A stretch of 42,311 nucleotides of DNA from Candidatus Nanopelagicaceae bacterium. GTDB lineage: Bacteria; Actinomycetota; Actinomycetes; Nanopelagicales; Nanopelagicaceae. The position numbers and the translations under genes were made by a program. Of this stretch, positions 1 through 42,311 are shown one piece after another (position 1 is the stretch's first letter; each line of letters opens with the position of its first letter). The notes beneath the pieces are model-generated. The model was given only the letters and a program-made list of their open reading frames with translations, did no database searches and was not told the origin of the DNA. The stretch lies in assembly GCA_947454425.1 (NCBI GenBank), contig CANGJV010000003.1:1-42311 (forward strand), given 5' to 3'.

Positions 1-1221
<1,221 letters not shown>

Positions 1222-1272
1222 CTAGTGAGTGTAGCGACGAAAGAGGTCACCTTCTACTGGAAGCAAACGGCT

Positions 1273-1296
1273 ATTTGGTTGAAATTTCAACTAAAT
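1273..1296. promoter_or_regulatory. 24-bp palindromic operator over the yceI promoter
   Basis: The sequence is a dyad matching at 11 of 12 base pairs, with the uninterrupted core GTTGAAATTTCAAC at 1278-1291. It covers the -35 box of the promoter that reads toward the YceI-family gene. Size, symmetry and the TTGAA/TTCAA core suit a dimeric winged-helix repressor of MarR type. That protein assignment is inference, since no MarR gene is in the window. Confidence 0.6.
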
Positions 1297-1307
1297 TACC
1301 CTATTGT
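1279..1307 (+). promoter_or_regulatory. Promoter of the YceI-family gene
   Basis: TTGAAA (1279-1284) and TATTGT (1302-1307) are separated by 17 nt. They point to the downstream ATG at 1369 and would give a leader of about 55 nt. The -35 box sits inside the palindromic operator, so repressor binding would block it. Confidence 0.55.
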
Positions 1308-1315
1308 TCACCTGT

Positions 1316-1330
1316 GCCACTTAAGGTGGC
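1316..1330 (+). other. Short hairpin in the yceI leader
   Basis: GCCAC-TTAAG-GTGGC forms a perfect 5-bp stem in the predicted 5' leader, about 26 nt before the AAGGA ribosome binding site. It may only stabilise the leader; no known element is recognised. Confidence 0.35.
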
Positions 1331-1368
1331 CTTATCAGCTTCCAATTCACGCAAACAAAGGAATATCA

Positions 1369-1911
1369 ATGTCAGTTCTCTCAACACTTCCAGCAGGCAC
1401 ATATGCAATCGATGCTTCACATAGCCGCGTGGGCTTTAGCGCCCGTCACGCAATGGTGACAAAGGTTCGTGGATCATTTAACGATTACACCGGATCGGCA
1501 GTCGTAGCAGACGGTGCCGCAACAATCTCAATTGAAATCAACGTTGCTTCAATCGATACCCGCAGCGCAGACCGTGACGGACACCTTCAGTCACCTGACT
1601 TCTTTGATGTTGCTAACTTCCCAAAGATTACTTTCAAGTCAACTTCAGTCAAGGATTCAGGTTCTGACAAGCTCGTAGTTGAAGGCGACCTGACAATGAA
1701 GGATGTAACAAAGCCAATCACAATTGAATTTGAATACACCGGAACAGCTAAGGATCCATTTGGCAACGACCGTTACGGTTTCGAAGGCGAATCAGAGATC
1801 AACCGTAAGGACTTCGGACTTACATGGAATGCTGCACTTGAGACAGGTGGGCTTCTCGTATCTGAGAACATCAAGCTTGAGTTCGAAATCTCAACTATTA
1901 TCGCTAACTAA
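1369..1911 (+). CDS. YceI-family lipid-binding-fold protein
   Basis: A 180-residue beta-barrel protein of the YceI family, whose members bind isoprenoid-like or other amphipathic ligands and are often stress-induced. Diagnostic stretches are TYAIDASHSRVGFSARHAMVTKVRGSF at the start, SIDTRSADRDGHLQSPDFFD in the middle and NRKDFGLTWN near the end. There is no signal peptide, so it should be cytoplasmic, as usual for actinobacterial members. The ORF track starts earlier at 1225, but that part crosses the promoter and leader. The ATG at 1369 is preceded by AAGGA and matches the family N-terminus. A strong terminator follows directly. It is divergent from katG, which hints at an oxidative or envelope stress role. 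Ligand unknown. Confidence 0.93.
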   Translation: MSVLSTLPAGTYAIDASHSRVGFSARHAMVTKVRGSFNDYTGSAVVADGAATISIEINVASIDTRSADRDGHLQSPDFFDVANFPKITFKSTSVKDSGSDKLVVEGDLTMKDVTKPITIEFEYTGTAKDPFGNDRYGFEGESEINRKDFGLTWNAALETGGLLVSENIKLEFEISTIIAN

Positions 1912-1923
1912 TTAATTAGTAGA

Positions 1924-1957
1924 AGAAAACCCCCATGGAGATCCGTGGGGGTTTTCT
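1924..1957 (+). terminator. Rho-independent terminator after yceI
   Basis: A perfect 12-bp stem, AGAAAACCCCCA paired with TGGGGGTTTTCT, has a 10-nt loop and ends in a T-rich arm, 12 nt after the yceI stop. The A-rich 5' arm could let it work in the other direction too, but no minus-strand gene ends here. Confidence 0.9.
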
Positions 1958-1985
1958 CATTCTTCAATTTTTCTCATGAGTGATG

Positions 1986-1991
1986 TAGATT
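1986..1991 (+). promoter_or_regulatory. -10 box TAGATT, predicted leaderless start
   Basis: TAGATT lies 7 nt before the ATG at 1999 and there is no Shine-Dalgarno, so transcription would begin at or next to the start codon. Confidence 0.5.
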
Positions 1992-1998
1992 TGCTTCC

Positions 1999-2550
1999 AT
2001 GGCAGTAAATGATGGAGATCGAGAGAAGTTCTTTCCTTTAATTGAAAAGAAATACGGCGAGAAAATGTCGTATTGGTTCAAGATTATGAAGAGTCTTGAA
2101 GGCGAGAAGTACCCAGTTCAAATTGCCCACCTTCGCGAAAATTATGGTTTCTCGCAAGCCCATGCCAATGCTTTGGTGATGTATTCGCGAGGTTCCGAGA
2201 GTTCTAAGCGCTTCGATACTCCTGCAGAATATTTTAAGACCGTATCGCCGACACAAGCCAAGACTATGAAGGCAATCTTCAAGGCTCTTACAACCAAATT
2301 CCCAGAGCTAGAACTTGTGATTGCCTGGAATCAACCTATGTTGAAGAAGGATAAAAGTTACATTTTCGGAATATCGGCTGCTACCAATCACATCTTGATT
2401 GCGCCATGGAACCTAGAAGTTTTGAAGAAATACACCCCTAAGTTCAAGGATTACAAAGTTAATAAAAAGACTATTGCGCTGCCCAATGATTGGGATGTTG
2501 ACACAAAACTTTTACAGGCGATGATCAAAGATTCGCTCGCTTCGCTTTAA
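1999..2550 (+). CDS. DUF4287-DUF1801 two-domain protein
   Basis: A 183-residue cytoplasmic protein built of two small domains. Residues about 8-60 (FFPLIEKKYGEKMSYWFKI to SQAHANALVMYSRG) match the DUF4287 pattern, also seen in the 70-residue protein at 33280-33492. Residues about 75-180 (AKTMKAIFKALTTKFPELELVIAWNQP, then LIAPWNLEVL) match the DUF1801/YdhG-like fold, also seen alone at 3177-3530. DUF1801 proteins have been loosely linked to iron handling, but no reaction is established. The start is the ATG 7 nt after a TAGATT box, with no ribosome binding site, which fits a leaderless message. The gene stands alone between the yceI terminator and a small secreted-protein gene. Function unknown. 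Confidence 0.85.
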   Translation: MAVNDGDREKFFPLIEKKYGEKMSYWFKIMKSLEGEKYPVQIAHLRENYGFSQAHANALVMYSRGSESSKRFDTPAEYFKTVSPTQAKTMKAIFKALTTKFPELELVIAWNQPMLKKDKSYIFGISAATNHILIAPWNLEVLKKYTPKFKDYKVNKKTIALPNDWDVDTKLLQAMIKDSLASL

Positions 2551-2610
2551 GTCAATTTAATGTGTAGCAAAGGTTTACAAAACGTGAGGATTAATTAAGG
2601 ATAAATAAGT

Positions 2611-2654
2611 AATTTCTCCCCTTTAATGCAAATTGCATTAATTAAGGAGAAATT
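2611..2654 (+). promoter_or_regulatory. Hairpin sequestering the ribosome binding site of the 2655 gene
   Basis: AATTTCTCC (2611-2619) is the exact complement of GGAGAAATT (2646-2654), which contains the Shine-Dalgarno and ends at the base before the ATG. Inside this lies a second perfect 9-1-9 dyad, TTAATGCAA-A-TTGCATTAA (2623-2641). Together they fold into one 44-nt hairpin that would hide the ribosome binding site. The inner dyad could also be a DNA operator. Confidence 0.65.
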
Positions 2655-2972
2655 ATGGACATCAAAAGTAAATACTTAGCTACAGTGGTTCTGATTGGCG
2701 CCGTTAGCGCCGTCAGTATTGGCCCATCTGCTGCTGCTCAAACGCCTGGTACAACATCCCTATTTAATCCGGTAACTCAAGGTCACTCAAAGCTAAACAT
2801 TTTTGCCGCAGAATCTGGCGGTTCTGATTCTTCTGGCTCCGGGTCAGTGACTGATATTCTGGCTCAAATAGCCGCGGCTGCTCGCGCAGCGGGGGGATGG
2901 GCCATTTTGGGAAAATCATGCCAAGTCATTTACTACACAGCAAGAAGCTGTCCGCAATGTTTTCTGGTGTAG
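2655..2972 (+). CDS. Small secreted protein of unknown family
   Basis: A 105-residue protein with a clear signal peptide (MDIKSKYLATVVLIGAVSAV, then SAAAQTPG, cleavage near residue 30). A Gly/Ser-rich linker (SGGSDSSGSGS) follows, then an Ala-rich probable helix (DILAQIAAAARAAGG) and a short tail with three cysteines ending CPQC-FLV. I recognise no family. The ATG follows a strong AAGGAG that lies inside a long hairpin. The stop is 8 nt before the start of a one-TM protein gene, so the two probably form a unit. Coding potential is supported by the signal peptide, the ribosome binding site and the tight coupling. A frameshift at the odd C-terminal end cannot be excluded without homologues. Confidence 0.6.
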   Translation: MDIKSKYLATVVLIGAVSAVSIGPSAAAQTPGTTSLFNPVTQGHSKLNIFAAESGGSDSSGSGSVTDILAQIAAAARAAGGWAILGKSCQVIYYTARSCPQCFLV

Positions 2973-2980
2973 GAGATGAA

Positions 2981-3163
2981 ATGAAAAACTTAACGAAAGT
3001 TGAACATTGTCACGAAGAAGTAAAGGTGTGGCGTGGGGAGGCTTTTTGGGTTCGAGTAGATAAATTAATGGCGATTTTTGACCATCCCGCGTACTGGTAT
3101 TTCAGTATTGGGCTGATTTTATTTGGAACAATACTTGGAGTTGTGGCAAATAATTTGAAATAG
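2981..3163 (+). CDS. Small single-pass membrane protein
   Basis: A 60-residue protein with a soluble, charged first half (MKNLTKVEHCHEEVKVW) and one membrane segment at about residues 40-57 (WYFSIGLILFGTILGVVA), ending in a short NNLK tail. The ORF track begins 84 nt earlier, but the ATG at 2981 is better. It is preceded by AGGAG at the right distance, and that AGGAG overlaps the stop of the upstream secreted-protein gene, a typical translational-coupling arrangement. The orientation suggests a cytoplasmic N-terminus with its HCH motif inside. No family recognised. It may anchor, escort or inhibit the partner protein, but that is speculation. Confidence 0.6.
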   Translation: MKNLTKVEHCHEEVKVWRGEAFWVRVDKLMAIFDHPAYWYFSIGLILFGTILGVVANNLK

Positions 3164-3176
3164 AATCAAAGACGGT

Positions 3177-3530
3177 TTAACTTTCAGAGATCTGTTTGAG
3201 TCGCTCTTTAATAATTTTCTTGAGAAGCGCCTTCGGAAATGGTTTTTCTAGATCAAAATGGATTGAGCCTTTAGTCTGTTCGTATCCAACCAACTCTTCT
3301 TTAAGTCTGGAAGCTAGTGAGCCACTGTAAGGGAAGATGCTGTTGTGCTTTTTAAATCCATCAAAGCCAATGACCCCTTTGCCATCTATGACAAAGGTGG
3401 GAATTCCATATTTAATGACTTCTTTAGCCTCAGGTAGCGCCTCAGCGATAATTTCTCGAACCCTTTGCAATGCATCCCGCTGGGGTTTATCGAATTTTTT
3501 CAAGTGGGCAGAAACTTCAGCCTTGCTCAT
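3177..3530 (-). CDS. DUF1801 domain protein (YdhG-like)
   Basis: A 117-residue protein consisting of one DUF1801 domain. The hallmarks are EVIKYGIPTFVIDGKGVIGFDGFKKHNSIFPYSG and the closing pattern IHFDLEKPFPKALLKKIIKERLK. Relatives such as B. subtilis YdhG were proposed as iron chaperones, but no function is settled. The ORF track uses a TTG at 3539; the ATG at 3530 is better placed, 9 nt after a GAGG. The start lies 14 nt inside the end of the upstream SRPBCC gene, so the two are translationally coupled. The same domain is the C-terminal half of the protein at 1999-2550. Confidence 0.85.
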   Translation of the reverse strand: MSKAEVSAHLKKFDKPQRDALQRVREIIAEALPEAKEVIKYGIPTFVIDGKGVIGFDGFKKHNSIFPYSGSLASRLKEELVGYEQTKGSIHFDLEKPFPKALLKKIIKERLKQISES

Positions 3531-4005
3531 TCTCAGCAACCTCTTTCAATCGAACAAGGGACTTTGCCACAACCATCTGAGTCCACGGATAAGCTTTTCG
3601 AAATTTAAGCCAAAGCTGGGAAATATATGGAGCATATGATCCGTCAAAAGTTTCCGTTACTTCGGTTGATCCATTACCGAGATCTCGCAATTCGTGGCGC
3701 CAGCGCCATCGCCCTAAGTGGCGCCAAGCAATTACTTCGTTTTCTGTATATTCAACGACGTAATTCATGATTTTGTAATTTATTCCTAAGTGCATCGACA
3801 TTCCAAATTTCGCACCCAGACTCAAGCGATCTGGGCCGCTGAGATTAGATTTAATGGTTTTGCTGCCATCAATCTCATAGTGGCGATGTGGGTTGGCGAG
3901 AATGTTGAAAATCGTAGATGGCGCCGCATGGATAACTATGCGCGCTGCATTGGTCTTAGGGTTTCCGGTATCGAAAATTTCTGAATGAATTTTTTCGCCT
4001 GTCAT
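3517..4005 (-). CDS. SRPBCC-family protein (START/Bet v1-like fold)
   Basis: A 162-residue protein with the polyketide-cyclase/SRPBCC pattern. It opens with a strand and cap helix (ARIVIHAAPSTIFNILANPHRHYEIDGS), has a glycine-bearing middle strand pair and RLGAKFG-like residues (LSLGAKFGMSMHLG). The EVIAWRHLGRWRWRHEL strand and STEVTETFDGSYAP follow, ending in a long helix that closes the hydrophobic pocket. Such proteins bind lipids or aromatic compounds and the ligand cannot be read from sequence. The start ATG at 4005 is 6 nt downstream of a TACCAT box with no Shine-Dalgarno (leaderless). It is the first gene of a two-gene unit with DUF1801 and is divergent from the DUF1761 gene. Confidence 0.85.
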   Translation of the reverse strand: MTGEKIHSEIFDTGNPKTNAARIVIHAAPSTIFNILANPHRHYEIDGSKTIKSNLSGPDRLSLGAKFGMSMHLGINYKIMNYVVEYTENEVIAWRHLGRWRWRHELRDLGNGSTEVTETFDGSYAPYISQLWLKFRKAYPWTQMVVAKSLVRLKEVAENEQG

Positions 4006-4011
4006 GAGTTG

Positions 4012-4017
4012 ATGGTA
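4012..4017 (-). promoter_or_regulatory. -10 box TACCAT, predicted leaderless start
   Basis: TACCAT on the minus strand is followed by 6 nt and the ATG at 4005 of the SRPBCC gene. No ribosome binding site is visible. Confidence 0.5.
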
Positions 4018-4041
4018 ATCCCAATTTAGGCCCGATTGAAG

Positions 4042-4047
4042 TACCCT
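4042..4047 (+). promoter_or_regulatory. -10 box TACCCT, decides the start of the DUF1761 gene
   Basis: TACCCT is followed by 6 nt and the ATG at 4054. This supports 4054 rather than the TTG at 4036 used in the ORF track. Confidence 0.45.
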
Positions 4048-4053
4048 TTTCGC

Positions 4054-4482
4054 ATGACTTTCACTGGACTCAATTTCGTGGGCGTACTAACCGCCTTTGT
4101 TGTTTCATTTATTAGCGGTGGCATCTGGTTCGGCCCAAAGACTTTCTATCCAATTTGGATGAAGGCAAAGGGTGTTGCAAATGGCGAGCTCACAACCCAG
4201 CAGAACAAGCCCGCACTCCTCTTCGGCGGAACAATTATTGGAGTTATCGCACAGACTTTCACCCTTGCCCTGATTATCAATACTTTGCAGGCGAACAACC
4301 TTGATCTTGGCATCCTTGATGGTGCAGGTGTTGGTTTCGCACTTGGTGTGGGAATTGGAATGTTTGCATCTCTTTCCCATCGTCTCTTCGGTGGAGATAG
4401 CCTTAAAGTCTGGATCATCGAGACTGCAAATGACGCAATTAACCTCACCATCGCTGGCGCCATCATCGCTTACTTCAACTAA
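4054..4482 (+). CDS. DUF1761 membrane protein
   Basis: A 142-residue integral membrane protein with four predicted membrane segments. The family signature is at the N-terminus (MTFTGLNFVGVLTAFVVSFISGGIWFGPKTFYPIWMKAKG), and the second signature lies before the last segments (GIGMFASLSHRLFGGDSLKVWIIETANDAINLTIAGAII). DUF1761 has no known biochemical function. The ATG at 4054 gives the usual family length and sits 6 nt from a TACCCT box. It is followed 8 nt later by the TipAS-domain gene, so these may share a transcript with the downstream MFS gene. Confidence 0.85.
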   Translation: MTFTGLNFVGVLTAFVVSFISGGIWFGPKTFYPIWMKAKGVANGELTTQQNKPALLFGGTIIGVIAQTFTLALIINTLQANNLDLGILDGAGVGFALGVGIGMFASLSHRLFGGDSLKVWIIETANDAINLTIAGAIIAYFN

Positions 4483-4490
4483 GCTCAACT

Positions 4491-4856
4491 ATGTTTAGTG
4501 AGTACGAGCAAGAGGTAGAAGAGCGCTGGGGTGGCACTGAAGCCTTCCAGCAATCTTCAACTCGTACCTCAAAATATACGCAGGCCGATTTTGCCGCTGC
4601 CAAGGTCGACCAAGAGGCAGCAACCGAGATGTTCGTCATTGCATATGGAAATAGTTATGAAGTCACTTCTGCACAAGCGCAAGCCGCAGTAGTTGCTCAT
4701 CGTCAAGCAATTTCGAAATGGTTCTACGAGTGCTCAGTTGAGATGCAGAAGAATCTTGCACTGATGTATATCCAAGACCATCGATTCAAAGCTTATTACG
4801 ATGGAAGAGTCAGGGGATTGGCGCAATATGTCCACGATGCCATCCTGGCTCAATAA
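4491..4856 (+). CDS. Stand-alone TipAS antibiotic-binding domain protein
   Basis: A 121-residue all-helical domain matching the C-terminal drug-recognition half of TipA. Signatures are YEQEVEERWGGTEAFQQSSTRTSKYT at residues 4-29 and HRQAISKWFYECSVEMQKNLALMYIQDHRFKAYYD at residues 69-104. In TipA and AlbA-type proteins this domain traps thiopeptides or other peptide antibiotics. The MerR-type DNA-binding half is absent, and the upstream DUF1761 gene does not supply it, so this cannot itself be a MerR activator. It most likely acts as a drug-sequestering or sensing protein. The end overlaps the start of an MFS exporter gene by 29 nt, which argues for a joint resistance role. A TAAGCT box 5 nt before the ATG could give it its own leaderless start. 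Confidence 0.88.
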   Translation: MFSEYEQEVEERWGGTEAFQQSSTRTSKYTQADFAAAKVDQEAATEMFVIAYGNSYEVTSAQAQAAVVAHRQAISKWFYECSVEMQKNLALMYIQDHRFKAYYDGRVRGLAQYVHDAILAQ

Positions 4857-6039
4857 AGTAATTCACGAAGATCCAATCATCCGCAAAGTCTCACTTGCAT
4901 CATTGATTGATCGTTTCGGCAATGGGTTATTAATTTCAGTCCTCGTCATTTACTTCTCTTTCACGGTGGGGCTTGGTCCACATAAGACTGCTCTGGCACT
5001 TTCAATAGGTGCAGCTGCTGGTCTATTGATGACGATTCCCGCCGGCCATCTTGTTGATCGAGTTGGACAACGCATCGTTGTTGTCGTTTCAATGGTTATC
5101 AATGGGGTAGCCGTAATGGGACTTGTATTTGTCCACTCATTTATATGGCTGACAATCTGCTTTGCAGCTGATTCCATCGCAAATGTCTTTAGCCGCAATG
5201 CTCAGCAAACTTTGATTGCACGCGTGGGGGATTCGAAGACTAACCCAAGAAACCGTGCCTACACACGCTCAATCAACAACCTTGGAATCGGTTTAGGCAG
5301 CCTCGGTTCGGGAATTGCACTGGCGATTAATTCGACCTTTGGATATCAACTTGTAATTTTTCTCGATGCTTGCACATTTCTTATTGGAGCCTATATCTAC
5401 TCATTGGTTCCTCATTTCCCTGCCACATTGCAAGAACGTGAAAAGTTTGACTGGGCGATATTTAAAGATGGGCGATATATCGCTGCTACAGCAATGGCAG
5501 CAATTACAAATATCCAATTCGTGGTGCAAAATGTCGGTATTCCTATCTGGATTGTGAAATACAGCAATGCTCCTCGGTGGTGGGTATCGACAATCCTTAT
5601 TCTCAACACTGCCTCTGTTGTCATCTTTCAGATGCGCATAAGCAAGCGAACAAAGCCGCTAAAAGACTCTGCTAATCAGTACCTCTTTACAGGATTTCTC
5701 CTTGCTGCTGCATGCGGAATGTATGCATTTGCGCAAGGTCCTTCTGCCCAGATTGCATCACTGGTATTTCTTGCAGGTATGGCTCTGCACGTTTGTGCCG
5801 AATTAATTATTGCGATGATTCATTGGCAGATCTCATTTGATTTAGCAGATTCATCGCGCCAAGGTGCTTATTACGGCATCTGGACCTTAGGAAATGGATT
5901 AAGCGAAATCGTCGGTCCGATTATCGTCACTTATGCATTAGTTGTTCTAGGAAAGCCCGGTTGGGGGCTACTTGCCTTAATGTTTATTATCAATACCTTG
6001 CTCTATCGCGTTGTTGTCTTACCTCCGAATAAGGCATAA
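4828..6039 (+). CDS. MFS transporter (probable drug exporter)
   Basis: A 403-residue major facilitator with about 12 membrane segments. Motif A is recognisable between segments 2 and 3 (AGHLVDRVGQRIVVVVS). A long cytoplasmic loop is placed near the middle (PHFPATLQEREKFDWAIFKDGRY). The architecture matches the 12-TM DHA1-like multidrug group rather than a sugar permease, but the substrate is not readable. The ORF track starts at 4801. The ATG at 4828 is preferred because AGGGG lies 11 nt upstream, and the first residues of the longer form would only encode the overlap region. It overlaps the TipAS gene by 29 nt, so the drug-binding protein and the exporter are co-translated. Confidence 0.85.
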   Translation: MSTMPSWLNKVIHEDPIIRKVSLASLIDRFGNGLLISVLVIYFSFTVGLGPHKTALALSIGAAAGLLMTIPAGHLVDRVGQRIVVVVSMVINGVAVMGLVFVHSFIWLTICFAADSIANVFSRNAQQTLIARVGDSKTNPRNRAYTRSINNLGIGLGSLGSGIALAINSTFGYQLVIFLDACTFLIGAYIYSLVPHFPATLQEREKFDWAIFKDGRYIAATAMAAITNIQFVVQNVGIPIWIVKYSNAPRWWVSTILILNTASVVIFQMRISKRTKPLKDSANQYLFTGFLLAAACGMYAFAQGPSAQIASLVFLAGMALHVCAELIIAMIHWQISFDLADSSRQGAYYGIWTLGNGLSEIVGPIIVTYALVVLGKPGWGLLALMFIINTLLYRVVVLPPNKA

Positions 6040-6079
6040 AAATACTCTTTAAACTCTGCCACGAGGTTTTTAGATTCCA

Positions 6080-6107
6080 TTGATTTGGCTTTGTCGACTG
6101 TTAAACT
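6080..6107 (+). promoter_or_regulatory. Leaderless promoter TTGATT-16-TAAACT
   Basis: TTGATT (6080-6085), a 16-nt spacer and TAAACT (6102-6107) end 6 nt before the ATG of the DoxX gene, which has no Shine-Dalgarno. Confidence 0.55.
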
Positions 6108-6113
6108 TTGGCC

Positions 6114-6464
6114 ATGACAATCGCACTTGATATTTTTGGCGCTCTGCTCGCCTTTGCCGCAATCGGATCAGCAATTTCAAAGCTCAAGAAGGTGCCTGAT
6201 GTAATGGCAGCTATGGCCAAGGTTGGCGTAAAACCTAACCAGATACCAGTACTTGCAACGCTTGAAATTCTTGGCGGACTTGGCGTCATCCTAGGCATCT
6301 GGAGCAAGCCGCTTGGCGTAGTTTCATCTGCGGCGCTCGTGCTCTACTTTGTTGGCGCGCTTTATTCACATTTTTCTCGCAAGCATAAGGTTGCAGATTT
6401 CGGTGCAGCGCTTGGAATATTTGTAATCGCAACGATTACAACTCTTCTTCAGCTAAAGCGATAA
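6114..6464 (+). CDS. DoxX-like membrane protein
   Basis: A 116-residue four-helix membrane protein of the DoxX/DoxX-like family. Its features are an N-terminal segment (IALDIFGALLAFAAIGSAISKLKKV), the conserved stretch VLATLEILGGLGVILGIWSKPLGVVSSAALVLYFVGALYSHF and a final segment IFVIATITTLL. Family members are small quinone- or thiosulfate-linked or uncharacterised membrane proteins, and no reaction can be assigned here. The track uses a TTG two codons upstream. The ATG at 6114 sits 6 nt after a TAAACT box, as in other leaderless genes of this window. The UbiA-type prenyltransferase gene follows 32 nt later on the same strand. Confidence 0.85.
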   Translation: MTIALDIFGALLAFAAIGSAISKLKKVPDVMAAMAKVGVKPNQIPVLATLEILGGLGVILGIWSKPLGVVSSAALVLYFVGALYSHFSRKHKVADFGAALGIFVIATITTLLQLKR

Positions 6465-6496
6465 TTACCTCGAAGCTTCTGGAGATCGAAGCGTAG

Positions 6497-7180
6497 ATGA
6501 TTAAATCCTTACTTTTAAAGGTCAAAGCCCTTCTAGTTGCATCCCATTTTGGTCCTACCTGTTTAGTGGTATCAATGGCCTTCGGGATTTCAATCTCGCA
6601 GTTCTCACTTACGCAATCTATTCGAATCGCCATAGCAATCTTTGCTGGGCAATTGGTTGTGGGATGGAGCAATGAGGTAATTGACCTTCCACTTGATAGA
6701 GCAGCAAATAGATTGCGGAAACCACTGGTTTCGGGGGATTTATCGCTCTCACTATTGCAACGTTTGATTCCAATCGCGCTCCTGAGTGCCGCAGTGCTCT
6801 CGTTCTTGAGTCCATTGGGAGCAATTGGAACCGCTCTGCATCTACTCGGATTATTAAGCGCTGCTTTATATAACTTGAAGCTAAAGCCGACCATCTTTTC
6901 GCCGCTTCCGTATCTGATTTCTTTTGGTCTCTTGCCATGGGCAATTTTTTTGGCGGCAGGCAAGTGTCCACCACTCTGGCTCTATGTAGCTTTGGCGCTA
7001 TTCACTACTGCTTTTCACTTCCTCAATGTGCTCAAGGATTTGCAGTGGGATATAGATCAGGGAGTACTTGGACTACCACAACGCATCGGTAGATCAGGAA
7101 GCATTGCAATTTCAGTACTACTTATAATTATTGGGCTCTTATTTCTTTATAAACCCATTTTTGATCAAGTAATCGGCTGA
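6497..7180 (+). CDS. UbiA-superfamily prenyltransferase
   Basis: A 227-residue membrane enzyme with about seven to eight hydrophobic segments. The first Asp-rich, Mg-diphosphate-binding motif is NEVIDLPLDRAANRLRKPLVSG (about residues 55-76), the usual N-x3-D-x3-D type. The second is the KDLQWDIDQGVLGLPQRIG region (about 180-198). These enzymes move an isoprenoid chain from its diphosphate onto an aromatic or other acceptor in the membrane. The acceptor here is unknown, and the protein is shorter than classical UbiA/MenA (about 290). GGAGAT lies 10 nt before the ATG. The last 42 nt overlap tail-to-tail with the end of the minus-strand reductase gene, an unusually long convergent overlap. Confidence 0.82.
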   Translation: MIKSLLLKVKALLVASHFGPTCLVVSMAFGISISQFSLTQSIRIAIAIFAGQLVVGWSNEVIDLPLDRAANRLRKPLVSGDLSLSLLQRLIPIALLSAAVLSFLSPLGAIGTALHLLGLLSAALYNLKLKPTIFSPLPYLISFGLLPWAIFLAAGKCPPLWLYVALALFTTAFHFLNVLKDLQWDIDQGVLGLPQRIGRSGSIAISVLLIIIGLLFLYKPIFDQVIG

Positions 7181-8173
7181 TTCTCTTAAAGTGACGTCTA
7201 CCGGGATAAATGAGATACCCAGGATTCTTGTAGCTTTTGCACCGCTTGTAACCATGGCTTTCCCAAGCATTGGAAGAATCGCCTTGATGTCGCCATCGAA
7301 AAGTGAGAGGGCCTTGATTACAAATCCTGGAGCCTGTCCGCTCCTTATCTTGCTCTGCGGATAGATGGTATTGAGGTATTTTGCAATATCTACAAATGAC
7401 ATCGTCCCTGCAGAGGCAAGAATTCGCTCACCCTTGGTTGCATCGTTCTTGATTGCTTGAACGTGCATCTGAGCCACATCGCGAACATCGACGATTGAGA
7501 AACGAAGATCAGGCAGCATTGGATCTTTACCTTTGAGGACGCGCTCAATCAGCGAAATAGATGAACCAAAGTTGTTATCAAGTGGAGCGCCTAATACGAG
7601 GACCGGATTAATTGTCGTCAAGGCCATCGAAGGTGCTTCGTTCTTAATGAAATCCCAAGCAGCACGTTCTGCCAAAGTCTTTGACTTTGTGTAAGCCTGT
7701 TGACCAATTGGGTGAGAGGTATCTGTCCACATCGTTTCATCGAATGCTGTTTTTCCCTCGGGCAACTCAATGCCATACACCGCGGCGACGGAAGAGGTCA
7801 GCACTACACGCCTTACACCAGCGCTCTGGGCTGCCTTAAGTGCACGCAAGGTTCCATCAACTGCTGGGCGAATGAGTTCGTTCTCATCCTTTGGTGATGC
7901 AATGGGGAATGGCGACGCAGTATGCATAAGAACGTCGATACCGTTGAGCGCATCCGACCAGCCTGAATCTTTTTCGAGATCAAGCTCAACAAAGGTCAGT
8001 CTCGAATCGAGATTGGAGTTATCTACCAGGTGAGGGCTAACAGCATCTATTACCTCTGCCGACTTTGAAAGATTGCGCACGGAAGCGCGAACTTCATACC
8101 CTTGATTGAGAAGTTGTAGGGTTACATGCTTTCCAATATATCCGCTGGCGCCGGTCAGAAGTACTTTTGTCAT
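7139..8173 (-). CDS. NAD(P)-dependent epimerase/dihydroflavonol-reductase-like protein (extended SDR)
   Basis: A 344-residue Rossmann-fold reductase. The nucleotide-binding motif is TGASGYIGKHV at residues 7-17, and the catalytic pair is in the YTKSK motif (about residue 175), with an upstream TSSVAAVYG serine motif. The stretch MHTASPF after strand 4 and the NPVLVLGAPL motif place it nearest the dihydroflavonol-4-reductase-like group that reduces aldehydes or ketones. The actual substrate is unknown. The ORF track starts at 8326, inside the divergent gene. The ATG at 8173 begins directly with the strand MTKVLLTGASG and is right for the family. It is divergent from the GH13 gene with only 18 nt between start codons. 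Confidence 0.9.
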   Translation of the reverse strand: MTKVLLTGASGYIGKHVTLQLLNQGYEVRASVRNLSKSAEVIDAVSPHLVDNSNLDSRLTFVELDLEKDSGWSDALNGIDVLMHTASPFPIASPKDENELIRPAVDGTLRALKAAQSAGVRRVVLTSSVAAVYGIELPEGKTAFDETMWTDTSHPIGQQAYTKSKTLAERAAWDFIKNEAPSMALTTINPVLVLGAPLDNNFGSSISLIERVLKGKDPMLPDLRFSIVDVRDVAQMHVQAIKNDATKGERILASAGTMSFVDIAKYLNTIYPQSKIRSGQAPGFVIKALSLFDGDIKAILPMLGKAMVTSGAKATRILGISFIPVDVTLRESADYLIKNGFIKK

Positions 8174-8179
8174 GTGCAC

Positions 8180-8185
8180 TAGAAT
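8180..8185 (+). promoter_or_regulatory. -10 box TAGAAT, leaderless start of the GH13 gene
   Basis: TAGAAT is followed by 6 nt and the ATG at 8192. The box lies in the 18-nt gap between two divergent start codons, so the two transcripts must start almost on top of each other. Confidence 0.5.
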
Positions 8186-8191
8186 GCCATA

Positions 8192-10018
8192 ATGAAGAAG
8201 AAAATCGGGATTATCGGGCAACCTCATCACGATGGTAGTGGGCTTTATGTAAGCAATATCGCGCCAGCCCTTGGTGAAAAAATCGAGCTCAAAGTTCGGG
8301 TTCCGCACGCTTATCAATTCGCTCAAGGGTTTGTTCGCGTCTATGAAGATGCAGAACCCCGCGTTTATCCGCTAAAGAAACTCAAAAGCGGAGAAAGCGA
8401 AGACTGGTATCACGTAACTCTAAAGGTCTATAACGTCCACACCATTTATAGATTCGTCTTTATCGGCGAAGGAAAGTATGAATGGCTTAATGCACATGGC
8501 CTCTTTGATCACGACGTACATAGCAATAGCGATTTTCAAATTGTGGCTACACCTGGAAATCCAGAGTGGATTAATTCATCAGTCTTCTATCAAATCTTCC
8601 CGGATCGATTTGCGCGCTCTGGCAAGATCGATATCACGCCAGATTGGGCATATCCAAGAGATTGGAATGAACTACCTCGCGGTCGAAGCAAATACACCGG
8701 CCAAGAGTTCTACGGTGGTGACTTGATTGGTGTAGAAGAGAAACTTGATTACATTGAGGGACTAGGCGTAAACGGAATCTATTTCACACCGATTTTTCCA
8801 TCCCGATCAAATCATCGCTACGACGCTACAAGTTTTGATGAAGTTGATCCAATTTTAGGTGGGGATAAAGCTTTCTTATCTCTCATCAAAAACGCAAAGA
8901 AAAGGCAGATTCGCATTCTTGGGGACCTGACGTCAAATCATTGCGGTAAAGGCCATAACTGGTTGACCAAAGCGAAGAAAGACCGAAAGTCACGAGAGCG
9001 TTCATTCTTCTACTGGGATAAGAAGATTAAATGGGGTTACGTTGGCTGGTTCGGACTTGAGTCCCTACCAAAATTTAATTACTCATCGCAAAGCTTGCGA
9101 CAGGTGATGTATGGGGCGAAGAATTCCATCGTCAAGAAATGGATTTCTCCTAAATTTGGGATGGCCGGTTGGCGCATTGATGTAGGAAATATGACCGGCG
9201 TCCAAGAAGGCGATAATTTTCATGATGAAGTCATGCAAGGAATCAGAAATGCAATGCATGAAGTCAATCCAGATACCTGGTTGGTTGCAGAAAATGGAGA
9301 CTTTAAAGCGAGTGATCTCAACGGCCTAGGCTGGCAAGGCGCAATGAATTATCAAGGATTTATGCGGCCACTATGGAATTGGATGAATCGCAATCCAGAA
9401 ATTACTGGTGGATTTCAGGGGCTTCCATTCTCAATGCCGAAAATTACGGGTGGGCAATTAGTAGCATCGATGAAGGAGTTCAATTCCTCTATTCCTTGGC
9501 GCTCACTCACCGGCAGTATGTTGCTGCTCGATTCGCATGACACAGCTCGAATGAGAACCGTTCTCTTGGGGGATAAGCAGGCTCATATTGCTGCCATGAC
9601 TCTCATGATGACCTATCCCGGAGTCCCATCAATCTTTGCTGGCGACGAGATCGGCCTTGAAGGATCGTGGGGCGAAGATGCCCGCCGAACTATTAATTGG
9701 GAAGATACTTCGAAATGGGATCACGATTTCTTCAGTGAGGTTAAAGAGTTGGTCGCAATTCGTAGATCACATGATGCACTCATTAATGGAGGATTACGGT
9801 GGGTGGCTGTCGAAGATGATTTCATTGCATTTTTGAGAGAGTCAGAGAAGGAATCAGTCCTCGTTCTGATTTCAAGGGCACCAATATCTGTCTCGCTCGA
9901 CATTAGCAATCTCGGGTACACCGTAGATAAGACACTTTACGGGCAAGAGGTTAAGGGCGCGAAGATTTCATTTAACTCCCGAAGTGCTACTCAGGGAGTT
10001 TGGCTCCTTAAAAAGTAA
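8192..10018 (+). CDS. GH13 alpha-glucan hydrolase (maltodextrin glucosidase/neopullulanase-like)
   Basis: A 608-residue cytoplasmic glycosidase that cuts alpha-1,4 (possibly alpha-1,6) glucosidic bonds in maltodextrins. The N-terminal ~125 residues form a beta-rich domain like CBM34. The catalytic barrel then starts with NSSVFYQIFPDRFARSG. The four GH13 regions are present: DLTSNHCG (about 243), GWRIDVGN with the Asp nucleophile (about 325), LVAENGD with the Glu acid/base (about 365) and LLDSHDTAR (about 445). Length and the extra N-domain resemble MalZ and neopullulanase, and no signal peptide is present. The start is the ATG 6 nt after TAGAAT. It stands alone, with no maltose transporter beside it, though the CUT1 locus at 37-41 kb is MalFG-like. 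Confidence 0.9.
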   Translation: MKKKIGIIGQPHHDGSGLYVSNIAPALGEKIELKVRVPHAYQFAQGFVRVYEDAEPRVYPLKKLKSGESEDWYHVTLKVYNVHTIYRFVFIGEGKYEWLNAHGLFDHDVHSNSDFQIVATPGNPEWINSSVFYQIFPDRFARSGKIDITPDWAYPRDWNELPRGRSKYTGQEFYGGDLIGVEEKLDYIEGLGVNGIYFTPIFPSRSNHRYDATSFDEVDPILGGDKAFLSLIKNAKKRQIRILGDLTSNHCGKGHNWLTKAKKDRKSRERSFFYWDKKIKWGYVGWFGLESLPKFNYSSQSLRQVMYGAKNSIVKKWISPKFGMAGWRIDVGNMTGVQEGDNFHDEVMQGIRNAMHEVNPDTWLVAENGDFKASDLNGLGWQGAMNYQGFMRPLWNWMNRNPEITGGFQGLPFSMPKITGGQLVASMKEFNSSIPWRSLTGSMLLLDSHDTARMRTVLLGDKQAHIAAMTLMMTYPGVPSIFAGDEIGLEGSWGEDARRTINWEDTSKWDHDFFSEVKELVAIRRSHDALINGGLRWVAVEDDFIAFLRESEKESVLVLISRAPISVSLDISNLGYTVDKTLYGQEVKGAKISFNSRSATQGVWLLKK

Positions 10019-10037
10019 TTTGAATTAAATCTACTTC

Positions 10038-10490
10038 TTACTTAACCGCAGCCTCGAGCTCGCTGACGATGAGTTTTGACATACCCATCATCGCACTCAT
10101 AGCAGCTGCAGCTTTTGCGGGATCTGGATTACCTAGGCACTCGCCAAGTTGTTTTGGAATGATTTGCCAAGACAAACCAAACTTATCCTTTAGCCAACCG
10201 CAGTTACCTGGCGCTCCTCCATCTGCAGTCAGAGCATCCCAGTACTTATCAACCTCTGCCTGGTCGTTACACCTAACAATTATTGAGAAAGCCTCAGTGA
10301 AAGAGAACATGTCGCCACCATTGAGGGCTACATATTTCAAGCCCAATAGCTCAAAGTCGATGGTGAGAACTTCGCCATCTGGCTTCTTAAAAATATTATG
10401 AATTGTGGAATTCTCGAAGAGATTTGTGTAGAGATTTACTGCTTCTTCTGCTTGATTATTAAACCAGAGCATGTGGCTTAGAGAGGTCAT
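10038..10490 (-). CDS. VOC-superfamily protein (PhnB-like)
   Basis: A 150-residue protein of the glyoxalase/VOC fold, PhnB-like branch. The typical opening is SHMLWFNNQAEEAVNLYTNLFENS, followed by VLTIDFELLGLKYVALNGGDMFSFTEAFSIIVRC and the signature GNCGWLKDKFGLSWQIIPKQL. The W-x-K-D-x-F-G-L-S-W-Q-I-x-P pattern is characteristic of this branch. Members are metal-binding or degenerate enzymes of unknown reaction. The ATG at 10490 is 6 nt from a TAATAT box with no Shine-Dalgarno. The gene is preceded on the same strand by the unknown secreted protein. Confidence 0.87.
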   Translation of the reverse strand: MTSLSHMLWFNNQAEEAVNLYTNLFENSTIHNIFKKPDGEVLTIDFELLGLKYVALNGGDMFSFTEAFSIIVRCNDQAEVDKYWDALTADGGAPGNCGWLKDKFGLSWQIIPKQLGECLGNPDPAKAAAAMSAMMGMSKLIVSELEAAVK

Positions 10491-10496
10491 AGCCGG

Positions 10497-10502
10497 ATAT
10501 TA
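10497..10502 (-). promoter_or_regulatory. -10 box TAATAT, predicted leaderless start
   Basis: TAATAT on the minus strand is followed by 6 nt and the ATG at 10490. It lies in the 19-nt gap after the secreted-protein gene, so the VOC gene is probably transcribed on its own. Confidence 0.55.
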
Positions 10503-10509
10503 CGCCAAT

Positions 10510-11472
10510 TTATAATCCTGACTGATCCCAAACGAACCATCTTTCAGAATTGTTGACAGATCGACTCGATTGCAAACCAGTAGGATTTGATGTAGGCGCC
10601 ATAGATTCAATCGTGAATTTGTTGACCCACTTGCCATCGAGAACTGCAGCATCTGGGGCGACCTGATAATTATTGAAGAGAATGGTCACTGTTGTGTTAT
10701 TGAAAGATGACCCAGTGACCTCTGTGCGTAAGCGACGCAAATCAATGGAGTTTTGGCCATAGTATTGAATGTAAGTTCCATCTGTTGGAACGCTGGATTC
10801 TTGAATGTAGCCGTGAATATTAATTCCGAACCCACAATTGGTCTTAAGCGTATCATCGTAAACGCCAGCAGCTTCTTGAGCGACATCTGAAGTGAAGCAA
10901 AGCGCAGAATCAGTATCGGTTCCATTCCGCGTGTGGGATCCAAAGAGCGAGTCTTCTGTAAACGCCCTGATCACTAAAGTTTTATCCGCACAAGTATTTA
11001 CCCAAGTTGACCCGTTGAAATATTGACCGGGGTGTAGATACACGGCATCCCATTTATCTGTATTGGAATCCGGCACGCCATCAAATTCACGAGCCAAATT
11101 TGAACCAGACCAGTTATTCCATTCGTATGGGTATCCTCCGGTTACATCCGTAACTCCAGAACCTGTTGCATCCCAGCCTGTACCTTCGGGAGTTAGATCT
11201 ACGCCGCTAAGTTCGATTGAAGTCAGGTCGAAGCTTTCGGTCGAGTTAACAAAACTCACTTGTGGCGTCATGGTTATTGAAGTGTCGCAGGCGGTAGTGC
11301 GTGCAACCCCTTGACCGAATTCAACTGAATTTCCAGAGTTGAGAGAGATGTTTGCCGCTAACGTATTTCCTAAGCCAGCTACAAGCACAAATGCGGCAAC
11401 ACCAGTAGCAACCTTTGCCTTCTTGCTACTGCGAAAACTTTGTATCAAACGGGCATCTCTTAGTTTTGACAT
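10510..11472 (-). CDS. Secreted protein of unknown function
   Basis: A 320-residue exported protein. A basic N-terminus (KLRDARLIQSFRSSKKAK) precedes a hydrophobic segment (VATGVAAFVLVAGLGNTLAA) with a likely cleavage after LAA. The mature part begins NISLNSGNSVEFGQGVARTTACD, is Gly/Asn/Thr-rich and beta-like, and carries about four cysteines (ACD, TCAD, LCF, NCG). It ends QSGL without an anchor motif. I recognise no named family; it could be a surface or pseudopilin-like structural protein. The ORF track starts at 11541; the ATG at 11472 is preferred because GGGAG lies upstream and the signal peptide fits. Downstream is the VOC gene; the divergent TetR gene starts about 120 nt away. Confidence 0.75.
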   Translation of the reverse strand: MSKLRDARLIQSFRSSKKAKVATGVAAFVLVAGLGNTLAANISLNSGNSVEFGQGVARTTACDTSITMTPQVSFVNSTESFDLTSIELSGVDLTPEGTGWDATGSGVTDVTGGYPYEWNNWSGSNLAREFDGVPDSNTDKWDAVYLHPGQYFNGSTWVNTCADKTLVIRAFTEDSLFGSHTRNGTDTDSALCFTSDVAQEAAGVYDDTLKTNCGFGINIHGYIQESSVPTDGTYIQYYGQNSIDLRRLRTEVTGSSFNNTTVTILFNNYQVAPDAAVLDGKWVNKFTIESMAPTSNPTGLQSSRSVNNSERWFVWDQSGL

Positions 11473-11582
11473 CTCTTGGTTCTCCCTCTTGAGGACTCCC
11501 TGGAGAGTCAATATCGGAATAATACTACGATATTCAATCAATACAAGAAGTTGGGAATAAGGAAAAACCGCCCAAATTCACC

Positions 11583-11588
11583 TAAACT
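11583..11588 (+). promoter_or_regulatory. -10 box TAAACT, leaderless start of the TetR gene
   Basis: TAAACT is followed by 6 nt and the ATG at 11595. There is no purine-rich ribosome binding site. Confidence 0.5.
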
Positions 11589-11594
11589 GAGCGC

Positions 11595-12227
11595 ATGGCC
11601 GCATCCGTCAAGGTTGCCCCCGAAGGGGGACGCAAGCACCAGTACGTTGCCCGAAATCGCGAGGCGATTATTAAGGCCACCCAGATGGCCCTGATTAAAT
11701 GGGGACCGGAAGTAACTGTTGAACAGATCGCCACTGAATCAAATATGGCGCTGAGCACCCTCTATAAGCACTTTGCCAGTAAAGAAGAGCTCTGCTTGAT
11801 TGCAGTGCAAAGTGCCTTTGCTGATTGGGAGGCGTGGAAAGATGAAAAACTTAGTAGCACTACCGATCCAATGAGCCACTTAGTTTTTGCAATGCGGCTC
11901 TTTGTTCGAGTCAGAACAACCCACCCAGAATATGGGCAAATGATAATTAGGAACTCAGGGCTTATTGCTCAAATGCTCCCACATTTTACAAATCAAATTG
12001 GAGCAGAGGTCAAAGCTCTCATTAAATCTGGCACTTTAAAAATGGATAACCCGACGGCGAGAGTTCTCAATTTAACTGCCGTCTTGTATGCAATTTTGCA
12101 ACAACAATTGCTCAGCCCAAAACCAAGTCCGGCTCAAGCTGATGAATCGATTCAGATCGCACTTACTATGTTTGCAATACCCGAGAAAATTTCTGCCAAG
12201 CTAATGGCTGAAAAACTTCCTATTTAA
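11595..12227 (+). CDS. TetR/AcrR-family transcriptional regulator
   Basis: A 210-residue regulator. The helix-turn-helix lies at about residues 24-66 (AIIKATQMALIKWGPEVTVEQIATESNMALSTLYKHFASKEEL), with the classical STLYKHF recognition helix. The C-terminal ~140 residues form the ligand/dimer domain (FADWEAWKDEKL and beyond) with no readable ligand. The target is unknown. The nearest candidates are the divergent secreted-protein gene, about 120 nt away, or its own promoter. The start is leaderless by the TAAACT box. It converges with xylB, leaving 53 nt between the stops. Family assignment is firm. Confidence 0.92.
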   Translation: MAASVKVAPEGGRKHQYVARNREAIIKATQMALIKWGPEVTVEQIATESNMALSTLYKHFASKEELCLIAVQSAFADWEAWKDEKLSSTTDPMSHLVFAMRLFVRVRTTHPEYGQMIIRNSGLIAQMLPHFTNQIGAEVKALIKSGTLKMDNPTARVLNLTAVLYAILQQQLLSPKPSPAQADESIQIALTMFAIPEKISAKLMAEKLPI

Positions 12228-12280
12228 CCTTTGAAATTACCAATTGCCGACGGCCAATTGCGTGCATCTCTCGCTTTTGG

Positions 12281-13660
12281 CTAAATTTTTTCAATCGCGT
12301 CAAGATAACGTTCCCGAACATCCGAGGCTGAATGAGACGGAGTAATCTTTTTCTCGTCTCGAGTGCTCCAGTGAGGCGGTGTTGAGGCGCCAGAGAGGGC
12401 CCATGCAGCTTGTTTCGCCGCTCCATCTGCAACATATTCACTGACTTGAGGGATGATGATTTCGTGGTTAAAGAGATCTGATGCAATCTGTTGAACCGCC
12501 AGATTTTGAGCAGCCCCACCAATTAAGAGAATGCGGTCAAAGGAGTGTCCTAGGTTTGTTAGCGCTTGAGTTGCATAAGCCATGCTCGCAATTACGCCTT
12601 CAATGGAAGCGCGCGCGATATTAGATGGCGTGAAATTGTGATGAGAGATATTGAGAATTTGTCCTTTCGCATCAGGTCGATTTGGGGTTCGCTCTCCATC
12701 AAAATGTGGAAGAAAGGTCAAACCGCCTGCGCCTGATTGAGCGGACAAGGCTAATTCACTAAATTTCTCAAATGTCACTCCTAACATCTCCGAAGTAGAT
12801 GCAAATATCTTTGCCGCGTTGAGGGTGCAGACAAGTGGCATGAAGTTGCCAGTTGCATCTGCAAAGCCAGCAACTTGACCAGTTTCATCAGAGCTACCCG
12901 TTTGCGTCACCAGAAATGCGGTCCCACTTGTACCAAGTGAAATAACTAAGTCGCCAACCTTTGCTCCGAGTCCGAGAGCAGCACCAGCATTATCGCCCAC
13001 ACCAGCCGCAATTCTGATTGAGCTATCTTCGAATCCGAAGGCACTAGGGCCGATTACTTTAGGAAGAATAAGATTGGTATGTCCCAGCGCTGATTTCAAA
13101 ATTTCTAACTGATATGTGTCCTCGCTGGGATTGAAGTATCCGGTTCCCGAAGCATCCGAGCGATCAGTGAAGAGATCTGCGAGATCCTTACTTCCAGATA
13201 GTTTCCAAGATAGCCAGTCATGGGGGAGCGCTACTGCTCTCACCCGCGCTGCATTCTCAGGTTCATTTTCTAGTAACCAACGTAGTTTTGTAGCGGTAAA
13301 GGATGCAACGAGTTTGGAACCAACTCGCTTATGAATATCTGGGAACTCATGATTGAGATATTCAGCTTGATTGCTGGAACGAGTGTCGTTCCATAACAAA
13401 GCAGGTCGAATAACATCACCATTTTCATCGAGTGCAACCATTCCGTGTTGTTGCCCAGCAATAGAAATCGCGTCGATGTGAGATAAACCGCCAATCTCCG
13501 CAATTGCTTCGGTCAGCGCTTCATACCAATATTGTGGATCCACCTCAGTTCCATCTGGATGTGGTCGTGAAGCAGTAGCAATGAGCTCACCGCTCTCTGC
13601 ATCACGAACGACAACCTTTACTGATTGAGTTGAAGAATCAACGCCAAGAACTCTTGCCAT
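12281..13660 (-). CDS. xylB: Xylulokinase
   Basis: A 459-residue FGGY-family kinase that phosphorylates D-xylulose to xylulose 5-phosphate with ATP, in the cytoplasm. Evidence includes the N-terminal phosphate motif GVDSSTQSVKVVV, the substrate-pocket stretch ISIAGQQHGMVAL that is typical of xylulokinases, PALLWNDTRS, the catalytic region IAAGVGDNAGAALG and the C-terminal LIGGAAQNLAVQQIASD. The start overlaps the xylA stop by one nucleotide (TAATG), so the two are translationally coupled. It is the last gene of the long minus-strand array. The direct pairing with xylose isomerase fixes the substrate as xylulose rather than glycerol or gluconate. Confidence 0.95.
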   Translation of the reverse strand: MARVLGVDSSTQSVKVVVRDAESGELIATASRPHPDGTEVDPQYWYEALTEAIAEIGGLSHIDAISIAGQQHGMVALDENGDVIRPALLWNDTRSSNQAEYLNHEFPDIHKRVGSKLVASFTATKLRWLLENEPENAARVRAVALPHDWLSWKLSGSKDLADLFTDRSDASGTGYFNPSEDTYQLEILKSALGHTNLILPKVIGPSAFGFEDSSIRIAAGVGDNAGAALGLGAKVGDLVISLGTSGTAFLVTQTGSSDETGQVAGFADATGNFMPLVCTLNAAKIFASTSEMLGVTFEKFSELALSAQSGAGGLTFLPHFDGERTPNRPDAKGQILNISHHNFTPSNIARASIEGVIASMAYATQALTNLGHSFDRILLIGGAAQNLAVQQIASDLFNHEIIIPQVSEYVADGAAKQAAWALSGASTPPHWSTRDEKKITPSHSASDVRERYLDAIEKI

Positions 13661-14826
13661 TACTCGTCCGAAACACCCATCAGATGTTCAAGGGCCAATT
13701 GATCGAGAATCTCATACCCATATCCGCGCTTTCCAGCCGCCTCTACATCAAAACTATCTGAGGCGAGATCACGCCAACTTTCATTTGCAGCCAAGGTTGG
13801 CTCAGATAACCCAGGAATATTGGAGTTCTTCATCGCTTCGATCACCCGAGGATCTTTACGAAATTTAGCAGCGCGGTCTTTAAGAATGAGATACATACGC
13901 ATATTTGATGTCGCTGATGCCCATACTCCCGAATCATCATCGGTACGTACTGGCTTGTAATCGAAATGCTTAGGACCAGAGTATTGATATCTTTCAAGGA
14001 GATCTACCAAGAAGAATGCGCTCTTGAGATCGCCATGGCCAAAGACGAAGTCCTGGTCGTACTTCGGCCCTCTTTGTCCATTGAGATCGATATGGAAGAG
14101 TTTTTTCTGCCAAAGCGCCTGTGCAATTCCGTGCACAAAGTTAAGGTTTGCCATCTGTTCGTGGCCTACCTCAGGATTAAGTCCGACAAGTTCTGGATGG
14201 TCGAGAGTTGATATAAATCCGAGCGCATGACCGATGGTGGGCAAGAAGATATCTCCACGAGGTTCATTTGGCTTAGGTTCGATTGCAAACTTGATGTTGT
14301 AGCCGTTATCAATTACAAATTGCGAGAGGATATTAAATCCTTCCTTATACCGTTCTAGCGCAACGTAAGCATCCTTAGAGCTTTCAGATTCAGCCCCTTC
14401 GCGCCCTCCCCAGCAGACATAAATCTGCGCACCAAGTTCGACAGCCAGCTCGATATTGCGCATTGCCTTTCGAATGGCATATCTACGAATATCCCGATCA
14501 TTACTTGTAAGTGCACCATCTTTAAATACTGGATGAGAGAAAAGATTGGTGGTCGCCATCGGTACCGCCATATTATTTTCGCTCAGCGCCTTCTTGAAAC
14601 GATTGATGTGGTGAAGTCGATCTGTATCGTTTGAACCGAAGGGAATTAAATCATCATCGTGGAAGGTGACCCCGTAAGCACCACGAGCGGCAAGCTCTTC
14701 CACTGTTCGAACTGGATCCAACGGTTCGCGAGTGTGATCGCCAAAAGGATCCCTCGCCTGCCAACCTACGGTCCATAGGCCGAATGTGAACTTATCTGCT
14801 TGTGTTGCCTGATATGAATTGCTCAT
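13660..14826 (-). CDS. xylA: Xylose isomerase (class I, actinobacterial type)
   Basis: A 388-residue TIM-barrel enzyme converting D-xylose to D-xylulose using two divalent metals. It has the size and N-terminus of the short Streptomyces-type enzymes ([18 protein letters not shown]). Catalytic His56 is in VTFHDDDL. Metal ligands are Glu183 in [12 protein letters not shown] (with Lys185), Glu219 and His222 in [10 protein letters not shown], Asp247 in HIDLNGQ, Asp257 and Asp259 in KYDQDF, and the Asp in HFDYKP. AAGGAGA lies upstream of the ATG. The preceding SGNH gene ends only 25 nt away, so xylAB probably belongs to the hemicellulose operon. I see no separate xylose promoter. Confidence 0.97.
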
Positions 14827-14851
14827 GAATCTCTCCTTCTCGCTAGATAGT

Positions 14852-15784
14852 TTATTTCGAAAGTCCCAATTTGGATAAGGTTAATTTCTCTTCTAGCGCG
14901 GGGGTCAGATATTTGACGTAGCTTTCGGAGAAGTGCCATTGATCAAAATAGGCAAGCTTATTGGCAATGACTACCGGACATAGAACAGGGTTGCAAGCCC
15001 AAGCCACAGTATCGATATAGATTCCAGAGATTGCCTTTGTTGCTGCCGCTTCCGTTTTGTTATAGCGAGCATTATCTGCCTGCGAACGACCAGAGGCGCA
15101 AAGAGCAATATTGGCGCGAGGGCGGCTAACGCATGAGATGGGATCCTGGCTCATGCTTGGGTTGTTACCAATGACTATCACCTTACTTGAAAGAGTAGAT
15201 AGGTTCTTTAGCGCGATTGGAAACTCCTTCTCCCACATAAATGGAGTGTCAAAATCAGAGATTTTCCCATCAACTACAGCGGGCTTCCATTGATCTGTGA
15301 CAATCAATGCGGCCGGCTTTAACTCTTTGATAATTGGCAAGACCTTGTTCTGCCACTGAATGCACTCGTCAAATGGCTTGTTGAGTTGGTAGCTCCAGAT
15401 TGGAACCTGAACAATTGGACAAGCAAGTTTTGCAAAGAGTCTGACTTTAAACTTATTCTTCTTTCCGATTGTATTGAGAGCGCTCATCCACATAGATGCG
15501 TGAGAGTCGCCGTAAAGAACAACTAGCTTGGATGAGGTGAGATCTCCACCCTCACATATTGGTGTATCAGTGGAAGGGAAGTCCACCGAGCACTCTTGAT
15601 CAAGCCAGAAGCTCTTATCGGTACGCGCTGTCACAATAGTTTTCGCCAGAGCTGCCGGCAACGAAGTTATCTTCGTAGCGGCATTTACATCGCTTGTGAT
15701 CTTCTGGGAAATCGTCGCGGCACTTGCCGGCAAAGAGATTGCAAGCAAGGCAGTTGCTAGGAGTGCCGTCATTATTCTTTTCAT
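14852..15784 (-). CDS. Secreted SGNH-domain protein (detached OafA-type C-terminal domain)
   Basis: A 310-residue exported protein. The signal peptide is [23 protein letters not shown]. The SGNH catalytic serine lies in [16 protein letters not shown], the motif that follows the membrane part in OafA/OatA-type acyltransferases. The C-terminal Asp/His pair is in [15 protein letters not shown]. Paired cysteines (ECSVDF and later) suggest disulfides outside the cell. In most relatives this domain is fused to the acyltransferase-3 membrane domain, whereas here the membrane part is the adjacent upstream gene, ending 6 nt before this start. Together they should transfer acetyl groups to an exported or surface glycan. 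No lipobox is visible. Confidence 0.85.
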
Positions 15785-15790
15785 CTTTAC

Positions 15791-16897
15791 CTATCCCTTG
15801 TATGTGAGGAAGAAATATCCTGAGGTGAGAGCGACTAAGGAGATTGCCACTGTAATTGTAAGTATTGGGCGTTTTAAGAGGAGCTCCGATCTCCGAATCG
15901 GTTTTTCTATTGCATAGTGTGTAAAGAGTGATGCCACTGTGGTGAGAATCAAAATTATTGCCACTGAGGTATTGTCATATTGAGGGCGGGTGCTCTTCAC
16001 AATTATCAGAATTGGCCAATGCCATAGATAAATCAGGTAAGAAAGTTCCCCGATAAATTGCATAGGCGCCAATTTAAGAATCGAGTTATGGCTATCTTCT
16101 GAGCGAAGTAAGAGATAAGCGGTGAGTAAGGCAACAGGGATTGCAGTTAGTCTAGGCCACTGCATACTTGGAGAAATCCTAAAAGCCGATATCAAGAGCA
16201 ATGCTAAAACGAATGCTTCAAGCAGTGGCAGAAATTTGAATCTTCGAGGGTAGAGATAGAGCAACGCTCCAAGGGCTAACTCCCACACTCGCGCAAAAGA
16301 GTTAAAGAAAAGCGATTCTTTGAGCACTTCACTCGAGTAGATTGAATAGGCGAGTGATAGAGCGGCAAATGTTGTGAGTGCAATGACCAGCGCTCTCTTC
16401 TCTTTAAAGAGTAGCCAGAGGGCCAAGAAGAGTGCAGGCCAGATGAGATAAAACTGCTCTTCTATCGATAGTGACCAAAAATGCTGCAAAGGTTGAATCA
16501 CGATTCCCGAAGAGAAGTAGTTGAGACTCTCACCTTGGAAATGAAAATTTCCGAGGAAAATCGTCACCCAGCCAGCGCTGCCTTTGAAGTCATTCTCCGC
16601 AACTATTCCGAGATAGAAACGTGTGACAATGAGGGAGATCAGTATTACGAAGAGAGCGCTTGGCAAAATCCTTCGAATTCGACGGGTGTAGAAATTTCTC
16701 AAAAAGGAGTGAGGGTGCTCAACTCTTAATCGTGACATCTGCTGCGTGATGACAAAGCCAGAGATGATGAAGAAGATATCTACTCCGATAAAGCCGCCAG
16801 GTAGAAATTCTGGAAAGAGGTGGCCACAAACAACCAAGAGAACCGCCCAGGCGCGCAGCCCTTGGATGTCGCTGCGCTTCTGGGAGGTCTCCTGCAT
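15791..16897 (-). CDS. Membrane O-acyltransferase (acyltransferase-3 family, OafA/YrhL-like)
   Basis: A 368-residue polytopic protein with about ten membrane segments. Its features are the catalytic-His signature GLRAWAVLLVVCGHLFPEFLPGGFIGVDIFFIISGFVITQQM at the N-terminus, the conserved RRIRRILPSAL and the SLSIEEQFYLIWPAL signature. It ends after a last membrane segment (ILTITVAISLVALTSGYFFLTYKG) exactly where OafA-type proteins continue into the SGNH domain. That domain is the next gene. Such enzymes pass acyl groups across the membrane to glycans. The ATG directly abuts the GH28 stop (TAAATG), so it is cotranscribed with the glycosidases. Why an acylating enzyme sits in a degradative operon is unclear. 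Confidence 0.9.
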   Translation of the reverse strand: MQETSQKRSDIQGLRAWAVLLVVCGHLFPEFLPGGFIGVDIFFIISGFVITQQMSRLRVEHPHSFLRNFYTRRIRRILPSALFVILISLIVTRFYLGIVAENDFKGSAGWVTIFLGNFHFQGESLNYFSSGIVIQPLQHFWSLSIEEQFYLIWPALFLALWLLFKEKRALVIALTTFAALSLAYSIYSSEVLKESLFFNSFARVWELALGALLYLYPRRFKFLPLLEAFVLALLLISAFRISPSMQWPRLTAIPVALLTAYLLLRSEDSHNSILKLAPMQFIGELSYLIYLWHWPILIIVKSTRPQYDNTSVAIILILTTVASLFTHYAIEKPIRRSELLLKRPILTITVAISLVALTSGYFFLTYKG

Positions 16898-18274
16898 TTA
16901 ATTCACACTTGTAGATTCAGTGAAACCAGTATTTTTGAAATTTTCGGAGCCTTGATTGAAAATTGCTTCACCATATGTCGCGCGAGAGGACGAATCCCAA
17001 GTAAGGGTGCAATTTTCCATGGTGAGATTTGATGTATTAACTATTTCAAATGCATTGTGCTTTCGATGGAGCACCTGCTCAATTCCATTTGGACGTAAAT
17101 CGACTCTTGCATCCCACTTTGATAGTTTCTTTACCTTCACATCAATATTGCGATAAGTAACGCCATCAATGAGTTGAGGATGAGCTGCGTAATTCAGAAT
17201 ACCTGCCTCGGTCACGCAAGAGATATTCTCAAAGGTAATATCCCGAACAAATCCCTCGTAAGTGCGCTCGATGTTTCCATCAGTGCCTTTCGCTGGATCG
17301 TCCCATGAGAATGCTGTCACATGAAGCGCTTCTCCATGGCCCCACCACATGTCACTAAAAGTTCTAGTCTGAACTAGAGAGTTGGCAAAGCGGACATTTG
17401 AAATTGTTCCACCTTCGCGAGCTCTGACTGCAAATCCGCGATGAGAATCCTTAACAATACAATTTGTTACGAGCACATTCTTGATATCACCGACAGACTC
17501 TGTGCCGAGTGTGATTGCTCCAGATGTTGAAGTCATGATGCAATTGCTAATAATCACATTTGCTACATCACCATACTGCGCTGTCTGTGAGCATGATTTA
17601 AGAGAGATGCAGTCATCTGCAGTCACAAATTCACAATTTACAATTCGGACATTTTGGCAACGATCAATGTCAACACCATCAGCATTGGGAACCATCAAAT
17701 CTGTCAGGATTCGGATTCCATCGATGAGTAGCTCATTGCATCCGGTCGTGCGAAGGGCCCAGAAAGCAGGATCCTTTATGGTGATATCTCGAATTGTGAG
17801 GTTCTTGCATTCAATCATGAAGATGGCGAATGGACGCTCTAGATATTGATCGCGCCCACCCACGGGTCCCCTCATCTTGTGAATGTACTGGCCTCGTTCA
17901 GCGATGAAATTATCAGCATTGCCATCGATGATGCCGTCTCCACTAATACGAGCGTTGTGAGCTTTGAATCCCACAATAAATGCACGTTGAGGAAGGACAA
18001 ACTCATCAACTTCGCCGTTAGTAAGGTTCTTAATATTGTGTTCAGAGGTGTAATCATCGTAATTGGAACTAGCTCTGAGGGTTGCACCATTTTCTAAGTG
18101 GAAATCCACATGAGCCTTTATTTCGATACTTCCGCTGAGATAAATTCCACCTGCAGGAATAATTACTCTACCGCCGCCAGCCTGTGCTACCTGATTGATA
18201 GCTTCTTGGATTATTTTGGCATTGTTAAATATTCCATCGTTCTTTGCACCGAGATCGCTGATCGAGATTCTCAT
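16898..18274 (-). CDS. Glycoside hydrolase family 28-like (polygalacturonase superfamily), cytoplasmic
   Basis: A 458-residue right-handed beta-helix enzyme. The GH28 landmarks are NADGVDID (197-204, catalytic Asp199), TADDCISLKS (218-227, Asp220/Asp221) and RGFAVRA (279-285, in place of RIK). The expected GHG histidine motif is replaced by TSGAITLGTE (about 250-259), so the substrate need not be plain polygalacturonan. Rhamnogalacturonan, xylogalacturonan or another uronate-containing oligosaccharide are possible. There is no signal peptide, so it acts on imported oligosaccharides. The ATG overlaps the beta-mannosidase stop (ATGA). Confidence 0.87.
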   Translation of the reverse strand: MRISISDLGAKNDGIFNNAKIIQEAINQVAQAGGGRVIIPAGGIYLSGSIEIKAHVDFHLENGATLRASSNYDDYTSEHNIKNLTNGEVDEFVLPQRAFIVGFKAHNARISGDGIIDGNADNFIAERGQYIHKMRGPVGGRDQYLERPFAIFMIECKNLTIRDITIKDPAFWALRTTGCNELLIDGIRILTDLMVPNADGVDIDRCQNVRIVNCEFVTADDCISLKSCSQTAQYGDVANVIISNCIMTSTSGAITLGTESVGDIKNVLVTNCIVKDSHRGFAVRAREGGTISNVRFANSLVQTRTFSDMWWGHGEALHVTAFSWDDPAKGTDGNIERTYEGFVRDITFENISCVTEAGILNYAAHPQLIDGVTYRNIDVKVKKLSKWDARVDLRPNGIEQVLHRKHNAFEIVNTSNLTMENCTLTWDSSSRATYGEAIFNQGSENFKNTGFTESTSVN

Positions 18275-20805
18275 CTTTGGTTCACAATGCGATTATGAGA
18301 CCAGAGAATTTGATCTATCTTCTGAGAGATTTCCTGAAAATCCTTCTCATTGCCAGAGACTACAAATATGTGCTCTTCACCCGGAAGGAGTGAGACATTC
18401 TGAGTTTCGACCTGGGTGCCTAGGGCAATTAGTTCAGGAAGAATTGAGAGCTCATGAATATATGTACTAGCGGTGACTGCGACATGAAGTTTGCCGTCCT
18501 TCACCTGGGTGAAGTGCTTCACCTCGTGCCGTGGAGCAGCAGCAGCTGGATTGAGAGTTGTTCGTCGAGAGACACGAACTTCAGGAGTCGTTGCAAGGAT
18601 AAATCCTTCGAAATTTCCATCGCTGATCTCTGGGAATATTTCTACCCCTGGAGTTCGATAAACGCTGTATCCATCTAGCTCAACTTCCAACAGATGCTTC
18701 GAGACGACAGAACCAGCCTTATTAATCAAGAAAAGCTCGACCCTCGGAGACCAGTGAGCCTGTGTGTCATTGAGTAATGTGATCTGTGCACCTTGATCGA
18801 CGCGCCCCACAATGAGAGTCCGTGGACGATAAGCCGCCTTCATTGCATGCCATGCCAATTTTCGGAAACCGGTATGGTCAAGAACTGCCCAACTTATCGC
18901 TGGCCACATATCGTTAAATTGCCAGAGAATTGATCCAGAGCAAGTTTCGTAGAGGCTTCTAAAGTGCTTGAGACCAATCTCTACCGCGCGTGCTTGATCT
19001 AGTGCAGCTGCGAAATACCAGGCATGGCCTGAAGTTGGTGGAACTGCAAACTCTCTCGATAGACCTGCTGCAATCTTTGTCATGCCATCAAAAGCGCGTT
19101 GGTAATAGGCAACCTCTGGAGTTGTTGAATCGAGATCTTCTTTTCCAATTGCTCGAGTGAGCATCGACCATGATCCAGGACCATTAAATCCAAATTCGGC
19201 TGCAAAAGCTGGCTGATATTGCTCGTAGCGTTCGTAGCCGGTTTCATTCCACACATCCCAAATATGGTTTGTGCCAGAATCGAAACTGCGCACATCATCG
19301 CTGGCAGATGAAAATGGTGAACCCGGAATATATGGTCGCGAGGTATCAACTGCGCGGAGTGCTTGCGGAATCGTTTCGCGATAGAAAGTTTCTCCCCAAG
19401 GACGCCCTGCTAAATCTGGTTGCCATCCCCAATATTGGAATCCTTCGAGACATTCATTGCCTCCGCACCAAATTACAAGACTTGGATGAGCAGAGAGGCG
19501 TCGTACATTCTCATCGACCTCAGCTGCGACCTCTTCGAACATTTCGGCTGTCTCTGGATATGCAGCGCATGCAAAGAGGAAGTCTTGCCAGACAACGATT
19601 CCTTCTTCATCACAGAAATTGTAGAAATCTTCAGATTCATAGATTCCTCCACCCCAGACGCGTATACCGTTGATATTTACCTCGAGCATGTCGCGAATGC
19701 GTTGCTGATAACGTTCACGAGTCACTCTTGTTGGAAAAGGATCATCTGGGATCCAGTTAGCGCCTCTAATCCAAAGTCGCTCGCCATTTACCTTGATTGC
19801 GAAGAGATTCTTGCCGCCACCAATTGCAGATGTATCGAGATCGACTTTTCTAAAACCTATTCGCTTGCTATGCGTTTCAAGCACCTGACCATCTTTGCTG
19901 ATGAGATCAAATTCGACGATATAGAGAGGTTGCTCACCGCGACCGCGGGGGTGCCAAATTTGTGCTTCTGGAACGTTAATTACTGCTGCGAAATGTGAGC
20001 CATCAATGGTGAGATTTCCGGAATGGATCGCGGCGCCACCTGATGTTGGAAGGACACGGAAGGCTCCAGTAAGTGAGGAAGTATCACCAACTACTGGAAT
20101 ATCTAGGGAGAATTGTGGAACGTTCTCTTCAACTGTAGGCGTAATGGCAACGTTGTCACAATAAGCAGTGCTCCAGCTCTGAATTTCAATTTTCTTCCAG
20201 ATTCCGGAGGTGATGGTGATGGGACCCCAATCCCAACCGTAGCTGCAAGCCATCTTTCGTTGGTAGTTATAGGGCATGTCATATGGGCGAGGGTAAAGCC
20301 CGAGTTCTTTCACATGCTCTTCGGCATCTGTCAGCGGCGCCTTAAATTCTATCTGGAGCGAGACATCCCCTGCCTTGATCTCTTCCGAAATATCAACTCG
20401 ATATGAACGATGCATATTCTTCGTCGTCAATCGAACGACGCCATTGATTGTGATTGTTGCAACCGTGTCGAGACCATTAAAAATCAGGTGCTTATTTCCA
20501 CTTGAAGTATCTTGCGAAATTGTGGTGACATACTTGCTATCAGTTTTCCAGAGCCAGAATTGATCTTGCTCTTTTCCATTTATTGAGATGTCGTCGATAA
20601 ATCCTGCGTTTATCAAATCTGTATGAACGCATCCCGGCACTGTGGCAGCAAATGTTGGAGGCAGCGGCTTCTTGGTAAATTTCGTTGAGTCATTTCTCCA
20701 TGCATTATGGCCATCCTGGACCGGTTCAATTTCCCAGGCATCTGGACGTGGGGAGAGGCTCAAAGTCCAATCAGTGTGAAGTTCGCGTTTGATATTAATA
20801 GTCAT
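18271..20805 (-). CDS. Beta-mannosidase (GH2)
   Basis: An 844-residue cytoplasmic exo-enzyme that releases mannose from the non-reducing end of beta-mannosides and manno-oligosaccharides. The domain order is as in known GH2 mannosidases: sugar-binding domain (VPGCVHTDLINAGFIDD, then YNYQRKMACSYGWDWGP), immunoglobulin-like domain, and a TIM barrel from about residue 345 (WIRGANWIPDDPFPTR). The catalytic acid/base is Glu451 in VIWCGGNE and the likely nucleophile Glu537 in FAAEFGFNGPG. VPGCVHTDL and the WDWGP motif separate it from beta-galactosidase and beta-glucuronidase. ATGA overlaps join it to the cupin isomerase gene upstream and GH28 downstream. This gene sets the reading of the operon as mannan-directed. 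Confidence 0.94.
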   Translation of the reverse strand: MTINIKRELHTDWTLSLSPRPDAWEIEPVQDGHNAWRNDSTKFTKKPLPPTFAATVPGCVHTDLINAGFIDDISINGKEQDQFWLWKTDSKYVTTISQDTSSGNKHLIFNGLDTVATITINGVVRLTTKNMHRSYRVDISEEIKAGDVSLQIEFKAPLTDAEEHVKELGLYPRPYDMPYNYQRKMACSYGWDWGPITITSGIWKKIEIQSWSTAYCDNVAITPTVEENVPQFSLDIPVVGDTSSLTGAFRVLPTSGGAAIHSGNLTIDGSHFAAVINVPEAQIWHPRGRGEQPLYIVEFDLISKDGQVLETHSKRIGFRKVDLDTSAIGGGKNLFAIKVNGERLWIRGANWIPDDPFPTRVTRERYQQRIRDMLEVNINGIRVWGGGIYESEDFYNFCDEEGIVVWQDFLFACAAYPETAEMFEEVAAEVDENVRRLSAHPSLVIWCGGNECLEGFQYWGWQPDLAGRPWGETFYRETIPQALRAVDTSRPYIPGSPFSSASDDVRSFDSGTNHIWDVWNETGYERYEQYQPAFAAEFGFNGPGSWSMLTRAIGKEDLDSTTPEVAYYQRAFDGMTKIAAGLSREFAVPPTSGHAWYFAAALDQARAVEIGLKHFRSLYETCSGSILWQFNDMWPAISWAVLDHTGFRKLAWHAMKAAYRPRTLIVGRVDQGAQITLLNDTQAHWSPRVELFLINKAGSVVSKHLLEVELDGYSVYRTPGVEIFPEISDGNFEGFILATTPEVRVSRRTTLNPAAAAPRHEVKHFTQVKDGKLHVAVTASTYIHELSILPELIALGTQVETQNVSLLPGEEHIFVVSGNEKDFQEISQKIDQILWSHNRIVNQR

Positions 20806-21146
20806 CGTCCGAAGTCATCCTCTACCCGCTCGATGTCATCCTCACCGAAATATGTACCTGTCTGCACTTCGACAAAGATAACTTCGTCCTCGCCGATATT
20901 GGCGATGCGATGGAGTACTCCTATTGCAAAATCTACTTGCGATCCTGCGCCGAGCGTCTTATCGACGCCATCGATTGTGACGAGGGCAGTACCCTGAACG
21001 ATAAACCAGTGTTCTGCACGCTTCTGGTGGCGTTGATATGAAAGTCTCTTGCCAGGGCTCACCCAAATACATTTAACTTTATGGGTTGCGCTCTCCTGAA
21101 GGACTTCATAGCGACCCCAAGGGCGTTCGGATTTTTCGAGTTCCAT
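20802..21146 (-). CDS. Cupin mannose-6-phosphate isomerase (type II, stand-alone)
   Basis: A 114-residue single cupin matching the isomerase domain found at the C-terminus of bifunctional ManC/AlgA enzymes. It starts ERPWGRYEVLQES and continues KVKCIWVSPGKRLSYQRHQKRAEHWFIVQGTALVTIDG, with the metal ligands in QRHQKRAEH. VLHRIANIGEDEVIFVEVQTGTYFGEDDIERVEDDFGR is almost diagnostic of this family. It should interconvert mannose 6-phosphate and fructose 6-phosphate. The neighbours supply mannose (GH2) and its phosphorylation (ROK kinase), completing the route into glycolysis. The ATG has a 4-nt overlap on the GH2 side and the ROK gene ends 8 nt upstream. Confidence 0.9.
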   Translation of the reverse strand: MELEKSERPWGRYEVLQESATHKVKCIWVSPGKRLSYQRHQKRAEHWFIVQGTALVTIDGVDKTLGAGSQVDFAIGVLHRIANIGEDEVIFVEVQTGTYFGEDDIERVEDDFGR

Positions 21147-21154
21147 TATGCTTC

Positions 21155-22063
21155 CTAACCTAGTATTGCAAGTGCTGCACCGAGCACACCTGCATCGCGC
21201 TCGAGTTCAGCTTTCTTGATTTCGATCTCCTTCAGGAAGCTAATCGCCTTTGACTCTTCCTTTATATGCTTTTTGAGTGGCTCCCAAAAAATTTCACCAG
21301 ATTGAACTACTCCGCCCCCTAATACGACGGTATGTATATCAAGGGTTCCGCAGAAGTTCACTATGCCGATGGCGATAGCCCGGGTTCCAATCTCAATCGA
21401 CTCAATTGCTTGGCTATCTCCCTGTCGGGCGGCCTCTGCTAGATCAATAAACGAATCAGATTCGGATTTCCAACCATTTTCCTTAGCAATCGCAACCATC
21501 TGTGGTCCACTGGAGTAAGCCTCGAGGCATCCACGACGACCACAGACACATGGCCGACCTTCAAAATTAATCGAGTGGTGTCCGATGAAACATGAGTTCC
21601 CAGATTCTCCTGCGAAAACCTTTCCGTTGAGAATCAAGCCGCCACCGATTCCAGTAGAAACGACCATCCCTAACATGTTTGTTAAACCGCGTCCGGCACC
21701 GAGTTTATGTTCGGCGTGTGCAAGGGCAAGTGCATCTCCATGAAGAACTACAGGCACACCAGGGGAGAGCTGCTTTGATAATTCAATGATTGGAAAATCT
21801 CTCCAGAAAGGAATATTAACTGGGCTCAGAGTTCCTGCCTTAATATCGAGTGGCCCTGCAGAACCAATGCCAATTCCGAGGATTTCACCGCTCTGATTTG
21901 CAATAAATCCCTTTGCAAGTTGAGCAATGCTCTCCCATAGTTCTGCGGAAGAGGAGACGCTTGTGGGAATCTCTTCTTTTTCTAGAATAGAAAAGTTATC
22001 TGAAACCGAGGCGATTGCAATCTTGGTCGCACCAATATCAATACCGATAGCGAAATTACTCAT
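21155..22063 (-). CDS. ROK-family sugar kinase (probable manno/glucokinase)
   Basis: A 302-residue kinase. The ATP phosphate motif GIDIGATKIAIASV lies at the N-terminus, the catalytic Asp is in VVLHGDALALAHAEHKLGAGRG, and STGIGGGLILNGKVFAGESG follows. The structural zinc motif is CVCGRRGCLE with His in FIGHHSINFEG. It lacks a helix-turn-helix, so it is an enzyme and not a ROK repressor. Neighbouring beta-mannosidase and mannose-6-phosphate isomerase make mannose the most likely substrate, with glucose also possible as glucomannan would release both. The ATG overlaps the LacI gene stop (ATGA). Confidence 0.9.
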   Translation of the reverse strand: MSNFAIGIDIGATKIAIASVSDNFSILEKEEIPTSVSSSAELWESIAQLAKGFIANQSGEILGIGIGSAGPLDIKAGTLSPVNIPFWRDFPIIELSKQLSPGVPVVLHGDALALAHAEHKLGAGRGLTNMLGMVVSTGIGGGLILNGKVFAGESGNSCFIGHHSINFEGRPCVCGRRGCLEAYSSGPQMVAIAKENGWKSESDSFIDLAEAARQGDSQAIESIEIGTRAIAIGIVNFCGTLDIHTVVLGGGVVQSGEIFWEPLKKHIKEESKAISFLKEIEIKKAELERDAGVLGAALAILG

Positions 22064-23106
22064 GAACTTCTCCTCCCGACCGGCTCGTTACCCCGCATCT
22101 CAACCTTCATAATTTCAGTTCGATAATTACGATCCATTGGGTTTTCAAAACGTCGGAGCAATAGTTCTGCTGAAAGTCGACCAAGTCGCTTGGGATCGTG
22201 ATCTAAGGTGTCGATGTTGAGCAGGTTTGCCGTTGGAAAGAGGTCGAAGCTGACAACTTTTACAGGCTGTTTTAACAAATTGGTAGTTTGGCCTACGCCC
22301 ATTGCAATGAGGTCGTTGGTTGCAATGATGCCATCCACCTCAGGATGATCGGCCAGAAGTTCGCGAGTGGCAAGGGCTGCCTCATCTGAGGTGTGGATAT
22401 TGGTGATGATAAAAATATCTTTAGGGTCGAGCTTACTTCTGAAGGTCGCCTGCTTAAATGCCTCGATTCGTTCAGATGCGGTCCAGATATTGGTTGTATC
22501 AGCAATGATTGCAATCTTCTTACACTTTTGTTGCAATAAGTGATCTAGGCAAGATTGAACTCCACCGCGATTATCAACCGTGACAGAATCGGCATCGAGG
22601 TATGGAGCAGGACGATCAACGAATACAAAAGAGAAACCACGCTTACGCTCTTGGTGAAGGTGGCTGTAATCCTCACCTGAAGGAACAATAATTAATCCAC
22701 GGACTCGGCGCTCGAGTAGGGACTCAATCAGATTCTTCTCCCGTTCGCCGTCATCGCGCGCAGTGGCAAGAATCAAGTCGAGACCTTCTTGCGCTAAACG
22801 CTCTTCAGCCCCAGCAGCGAGACCGGCATAGAAAGGGTTTGCTAAATCTGAAATCACCATTCCGACAAGATTTGAGAGAGAACCAACCCGCAGTTCGCGA
22901 GCGATTCGATTTGAACGATATCCGAGAAGTGTCGCGGCCTTCTTAACTCGTTCGGCTGTTGCGCTAGAGACTTGTTGTGAACCATTCATGACACGAGAGG
23001 CAGTCTTAATGCTGACGCCTGAAACCGCAGCCACATCTGCAAGAGTTGGATGGGCGAGCGGATCAATTGCATGATCTAAAGACTGTGGCTCTTCCATTGT
23101 GGTCAC
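22060..23106 (-). CDS. LacI-family transcriptional regulator of the hemicellulose operon
   Basis: A 348-residue LacI-type repressor. The helix-turn-helix and hinge are at about residues 18-66 (HPTLADVAAVSGVSIKTASRVMNGSQQVSSATAERV, then LGYRSNRIARELR). A periplasmic-binding-like effector domain follows (VGMVISDLANPFYAGLAAGAEERL). The start is GTG at 23106, overlapping the upstream stop (GTGA) with GGGTGA before it; an ATG at codon 4 has no ribosome binding site. It lies inside the operon it probably controls, so it should be autoregulated. A LacI-type operator lies over the -35 box in front of the solute-binding-protein gene at 28228-28241. The inducer is likely a mannose or manno-oligosaccharide derivative. 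Confidence 0.92.
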   Translation of the reverse strand: MTTMEEPQSLDHAIDPLAHPTLADVAAVSGVSIKTASRVMNGSQQVSSATAERVKKAATLLGYRSNRIARELRVGSLSNLVGMVISDLANPFYAGLAAGAEERLAQEGLDLILATARDDGEREKNLIESLLERRVRGLIIVPSGEDYSHLHQERKRGFSFVFVDRPAPYLDADSVTVDNRGGVQSCLDHLLQQKCKKIAIIADTTNIWTASERIEAFKQATFRSKLDPKDIFIITNIHTSDEAALATRELLADHPEVDGIIATNDLIAMGVGQTTNLLKQPVKVVSFDLFPTANLLNIDTLDHDPKRLGRLSAELLLRRFENPMDRNYRTEIMKVEMRGNEPVGRRSS

Positions 23107-24866
23107 GATATCACCCGCTCAACTCTGAAGGCTATATCGCCGGTGAACTTTGGAACGCTTATTCGCAAAGACTTCGCATTACTCGTAACACTCTGAGATG
23201 CAATCTTTTTTCCTGTGAAAGTATTGAGGAAGACGACGTTGTATGTTCCATCAACTTCAACTGAAAGATTAATTTTCCCGCCATTTGAGATTGGGTCAGG
23301 GAAAGTTTGTTGAATCTTCTTCTTTAGTTTCAGCGCCAAAATTGCGGCATCCAATAGCTGCTGCGTCTTGGCAGAGCGGTCAAAGTTATTGTGCCGAATC
23401 CACCCAAGCGTTGTGCTCTGGGAAGAGAGAGTCAAAAGAGATGTTTGGGGGATACTTAATCCGCGGCTTGGCTTCATACTTGCGACATCAAGGCCATCCG
23501 TAAGGACTGCAATTCCCTTTGTATGTCCCCAGAAACCGAGCGGATCCACGTAGTTATCCCACCACCAATACGATGCAGGCCCAGCAAAACCCACAAAAGT
23601 TGCAGCCCACTGGGAGTTGTGGAGATGCAATCCAGTTGGATCTGTAAATGGATCTTCGGTGACGGTGCCAGATCCCATCTCTCCTACAAGAATTGGTTTA
23701 TTTGGAAAAGCTGCTCGCAAAACATCTGCTTGAACCCCTAGAGATTTGATGGGATCTGCTGGATCGTAAACATGCGTCACGACGTAATCGAGATTGTTCC
23801 AATTCTGCATACTTGCTGCCGATGACCAAGAACTTGTTCGCAGAGTGCGATAAGCATCTCGTGAATTAAGAACAGCAGTTGATTTTGCAATCCAGGCAGT
23901 TAAATCGGTGGAAGAGATAGGAGTGAAGTTAACTTCATTCCACCACTCCCAGGTAAAGAGCGATGGGTAAGCGGAGTATCGGGCGATGATGTAGTTGAGG
24001 CGACGTTCCCAGAAACTCCAGGCCTGAGCATTGGTAGCAAATTCAGCCGGATTTGAGATTGGTCCACCATTGGATGAGTAGTAAGGATTTGAATACCACT
24101 CTGGGTTTGTCGAAGTACTAAAAGCTCCGTGGTTGATAAGGACTAAATCAATACCAATATTATATTTTGCTGCAATTGCGAAAACTTGATCGAGAAGCCA
24201 AGCGCGATCAAGGCGCTTTGAATAATCACCGAGACCGGTATCGGTCCATTCAATTCCCAGAGACCATGAGGCCATCCACACTCGAGCGACATTGACTCCA
24301 GATTTTGAGGCGCGCGAGAACCATTGCTCATATCTCTCGATCTCTTCAAATCGATTTGCCCAGGCAATGTTGTATGCAATTGGAACAAATGGCTTTTCGC
24401 CTCGAATGAACGAAACTCCACGAGTTGCGACCTTCGGCAGTGTTGCATAAGTCGTTGTCACAGAGATGGGTTCAATTGAGATATTTTTCCCATCAATCGC
24501 TGCATCAAATGATATTGAGTACTTCCCAGCTGCCACCGAAGAGAAAGCTAATCTCCAATAAGGTTCGCCAACCTTTACCGTACTTCTCTGGTTGTTAATG
24601 TTTTGAATCTTAAACTCTTGATACCAGAATGCATTTGCTGTGATTACAGAATTATCAGGGCGATTGATTTTTGCGGTGACCTTCGCAATGGATTCATCAA
24701 ATGGATTTGAAACATCGGGTAAGCCTTTGACGCCGATGATCACAGGCAGGGTAGTGGACCCTTGTGAAATCACCTCTGTCACAGAGCCAGCATTTGCCAT
24801 AGGCAGCTGTGGATTTACGAGCAGGATAAAGAGACCTGCGAGGAAGAGGTGTGGGAGCTTGCGCAT
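23103..24866 (-). CDS. Secreted DUF5060-GH5-like endo-glycanase (probable beta-mannanase)
   Basis: A 587-residue exported enzyme. The signal peptide is MRKLPHLFLAGLFILLVNPQLPMANA. Residues about 38-135 form a DUF5060-like beta domain (VSNPFDESIAKVTAKINRPDNSV and WYQEF). The cellulase-type TIM barrel follows from about 150 (PFVPIAYNIAWANRFEEIERYEQWFSRASKSGVNVARVWM). The acid/base is Glu311 in TWEWWNEVNF and the nucleophile Glu396 in PILVGEMGSG. The last ~90 residues form another beta domain. Such enzymes cut beta-mannan or related beta-glycans. It lies 10 nt downstream of the permease gene and is the only clearly secreted glycosidase of the locus. No sortase motif or carbohydrate-binding module is recognised. 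Confidence 0.85.
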   Translation of the reverse strand: MRKLPHLFLAGLFILLVNPQLPMANAGSVTEVISQGSTTLPVIIGVKGLPDVSNPFDESIAKVTAKINRPDNSVITANAFWYQEFKIQNINNQRSTVKVGEPYWRLAFSSVAAGKYSISFDAAIDGKNISIEPISVTTTYATLPKVATRGVSFIRGEKPFVPIAYNIAWANRFEEIERYEQWFSRASKSGVNVARVWMASWSLGIEWTDTGLGDYSKRLDRAWLLDQVFAIAAKYNIGIDLVLINHGAFSTSTNPEWYSNPYYSSNGGPISNPAEFATNAQAWSFWERRLNYIIARYSAYPSLFTWEWWNEVNFTPISSTDLTAWIAKSTAVLNSRDAYRTLRTSSWSSAASMQNWNNLDYVVTHVYDPADPIKSLGVQADVLRAAFPNKPILVGEMGSGTVTEDPFTDPTGLHLHNSQWAATFVGFAGPASYWWWDNYVDPLGFWGHTKGIAVLTDGLDVASMKPSRGLSIPQTSLLTLSSQSTTLGWIRHNNFDRSAKTQQLLDAAILALKLKKKIQQTFPDPISNGGKINLSVEVDGTYNVVFLNTFTGKKIASQSVTSNAKSLRISVPKFTGDIAFRVERVIS

Positions 24867-24876
24867 TTTTATACTC

Positions 24877-25845
24877 TTATTTCAACCCTGAAAGTGCGAT
24901 TCCACGGATGAAGTGTTTCTGAGTTGCAAAGTAGAGCGCAATAGTTGGGATACTCGTAATAAGCGATGCCGCCATGATAATTCCCTGTGTTCCAATATTT
25001 CCTGCGCCAGAGTTTCGTAAATTGGCAAGAGCTACTGGCAGGGTAGCCATATCCTGACTTGTTGTGATGATGAGCGGCCACAGGAAGTTATTCCATTCGC
25101 CAATGGCCGTAAAAATCATCATTGCAATGAGCGCTGGTTTCAGAAGCGGAAGAATGATCCTGAAGTAGATTGTAAATTCGCTGGCGCCATCGATACGAGC
25201 TGCCTCGACAAGTTCATCGGGAATCGATGTGAGGTATTGCGTTAAGAAGAAGACGATAAATGCCTTCGGCAAAGCTGGGACGATATATGCCCAGAATGTG
25301 TTCAGCCAGCCGAATTGATCCATCAACAAGAAACCTGGAATCAGGCCAACCTGCCAAGGAATCATCATTGAGCCGATGATGATGAGGTAAACCGCTTTCT
25401 TGCCTTTAAAACGGTGCTTGCTGACAACATAGGCTGCAAGTGAACCTATGAAGAGAGTAAGTATGGTGATTGAGATATTTACAAAGAAACTATTAAAGAT
25501 GAATCTAAAAAATCCAAATTTGAGATCTGGGTATCTCTGAAAGAGGCCCTGCATAACATCTTGCTGATAATTCAAAGGGTCAAAATTGCGATCGTAGTAA
25601 TTTCCTAAAATCCACTTCTTTGGCCAGATTGAGGGTGGGACAACTTGGAGCTCTTTAACTGACTTAAAGGAAGAGGTGATCATCCAGTAATACGGAGCAA
25701 TCATGATGAAGGTAAGAAGATAAATCGGAATTCGTCCAAATTTAGAACTTCTCGACTTCTTCTCAAATGGATTGCTGAAAGAGCCACTTCGCTCCATGAG
25801 CGCTTCATTCTTTTTGATTTGAGACTTTGTAAGAACGGTGCTCAT
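24877..25845 (-). CDS. CUT1 sugar ABC transporter permease (MalG-type)
   Basis: A 322-residue membrane protein with six membrane segments after a 50-residue polar N-terminus. The coupling-helix EAA motif is ELVEAARIDGASEFTIYFRIILPLLKPAL, and the protein ends in the usual HFIRGIALSGLK of MalG-type subunits. A loop of about 60 residues after segment 1 (SIWPKKWILGNYYDRNFDPLNYQQDV) is also typical. The ORF track starts at 25920, inside the neighbouring gene. The ATG at 25845 overlaps that gene's stop (ATGA) and follows GGAGGAT. With the partner permease and solute-binding protein it imports oligosaccharides produced outside by the GH5 enzyme. Confidence 0.93.
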   Translation of the reverse strand: MSTVLTKSQIKKNEALMERSGSFSNPFEKKSRSSKFGRIPIYLLTFIMIAPYYWMITSSFKSVKELQVVPPSIWPKKWILGNYYDRNFDPLNYQQDVMQGLFQRYPDLKFGFFRFIFNSFFVNISITILTLFIGSLAAYVVSKHRFKGKKAVYLIIIGSMMIPWQVGLIPGFLLMDQFGWLNTFWAYIVPALPKAFIVFFLTQYLTSIPDELVEAARIDGASEFTIYFRIILPLLKPALIAMMIFTAIGEWNNFLWPLIITTSQDMATLPVALANLRNSGAGNIGTQGIIMAASLITSIPTIALYFATQKHFIRGIALSGLK

Positions 25846-26807
25846 TTGAGATCCTCCAGAGAACGAGTAATTCTTAGATTGATCATGCTGACGAGGAAGA
25901 TGATTGCAAAGAGAATCCAAGCAATGGCAGAGGCGTAACCCAATCTAAATTTGTTAAAACCAGAGTCGTAGAGATACGGAACAATCATCAGGGCCATATC
26001 TCGTAATCCACCGATTGAACCTACGCTTGTTGGGAAGAGGAGGTAGACACCTTCGAAGATTTGAAATGCGCCGATGATTCCAGTGATTCCCACATAGACC
26101 ATCACCGGACGAAGAAGTGGGAGAGTGATGTAACGGAATCTTTGGCGAGGACCTGCCCCATCGATGACTGCAGCTTCATAGTACATCGCTGGAATTGAGT
26201 TAAGTCCTGCTAGAAAGAGAATCATTCCAAAGCCAGCACCACCCCAAATCGACATAAAAATTAGAATCGGAATTGCCATCCATGTTGTGGCTAGCCATTC
26301 AATTGGTGCCACCCCGAAAATGTTGAGGAAGGCGTTGAGGAGTCCGACTCCGTCTCCACGGAAAACCCAGCCCCAGACTAGAACAACTGCAATTCCAGAG
26401 GTCACAGATGGCAGGAAGAAAATAACGCGGAGGATTCGATTTGCTCTCGTATCTTCTTGTAGCGCTAGCGCGAGAGATAAGGAAGCAATCATTCCAAGAA
26501 TGACGGCACCAATTACATAGAGAACAGTATTGGAGAGCGCTTTATGAAAACGATCATCATGAAAAATTAGAGTGGCGTAATTGCCAAAACCGACACTGCC
26601 ACAAGGTGCCTGATCTGGATTACAAATCGCGTTGTAGCGCATAAATGAGAGACGAAGACTTGCAAGAACTGGATATACCGAAAATACGATAAAGAGTAGA
26701 ACGAAAGGGGAGAGCATTAAATAAGTCGAGATTCCGGTCTCGCTAAATCTACGAAAGCCCTTCTTCCCAATTGCCTGTGGGCCAACTGATGAAATCTCTG
26801 ACTTCAT
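25842..26807 (-). CDS. CUT1 sugar ABC transporter permease (MalF-type)
   Basis: A 321-residue membrane protein with six segments. The N-terminal one is STYLMLSPFVLLFIVFSVYPVLASLRLSF, a hallmark of MalF/UgpA-type permeases. The EAA motif is YYEAAVIDGAGPRQRFRYITLPLLRPVM. Two cysteines (AICNPDQAPCGS) in the first outer loop may form a disulfide. GGAGGGAGC precedes the ATG. A 15-bp intercistronic hairpin separates it from the solute-binding-protein gene. No ATPase gene accompanies the permeases, so a shared MsiK/UgpC-type ATPase must be encoded elsewhere. Confidence 0.93.
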   Translation of the reverse strand: MKSEISSVGPQAIGKKGFRRFSETGISTYLMLSPFVLLFIVFSVYPVLASLRLSFMRYNAICNPDQAPCGSVGFGNYATLIFHDDRFHKALSNTVLYVIGAVILGMIASLSLALALQEDTRANRILRVIFFLPSVTSGIAVVLVWGWVFRGDGVGLLNAFLNIFGVAPIEWLATTWMAIPILIFMSIWGGAGFGMILFLAGLNSIPAMYYEAAVIDGAGPRQRFRYITLPLLRPVMVYVGITGIIGAFQIFEGVYLLFPTSVGSIGGLRDMALMIVPYLYDSGFNKFRLGYASAIAWILFAIIFLVSMINLRITRSLEDLK

Positions 26808-26857
26808 ACTTTTGCTCCCTCCATCGATGAATACAAATTATAAATTTCTTTCTAAGT

Positions 26858-26891
26858 GACAGTGGATGGGAGCGAACTCCCATCCACTGTC
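26858..26891 (-). other. Perfect 15-bp intercistronic hairpin between binding protein and permease
   Basis: GACAGTGGATGGGAG pairs without a mismatch with CTCCCATCCACTGTC around a 4-nt loop (TTCG on the transcribed minus strand). No T-run follows. It is therefore more likely an mRNA-stabilising or partial attenuation element that raises binding protein above permease than a full terminator. Confidence 0.75.
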
Positions 26892-26909
26892 GTCCCCAGG
26901 ACGTACTTT

Positions 26910-28163
26910 TTAGAGCTTGGACTTCATTACAGAAGCAGCTTCATTAAGTGCTTCTTGTGCTGATGCTGATCCAAAGAGGAAGCTCTGAAGCGCAGTTGTT
27001 ACACCGGCCTGTGAATCTTCCCAACCGTTGCAGTTAGGTGGACCCTGTGCATCTGCAAGCTGGCTCTTAATTGTCTTCAATACTGATGCAGGATATGCAT
27101 CAATAGTGTCAGCATTGCTGATCACTGGAGACAAGAAGATTGCATTCTGAGCAGCTCCAACAAGGTTCATCTGACGTACAACGCTACGGTCGTAGAGAGT
27201 CTTGATGAACTTAGCTGAAAGTGCTTGCTGTGACTTAGATGCGTAACCCATTACTGAGATTCCGCGGCCACCAATGAATGCAACGCTCTTTGATCCAGCA
27301 GCTGCAGGAACTGGAGCAACTGTCCAGTCCTTGTAATCCTTGTAATAGGTGTAATAGCTGCTTGCCTGGAAGTTTCCAGAGAAGCCAATGCCATAAGCAC
27401 CCTTCTTGATGTTGTCGTTCATGCTCCAATCAGCAACACCAGGCTTTGGTGCACCGAAATCAGAGTAGAGCTTCTTGTACTGAGTAAGTGCTGCAACGCC
27501 CTTTGCATTGTTGATTGTGACCTTGCAAGTTGCGTCGTATAGAGAGCCACCCATTGAGTACAACCATGAGAAGTAGCCAAGCCAATCAGCATTTCCCCAT
27601 TCGTTGTAGACAGGAGTTGCAACTCCAGCATCCTTCAACTTTGCAGCTGCATCATTGAATTCAGCGACAGTCTTTGGTGCAGCTGTGATTCCAGCCTTCG
27701 CCATTGTCTTTGTGTCGTAGAACATCATCATCAATGTAAGGTCGAATGGAACTGCATAGACCTTAGTTGCCTTATAGCCAACCAAAGCCTTGTAGATCTG
27801 TGATGGAACCTTTGGCTGTACATAGCTTGCAACACCGAGGGTACGTAGATCTGCAAGTGCACCCTTGTTACCAGCTGAGATACCCCATGAGAGGCCACCA
27901 GTGAAAATATCTGGACCCTTCTTAGCTGCTGCTGCAGCCAAGACCTTTGCATAGCCATCGCCCCAAGAAATTGCTTGGACGTTAACTGTTACACCAGGAT
28001 TAGCATCTTCAAATGCCTTACCTGCTGCCTTCATTACCGCTGCATCTGCATCGCCACCGGTTGCCCAGATAGTCAATGTCTGCTTGGCAGCGTTCGCTGG
28101 CGCACTCAATGAGACGCCGGCGATCATGGAAATAGCTACCGCTATTGCTCCTAAACGCTTCAC
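26910..28163 (-). CDS. CUT1 extracellular solute-binding protein for hemicellulose oligosaccharides
   Basis: A 417-residue family-1 solute-binding protein. The signal peptide MKRLGAIAVAISMIAGVSLSAPANA is followed by the classic first strand AKQTLTIWATGGDADAAV. The motif KKGPDIFTGGL and later GIGFSGNF, GRGISVMGYASKS are typical of CUT1 binding proteins. The start codon is GTG with AAGGAG upstream. No cysteine occurs at the signal-peptide end, so it has no lipobox. For a monoderm cell this leaves the means of membrane attachment unexplained. It is the first transporter gene behind a TTGACA promoter with a LacI-type operator. Confidence 0.93.
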   Translation of the reverse strand: MKRLGAIAVAISMIAGVSLSAPANAAKQTLTIWATGGDADAAVMKAAGKAFEDANPGVTVNVQAISWGDGYAKVLAAAAAKKGPDIFTGGLSWGISAGNKGALADLRTLGVASYVQPKVPSQIYKALVGYKATKVYAVPFDLTLMMMFYDTKTMAKAGITAAPKTVAEFNDAAAKLKDAGVATPVYNEWGNADWLGYFSWLYSMGGSLYDATCKVTINNAKGVAALTQYKKLYSDFGAPKPGVADWSMNDNIKKGAYGIGFSGNFQASSYYTYYKDYKDWTVAPVPAAAGSKSVAFIGGRGISVMGYASKSQQALSAKFIKTLYDRSVVRQMNLVGAAQNAIFLSPVISNADTIDAYPASVLKTIKSQLADAQGPPNCNGWEDSQAGVTTALQSFLFGSASAQEALNEAASVMKSKL

Positions 28164-28213
28164 GTATAACTCCTTCTTTGAAACGCAAGCGGCCTTCGCT
28201 GCGCCTTGCGGGT

Positions 28214-28242
28214 AGATTTCTCCTAAATGACAGCGTTGTCAA
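28214..28242 (-). promoter_or_regulatory. Promoter of the binding-protein/hemicellulose operon
   Basis: On the minus strand a consensus -35 TTGACA lies at 28242-28237, 17 nt before a weak -10 (AAATCT, 28219-28214). The predicted leader is about 45 nt, with AAGGAG before the GTG start. The -35 box is half of the LacI-type operator. Confidence 0.5.
28228..28241. promoter_or_regulatory. LacI-type operator overlapping the -35 box
   Basis: TGACAGCGTTGTCA is a 14-bp dyad with one mismatched pair and a central CG, the usual layout of LacI-family operators. It overlaps TTGACA, so binding would block RNA polymerase. The LacI gene inside the operon (22060-23106) is the natural candidate regulator. Confidence 0.6.
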
Positions 28243-28245
28243 GAA

Positions 28246-28259
28246 TGTGCCACGGCACA
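28246..28259. promoter_or_regulatory. Second palindrome upstream of the -35 box
   Basis: TGTGCCACGGCACA is a perfect 6-2-6 dyad immediately upstream of TTGACA, its centre 18 bp from the LacI-type operator. The position suits an activator or a second repressor; no protein can be assigned. Confidence 0.4.
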
Positions 28260-28278
28260 ATTCAATAACTTTTTTAAA

Positions 28279-28310
28279 GTCCTTCGAGACATTACCTTGT
28301 CTAACAGGAC
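28279..28310 (-). terminator. Possible terminator after the DUF4352-like gene
   Basis: A two-part hairpin (GTCCT/AGGAC outside, AGACA/TGTCT inside, 3x3 internal loop) lies 58 nt after the stop at 28368. It is followed on the minus strand by CTTTAAAAAAG rather than a clean T-run, so termination would be weak at best. Confidence 0.3.
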
Positions 28311-28367
28311 AATTACGCTTCGATCAGGTGAAGGAGATTGGGTGAGGCCGGAATGGTTGAGCGGGAA

Positions 28368-28922
28368 TTACTTGACTGTTGAATCCAAAGTGATTTGCTC
28401 GTTACCAGTTGCGCTAAAGGTCAGATGGAGTCCATCGCCTGATTTAGTAGGACAGACAATTGCCCATTTGAAGGTGAGTGATTTGCCAGGCTTAACAATC
28501 GTATCCATAGGTAGTCCGATGACACCGGATGCCTCTTCAAAAACATCGGAACAGGATTGCGCAGCATCGCTATCAAAGGCGCTCTGAATGATGGCAAAAG
28601 AGGCTAAATCAGCCTCTTTTGAGCCAGTATTTTTAATCGTGATATCCATAATCATAGGTCGACCTTCAACTCCGAGAGCTGCTGGATCTTTAGCTGCAAA
28701 GCTGGCTGGGTCGGTTACATTGAGGATGAGTCCATCGCCGAGAGCAACATCGCTGCCAAAGCCTCCCTTGACCTCCTCGAGGGTATCCTGATTGGCCTTC
28801 TCAGCAAGCGCCGCGGCAGAGGTGGTGTCTCCATCCATGGGCACGCGAGGCCCGGCGGTGAAGTACGCAATCGAAACCACGGTGGCTAGAGCCAGGGGTG
28901 TCACAATCTGCCAACGTTTCAT
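28368..28922 (-). CDS. Exported/membrane-anchored DUF4352-like protein
   Basis: A 184-residue protein. A short hydrophobic N-terminal segment (WQIVTPLALATVVSIAYFTAG) acts as signal or anchor. A polar linker (DGDTTSAAALAEKANQDTLEEVKGG) leads to an immunoglobulin-like domain. In it, GLILNVTDPASF, MIMDITIKNTGSKEADLASFAI and VKPGKSLTFKWAIVCP match the pattern of DUF4352/telokin-like domains. Two cysteines (SCSDV, IVCP) could pair. The ORF track begins at 28976; the ATG at 28922 has AAGGAGC upstream. Function unknown. Its place between the GH5 and the binding protein suggests an accessory surface protein, or simply chance. Confidence 0.72.
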   Translation of the reverse strand: MKRWQIVTPLALATVVSIAYFTAGPRVPMDGDTTSAAALAEKANQDTLEEVKGGFGSDVALGDGLILNVTDPASFAAKDPAALGVEGRPMIMDITIKNTGSKEADLASFAIIQSAFDSDAAQSCSDVFEEASGVIGLPMDTIVKPGKSLTFKWAIVCPTKSGDGLHLTFSATGNEQITLDSTVK

Positions 28923-28993
28923 TTTCTGCTCCTTCTTCGATAGGCGGAGATTTCCATTTTGTTCCATCGTTGTCAAGCCTTATAAATCAGGAA

Positions 28994-29998
28994 TTATGCA
29001 CGACTTTCTAGCATGAGCTCGAGTAACGCGCGGTCAATATTGAGTCCTTCAAAGTTCTCATAAACCGTCCCAGGGCGACCGTGATTTGCAATTCCAAAGT
29101 TGCCGTCAAATTCCCAGAGCGAATATCCCCAACGAGATTCACGGTAGATATCAAAGAGATCCTTGAACCAGGCTAGAGCGACATCATTATCGGTGTAGCG
29201 ATAGCAGCCAAATTCACCAATATGCACTGGTCGGCCCATCGCCTGTACTTCTCGCCATGGTGCGTAGAAGTCCCATAACGATTCACGATTCCAGAACGTT
29301 CCTTCATATTCACATGGGTATGTTGGAACTGGCATGCCCTTGCTTCCATCCCACCATTCAGCTTTGTAATGACTTACCAACATAGGTTGATAGCCGCGAC
29401 CACTATGGACAACGTTGAGATCTGCAAGCTCTGGCATCGCTAAGTGCCCGCCGGCGAGTCCGTTGATCACAACTGTTCTCTCAGGATCAATATTTCTAAT
29501 TGCAGCCGTCACCGAACGAATCACCTTCTGATGAATATCTCTAGTGAAGCCACGCTGACCTTCTGCCGGTGGCTCATTGACGAGATCAAAACTCATGAGG
29601 TCGAGATACTTTCCTCGATAACGTTCTGCGACGGTCTCCCAGAGGCGATGGAAGACTTGCTGTGGAAGTTCGTCAGCCCATAAATTCGTACTCTCGAGCT
29701 CCCAGCCGTTGATGCAATACCCCGGGGCTCTATGTAAATTAAGGCTGATATGAATTCCGCGTGAGACCGATTCATGAACATACGAATCGAGAGTCTTGAG
29801 AAAACTTTCATGAACCTCGCCATGTAAATCATCAATCCAGAATCGATAATCAGTAGGAAGTCGCAGAAATTTAAAGTCGTACTTCGCCATAAAGTCGAGC
29901 ATTCGAGTATCCGCGGGAAGCACCTCTGACATATGACCTTTGGAATATGCCCATTGAGCGTTAAATCCATACCCTAGGTTCTCTTCATTGGTAATCAT
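28994..29998 (-). CDS. Cytoplasmic GH5 (cellulase-family) glycosidase
   Basis: A 334-residue single-domain TIM-barrel enzyme without a signal peptide. It opens NLGYGFNAQWAYSKGH and continues FKFLRLPTDYRFW. The GH5 catalytic acid/base is Glu142 in MSFDLVNEPPAEG and the nucleophile Glu262 in RPVHIGEFGCYRYTD. HISLNLHRAPGY carries the conserved substrate His. Being intracellular, it probably works on imported beta-oligosaccharides (mannosides, glucosides or xylosides). The family alone does not fix the sugar. The start overlaps the esterase stop by 4 nt (ATGA), so deacetylation and cleavage are coupled at expression level. Confidence 0.88.
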   Translation of the reverse strand: MITNEENLGYGFNAQWAYSKGHMSEVLPADTRMLDFMAKYDFKFLRLPTDYRFWIDDLHGEVHESFLKTLDSYVHESVSRGIHISLNLHRAPGYCINGWELESTNLWADELPQQVFHRLWETVAERYRGKYLDLMSFDLVNEPPAEGQRGFTRDIHQKVIRSVTAAIRNIDPERTVVINGLAGGHLAMPELADLNVVHSGRGYQPMLVSHYKAEWWDGSKGMPVPTYPCEYEGTFWNRESLWDFYAPWREVQAMGRPVHIGEFGCYRYTDNDVALAWFKDLFDIYRESRWGYSLWEFDGNFGIANHGRPGTVYENFEGLNIDRALLELMLESRA

Positions 29999-30975
29999 TT
30001 TGCTCCGCTCTTTTCAATGAGGTTCTTTAGCCATGCAGCTTGTACTAGTTGGTGCTCAACACTTCCACCTTCGTGAGTATTGAATTCATATATTTGGGTA
30101 TCAACTTTGCCGGCATAGTGATTGCGCATAGCAAATATGGTCTCTGGAGGACAGACCGGATCATGCATTCCTATCGAAATAATCGCAGGTGATTTAGCCA
30201 TGGTTACTAAGTTCATACAATCAAAGTAAGAAAGGGTTGTGAAAATTGATTCAATCTCATTGCGATGAACTCGGGCATAGAGAGTTATCTCGTGATAAGG
30301 GTAAGTGTCAACAACTTCAGTTGCCCGTTTGTAATTACAGAGAAAGGGAACATCGGGCATCGCTGCAAATACATCTTTAGAGAGTGAAGTCGCAGCGAGT
30401 GCTATTCCTCCGCCTTGACTTCCACCAGCGACCACAATCCGCTCTGCATCTACGCCAGGAAGCTCTTTGGCAGCGCTGATAAAGGAGACGGCGTCGATAA
30501 AGACTCTGCGATAGAAATAATCTTTTTTATCTTGAATTCCCGCAGTCATAAATCCAGGAGTTTGAGGGCCGCGTGGATAAGTGCCATCCGGGGTGTCGCT
30601 AAGTCTGAAGCCGCCACCTTGTCCTCTGGTATCCATCACCAAGACTCGATAACCAACTGTGACCCAGAAGAGCCACTCATGTGGCAACCCTCTACCGCCT
30701 CCGTAACCGTCATACAGAACTATGCACGGAGTACTTTCATTGATTTCTTTAGGTTGAAGGAACCACCCTTTGATGGGATCACCGTTGAAGCCAGCGATAG
30801 TCATATCTGAGACTTCAACAAGAGTGAGGGGGGTCGGATGTGGCTCCATTGCAATGATGGGTTGAGTCGGAAGATATTGCGCCAACGTCTCTTGCCAGAA
30901 CTGGTGGAAATCCGGCTGAAGCGTCAGGGGCGCCTTCAGAACTTCTAGCTCGTCGCGTGATGGTCCGATCAACAT
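29995..30975 (-). CDS. Acetyl xylan esterase/cephalosporin-C deacetylase family (CE7)
   Basis: A 326-residue alpha/beta hydrolase that removes acetyl groups from sugars. Landmarks are VEVSDMTIAGFNGDPIKGWFLQP at the N-terminus, VLVMDTRGQGGGF (the CE7 RGQ motif), nucleophile Ser186 in VVAGGSQGGGIAL, acid Asp272 in IGMHDPVCPP and base His301 in FNTHEGG. It has no signal peptide, as normal for CE7, and should deacetylate short oligosaccharides after import. This matches the acetylated state of plant mannans and xylans. It lies 17 nt after the ABC exporter gene and overlaps the GH5 gene. Confidence 0.92.
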   Translation of the reverse strand: MLIGPSRDELEVLKAPLTLQPDFHQFWQETLAQYLPTQPIIAMEPHPTPLTLVEVSDMTIAGFNGDPIKGWFLQPKEINESTPCIVLYDGYGGGRGLPHEWLFWVTVGYRVLVMDTRGQGGGFRLSDTPDGTYPRGPQTPGFMTAGIQDKKDYFYRRVFIDAVSFISAAKELPGVDAERIVVAGGSQGGGIALAATSLSKDVFAAMPDVPFLCNYKRATEVVDTYPYHEITLYARVHRNEIESIFTTLSYFDCMNLVTMAKSPAIISIGMHDPVCPPETIFAMRNHYAGKVDTQIYEFNTHEGGSVEHQLVQAAWLKNLIEKSGAK

Positions 30976-30992
30976 ATCAATCCAACTCTCTC

Positions 30993-32774
30993 TTATGAAT
31001 TTTCCGGAATAAACGATTGCGCGTCGTAAAGCCTCTTATAAAGTCCGTTGTGACCAAGTAGCTCTACGTGGGTGCCAGATTCAACAATGCGGCCATCTTC
31101 AAGTACCAGAATCACATCTGCCTCTTTCACAGTGGAAAGTCGGTGGGCTACTACAAAAGAAGTTCTTGAACTCATCAACTTCGAAAGTGCACCCTGAATT
31201 AATCGCTCAGATTCAGAGTCAAGGGCAGCGGTCGCCTCATCGAGAATCAGCACTTTAGGATTTCGAATGAGTGCGCGAGCGATTGCGATTCTCTGGCGTT
31301 GCCCACCACTAAGGCGCGCACCGCGCTCGCCAACAATAGTTTGTATTCCGTTATCTAATTGCGAAACAAAGTCCCAAGCGTTGGCATCTCGGAGTGAATC
31401 TTCAATCTCCTTTAAGGTCACATCCCCAAGTCCGTAGGCAATATTCTCGGCAATTGTCCCTTCAAAGAGCACGGATTCTTGAGGTACAACAGAGATGTGT
31501 TTTCTTACAACTCGGAGATCGAGCTCTTGTGAATTTACTCCATCAATTGTGATGACTCCCGAAGTTGGACGAAGGAGTCCAATCACAAGATTGATCAATG
31601 TTGATTTTCCAGAACCGGATGGCCCGACTAGAGCAATCATCTTTCCAGGAGTAGCTTCGAGTGAAATTTCCGAAAGCGATGGTTTGTGGTTTGTCGGATA
31701 AGTAAATGAGACATTGTGAAATTTAATTTCGCCGTCAATTTTTTCCACTTGAAGTTTGCCTTGGTTAATTTCTAAGTCAGGGGATTCAAGAATTTCACCA
31801 AGTGATGTGATGGAAGCAAAGCCCTTTGAGATTGCTGGAGCCAAGCTGGCAAGGAGAATGATTGAGCCAATCAAAGCGCCGAAATTTGAGGTGAGTAAAA
31901 CAACATCTCCTGCCGAAATTCCAAATTTTCCTTGGAGGGCAAAGATGGCAGAGAGAATGAGGCAGGTAACGTTTGCAAGTTGAAAAGTTACCCACGCCGC
32001 AGCGTTAAATTTACCGTTTATTCGATCGAGTTTGAGCCCAGCCTGTCGAACCGATGCAAAGGAATCTTGCATGCGCTGCACGGCTCTGCGCTCTAATCCA
32101 TGAGCACGAGTTACTGGCAGCAAAATAGTCATCTCGTTTACATGAGAGGACATTCGCTCAATTTCACCTCTGAAATCTTCATTGTATTCATTGAGCGACT
32201 TTCGTAATTTAATAATGGTGAAAGATGCGAAGGGAACCACAATAATAAAGAAAATTAGGAAGTTTGGGACTCGAATCGCAGTAACGATAAATGCACCCAT
32301 GAAGCTATTGACTGCCGCCAGACCACCGTCAGAGAGATGACGGAGCATCTGCTCGATATTCTCAACATCACGAACCACTTTGGTTTGCAGTGCTCCTGCG
32401 TTGGTTCTTTGATAGAAACCGATACTGAGCTGTTGCATGCGAACAACAAGTGCAGAACGTAACCGGTTCTCGATATCTCGGATAGAGATTGCAAGATATT
32501 TTACATAGAGAAGATTCATGGGAAAGTTCTGAACAACGACAAAGATAAGCGCACCACCATTGAGGGCAAGGTCAATGAGGCTCTTCTTCTGTACGACGAT
32601 ATCGATGAGATTTGCCGTGATCAGGGGAATAAACCATGCCGGCGAATGCTTGATACTAAAGAAAATAACGGCGAGCAGAATGTTCTTCCGTTGATTACCC
32701 AGGAGGAATAGAAGAGTCTTGATGGGGCTCTCACCCTTAAAGTGGTGAGCTAATTCGTTCTCTTCAAGTTGCAT
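30993..32774 (-). CDS. ABC exporter (fused membrane and ATPase domains)
   Basis: A 593-residue half-transporter that must dimerise. Six membrane helices fill residues about 25-320 and a nucleotide-binding domain about 345-585. Walker A is GPSGSGKST (384-392), the signature LSGGQRQR (488-495), Walker B VLILDEATAALD (507-518) and the switch His is in VVAHRLS. It belongs to the MsbA/LmrA-like exporter type, not the CUT1 importers. The ATG is 6 nt from a TAGTTT box, so it probably heads the transcript that continues into the CE7 and GH5 genes. Substrate unknown. Its ATPase domain is fused and cannot serve the CUT1 permeases. Confidence 0.92.
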   Translation of the reverse strand: MQLEENELAHHFKGESPIKTLLFLLGNQRKNILLAVIFFSIKHSPAWFIPLITANLIDIVVQKKSLIDLALNGGALIFVVVQNFPMNLLYVKYLAISIRDIENRLRSALVVRMQQLSIGFYQRTNAGALQTKVVRDVENIEQMLRHLSDGGLAAVNSFMGAFIVTAIRVPNFLIFFIIVVPFASFTIIKLRKSLNEYNEDFRGEIERMSSHVNEMTILLPVTRAHGLERRAVQRMQDSFASVRQAGLKLDRINGKFNAAAWVTFQLANVTCLILSAIFALQGKFGISAGDVVLLTSNFGALIGSIILLASLAPAISKGFASITSLGEILESPDLEINQGKLQVEKIDGEIKFHNVSFTYPTNHKPSLSEISLEATPGKMIALVGPSGSGKSTLINLVIGLLRPTSGVITIDGVNSQELDLRVVRKHISVVPQESVLFEGTIAENIAYGLGDVTLKEIEDSLRDANAWDFVSQLDNGIQTIVGERGARLSGGQRQRIAIARALIRNPKVLILDEATAALDSESERLIQGALSKLMSSRTSFVVAHRLSTVKEADVILVLEDGRIVESGTHVELLGHNGLYKRLYDAQSFIPENS

Positions 32775-32780
32775 GGCGTA

Positions 32781-32786
32781 AAACTA
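32781..32786 (-). promoter_or_regulatory. -10 box TAGTTT, leaderless start of the ABC exporter transcript
   Basis: TAGTTT on the minus strand, 6 nt and the ATG at 32774, with no Shine-Dalgarno. The 134-bp gap upstream also holds an imperfect dyad (GTCCCGAAATC/GATTTAGGAC, 32833-32854) that may be a control site. Confidence 0.45.
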
Positions 32787-32908
32787 CCCAAGTGTGAGAT
32801 AGAACTACAGTTAATTTCATAACAATTTACATGTCCCGAAATCTGATTTAGGACAAAGGAATTTTGTAGAGAAATACTAAAGACTGGTAATGGAGAAGGG
32901 CGCTTCTC

Positions 32909-33241
32909 TCACCCTTTGAACTTACGAATCTCTTGCGGCCAGCCACATCCCTGACCTACTTTTGCGCCCCACATCTTTGCTTCATCATCGGTTGCTACAT
33001 CGATGATGGTGAGTCCGCCGAGAAATTCTCCAAAAGTTGTAATTGGTCCGCCGATAACGCCGTTCTCATCTGAACCGAATGCCAACTCAATCTCTTCTAC
33101 TAGACCACCGGCGAAGACGAGCACGCCTGCCTCTTTCATATCTTCAACAACCTGGCGCGATAAAGGACCTCGAGATTGAAACCACTCAGATGTGTGATCG
33201 CCGACCCATTGCTGATTAAAGTAAATAATGTATTTAGCCAT
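32909..33241 (-). CDS. YCII-related (DGPF) domain protein
   Basis: A 110-residue protein with the YCII/DGPF fold: MAKYIIYFNQQWVGDHTSEWFQSRGPLSRQVVEDMKEAGVLVFAGGL, then GPITTFGEFLGGLTIIDVATDDEA, ending GCGWPQEIRKFKG. Many such proteins are strings of ferredoxin-like folds, sometimes beside sigma factors, with no established activity. The ATG at 33241 is 6 nt downstream of TACTAT and lacks a ribosome binding site. A short inverted repeat (GAGAAG/CTTCTC) overlaps its stop but has no T-run. Confidence 0.87.
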   Translation of the reverse strand: MAKYIIYFNQQWVGDHTSEWFQSRGPLSRQVVEDMKEAGVLVFAGGLVEEIELAFGSDENGVIGGPITTFGEFLGGLTIIDVATDDEAKMWGAKVGQGCGWPQEIRKFKG

Positions 33242-33247
33242 AAGCAG

Positions 33248-33253
33248 ATAGTA
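33248..33253 (-). promoter_or_regulatory. -10 box TACTAT, predicted leaderless start
   Basis: TACTAT, 6 nt and the ATG at 33241 of the YCII-domain gene. Confidence 0.5.
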
Positions 33254-33279
33254 GGCGAATGGAATTGTTAATCAGGGAA

Positions 33280-33492
33280 TTAAAGACCGTTCTTCTGCCT
33301 GAAAACAGCAACAATCGCATTCGCATGGCCATGACCCATCTCGAACTTCTCTTTGAGGTGAGCCACTTGTTCCATGTGAGCCAACTTTGAAACCTTCTTT
33401 AGCTCTTTCATCCAATGTTCTATCGGCTTTCCGTACTTCTTCTCGATTGAGGGAAAATACGATGCCGGACCAGTTACTTTCTTTTCAGCCAT
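33280..33492 (-). CDS. Stand-alone DUF4287 protein
   Basis: A 70-residue cytoplasmic protein made only of the DUF4287 domain (ASYFPSIEKKYGKPIEHWMKELKKV, then HMEQVAHLKEKFEMGHGHANAIVAVFRQ). The GHGHANA motif matches QAHANAL in the fusion protein at 1999-2550. No function is known. It has the TACGAT box 6 nt before its ATG and so its own leaderless transcript. It is followed 38 nt later by the YCII-domain gene, which has its own box. Confidence 0.85.
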   Translation of the reverse strand: MAEKKVTGPASYFPSIEKKYGKPIEHWMKELKKVSKLAHMEQVAHLKEKFEMGHGHANAIVAVFRQKNGL

Positions 33493-33498
33493 GCCTAA

Positions 33499-33504
33499 AT
33501 CGTA
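33499..33504 (-). promoter_or_regulatory. -10 box TACGAT, predicted leaderless start
   Basis: TACGAT, 6 nt and the ATG at 33492 of the DUF4287 gene. Confidence 0.5.
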
Positions 33505-33555
33505 ATTTATTCCTGCCGGAAATTAAAGAAGATAAATCCAAAGACTTAGAATGAT

Positions 33556-34749
33556 TTACTGTTTAGTTTTGAGTCCTAGCGCATCCAGAAGTACTGCTTC
33601 TGTCACGCCAAGTTTCTTAGCTGCTGCTGCGATATCAGGTGGCGTAGTATTTCCAAATGCTGCTTTTAGAGCTTTCTCCGTTATTCCAAGTTTCTTTGAA
33701 GCTGCTGCAGTATCAATAGCTGGACCGCCTTGTCCGCCCGGACCTTCCGTTGTGGCTAGAGGATCCACTGCCATAAGTCCTTTAACGCACTTTACAACCA
33801 AATTCTTCTCAGCTGATTGTGCATAATAGTGATAACCATCTTTCGCAGTTGTTCGACCATTACAATCGTCAAGCTTGATTTTGCTCTTTGAGCTCAGAGG
33901 TGCAAAAACGGCAACTCCATCCATTGCATAACCAATAATCTTTGTTTCTGCATCAGGATTATCAATATGGGAATCGTACTCAATACCTTCACATCCAGTG
34001 TAGGCGTGGAGGTGATATCCGGCAGTGGGATTGAAGTGTCCACCGCAATCATCAAACGCGGCGATTGTGTATGCACCTAAGATCGCATCAACTGGAGCGG
34101 ATGCGGAGATGACTAATCCATTGATAGTGACCCCTAAATTCCCACGTGGAGAAGAGGCAGAACTTGCCAAGACGGGTTTGGTTGGAACAAGTATTGAGGT
34201 TGGAACGGGCTTTGTTGTCGTGGTCCACTCCCATGTTCCCTCCACACAGTGATACTTATAAGCCTCTTGAACATCTGGTCGAGCGGCACCTTGGAAAGCC
34301 TCTTTAGTATCAGTGACATTTACCTTGCCGGATTCATCGTAGAGCTTCCACTTAACATCTTTATAAATAGTCGACAGATCTAAAATGAATTGCCCATCTA
34401 CGTTATAGATTTTTTCACCATCAAGCCAAATACCTGCAACTTCAGCCGTTGAACTGGTCGATTCAGGGCAGAATGGGCCAATCTTTGAATCTACTGGCGC
34501 GCCGGTCACCTCGATTCGATAGCAAGAAGTCTCGACACCATTAGAAAGCGTGCAATCTTCAGTAGTAATTGCCTTCGTGAGCGACCCATCCATAAAGTTT
34601 GCAGCTACAACTCCGGGCGCCACAAAATCATAGGAAGTTTCTTTTGAACTCAAAACCTTAATGCCCGTAATTCCAAGGATCGCAGCGACAAGGGATGCCA
34701 CCACGGCAATTTTCAGACGATTAGTTGAAATGCCTTTTAATGAGTTCAT
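33556..34749 (-). CDS. Secreted YHYH-domain protein (second copy)
   Basis: A 397-residue exported protein. The N-terminal hydrophobic segment (IAVVASLVAAILGITGIKVL) may act as signal or anchor. The YHYH domain covers about 195-335: DDCGGHFNPTAGYHLHAYTGCEG, IIGYAMDGVAVFAP and DDCNGRTTAKDGYHYYAQ. The tail carries two similar units of about 25 residues (AAASKKLGITEKALKAAFGNTTPPD, AAAAKKLGVTEAVLLDALG). The start at 34749 is preferred to 34755 because AAAGGA lies 5 nt upstream. YHYH proteins have no known activity; the His-rich motifs suggest metal binding. It follows the other YHYH gene by 2 nt. Confidence 0.82.
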   Translation of the reverse strand: MNSLKGISTNRLKIAVVASLVAAILGITGIKVLSSKETSYDFVAPGVVAANFMDGSLTKAITTEDCTLSNGVETSCYRIEVTGAPVDSKIGPFCPESTSSTAEVAGIWLDGEKIYNVDGQFILDLSTIYKDVKWKLYDESGKVNVTDTKEAFQGAARPDVQEAYKYHCVEGTWEWTTTTKPVPTSILVPTKPVLASSASSPRGNLGVTINGLVISASAPVDAILGAYTIAAFDDCGGHFNPTAGYHLHAYTGCEGIEYDSHIDNPDAETKIIGYAMDGVAVFAPLSSKSKIKLDDCNGRTTAKDGYHYYAQSAEKNLVVKCVKGLMAVDPLATTEGPGGQGGPAIDTAAASKKLGITEKALKAAFGNTTPPDIAAAAKKLGVTEAVLLDALGLKTKQ

Positions 34750-34751
34750 TT

Positions 34752-35759
34752 TCATCCTTTTGGATTCGCTTGAATGCCCAATGCATTCAAAAGTACTGTT
34801 TCTGACACGCCGAGCTTTTTAGCTGCTCCTGCAAGATCAGGAGGGTTTGTTGTACCAAATGATTCCTTGAGCAAATCCACTGTCACTCCAAGTTTCTTTG
34901 CCGCAGCATCTAGGTCAGGCATTGGCATTTGACCTCCACCCATGGCAGGCATCGATTGAATTTGAGTTGAATCTACCTTTCCGTGGAAGCATGCAATTGA
35001 TGATCGAGCATCTGCAGTTCCGAGAAGCACATAGTGGTAAATACCTTTTGGGAATTCCGGCGTAGAACTAATAATTCCATTGCACTGATCCAGATTTTTA
35101 GCTGTTAACTGCCGCCCATTGATGTCACGGTCACCGTAGATTGGGAAACCATCTAACGCAAAACCAATAATACGAGAAGGCTTGCCCGCCTTATCAACTT
35201 TAGCTGTGACACAAGTAGGCAGGCCGTGATAATGATATGCCCCGATATTTGGCGTTGGATGACCAGAGCACTTATCTACAAAAGAGGCAGTAATACCTGC
35301 AGAATTAGTGATGGTGAAATTATTCGCCATTGCGACCGTCTGGCCGTCTCCTTCAAAAGGATTGTATAGAACAGCCCCTGAAACCATGACTCCGATAGAG
35401 CCTAGGGAAGTGGTTGTTACTGATGATGAATACTGTGGGGTAGTCGGGATGGTGAATTTATATATTTGAGCCTTCGTTGGATCGGCAATGATGTTCGCTG
35501 TTGTTTCATTAGGCACAACAACGCCAGCGTTAGGAACTGCATAGTAGGCATCACGTGAATGATTAGGAATTCCAGTCGGCTCCATGATTACCGAGCTCTT
35601 TGAATAACTGAGTTTTATAGTTGGATTCCACTTTGCCCCCTTTACTGCAGAGACCGTCGCAACGCTCTTAGGGCTACTTGCAGCGTGGGCTGAAATAAAC
35701 ACAGCGCTATTGGTTGCTACGAGCAGAAATCCAGCAAAAACTACGAGTTTTCTTTTCAT
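34752..35759 (-). CDS. Secreted YHYH-domain protein (first copy)
   Basis: A 335-residue exported protein with a clear signal peptide (MKRKLVVFAGFLLVATNSAVFISAHAASS). The YHYH domain is at about 145-285, with DKCSGHPTPNIGAYHYHGLPTCV, IIGFALDGFPIYG and LDQCNGIISSTPEFPKGIYHYVLLG. This copy keeps the canonical AYHYHGLP motif, while the next gene has GYHLHAY. The tail has two units (DAAAKKLGVTVDLLKESFGTTNPPD, AGAAKKLGVSETVLLNALG) like those of its neighbour. The ORF track starts at 35792; the ATG at 35759 follows GGAAGGA. It lies 29 nt after the SGNH hydrolase gene. Function unknown. Confidence 0.85.
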   Translation of the reverse strand: MKRKLVVFAGFLLVATNSAVFISAHAASSPKSVATVSAVKGAKWNPTIKLSYSKSSVIMEPTGIPNHSRDAYYAVPNAGVVVPNETTANIIADPTKAQIYKFTIPTTPQYSSSVTTTSLGSIGVMVSGAVLYNPFEGDGQTVAMANNFTITNSAGITASFVDKCSGHPTPNIGAYHYHGLPTCVTAKVDKAGKPSRIIGFALDGFPIYGDRDINGRQLTAKNLDQCNGIISSTPEFPKGIYHYVLLGTADARSSIACFHGKVDSTQIQSMPAMGGGQMPMPDLDAAAKKLGVTVDLLKESFGTTNPPDLAGAAKKLGVSETVLLNALGIQANPKG

Positions 35760-35788
35760 TATTCCTTCCAGGTGTTCAGTCAACAAGA

Positions 35789-36334
35789 TCACAAATTTGA
35801 TAATTTTTCTTTAATAAGCGGACCAAGCGTCTCAAACCACTTTTCATATCCTCGACTATTGAGGTGAAGTCCGAAGGTATCGGGATCTTCGCAGTATGAA
35901 CTTTCAAGTTTATTTTCATCCTTAGCCTTCAGCAGAGGATAGATATCGAGGTAGATAAATCCCATCTCTTCAATCTGTGGACGGATACGTGAATTTACTT
36001 CAATCATACTCTGCGAAAATTCATCGCTTCGCGGTGTGAGTGAATTCCAAATGACTGGGATACCCCCAAGTGAGTCCTTAATTTTTCGCGCGACTTCGAG
36101 AATATTCGACACGACCGTATCTTCTGAATATCGATATTTACCAAAGTCATTAGTACCAATCATGACAATGAGAATTTCTGGAAGTGATTCAATAATTGAA
36201 GGTAACAGATCATGTAAGTCTGAAGTTGTATGGCCTGGAAAGGCGAAATTAGTCACGTAGTGTTCCTGCAGCCAATATTGCCATGGACCACCATGTGTGA
36301 TGCTATCTCCGGCAAAGACCACTCTTCGTTTCAT
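35789..36334 (-). CDS. SGNH/GDSL hydrolase
   Basis: A 181-residue single-domain hydrolase, probably cytoplasmic (no signal peptide). Block I is VVFAGDSITHGG with nucleophile Ser11, the block II Gly region is NFAFPGHTTSDL, block III is IVMIGTNDFGKYRYSED, and the closing His is in TFGLHLNSRGYEKW. Such enzymes remove acetyl or longer acyl groups from sugars and other small esters. Its start overlaps the upstream esterase stop (ATGA). Placement behind a CUT1 transporter suggests deacylation of the imported sugar. Confidence 0.88.
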   Translation of the reverse strand: MKRRVVFAGDSITHGGPWQYWLQEHYVTNFAFPGHTTSDLHDLLPSIIESLPEILIVMIGTNDFGKYRYSEDTVVSNILEVARKIKDSLGGIPVIWNSLTPRSDEFSQSMIEVNSRIRPQIEEMGFIYLDIYPLLKAKDENKLESSYCEDPDTFGLHLNSRGYEKWFETLGPLIKEKLSNL

Positions 36335-37191
36335 TTTTCTCCTGCTTTCATCCAGAAATCAATTGCTTCAGGAACGTTTCGCGCCCAAGTTGCATTGCTA
36401 TGAGCCCCATCGGAAACAACTTTCGTCCGAAAATTAACTCCATCCAAGTAACCACGAGCACGAATGACTTTGTCAGCTACCTTTTGAGATTTCTCATACT
36501 TGGCATCTAGACCCTTCGTTCCTCTGCTCATCCAGATTTTGTGGCGGCCGGGGGAGGGGAAACTCTCTGCCATTTTTTTGGCTAGTTCATCGCCTCCAAT
36601 TACCCAATGGGGAGAAAAGCTCAAGGCTGCATTAAAGAAATTTGGATGCTTAGATACCCCATATATTGATGCGAGGCCTCCCATGCTTGCACCGACCAAC
36701 GCCGTACTTTCAGGATTTACACTGTGATTAATCCTCGCGGCAATCTGAGGGACTATCTCTCGAATGATTGAATCAAGCAGTTTGTTTGCAGATAAGCCAC
36801 CAATAAATTCATCGACTGAGCCTCGGTAAAGGCCATAACTATCAATCATCCAATTCTCACGCTTTCCCATGAACTCTTCAGGTGTGTACTCCTTCAATCG
36901 ACCAAGTGGATCTTGAGCGTAAGGTGTGTGATAAATGCACATCACAGTAGGTGGAGTGACTCCATTTCTCTCCGCCATGCGGATTCCTGCTTGAGCTAAT
37001 TTCCAAGTCGCACGTTGATGTGGATTTATTCCAATGTTCCTCTTATCCAATATATTTTGGCCATCATGCGCTACAAGTAAGTGACTTCCAGGATTTACGG
37101 GTGACCAATAATCAACGGTGCGAGTACCAAATCGCACCTTATATACACATCCAGGTAATCCTCGGACTTGGAACTCTTCTACATCAATCAT
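36331..37191 (-). CDS. Fes/CE1-like alpha/beta-hydrolase esterase
   Basis: A 286-residue esterase of the enterochelin-esterase/esterase-D (CE1-like) type. It has a beta-strand-rich start (VYKVRFGTRTVDYWSPVNPGSHLLVAHDGQNILDKR), nucleophile Ser169 in ALVGASMGGLASIYG and a likely catalytic His in VVSDGAHSNATWARNVPEAIDFW. There is no signal peptide. CE1 members hydrolyse acetyl or feruloyl esters on plant glycans, and Fes cleaves siderophores. The sugar-transporter context favours the first. The ORF track start at 37314 lies inside the permease gene. The ATG at 37191 follows GGGGTGA, which contains the permease stop. Confidence 0.82.
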   Translation of the reverse strand: MIDVEEFQVRGLPGCVYKVRFGTRTVDYWSPVNPGSHLLVAHDGQNILDKRNIGINPHQRATWKLAQAGIRMAERNGVTPPTVMCIYHTPYAQDPLGRLKEYTPEEFMGKRENWMIDSYGLYRGSVDEFIGGLSANKLLDSIIREIVPQIAARINHSVNPESTALVGASMGGLASIYGVSKHPNFFNAALSFSPHWVIGGDELAKKMAESFPSPGRHKIWMSRGTKGLDAKYEKSQKVADKVIRARGYLDGVNFRTKVVSDGAHSNATWARNVPEAIDFWMKAGEK

Positions 37192-37199
37192 CGTTGCCG

Positions 37200-38075
37200 T
37201 CACCCCTTTGTCGATCCAGATACGAGTCCACTGATTAAGTATTTCTGGAGGAAGATGAAGAGAATGAGAACTGGTGTTGTGGCTAAGAGGGCCCCAGCTG
37301 TAAATGGCCCCCAATTCTTTGCATATGAGCCGTAGATAAATTGTTGAAGCCCAACTGCAATCGTCATACTTGGTCCGTCTAGACCAAGTATCACCGAAGT
37401 AATCAAGTATTCATTTAAGATTCCAATAAAAGATAGAAGAAAAATCACAACAAAAATTGGAGTAGCCAGCGGAACAATTATCTTCATAAAGATTAAGGCA
37501 TGGCTTGCGCCATCAATCTTGGCTGCTTCATCGATTTCGCTGGGAATTGTGTCGAAAAAGCTTTTCAAAATCCACGTATTGACCCCAAGTGCTGCTCCAC
37601 CAAAAATGAGGATCAGGGGTAATTGATGCCCAAGTCCTAAGAAATCAAATGTTTGGCCCAAAGAATTGATTATTAGAAATAACGTAGTTGCAGCAAGAAG
37701 TTGCGGGAACATCTGGACAATTAAAATTGTAGTAAGCGTCACACGACGGCCCCTAAATTTATGTCGACTCAAAGAATACGCAGCTAGCGCACCAATCGAA
37801 GTCTGCAAGAGCGCTGCCGCGGTTGCAATTACAAGCGAATTTCTTACCCAGGTTGTGTAAGGTTTTTCAGTATTAGAAAATAGCGATTGAAAGTTGTCAA
37901 AGCCGCTAAATGTCGGAATTAACTTTTGAGTGCTGAGTTGGCCAGTAACGTCAAAGGCAGCTGAAATCATCCAAACCAAAGGGAAAAGAGCAAATGCGGC
38001 AACGAGAATACCAACGATATGTCTCCAAAGGAGCTTGGTCATCCAATATTTTACTTTTGAACGAGAAAATTTCAT
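37200..38075 (-). CDS. CUT1 ABC transporter permease (MalG-like)
   Basis: A 291-residue protein with six membrane segments. The N-terminal segment is HIVGILVAAFALFPLVWMISAAFDVTGQL. The EAA motif is EIDEAAKIDGASHALIFMKIIVPLATPIF, and the C-terminus LQKYLISGLVSGSTKG is that of MalG-type subunits. FDVTGQLSTQKLIP after the first segment resembles maltose permeases. The ATG immediately follows the stop of the MalF-like gene (TAAATG). The partner proteins are the MalF-like permease and the binding protein upstream. Confidence 0.93.
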   Translation of the reverse strand: MKFSRSKVKYWMTKLLWRHIVGILVAAFALFPLVWMISAAFDVTGQLSTQKLIPTFSGFDNFQSLFSNTEKPYTTWVRNSLVIATAAALLQTSIGALAAYSLSRHKFRGRRVTLTTILIVQMFPQLLAATTLFLIINSLGQTFDFLGLGHQLPLILIFGGAALGVNTWILKSFFDTIPSEIDEAAKIDGASHALIFMKIIVPLATPIFVVIFLLSFIGILNEYLITSVILGLDGPSMTIAVGLQQFIYGSYAKNWGPFTAGALLATTPVLILFIFLQKYLISGLVSGSTKG

Positions 38076-39611
38076 TTAATTTACTCCTTCCATTGTCTTG
38101 ATCCTTCTTAATCCGTAGATTGACATCAAACCAACCATTATGAAGTTGAGAATAGATAAAGCACTGGCCAAACCGTAGTTATTTCCCTCTTGCGAATTAA
38201 ATGCCAACTTATACGTATACGAAATCAAAATATCTGTAGCGCCAGCATTTCCATTGGAATTTGCAAGCGATGGCCCGCCACCAGTTAAGAGGTAAATAAC
38301 TCCAAAATTATTAAGAGCCATTGCGCTAGATGCAACCAAGAGCGGAGCGACAGTTCTAATTACCAACGGCAGCTTTATAAGTCTGAAAGACTTGTAATGT
38401 GATGCACCATCTATTGATGCAGCTTCCAAAATTTCACCTGGAATCGCTTGGATAGCGCCAGTCGTAATTAAAAACATATATGGAAATGAGATCCATATTT
38501 CAACAAGGACGATTGCAATGCGAGCCCAAGTGGCGTCGGTAAGCCAAGGTATTTCACTATGAAAAAGTCTATTGATTACACCATTTGAAGTCTGGAATAA
38601 GCCTGCCCAAACAAGGATTGAGAGCACACTTGGAATTGCCAGAGGAGTTATAAAAATCGTTCGATAAATTCTCTTGCTACGAAGAGCAGGAAAATTAAAT
38701 ATAAGTGCCAGAACTAGACCCATCAAAAAGGATAAGGTAACTATCAGAAAAGCGTTAATGAAAGTCCATGCAACTACCGCAAGCAACGGCCTACGTACCT
38801 CCTCATTTGAAATGATTGAGGTGAAGTTTCTAAAACCGACATTTGCTTTCCATCCAGGGTAGAGAACTTCACCCGAGGAATTAGCCATTTGCCCATTTTG
38901 ATTCGGGTGATATGCCACCCCGGTTGCGATATCAAGGATTTCATCTCTTGCTTCAGAGTAGGTTCTCCCTGGCCTGTAAAGGGTGAGGTAGTCAAAATCA
39001 TCAGGAATCAACACTTGGCTTGATCCCAATCGAACCTCTAAAGACTGAATTTGTTCGGCATGTAATGTGTATTCGTTAGGTTGAAGAATTTTGAAACCTT
39101 TGGCGCTCTTAACTAAACCGTCGGAGTTGATTACGGTTTGAGAACCACCAATAAGCATCATCTGATTGCTATTTCCCGCTACTAAATTCAAACCAGGAAA
39201 TCTAAAAATTGCAAATATCTCTCCATCAGAGATACGTGTAGCTAATTGATATTTGACTGGGCTTTGACTCTCGACGGGAATTCGAGAGTCTTCGAGGATT
39301 GCGTCTATAGCTTGTGATTTTGAAAGTTGGTGTCCATTTGAGTCGTTTGTAAAAGCAACTTGACCAGAATAAATGGCTGGGTAAATATGAAATAGAACAA
39401 GTAGTGCTACACCGGGAAATATATATTTTGCGTGAATATTGGATTTTGCCCAGTAGATACGGATCGTCAAAAGTGCCGAGACTATAAAGAAGATGCCTAA
39501 GAACCAAGATGAATCCGCAAGAAGAGAGAAGCCCGCTAGCGCTAAGACAGATGAAAAGATTCCGGTAAGAGCAAAGAGGAGATTCCGGCGAGAAAATAGT
39601 GAAAATCTCAT
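38076..39611 (-). CDS. CUT1 ABC transporter permease (MalF-like, with large extracytoplasmic domain)
   Basis: A 511-residue permease, much longer than common CUT1 subunits. Three N-terminal membrane segments (to about residue 100) are followed by an extracytoplasmic domain of about 170 residues (AFTNDSNGHQLSKSQAI to WKANVGFRNFTSIIS). The core with EAA motif EILEAASIDGASHYKSFRLIKLPLVIRT comes next. The layout equals enterobacterial MalF with its P2 loop, which touches the binding protein, so a maltodextrin-like substrate is possible. The ORF track begins at 39683; the ATG at 39611 has AGGAG 5 nt upstream and starts at the first membrane helix. Confidence 0.9.
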   Translation of the reverse strand: MRFSLFSRRNLLFALTGIFSSVLALAGFSLLADSSWFLGIFFIVSALLTIRIYWAKSNIHAKYIFPGVALLVLFHIYPAIYSGQVAFTNDSNGHQLSKSQAIDAILEDSRIPVESQSPVKYQLATRISDGEIFAIFRFPGLNLVAGNSNQMMLIGGSQTVINSDGLVKSAKGFKILQPNEYTLHAEQIQSLEVRLGSSQVLIPDDFDYLTLYRPGRTYSEARDEILDIATGVAYHPNQNGQMANSSGEVLYPGWKANVGFRNFTSIISNEEVRRPLLAVVAWTFINAFLIVTLSFLMGLVLALIFNFPALRSKRIYRTIFITPLAIPSVLSILVWAGLFQTSNGVINRLFHSEIPWLTDATWARIAIVLVEIWISFPYMFLITTGAIQAIPGEILEAASIDGASHYKSFRLIKLPLVIRTVAPLLVASSAMALNNFGVIYLLTGGGPSLANSNGNAGATDILISYTYKLAFNSQEGNNYGLASALSILNFIMVGLMSIYGLRRIKTMEGVN

Positions 39612-39644
39612 GGCTGCTCCTGTCTTAAATAATTCATAAAATAT

Positions 39645-39695
39645 AGGAAGGAGACCTTGGCACGAAAATCGTGATACGGCCAAGGTCTCCTTCCT
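39645..39695 (-). other. Perfect 17-bp intercistronic hairpin between binding protein and permease
   Basis: AGGAAGGAGACCTTGGC pairs without a mismatch with GCCAAGGTCTCCTTCCT. The 17-nt loop contains a small ACG/CGT stem. It starts 10 nt after the binding-protein stop. There is no T-run, so it is probably an mRNA-stabilising/attenuating element, as in the first CUT1 locus. Confidence 0.75.
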
Positions 39696-39705
39696 CCTGG
39701 AGGGA

Positions 39706-40896
39706 CTAGTTTCCTAGCGACGTATTAAGGTTCTTGGAAGCAGTCTTCATAGCATCGCCGAACTTTGACTTTCCTGAAGCCCAATCTGCGAAAGCTCCGT
39801 TCCAATATGTCCAAACGCTGTTCATTTCGGCAACATTTGGCATTGGAAGACAGATCGCTCCGTAGGCTCCAAACTTACCCGCAACACTGTTCTTATCGAC
39901 AGTAGTAGCAGCTTCAAGATTTGCAGGATAACTTGAATTAGAAGCGGTAATTGCCTTGCTGAAGTTCTTAGTCTGAACAACTTCCGTGAGGAACTGCTTA
40001 GCTAGGAACTTGTTCTTGGAGAAACGGTTGAGGTACATCGCTGAAACACCACTAAACGCTCTCGCATAACCGCCGTTAAGGGATGGTACGCCTGAAATTT
40101 CATACTTTACTCCAGCCTTATCCAACCCATCTATTGACCATGGGCCAACTATTGCAAATGGAGCCTTGCCGTTCGTGAAGTTTGATGCATCGTAGGTATT
40201 TGCCTTATCAAATAACTTCGCCGCTAACCATTTGTCCATCAAGTTGGCATTCTTGGCAAGCTTTGAAGAATAGATTCCGTTAGAGCTGACGCTTGTGTAC
40301 TTTCCATTTTTATTTGGAAATACGTAACCACCAATTGATTCGAAGAAAGGCTGCATGAAGTATCCATCGATATGTGTAACGACACCTACGTCAGCCTTGC
40401 CTGATGAAATTAATTTTGTGGCAGTGGATTCGAGGGTAGCCCAATCTTTTGGTGCTCCAGCTGGAACGAGGCTCAAATTTGTGGCAAGGGCAATGTTGCT
40501 GATTGAGATTGGAATTCCCCAAGTACCGAAATTAAATGAGACTCCTTCGACTGCAGCAGCAGGATATGCAGCCTTGTTGATCACAGTGCTTAAAGAAGTG
40601 ACAACACCAGATTTCACCAAGGAGCCCGTATTGTCGTGCGTTGCTACAAATAGATCTGGTCCAGCGCCTGCAGGACCTAACTTGCTAAGGCCACAATCTC
40701 CAAGGCCACATTTTGCGAGGATATTGAGCGTCACTCCATTTTTGGCAGCCCAATCAGCAGAAGCTGCTTTATAAGCCGCCTCGTCGCCAGAATTCACCCA
40801 GATTGTCAAAGTTCCTGCCGCTTGTGCCGGCGCAATCGACCCAAAGGCCAAAAGCGCAGCGCTCAAGAGGCCTACTCCCAAACGACTCTTTTTCAT
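39706..40896 (-). CDS. CUT1 extracellular solute-binding protein (MalE-like)
   Basis: A 396-residue family-1 binding protein. The signal peptide MKKSRLGVGLLSAALLAFGSIAPAQA is followed by AGTLTIWVNSGDEAAYKAA. Further motifs include LGPAGAGPDLFVATHDNTGSLVKSGVV, GTWGIPISISNIALATN (the hinge region as in MalE) and PFAIVGPWSIDGL. Cys pairs (CGLGDC) are present early in the mature protein. No lipobox cysteine is found, as in the other binding protein of the window. AGGGGAAG precedes the ATG. The gene is first in a seven-gene unit controlled by a promoter with two LacI operators. Confidence 0.93.
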   Translation of the reverse strand: MKKSRLGVGLLSAALLAFGSIAPAQAAGTLTIWVNSGDEAAYKAASADWAAKNGVTLNILAKCGLGDCGLSKLGPAGAGPDLFVATHDNTGSLVKSGVVTSLSTVINKAAYPAAAVEGVSFNFGTWGIPISISNIALATNLSLVPAGAPKDWATLESTATKLISSGKADVGVVTHIDGYFMQPFFESIGGYVFPNKNGKYTSVSSNGIYSSKLAKNANLMDKWLAAKLFDKANTYDASNFTNGKAPFAIVGPWSIDGLDKAGVKYEISGVPSLNGGYARAFSGVSAMYLNRFSKNKFLAKQFLTEVVQTKNFSKAITASNSSYPANLEAATTVDKNSVAGKFGAYGAICLPMPNVAEMNSVWTYWNGAFADWASGKSKFGDAMKTASKNLNTSLGN

Positions 40897-40920
40897 TTCT
40901 TCCCCTTAATTCGCTCAATC

Positions 40921-40936
40921 ATCGACGCGCGTCGAT
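40921..40936. promoter_or_regulatory. LacI operator 1, perfect 16-bp palindrome
   Basis: ATCGACGCGCGTCGAT is a perfect dyad with a central CG. It lies just downstream of the -10 box of the minus-strand binding-protein promoter and covers the expected transcription start. Confidence 0.75.
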
Positions 40937-40944
40937 AATATGGT

Positions 40945-40973
40945 AATGTACTCTTGTCATCGACGCGAGTCAA
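40945..40973 (-). promoter_or_regulatory. Promoter of the MalE-like operon
   Basis: On the minus strand TTGACT (40973-40968), a 17-nt spacer and TACATT (40950-40945). The -35 box lies in operator 2 and the start site in operator 1. Confidence 0.65.
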
Positions 40974-40974
40974 T
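40959..40974. promoter_or_regulatory. LacI operator 2, related to operator 1
   Basis: ATCGACGCGAGTCAAT keeps 13 of 16 bases of operator 1 and 6 of its 8 dyad pairs. The centres are 38 bp apart. It overlaps the -35 box of the minus-strand promoter and also lies upstream of the divergent LacI gene, so it could serve autoregulation. Confidence 0.7.
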
Positions 40975-41012
40975 AGGTTGAGTGGAATTTTGCAGGGGAA
41001 TTTGGAGGCGAG

Positions 41013-42005
41013 ATGACTACCAGGGCGGATGTAGCCAAGTTGGCCGGCGTCTCTGAGAGCACCGTTTCCTATGTCTTATCAGGCAAACGGCCCATCAGCG
41101 AGGAAACTAGAAAGCGAGTTCATGCCGCAATAGGGAAGTCAGGCTATAAATCCAACTACGCAGCAGCAGCCTTAGCTGGCGGTACCCCTCGCCTTGTCAC
41201 AATGATGATTTCAAATCTCTTTAACGATCCTGGTTCCCGATTGATTGGCACTCTTGTTCAAGGAGTTGTTGACGGAGTCAATGAGCTTGGTTTCCATAGC
41301 GTAATTTGGCCAGTCACTGAAGACGAAGATTCCGATACAGAATTGCTCTTGAAGACAAATATTTCTGGCGGCGTGATCCTAATGAACGTAAGCAACAACG
41401 ATCAGCGCGTACATCTCCTTCACCGAGAGAAAGTTCCATTTGTAGTCCTAGGAAGAACTGATGTTGGATTTAAATACAACTTCGTCGATCGTAATTTTGA
41501 GGAGCGAGACAAGATTGCACTACAAGAGCTCAAGAATTTGGGCCATATTGATGTTGGTGTTATGAACTATGAAGAAAAGGTTCGACCGCATCTAAGAAAA
41601 ATAGCTAAGAGTTTAGGCGTGAAATTACACATCATTCCAACAATAAATACAGTTGAAGGTGGAGCGGAAGTTGCTCGAATAATTGCTAAGAATTTTCCTG
41701 AAGTCAGCGCAATAATTTCAATGCTAGATCTAGCAACTCTTGGATTTGTCGAGAGTGCTTCATCGTGCGGAATTTCTATTCCGGAGCAGATTTCAATAAT
41801 CGGACTCAATATGCTTGAGACCCAAGCGGAATCTGTAAGACCACAAGTAACGACAGTAGCATTCGAGGCATATGAAATGGCTAAATCTTGTGGAAAGTTA
41901 GTGGTAGAGGCTATTAGCGGGGATAAGTCAGATCAACCGAGGGAAGAACTTTGGACTGGAGACCTAGTCTTAAGGGGCACATTGGCGCAGGCAAGAAGAA
42001 AATAG
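41013..42005 (+). CDS. LacI-family regulator of the MalE-like operon
   Basis: A 330-residue LacI-type regulator. The helix-turn-helix and hinge are at residues 3-55 (TRADVAKLAGVSESTVSYVLSGKRPISEETRKRV, then YKSNYAAAALAGG). The effector domain starts LVTMMISNLFNDPGSRLIGTLVQGVVDGV and ends with the expected VTTVAFEAYEMAKSCGKLVVEAI region. GGAGG lies 5 nt before the ATG. It is divergent from the MalE-like gene across 116 bp that hold two matching palindromes, so it is almost certainly their ligand and the local repressor. The inducer is unknown, presumably the transported sugar. A weak hairpin (AGGC/GCCT, then TTTTGTT) follows the stop. Confidence 0.93.
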   Translation: MTTRADVAKLAGVSESTVSYVLSGKRPISEETRKRVHAAIGKSGYKSNYAAAALAGGTPRLVTMMISNLFNDPGSRLIGTLVQGVVDGVNELGFHSVIWPVTEDEDSDTELLLKTNISGGVILMNVSNNDQRVHLLHREKVPFVVLGRTDVGFKYNFVDRNFEERDKIALQELKNLGHIDVGVMNYEEKVRPHLRKIAKSLGVKLHIIPTINTVEGGAEVARIIAKNFPEVSAIISMLDLATLGFVESASSCGISIPEQISIIGLNMLETQAESVRPQVTTVAFEAYEMAKSCGKLVVEAISGDKSDQPREELWTGDLVLRGTLAQARRK

Positions 42006-42035
42006 GCATTTTCGCCTCTGTTTTGTTGTAGCTTT

Positions 42036-42311
42036 TTAACGTAATCCGGTTGCAACTGGCGAATTCTCAAGTATTGCCCACTCTTGGTCGGTAAATAATC
42101 GAGAGCGGATCAAGAAGCGCTTACCTTCTGGTGATTCGAGTGAAAATCCTCCGCCACGGCCCACAACGACATCGACTGTGAGATGGGTATGTTTCCAATA
42201 TTCAAATTGTGAGGCTGACATCCAGAAACCGATTAGTTCCTGGATGTCAGCCACTTTCAATTCACCCAACAGTACGTCTTGTCCGCCTACGCGGAATTCA
42301 CCTGCTGGATA
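42036..42311 (-). CDS. DUF779-family protein (C-terminal part, runs off window)
   Basis: The frame is open to the right edge, so the ATG at 42269 in the ORF track is probably internal. The visible 91 residues read YPAGEFRVGGQDVLLGEL, then FWMSASQFEYWKHTHLTVDVVVGRGGGFSLESPEGKRFLIRSRLFTDQEW, which is the DUF779 signature. The family is about 110-130 residues, with a Cys-rich N-terminus that would lie beyond the window. DUF779 genes often neighbour aldehyde dehydrogenase genes; whether one follows here cannot be seen. Function unknown. Confidence 0.88.
   Translation of the reverse strand, partial: YPAGEFRVGGQDVLLGELKVADIQELIGFWMSASQFEYWKHTHLTVDVVVGRGGGFSLESPEGKRFLIRSRLFTDQEWAILENSPVATGLR

Follow-up and report, generated by a model that had tools for sequence, protein, structure and literature searches.

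A predicted hairpin covers the start of a small gene

Why would a gene for a small, exported-looking protein carry its ribosome binding site inside an RNA stem, and does this stem control translation? The gene lies in the window, by which we mean the whole 42,311-nucleotide stretch analyzed here, from a Candidatus Nanopelagicaceae bacterium with a genome assembly of 1.27 Mb. Its translation (gene 1, 2655-2972, plus strand) gives 105 aa with a signal-peptide-like N-terminus and the C-terminus SCPQCFLV. It is followed, here and in the orthologous unit described below, by gene 2 (2981-3163, plus strand), whose 60-aa translation has one hydrophobic, membrane-helix-like segment. Read by eye, gene 2 has its own AGGAG, which overlaps the stop codon of gene 1.

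The original prediction placed a nested hairpin directly before gene 1, and each of its elements is present. The segment AATTTCTCC (2611-2619) is the exact reverse complement of GGAGAAATT (2646-2654), which carries the Shine-Dalgarno sequence and whose last base, 2654, adjoins the ATG at 2655. Between them lies a perfect 9-1-9 dyad, TTAATGCAA-A-TTGCATTAA, at 2623-2641. The motif ATTAATTAAGGA does occur twice, at 2590 and 2637; its upstream copy is not conserved in the orthologous leader. RNA folding lengthens the outer helix by the pairs U2610-A2655 and G2609.U2656, and the pairing then runs from 2609 to 2656 and includes the AUG. Complementarity and fold together define a 5′ arm, the anti-Shine-Dalgarno arm (GTAATTTCTCC, 2609-2619, plus strand), and a 3′ arm (2646-2656, plus strand) that holds the Shine-Dalgarno GGAG and reaches into the AUG. 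As RNA, the inner dyad (TTAATGCAAATTGCATTAA, 2623-2641, plus strand) forms 8 pairs around a 3-nt loop. The Shine-Dalgarno sequence is thus within the stem of the predicted fold, as expected of a cis hairpin that sequesters a ribosome binding site. Comparison of positions 2400-3200 with Rfam families gave no meaningful match to an RNA thermometer or riboswitch.

Pairing is kept in the orthologous leader

One further unit, G013:C32, came to light when we searched 135 genus genomes by protein and 296 family genomes by profile; its genome belongs to the same genus as the window. The protein searches returned no additional orthologue, and the profile search no credible one; the weak matches that we examined looked like chance. 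Viral contigs and phage records added none, and genome contigs gave the G013 unit only. When we searched the 296 family genomes for the hairpin by pattern, one other site among the loci read had a downstream GGAG, without a comparable start codon layout, which leaves the window and G013 as the two cases.

The original prediction had proposed alignment with orthologues as a check, and the sole orthologous leader does keep the pairing, with a compensatory change. Folded independently, the G013 leader forms an outer helix over GGAG with a 4-nt bulge on the 3′ side and an inner AAUGCA/UGCAUU helix with a 4-nt loop. Because MAFFT alignments misplaced the CTCC arms, we used CTCC/GGAG and the loop as anchors to set the register for comparing leader pairs. 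Gap-free identity then alternates along the leader: 7/22 (2551-2572), 17/18 (2573-2590), 7/22 (2591-2612), and 7/7 (2613-2619). The last segment is the anti-Shine-Dalgarno arm TTTCTCC, identical at every position, next to 22 upstream bases that are 32% identical.

AATGCA/TGCATT of the inner dyad is identical in both units. The inner-stem pair adjoining it is flipped from U-A to A-U in G013, an outer U-A pair becomes U.G, and the apical C/A mismatch becomes a G-C pair, a gain. One outer A-U pair is lost in G013, which also lacks the outermost inner pair and the basal G.U. Pairing is therefore kept through sequence change in this one orthologue, and covariation amounts to one full compensatory pair, from the single orthologue in the collections searched. 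We take these pair changes as modest yet consistent evidence of selection on pairing. The sequestration reading is supported by the two leaders, and it is on these two sequences that it rests.

The ribosome binding site is predicted to be closed by default

We calculated the exposure of GGAG in transcripts with different 5′ ends and at different temperatures. In both units, full leaders carrying the 5′ arm gave an exposure of 0.00 over the whole range of 4-55°C. For the window at 20°C it was also 0.00 with every transcript 5′ end at or upstream of 2615, and it was about zero in read-through transcripts. It rises in the window only when the transcript starts after about 2617, that is, when the 5′ arm is removed. 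In G013, removal of the arm exposes the site only partly, 0.14 to 0.22 at 20°C. The calculated stability is about -20 kcal/mol at 37°C for 49 nt, and the A/U-rich stretch directly upstream is calculated to be 55 to 70% open in the window.

Given the near-zero exposure at all temperatures in the presence of the 5′ arm, a default-off block is the simplest reading. On this model the hairpin at 2609-2656, once transcribed, probably blocks translation of gene 1 by default, to be relieved or bypassed by a later step. The sequence, its predicted fold, and its conservation in a single orthologous unit are what we observe, and from them we infer transcription of the arm, repression, and any step of relief. 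Segment 2609-2656 would be transcribed and fold as a two-storey hairpin, burying the Shine-Dalgarno sequence and AUG of gene 1. Any transcript that includes the 5′ arm would be poorly translated, be it one begun at the unit's own promoter or one reading through out of the co-directional upstream gene. Translation would then require that the arm be removed or bypassed, through cleavage of the RNA, pairing with another RNA, or the action of a protein. Alternatively, a 30S subunit might stand by on the A/U-rich stretch just upstream and so provide relief.

An upstream block and the start of transcription

Where transcription begins bears on this model. The most conserved part of the leader outside the hairpin, GTTTACAAAACGTGAGGA (2573-2590, plus strand), matches the orthologue at 17 of 18 positions and lies at an invariant distance from the hairpin, with no indel. 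This leader comparison suggests that the block probably belongs to the unit's own promoter or serves as a protein site. The block GTTTACAAANCGTGAGGA may hold a -35 element, TTTACA, in which case transcripts would begin near the foot of the hairpin. We found no convincing -10 box, and the start site could therefore lie inside the 5′ arm.

Two other roles for the block were considered and rejected. One was a regulon motif: the block GTTTACAAANCGTGAGGA (2573-2590) has no other exact copy in the 135 genus genomes, which argues against this role, and the motif pattern TTTACAAANCGTGAGGA matches exactly only in the two units, its weaker matches being about as frequent as those of the reversed pattern. 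The other was a leader peptide; as read from the sequence, the GTG frames stop before the hairpin in both units.

A start inside the arm would fit a different function, one in which the hairpin silences transcripts arriving from the upstream gene, while the unit's own mRNA starts within the 5′ arm and meets no block to translation. Shielding from read-through in this manner has been described for transposase genes in some insertion sequences. The co-directional gene upstream ends 104 bases before the unit, we found no terminator-like site in the gap, and the presence or absence of the unit differs among close relatives. By calculation, the window site opens once the 5′ arm is lost, but the G013 site is freed only to about 0.2. 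No promoter-like sequence could be placed for a start inside the arm, and the block at 2573-2590, at usual spacing, points to starts around 2605-2612, at the foot of the arm or ahead of it. We consider this explanation unlikely and prefer a block that also acts on the unit's own transcripts.

Operator, chance, and temperature

The original prediction also allowed that the inner dyad is an operator and the outer pairing a by-product. A perfect 9-1-9 dyad whose AATGCA/TGCATT half-sites are unchanged between the units does look like a site for a dimeric DNA-binding protein. Such a protein would need a fixed half-site spacing, but the spacing is 3 bases in the window and 4 in G013. Further copies in the genome would also be expected; we found none within 2 mismatches, and the sole near match has 3. 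Together, the change in spacing and the lack of other genomic copies make an operator quite improbable. The independent conservation of the outer anti-Shine-Dalgarno arm and the compensatory flip in the inner stem also count against it.

Could the hairpin be a chance or neutral structure in A/T-rich leader DNA, with no function? We surveyed the leaders of 631 crudely called genes from 710 kb of the same genome. Ranked by the longest Watson-Crick helix that covers the ribosome binding zone, the window leader comes first, with 10 pairs against 8 for the runner-up. The distribution of helix lengths drops about threefold with each added pair, and extrapolation of this fall-off gives an expectation of roughly 0.5 helices of 10 pairs per 631 genes. 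By itself, then, the outer helix is not decisive. Whole-leader folding energy gave z = -2.25. We then simulated 60,000 leaders of leader-like composition in which the ribosome binding site was kept constant. An outer helix of at least 9 pairs formed in 109 of these, and none combined it with a nested inner helix of at least 8 pairs (0/60,000). A fold of the orthologue's type appeared in 99 of the 60,000 random leaders. The claim that two such pairings are unlikely by chance is thus borne out for the nested combination; a single 10-pair helix somewhere in the genome is by itself unremarkable. A chance origin can draw on that unremarkable helix and on there being a single orthologue, but it has to account for the nesting, the independent fold of the orthologue, and conservation that follows the segments of the structure, and we regard it as very unlikely.

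The A/U-rich helix does take in both the AUG and the ribosome binding site, but a thermosensor that melts at higher temperature and turns the gene on is extremely improbable, since the calculated stability of the helix and its flat exposure in both units give no opening over the organism's temperature range (by calculation). Of the element originally proposed, the core, a hidden ribosome binding site, is supported by pairing in the orthologue, whereas its temperature-sensing version is not supported and its operator version is disfavoured.

Relation to known systems

Control by burying a ribosome binding site is already known from other genes, and the mechanism itself would not be new. In tisB, ribosome standby relieves a buried ribosome binding site (PMC7708055). 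The leader of gene 1 resembles leaders of the tisB type in that a stable stem holds the site, the RNA upstream is A/U-rich and partly open, and the product is a small membrane or exported one. Unlike tisB, it comes without evidence for an antisense RNA or a toxin; we found no minus-strand promoter-like site in 2400-3300 that might give the antisense RNA of a type I toxin-antitoxin system. Its hairpin is short and local, and its open stretch lies directly upstream, rather than about 100 nt away as in tisB.

The transposase gene (tnp) of ISPpu9 has a structured 5′ leader that is said to restrain translation (PMC8450116). It shares with our unit the structured leader and the occurrence of the gene in some relatives but not in others; our unit differs in having no transposase, identified terminal repeats, or known small RNAs. 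FourU-type RNA thermometers likewise place a cis hairpin over the Shine-Dalgarno sequence, but the hairpin in the window is calculated to be far too stable for physiological melting, and it has no Rfam match.

A limited literature search found no description of comparable leaders in this actinobacterial group. If real, the hairpin would be a case of translation controlled by RNA structure in a streamlined freshwater actinobacterium, and the small genes behind it form an orphan pair that changes rapidly.

A fast-changing gene pair in a variable slot

Gene 1 has no family match in Pfam, NCBIfam, or PHROG. The sole match of gene 2 to known families is a 17-residue one to a PHROG of unknown function. 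The two resemble a peptide/immunity pair, without a family match to support this, and occur in 2 of the 296 family genomes.

The G013 unit occupies the same chromosomal slot as that of the window, with a DUF4287/DUF1801 gene on one side and another DUF1801 gene on the other. The unit is missing from this slot in G126, G140, and G083, three genomes with a flanking gene at least as close. In G126 the slot is empty, the flanking genes being 6 bases apart. The slot, 2550-3177 in the window, is variable, with other sequence in G140, G083, and G021.

Between the window and G013, the proteins of the flanking genes share about 80% identity. By comparison, the C-terminal half of gene 1 is 43% identical and gene 2 is 35% identical, which indicates that the unit changes fast. 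A speculative extension, which we consider unlikely, takes the hairpin as the closed form of a switch dedicated to a fast-evolving, sporadic pair of exported peptide and small membrane protein in streamlined freshwater actinobacteria, possibly a bacteriocin-like peptide and its immunity protein, with a trans-acting factor to release it.

In the G013 assembly, a frameshift near a GGGG run interrupts gene 1, and the two out-of-frame parts of the gene (L003:1990-2211 and L003:1871-2029, minus strand) were compared separately. The C-terminal part is conserved despite the frameshift, which may be a sequencing error or mark a broken gene.
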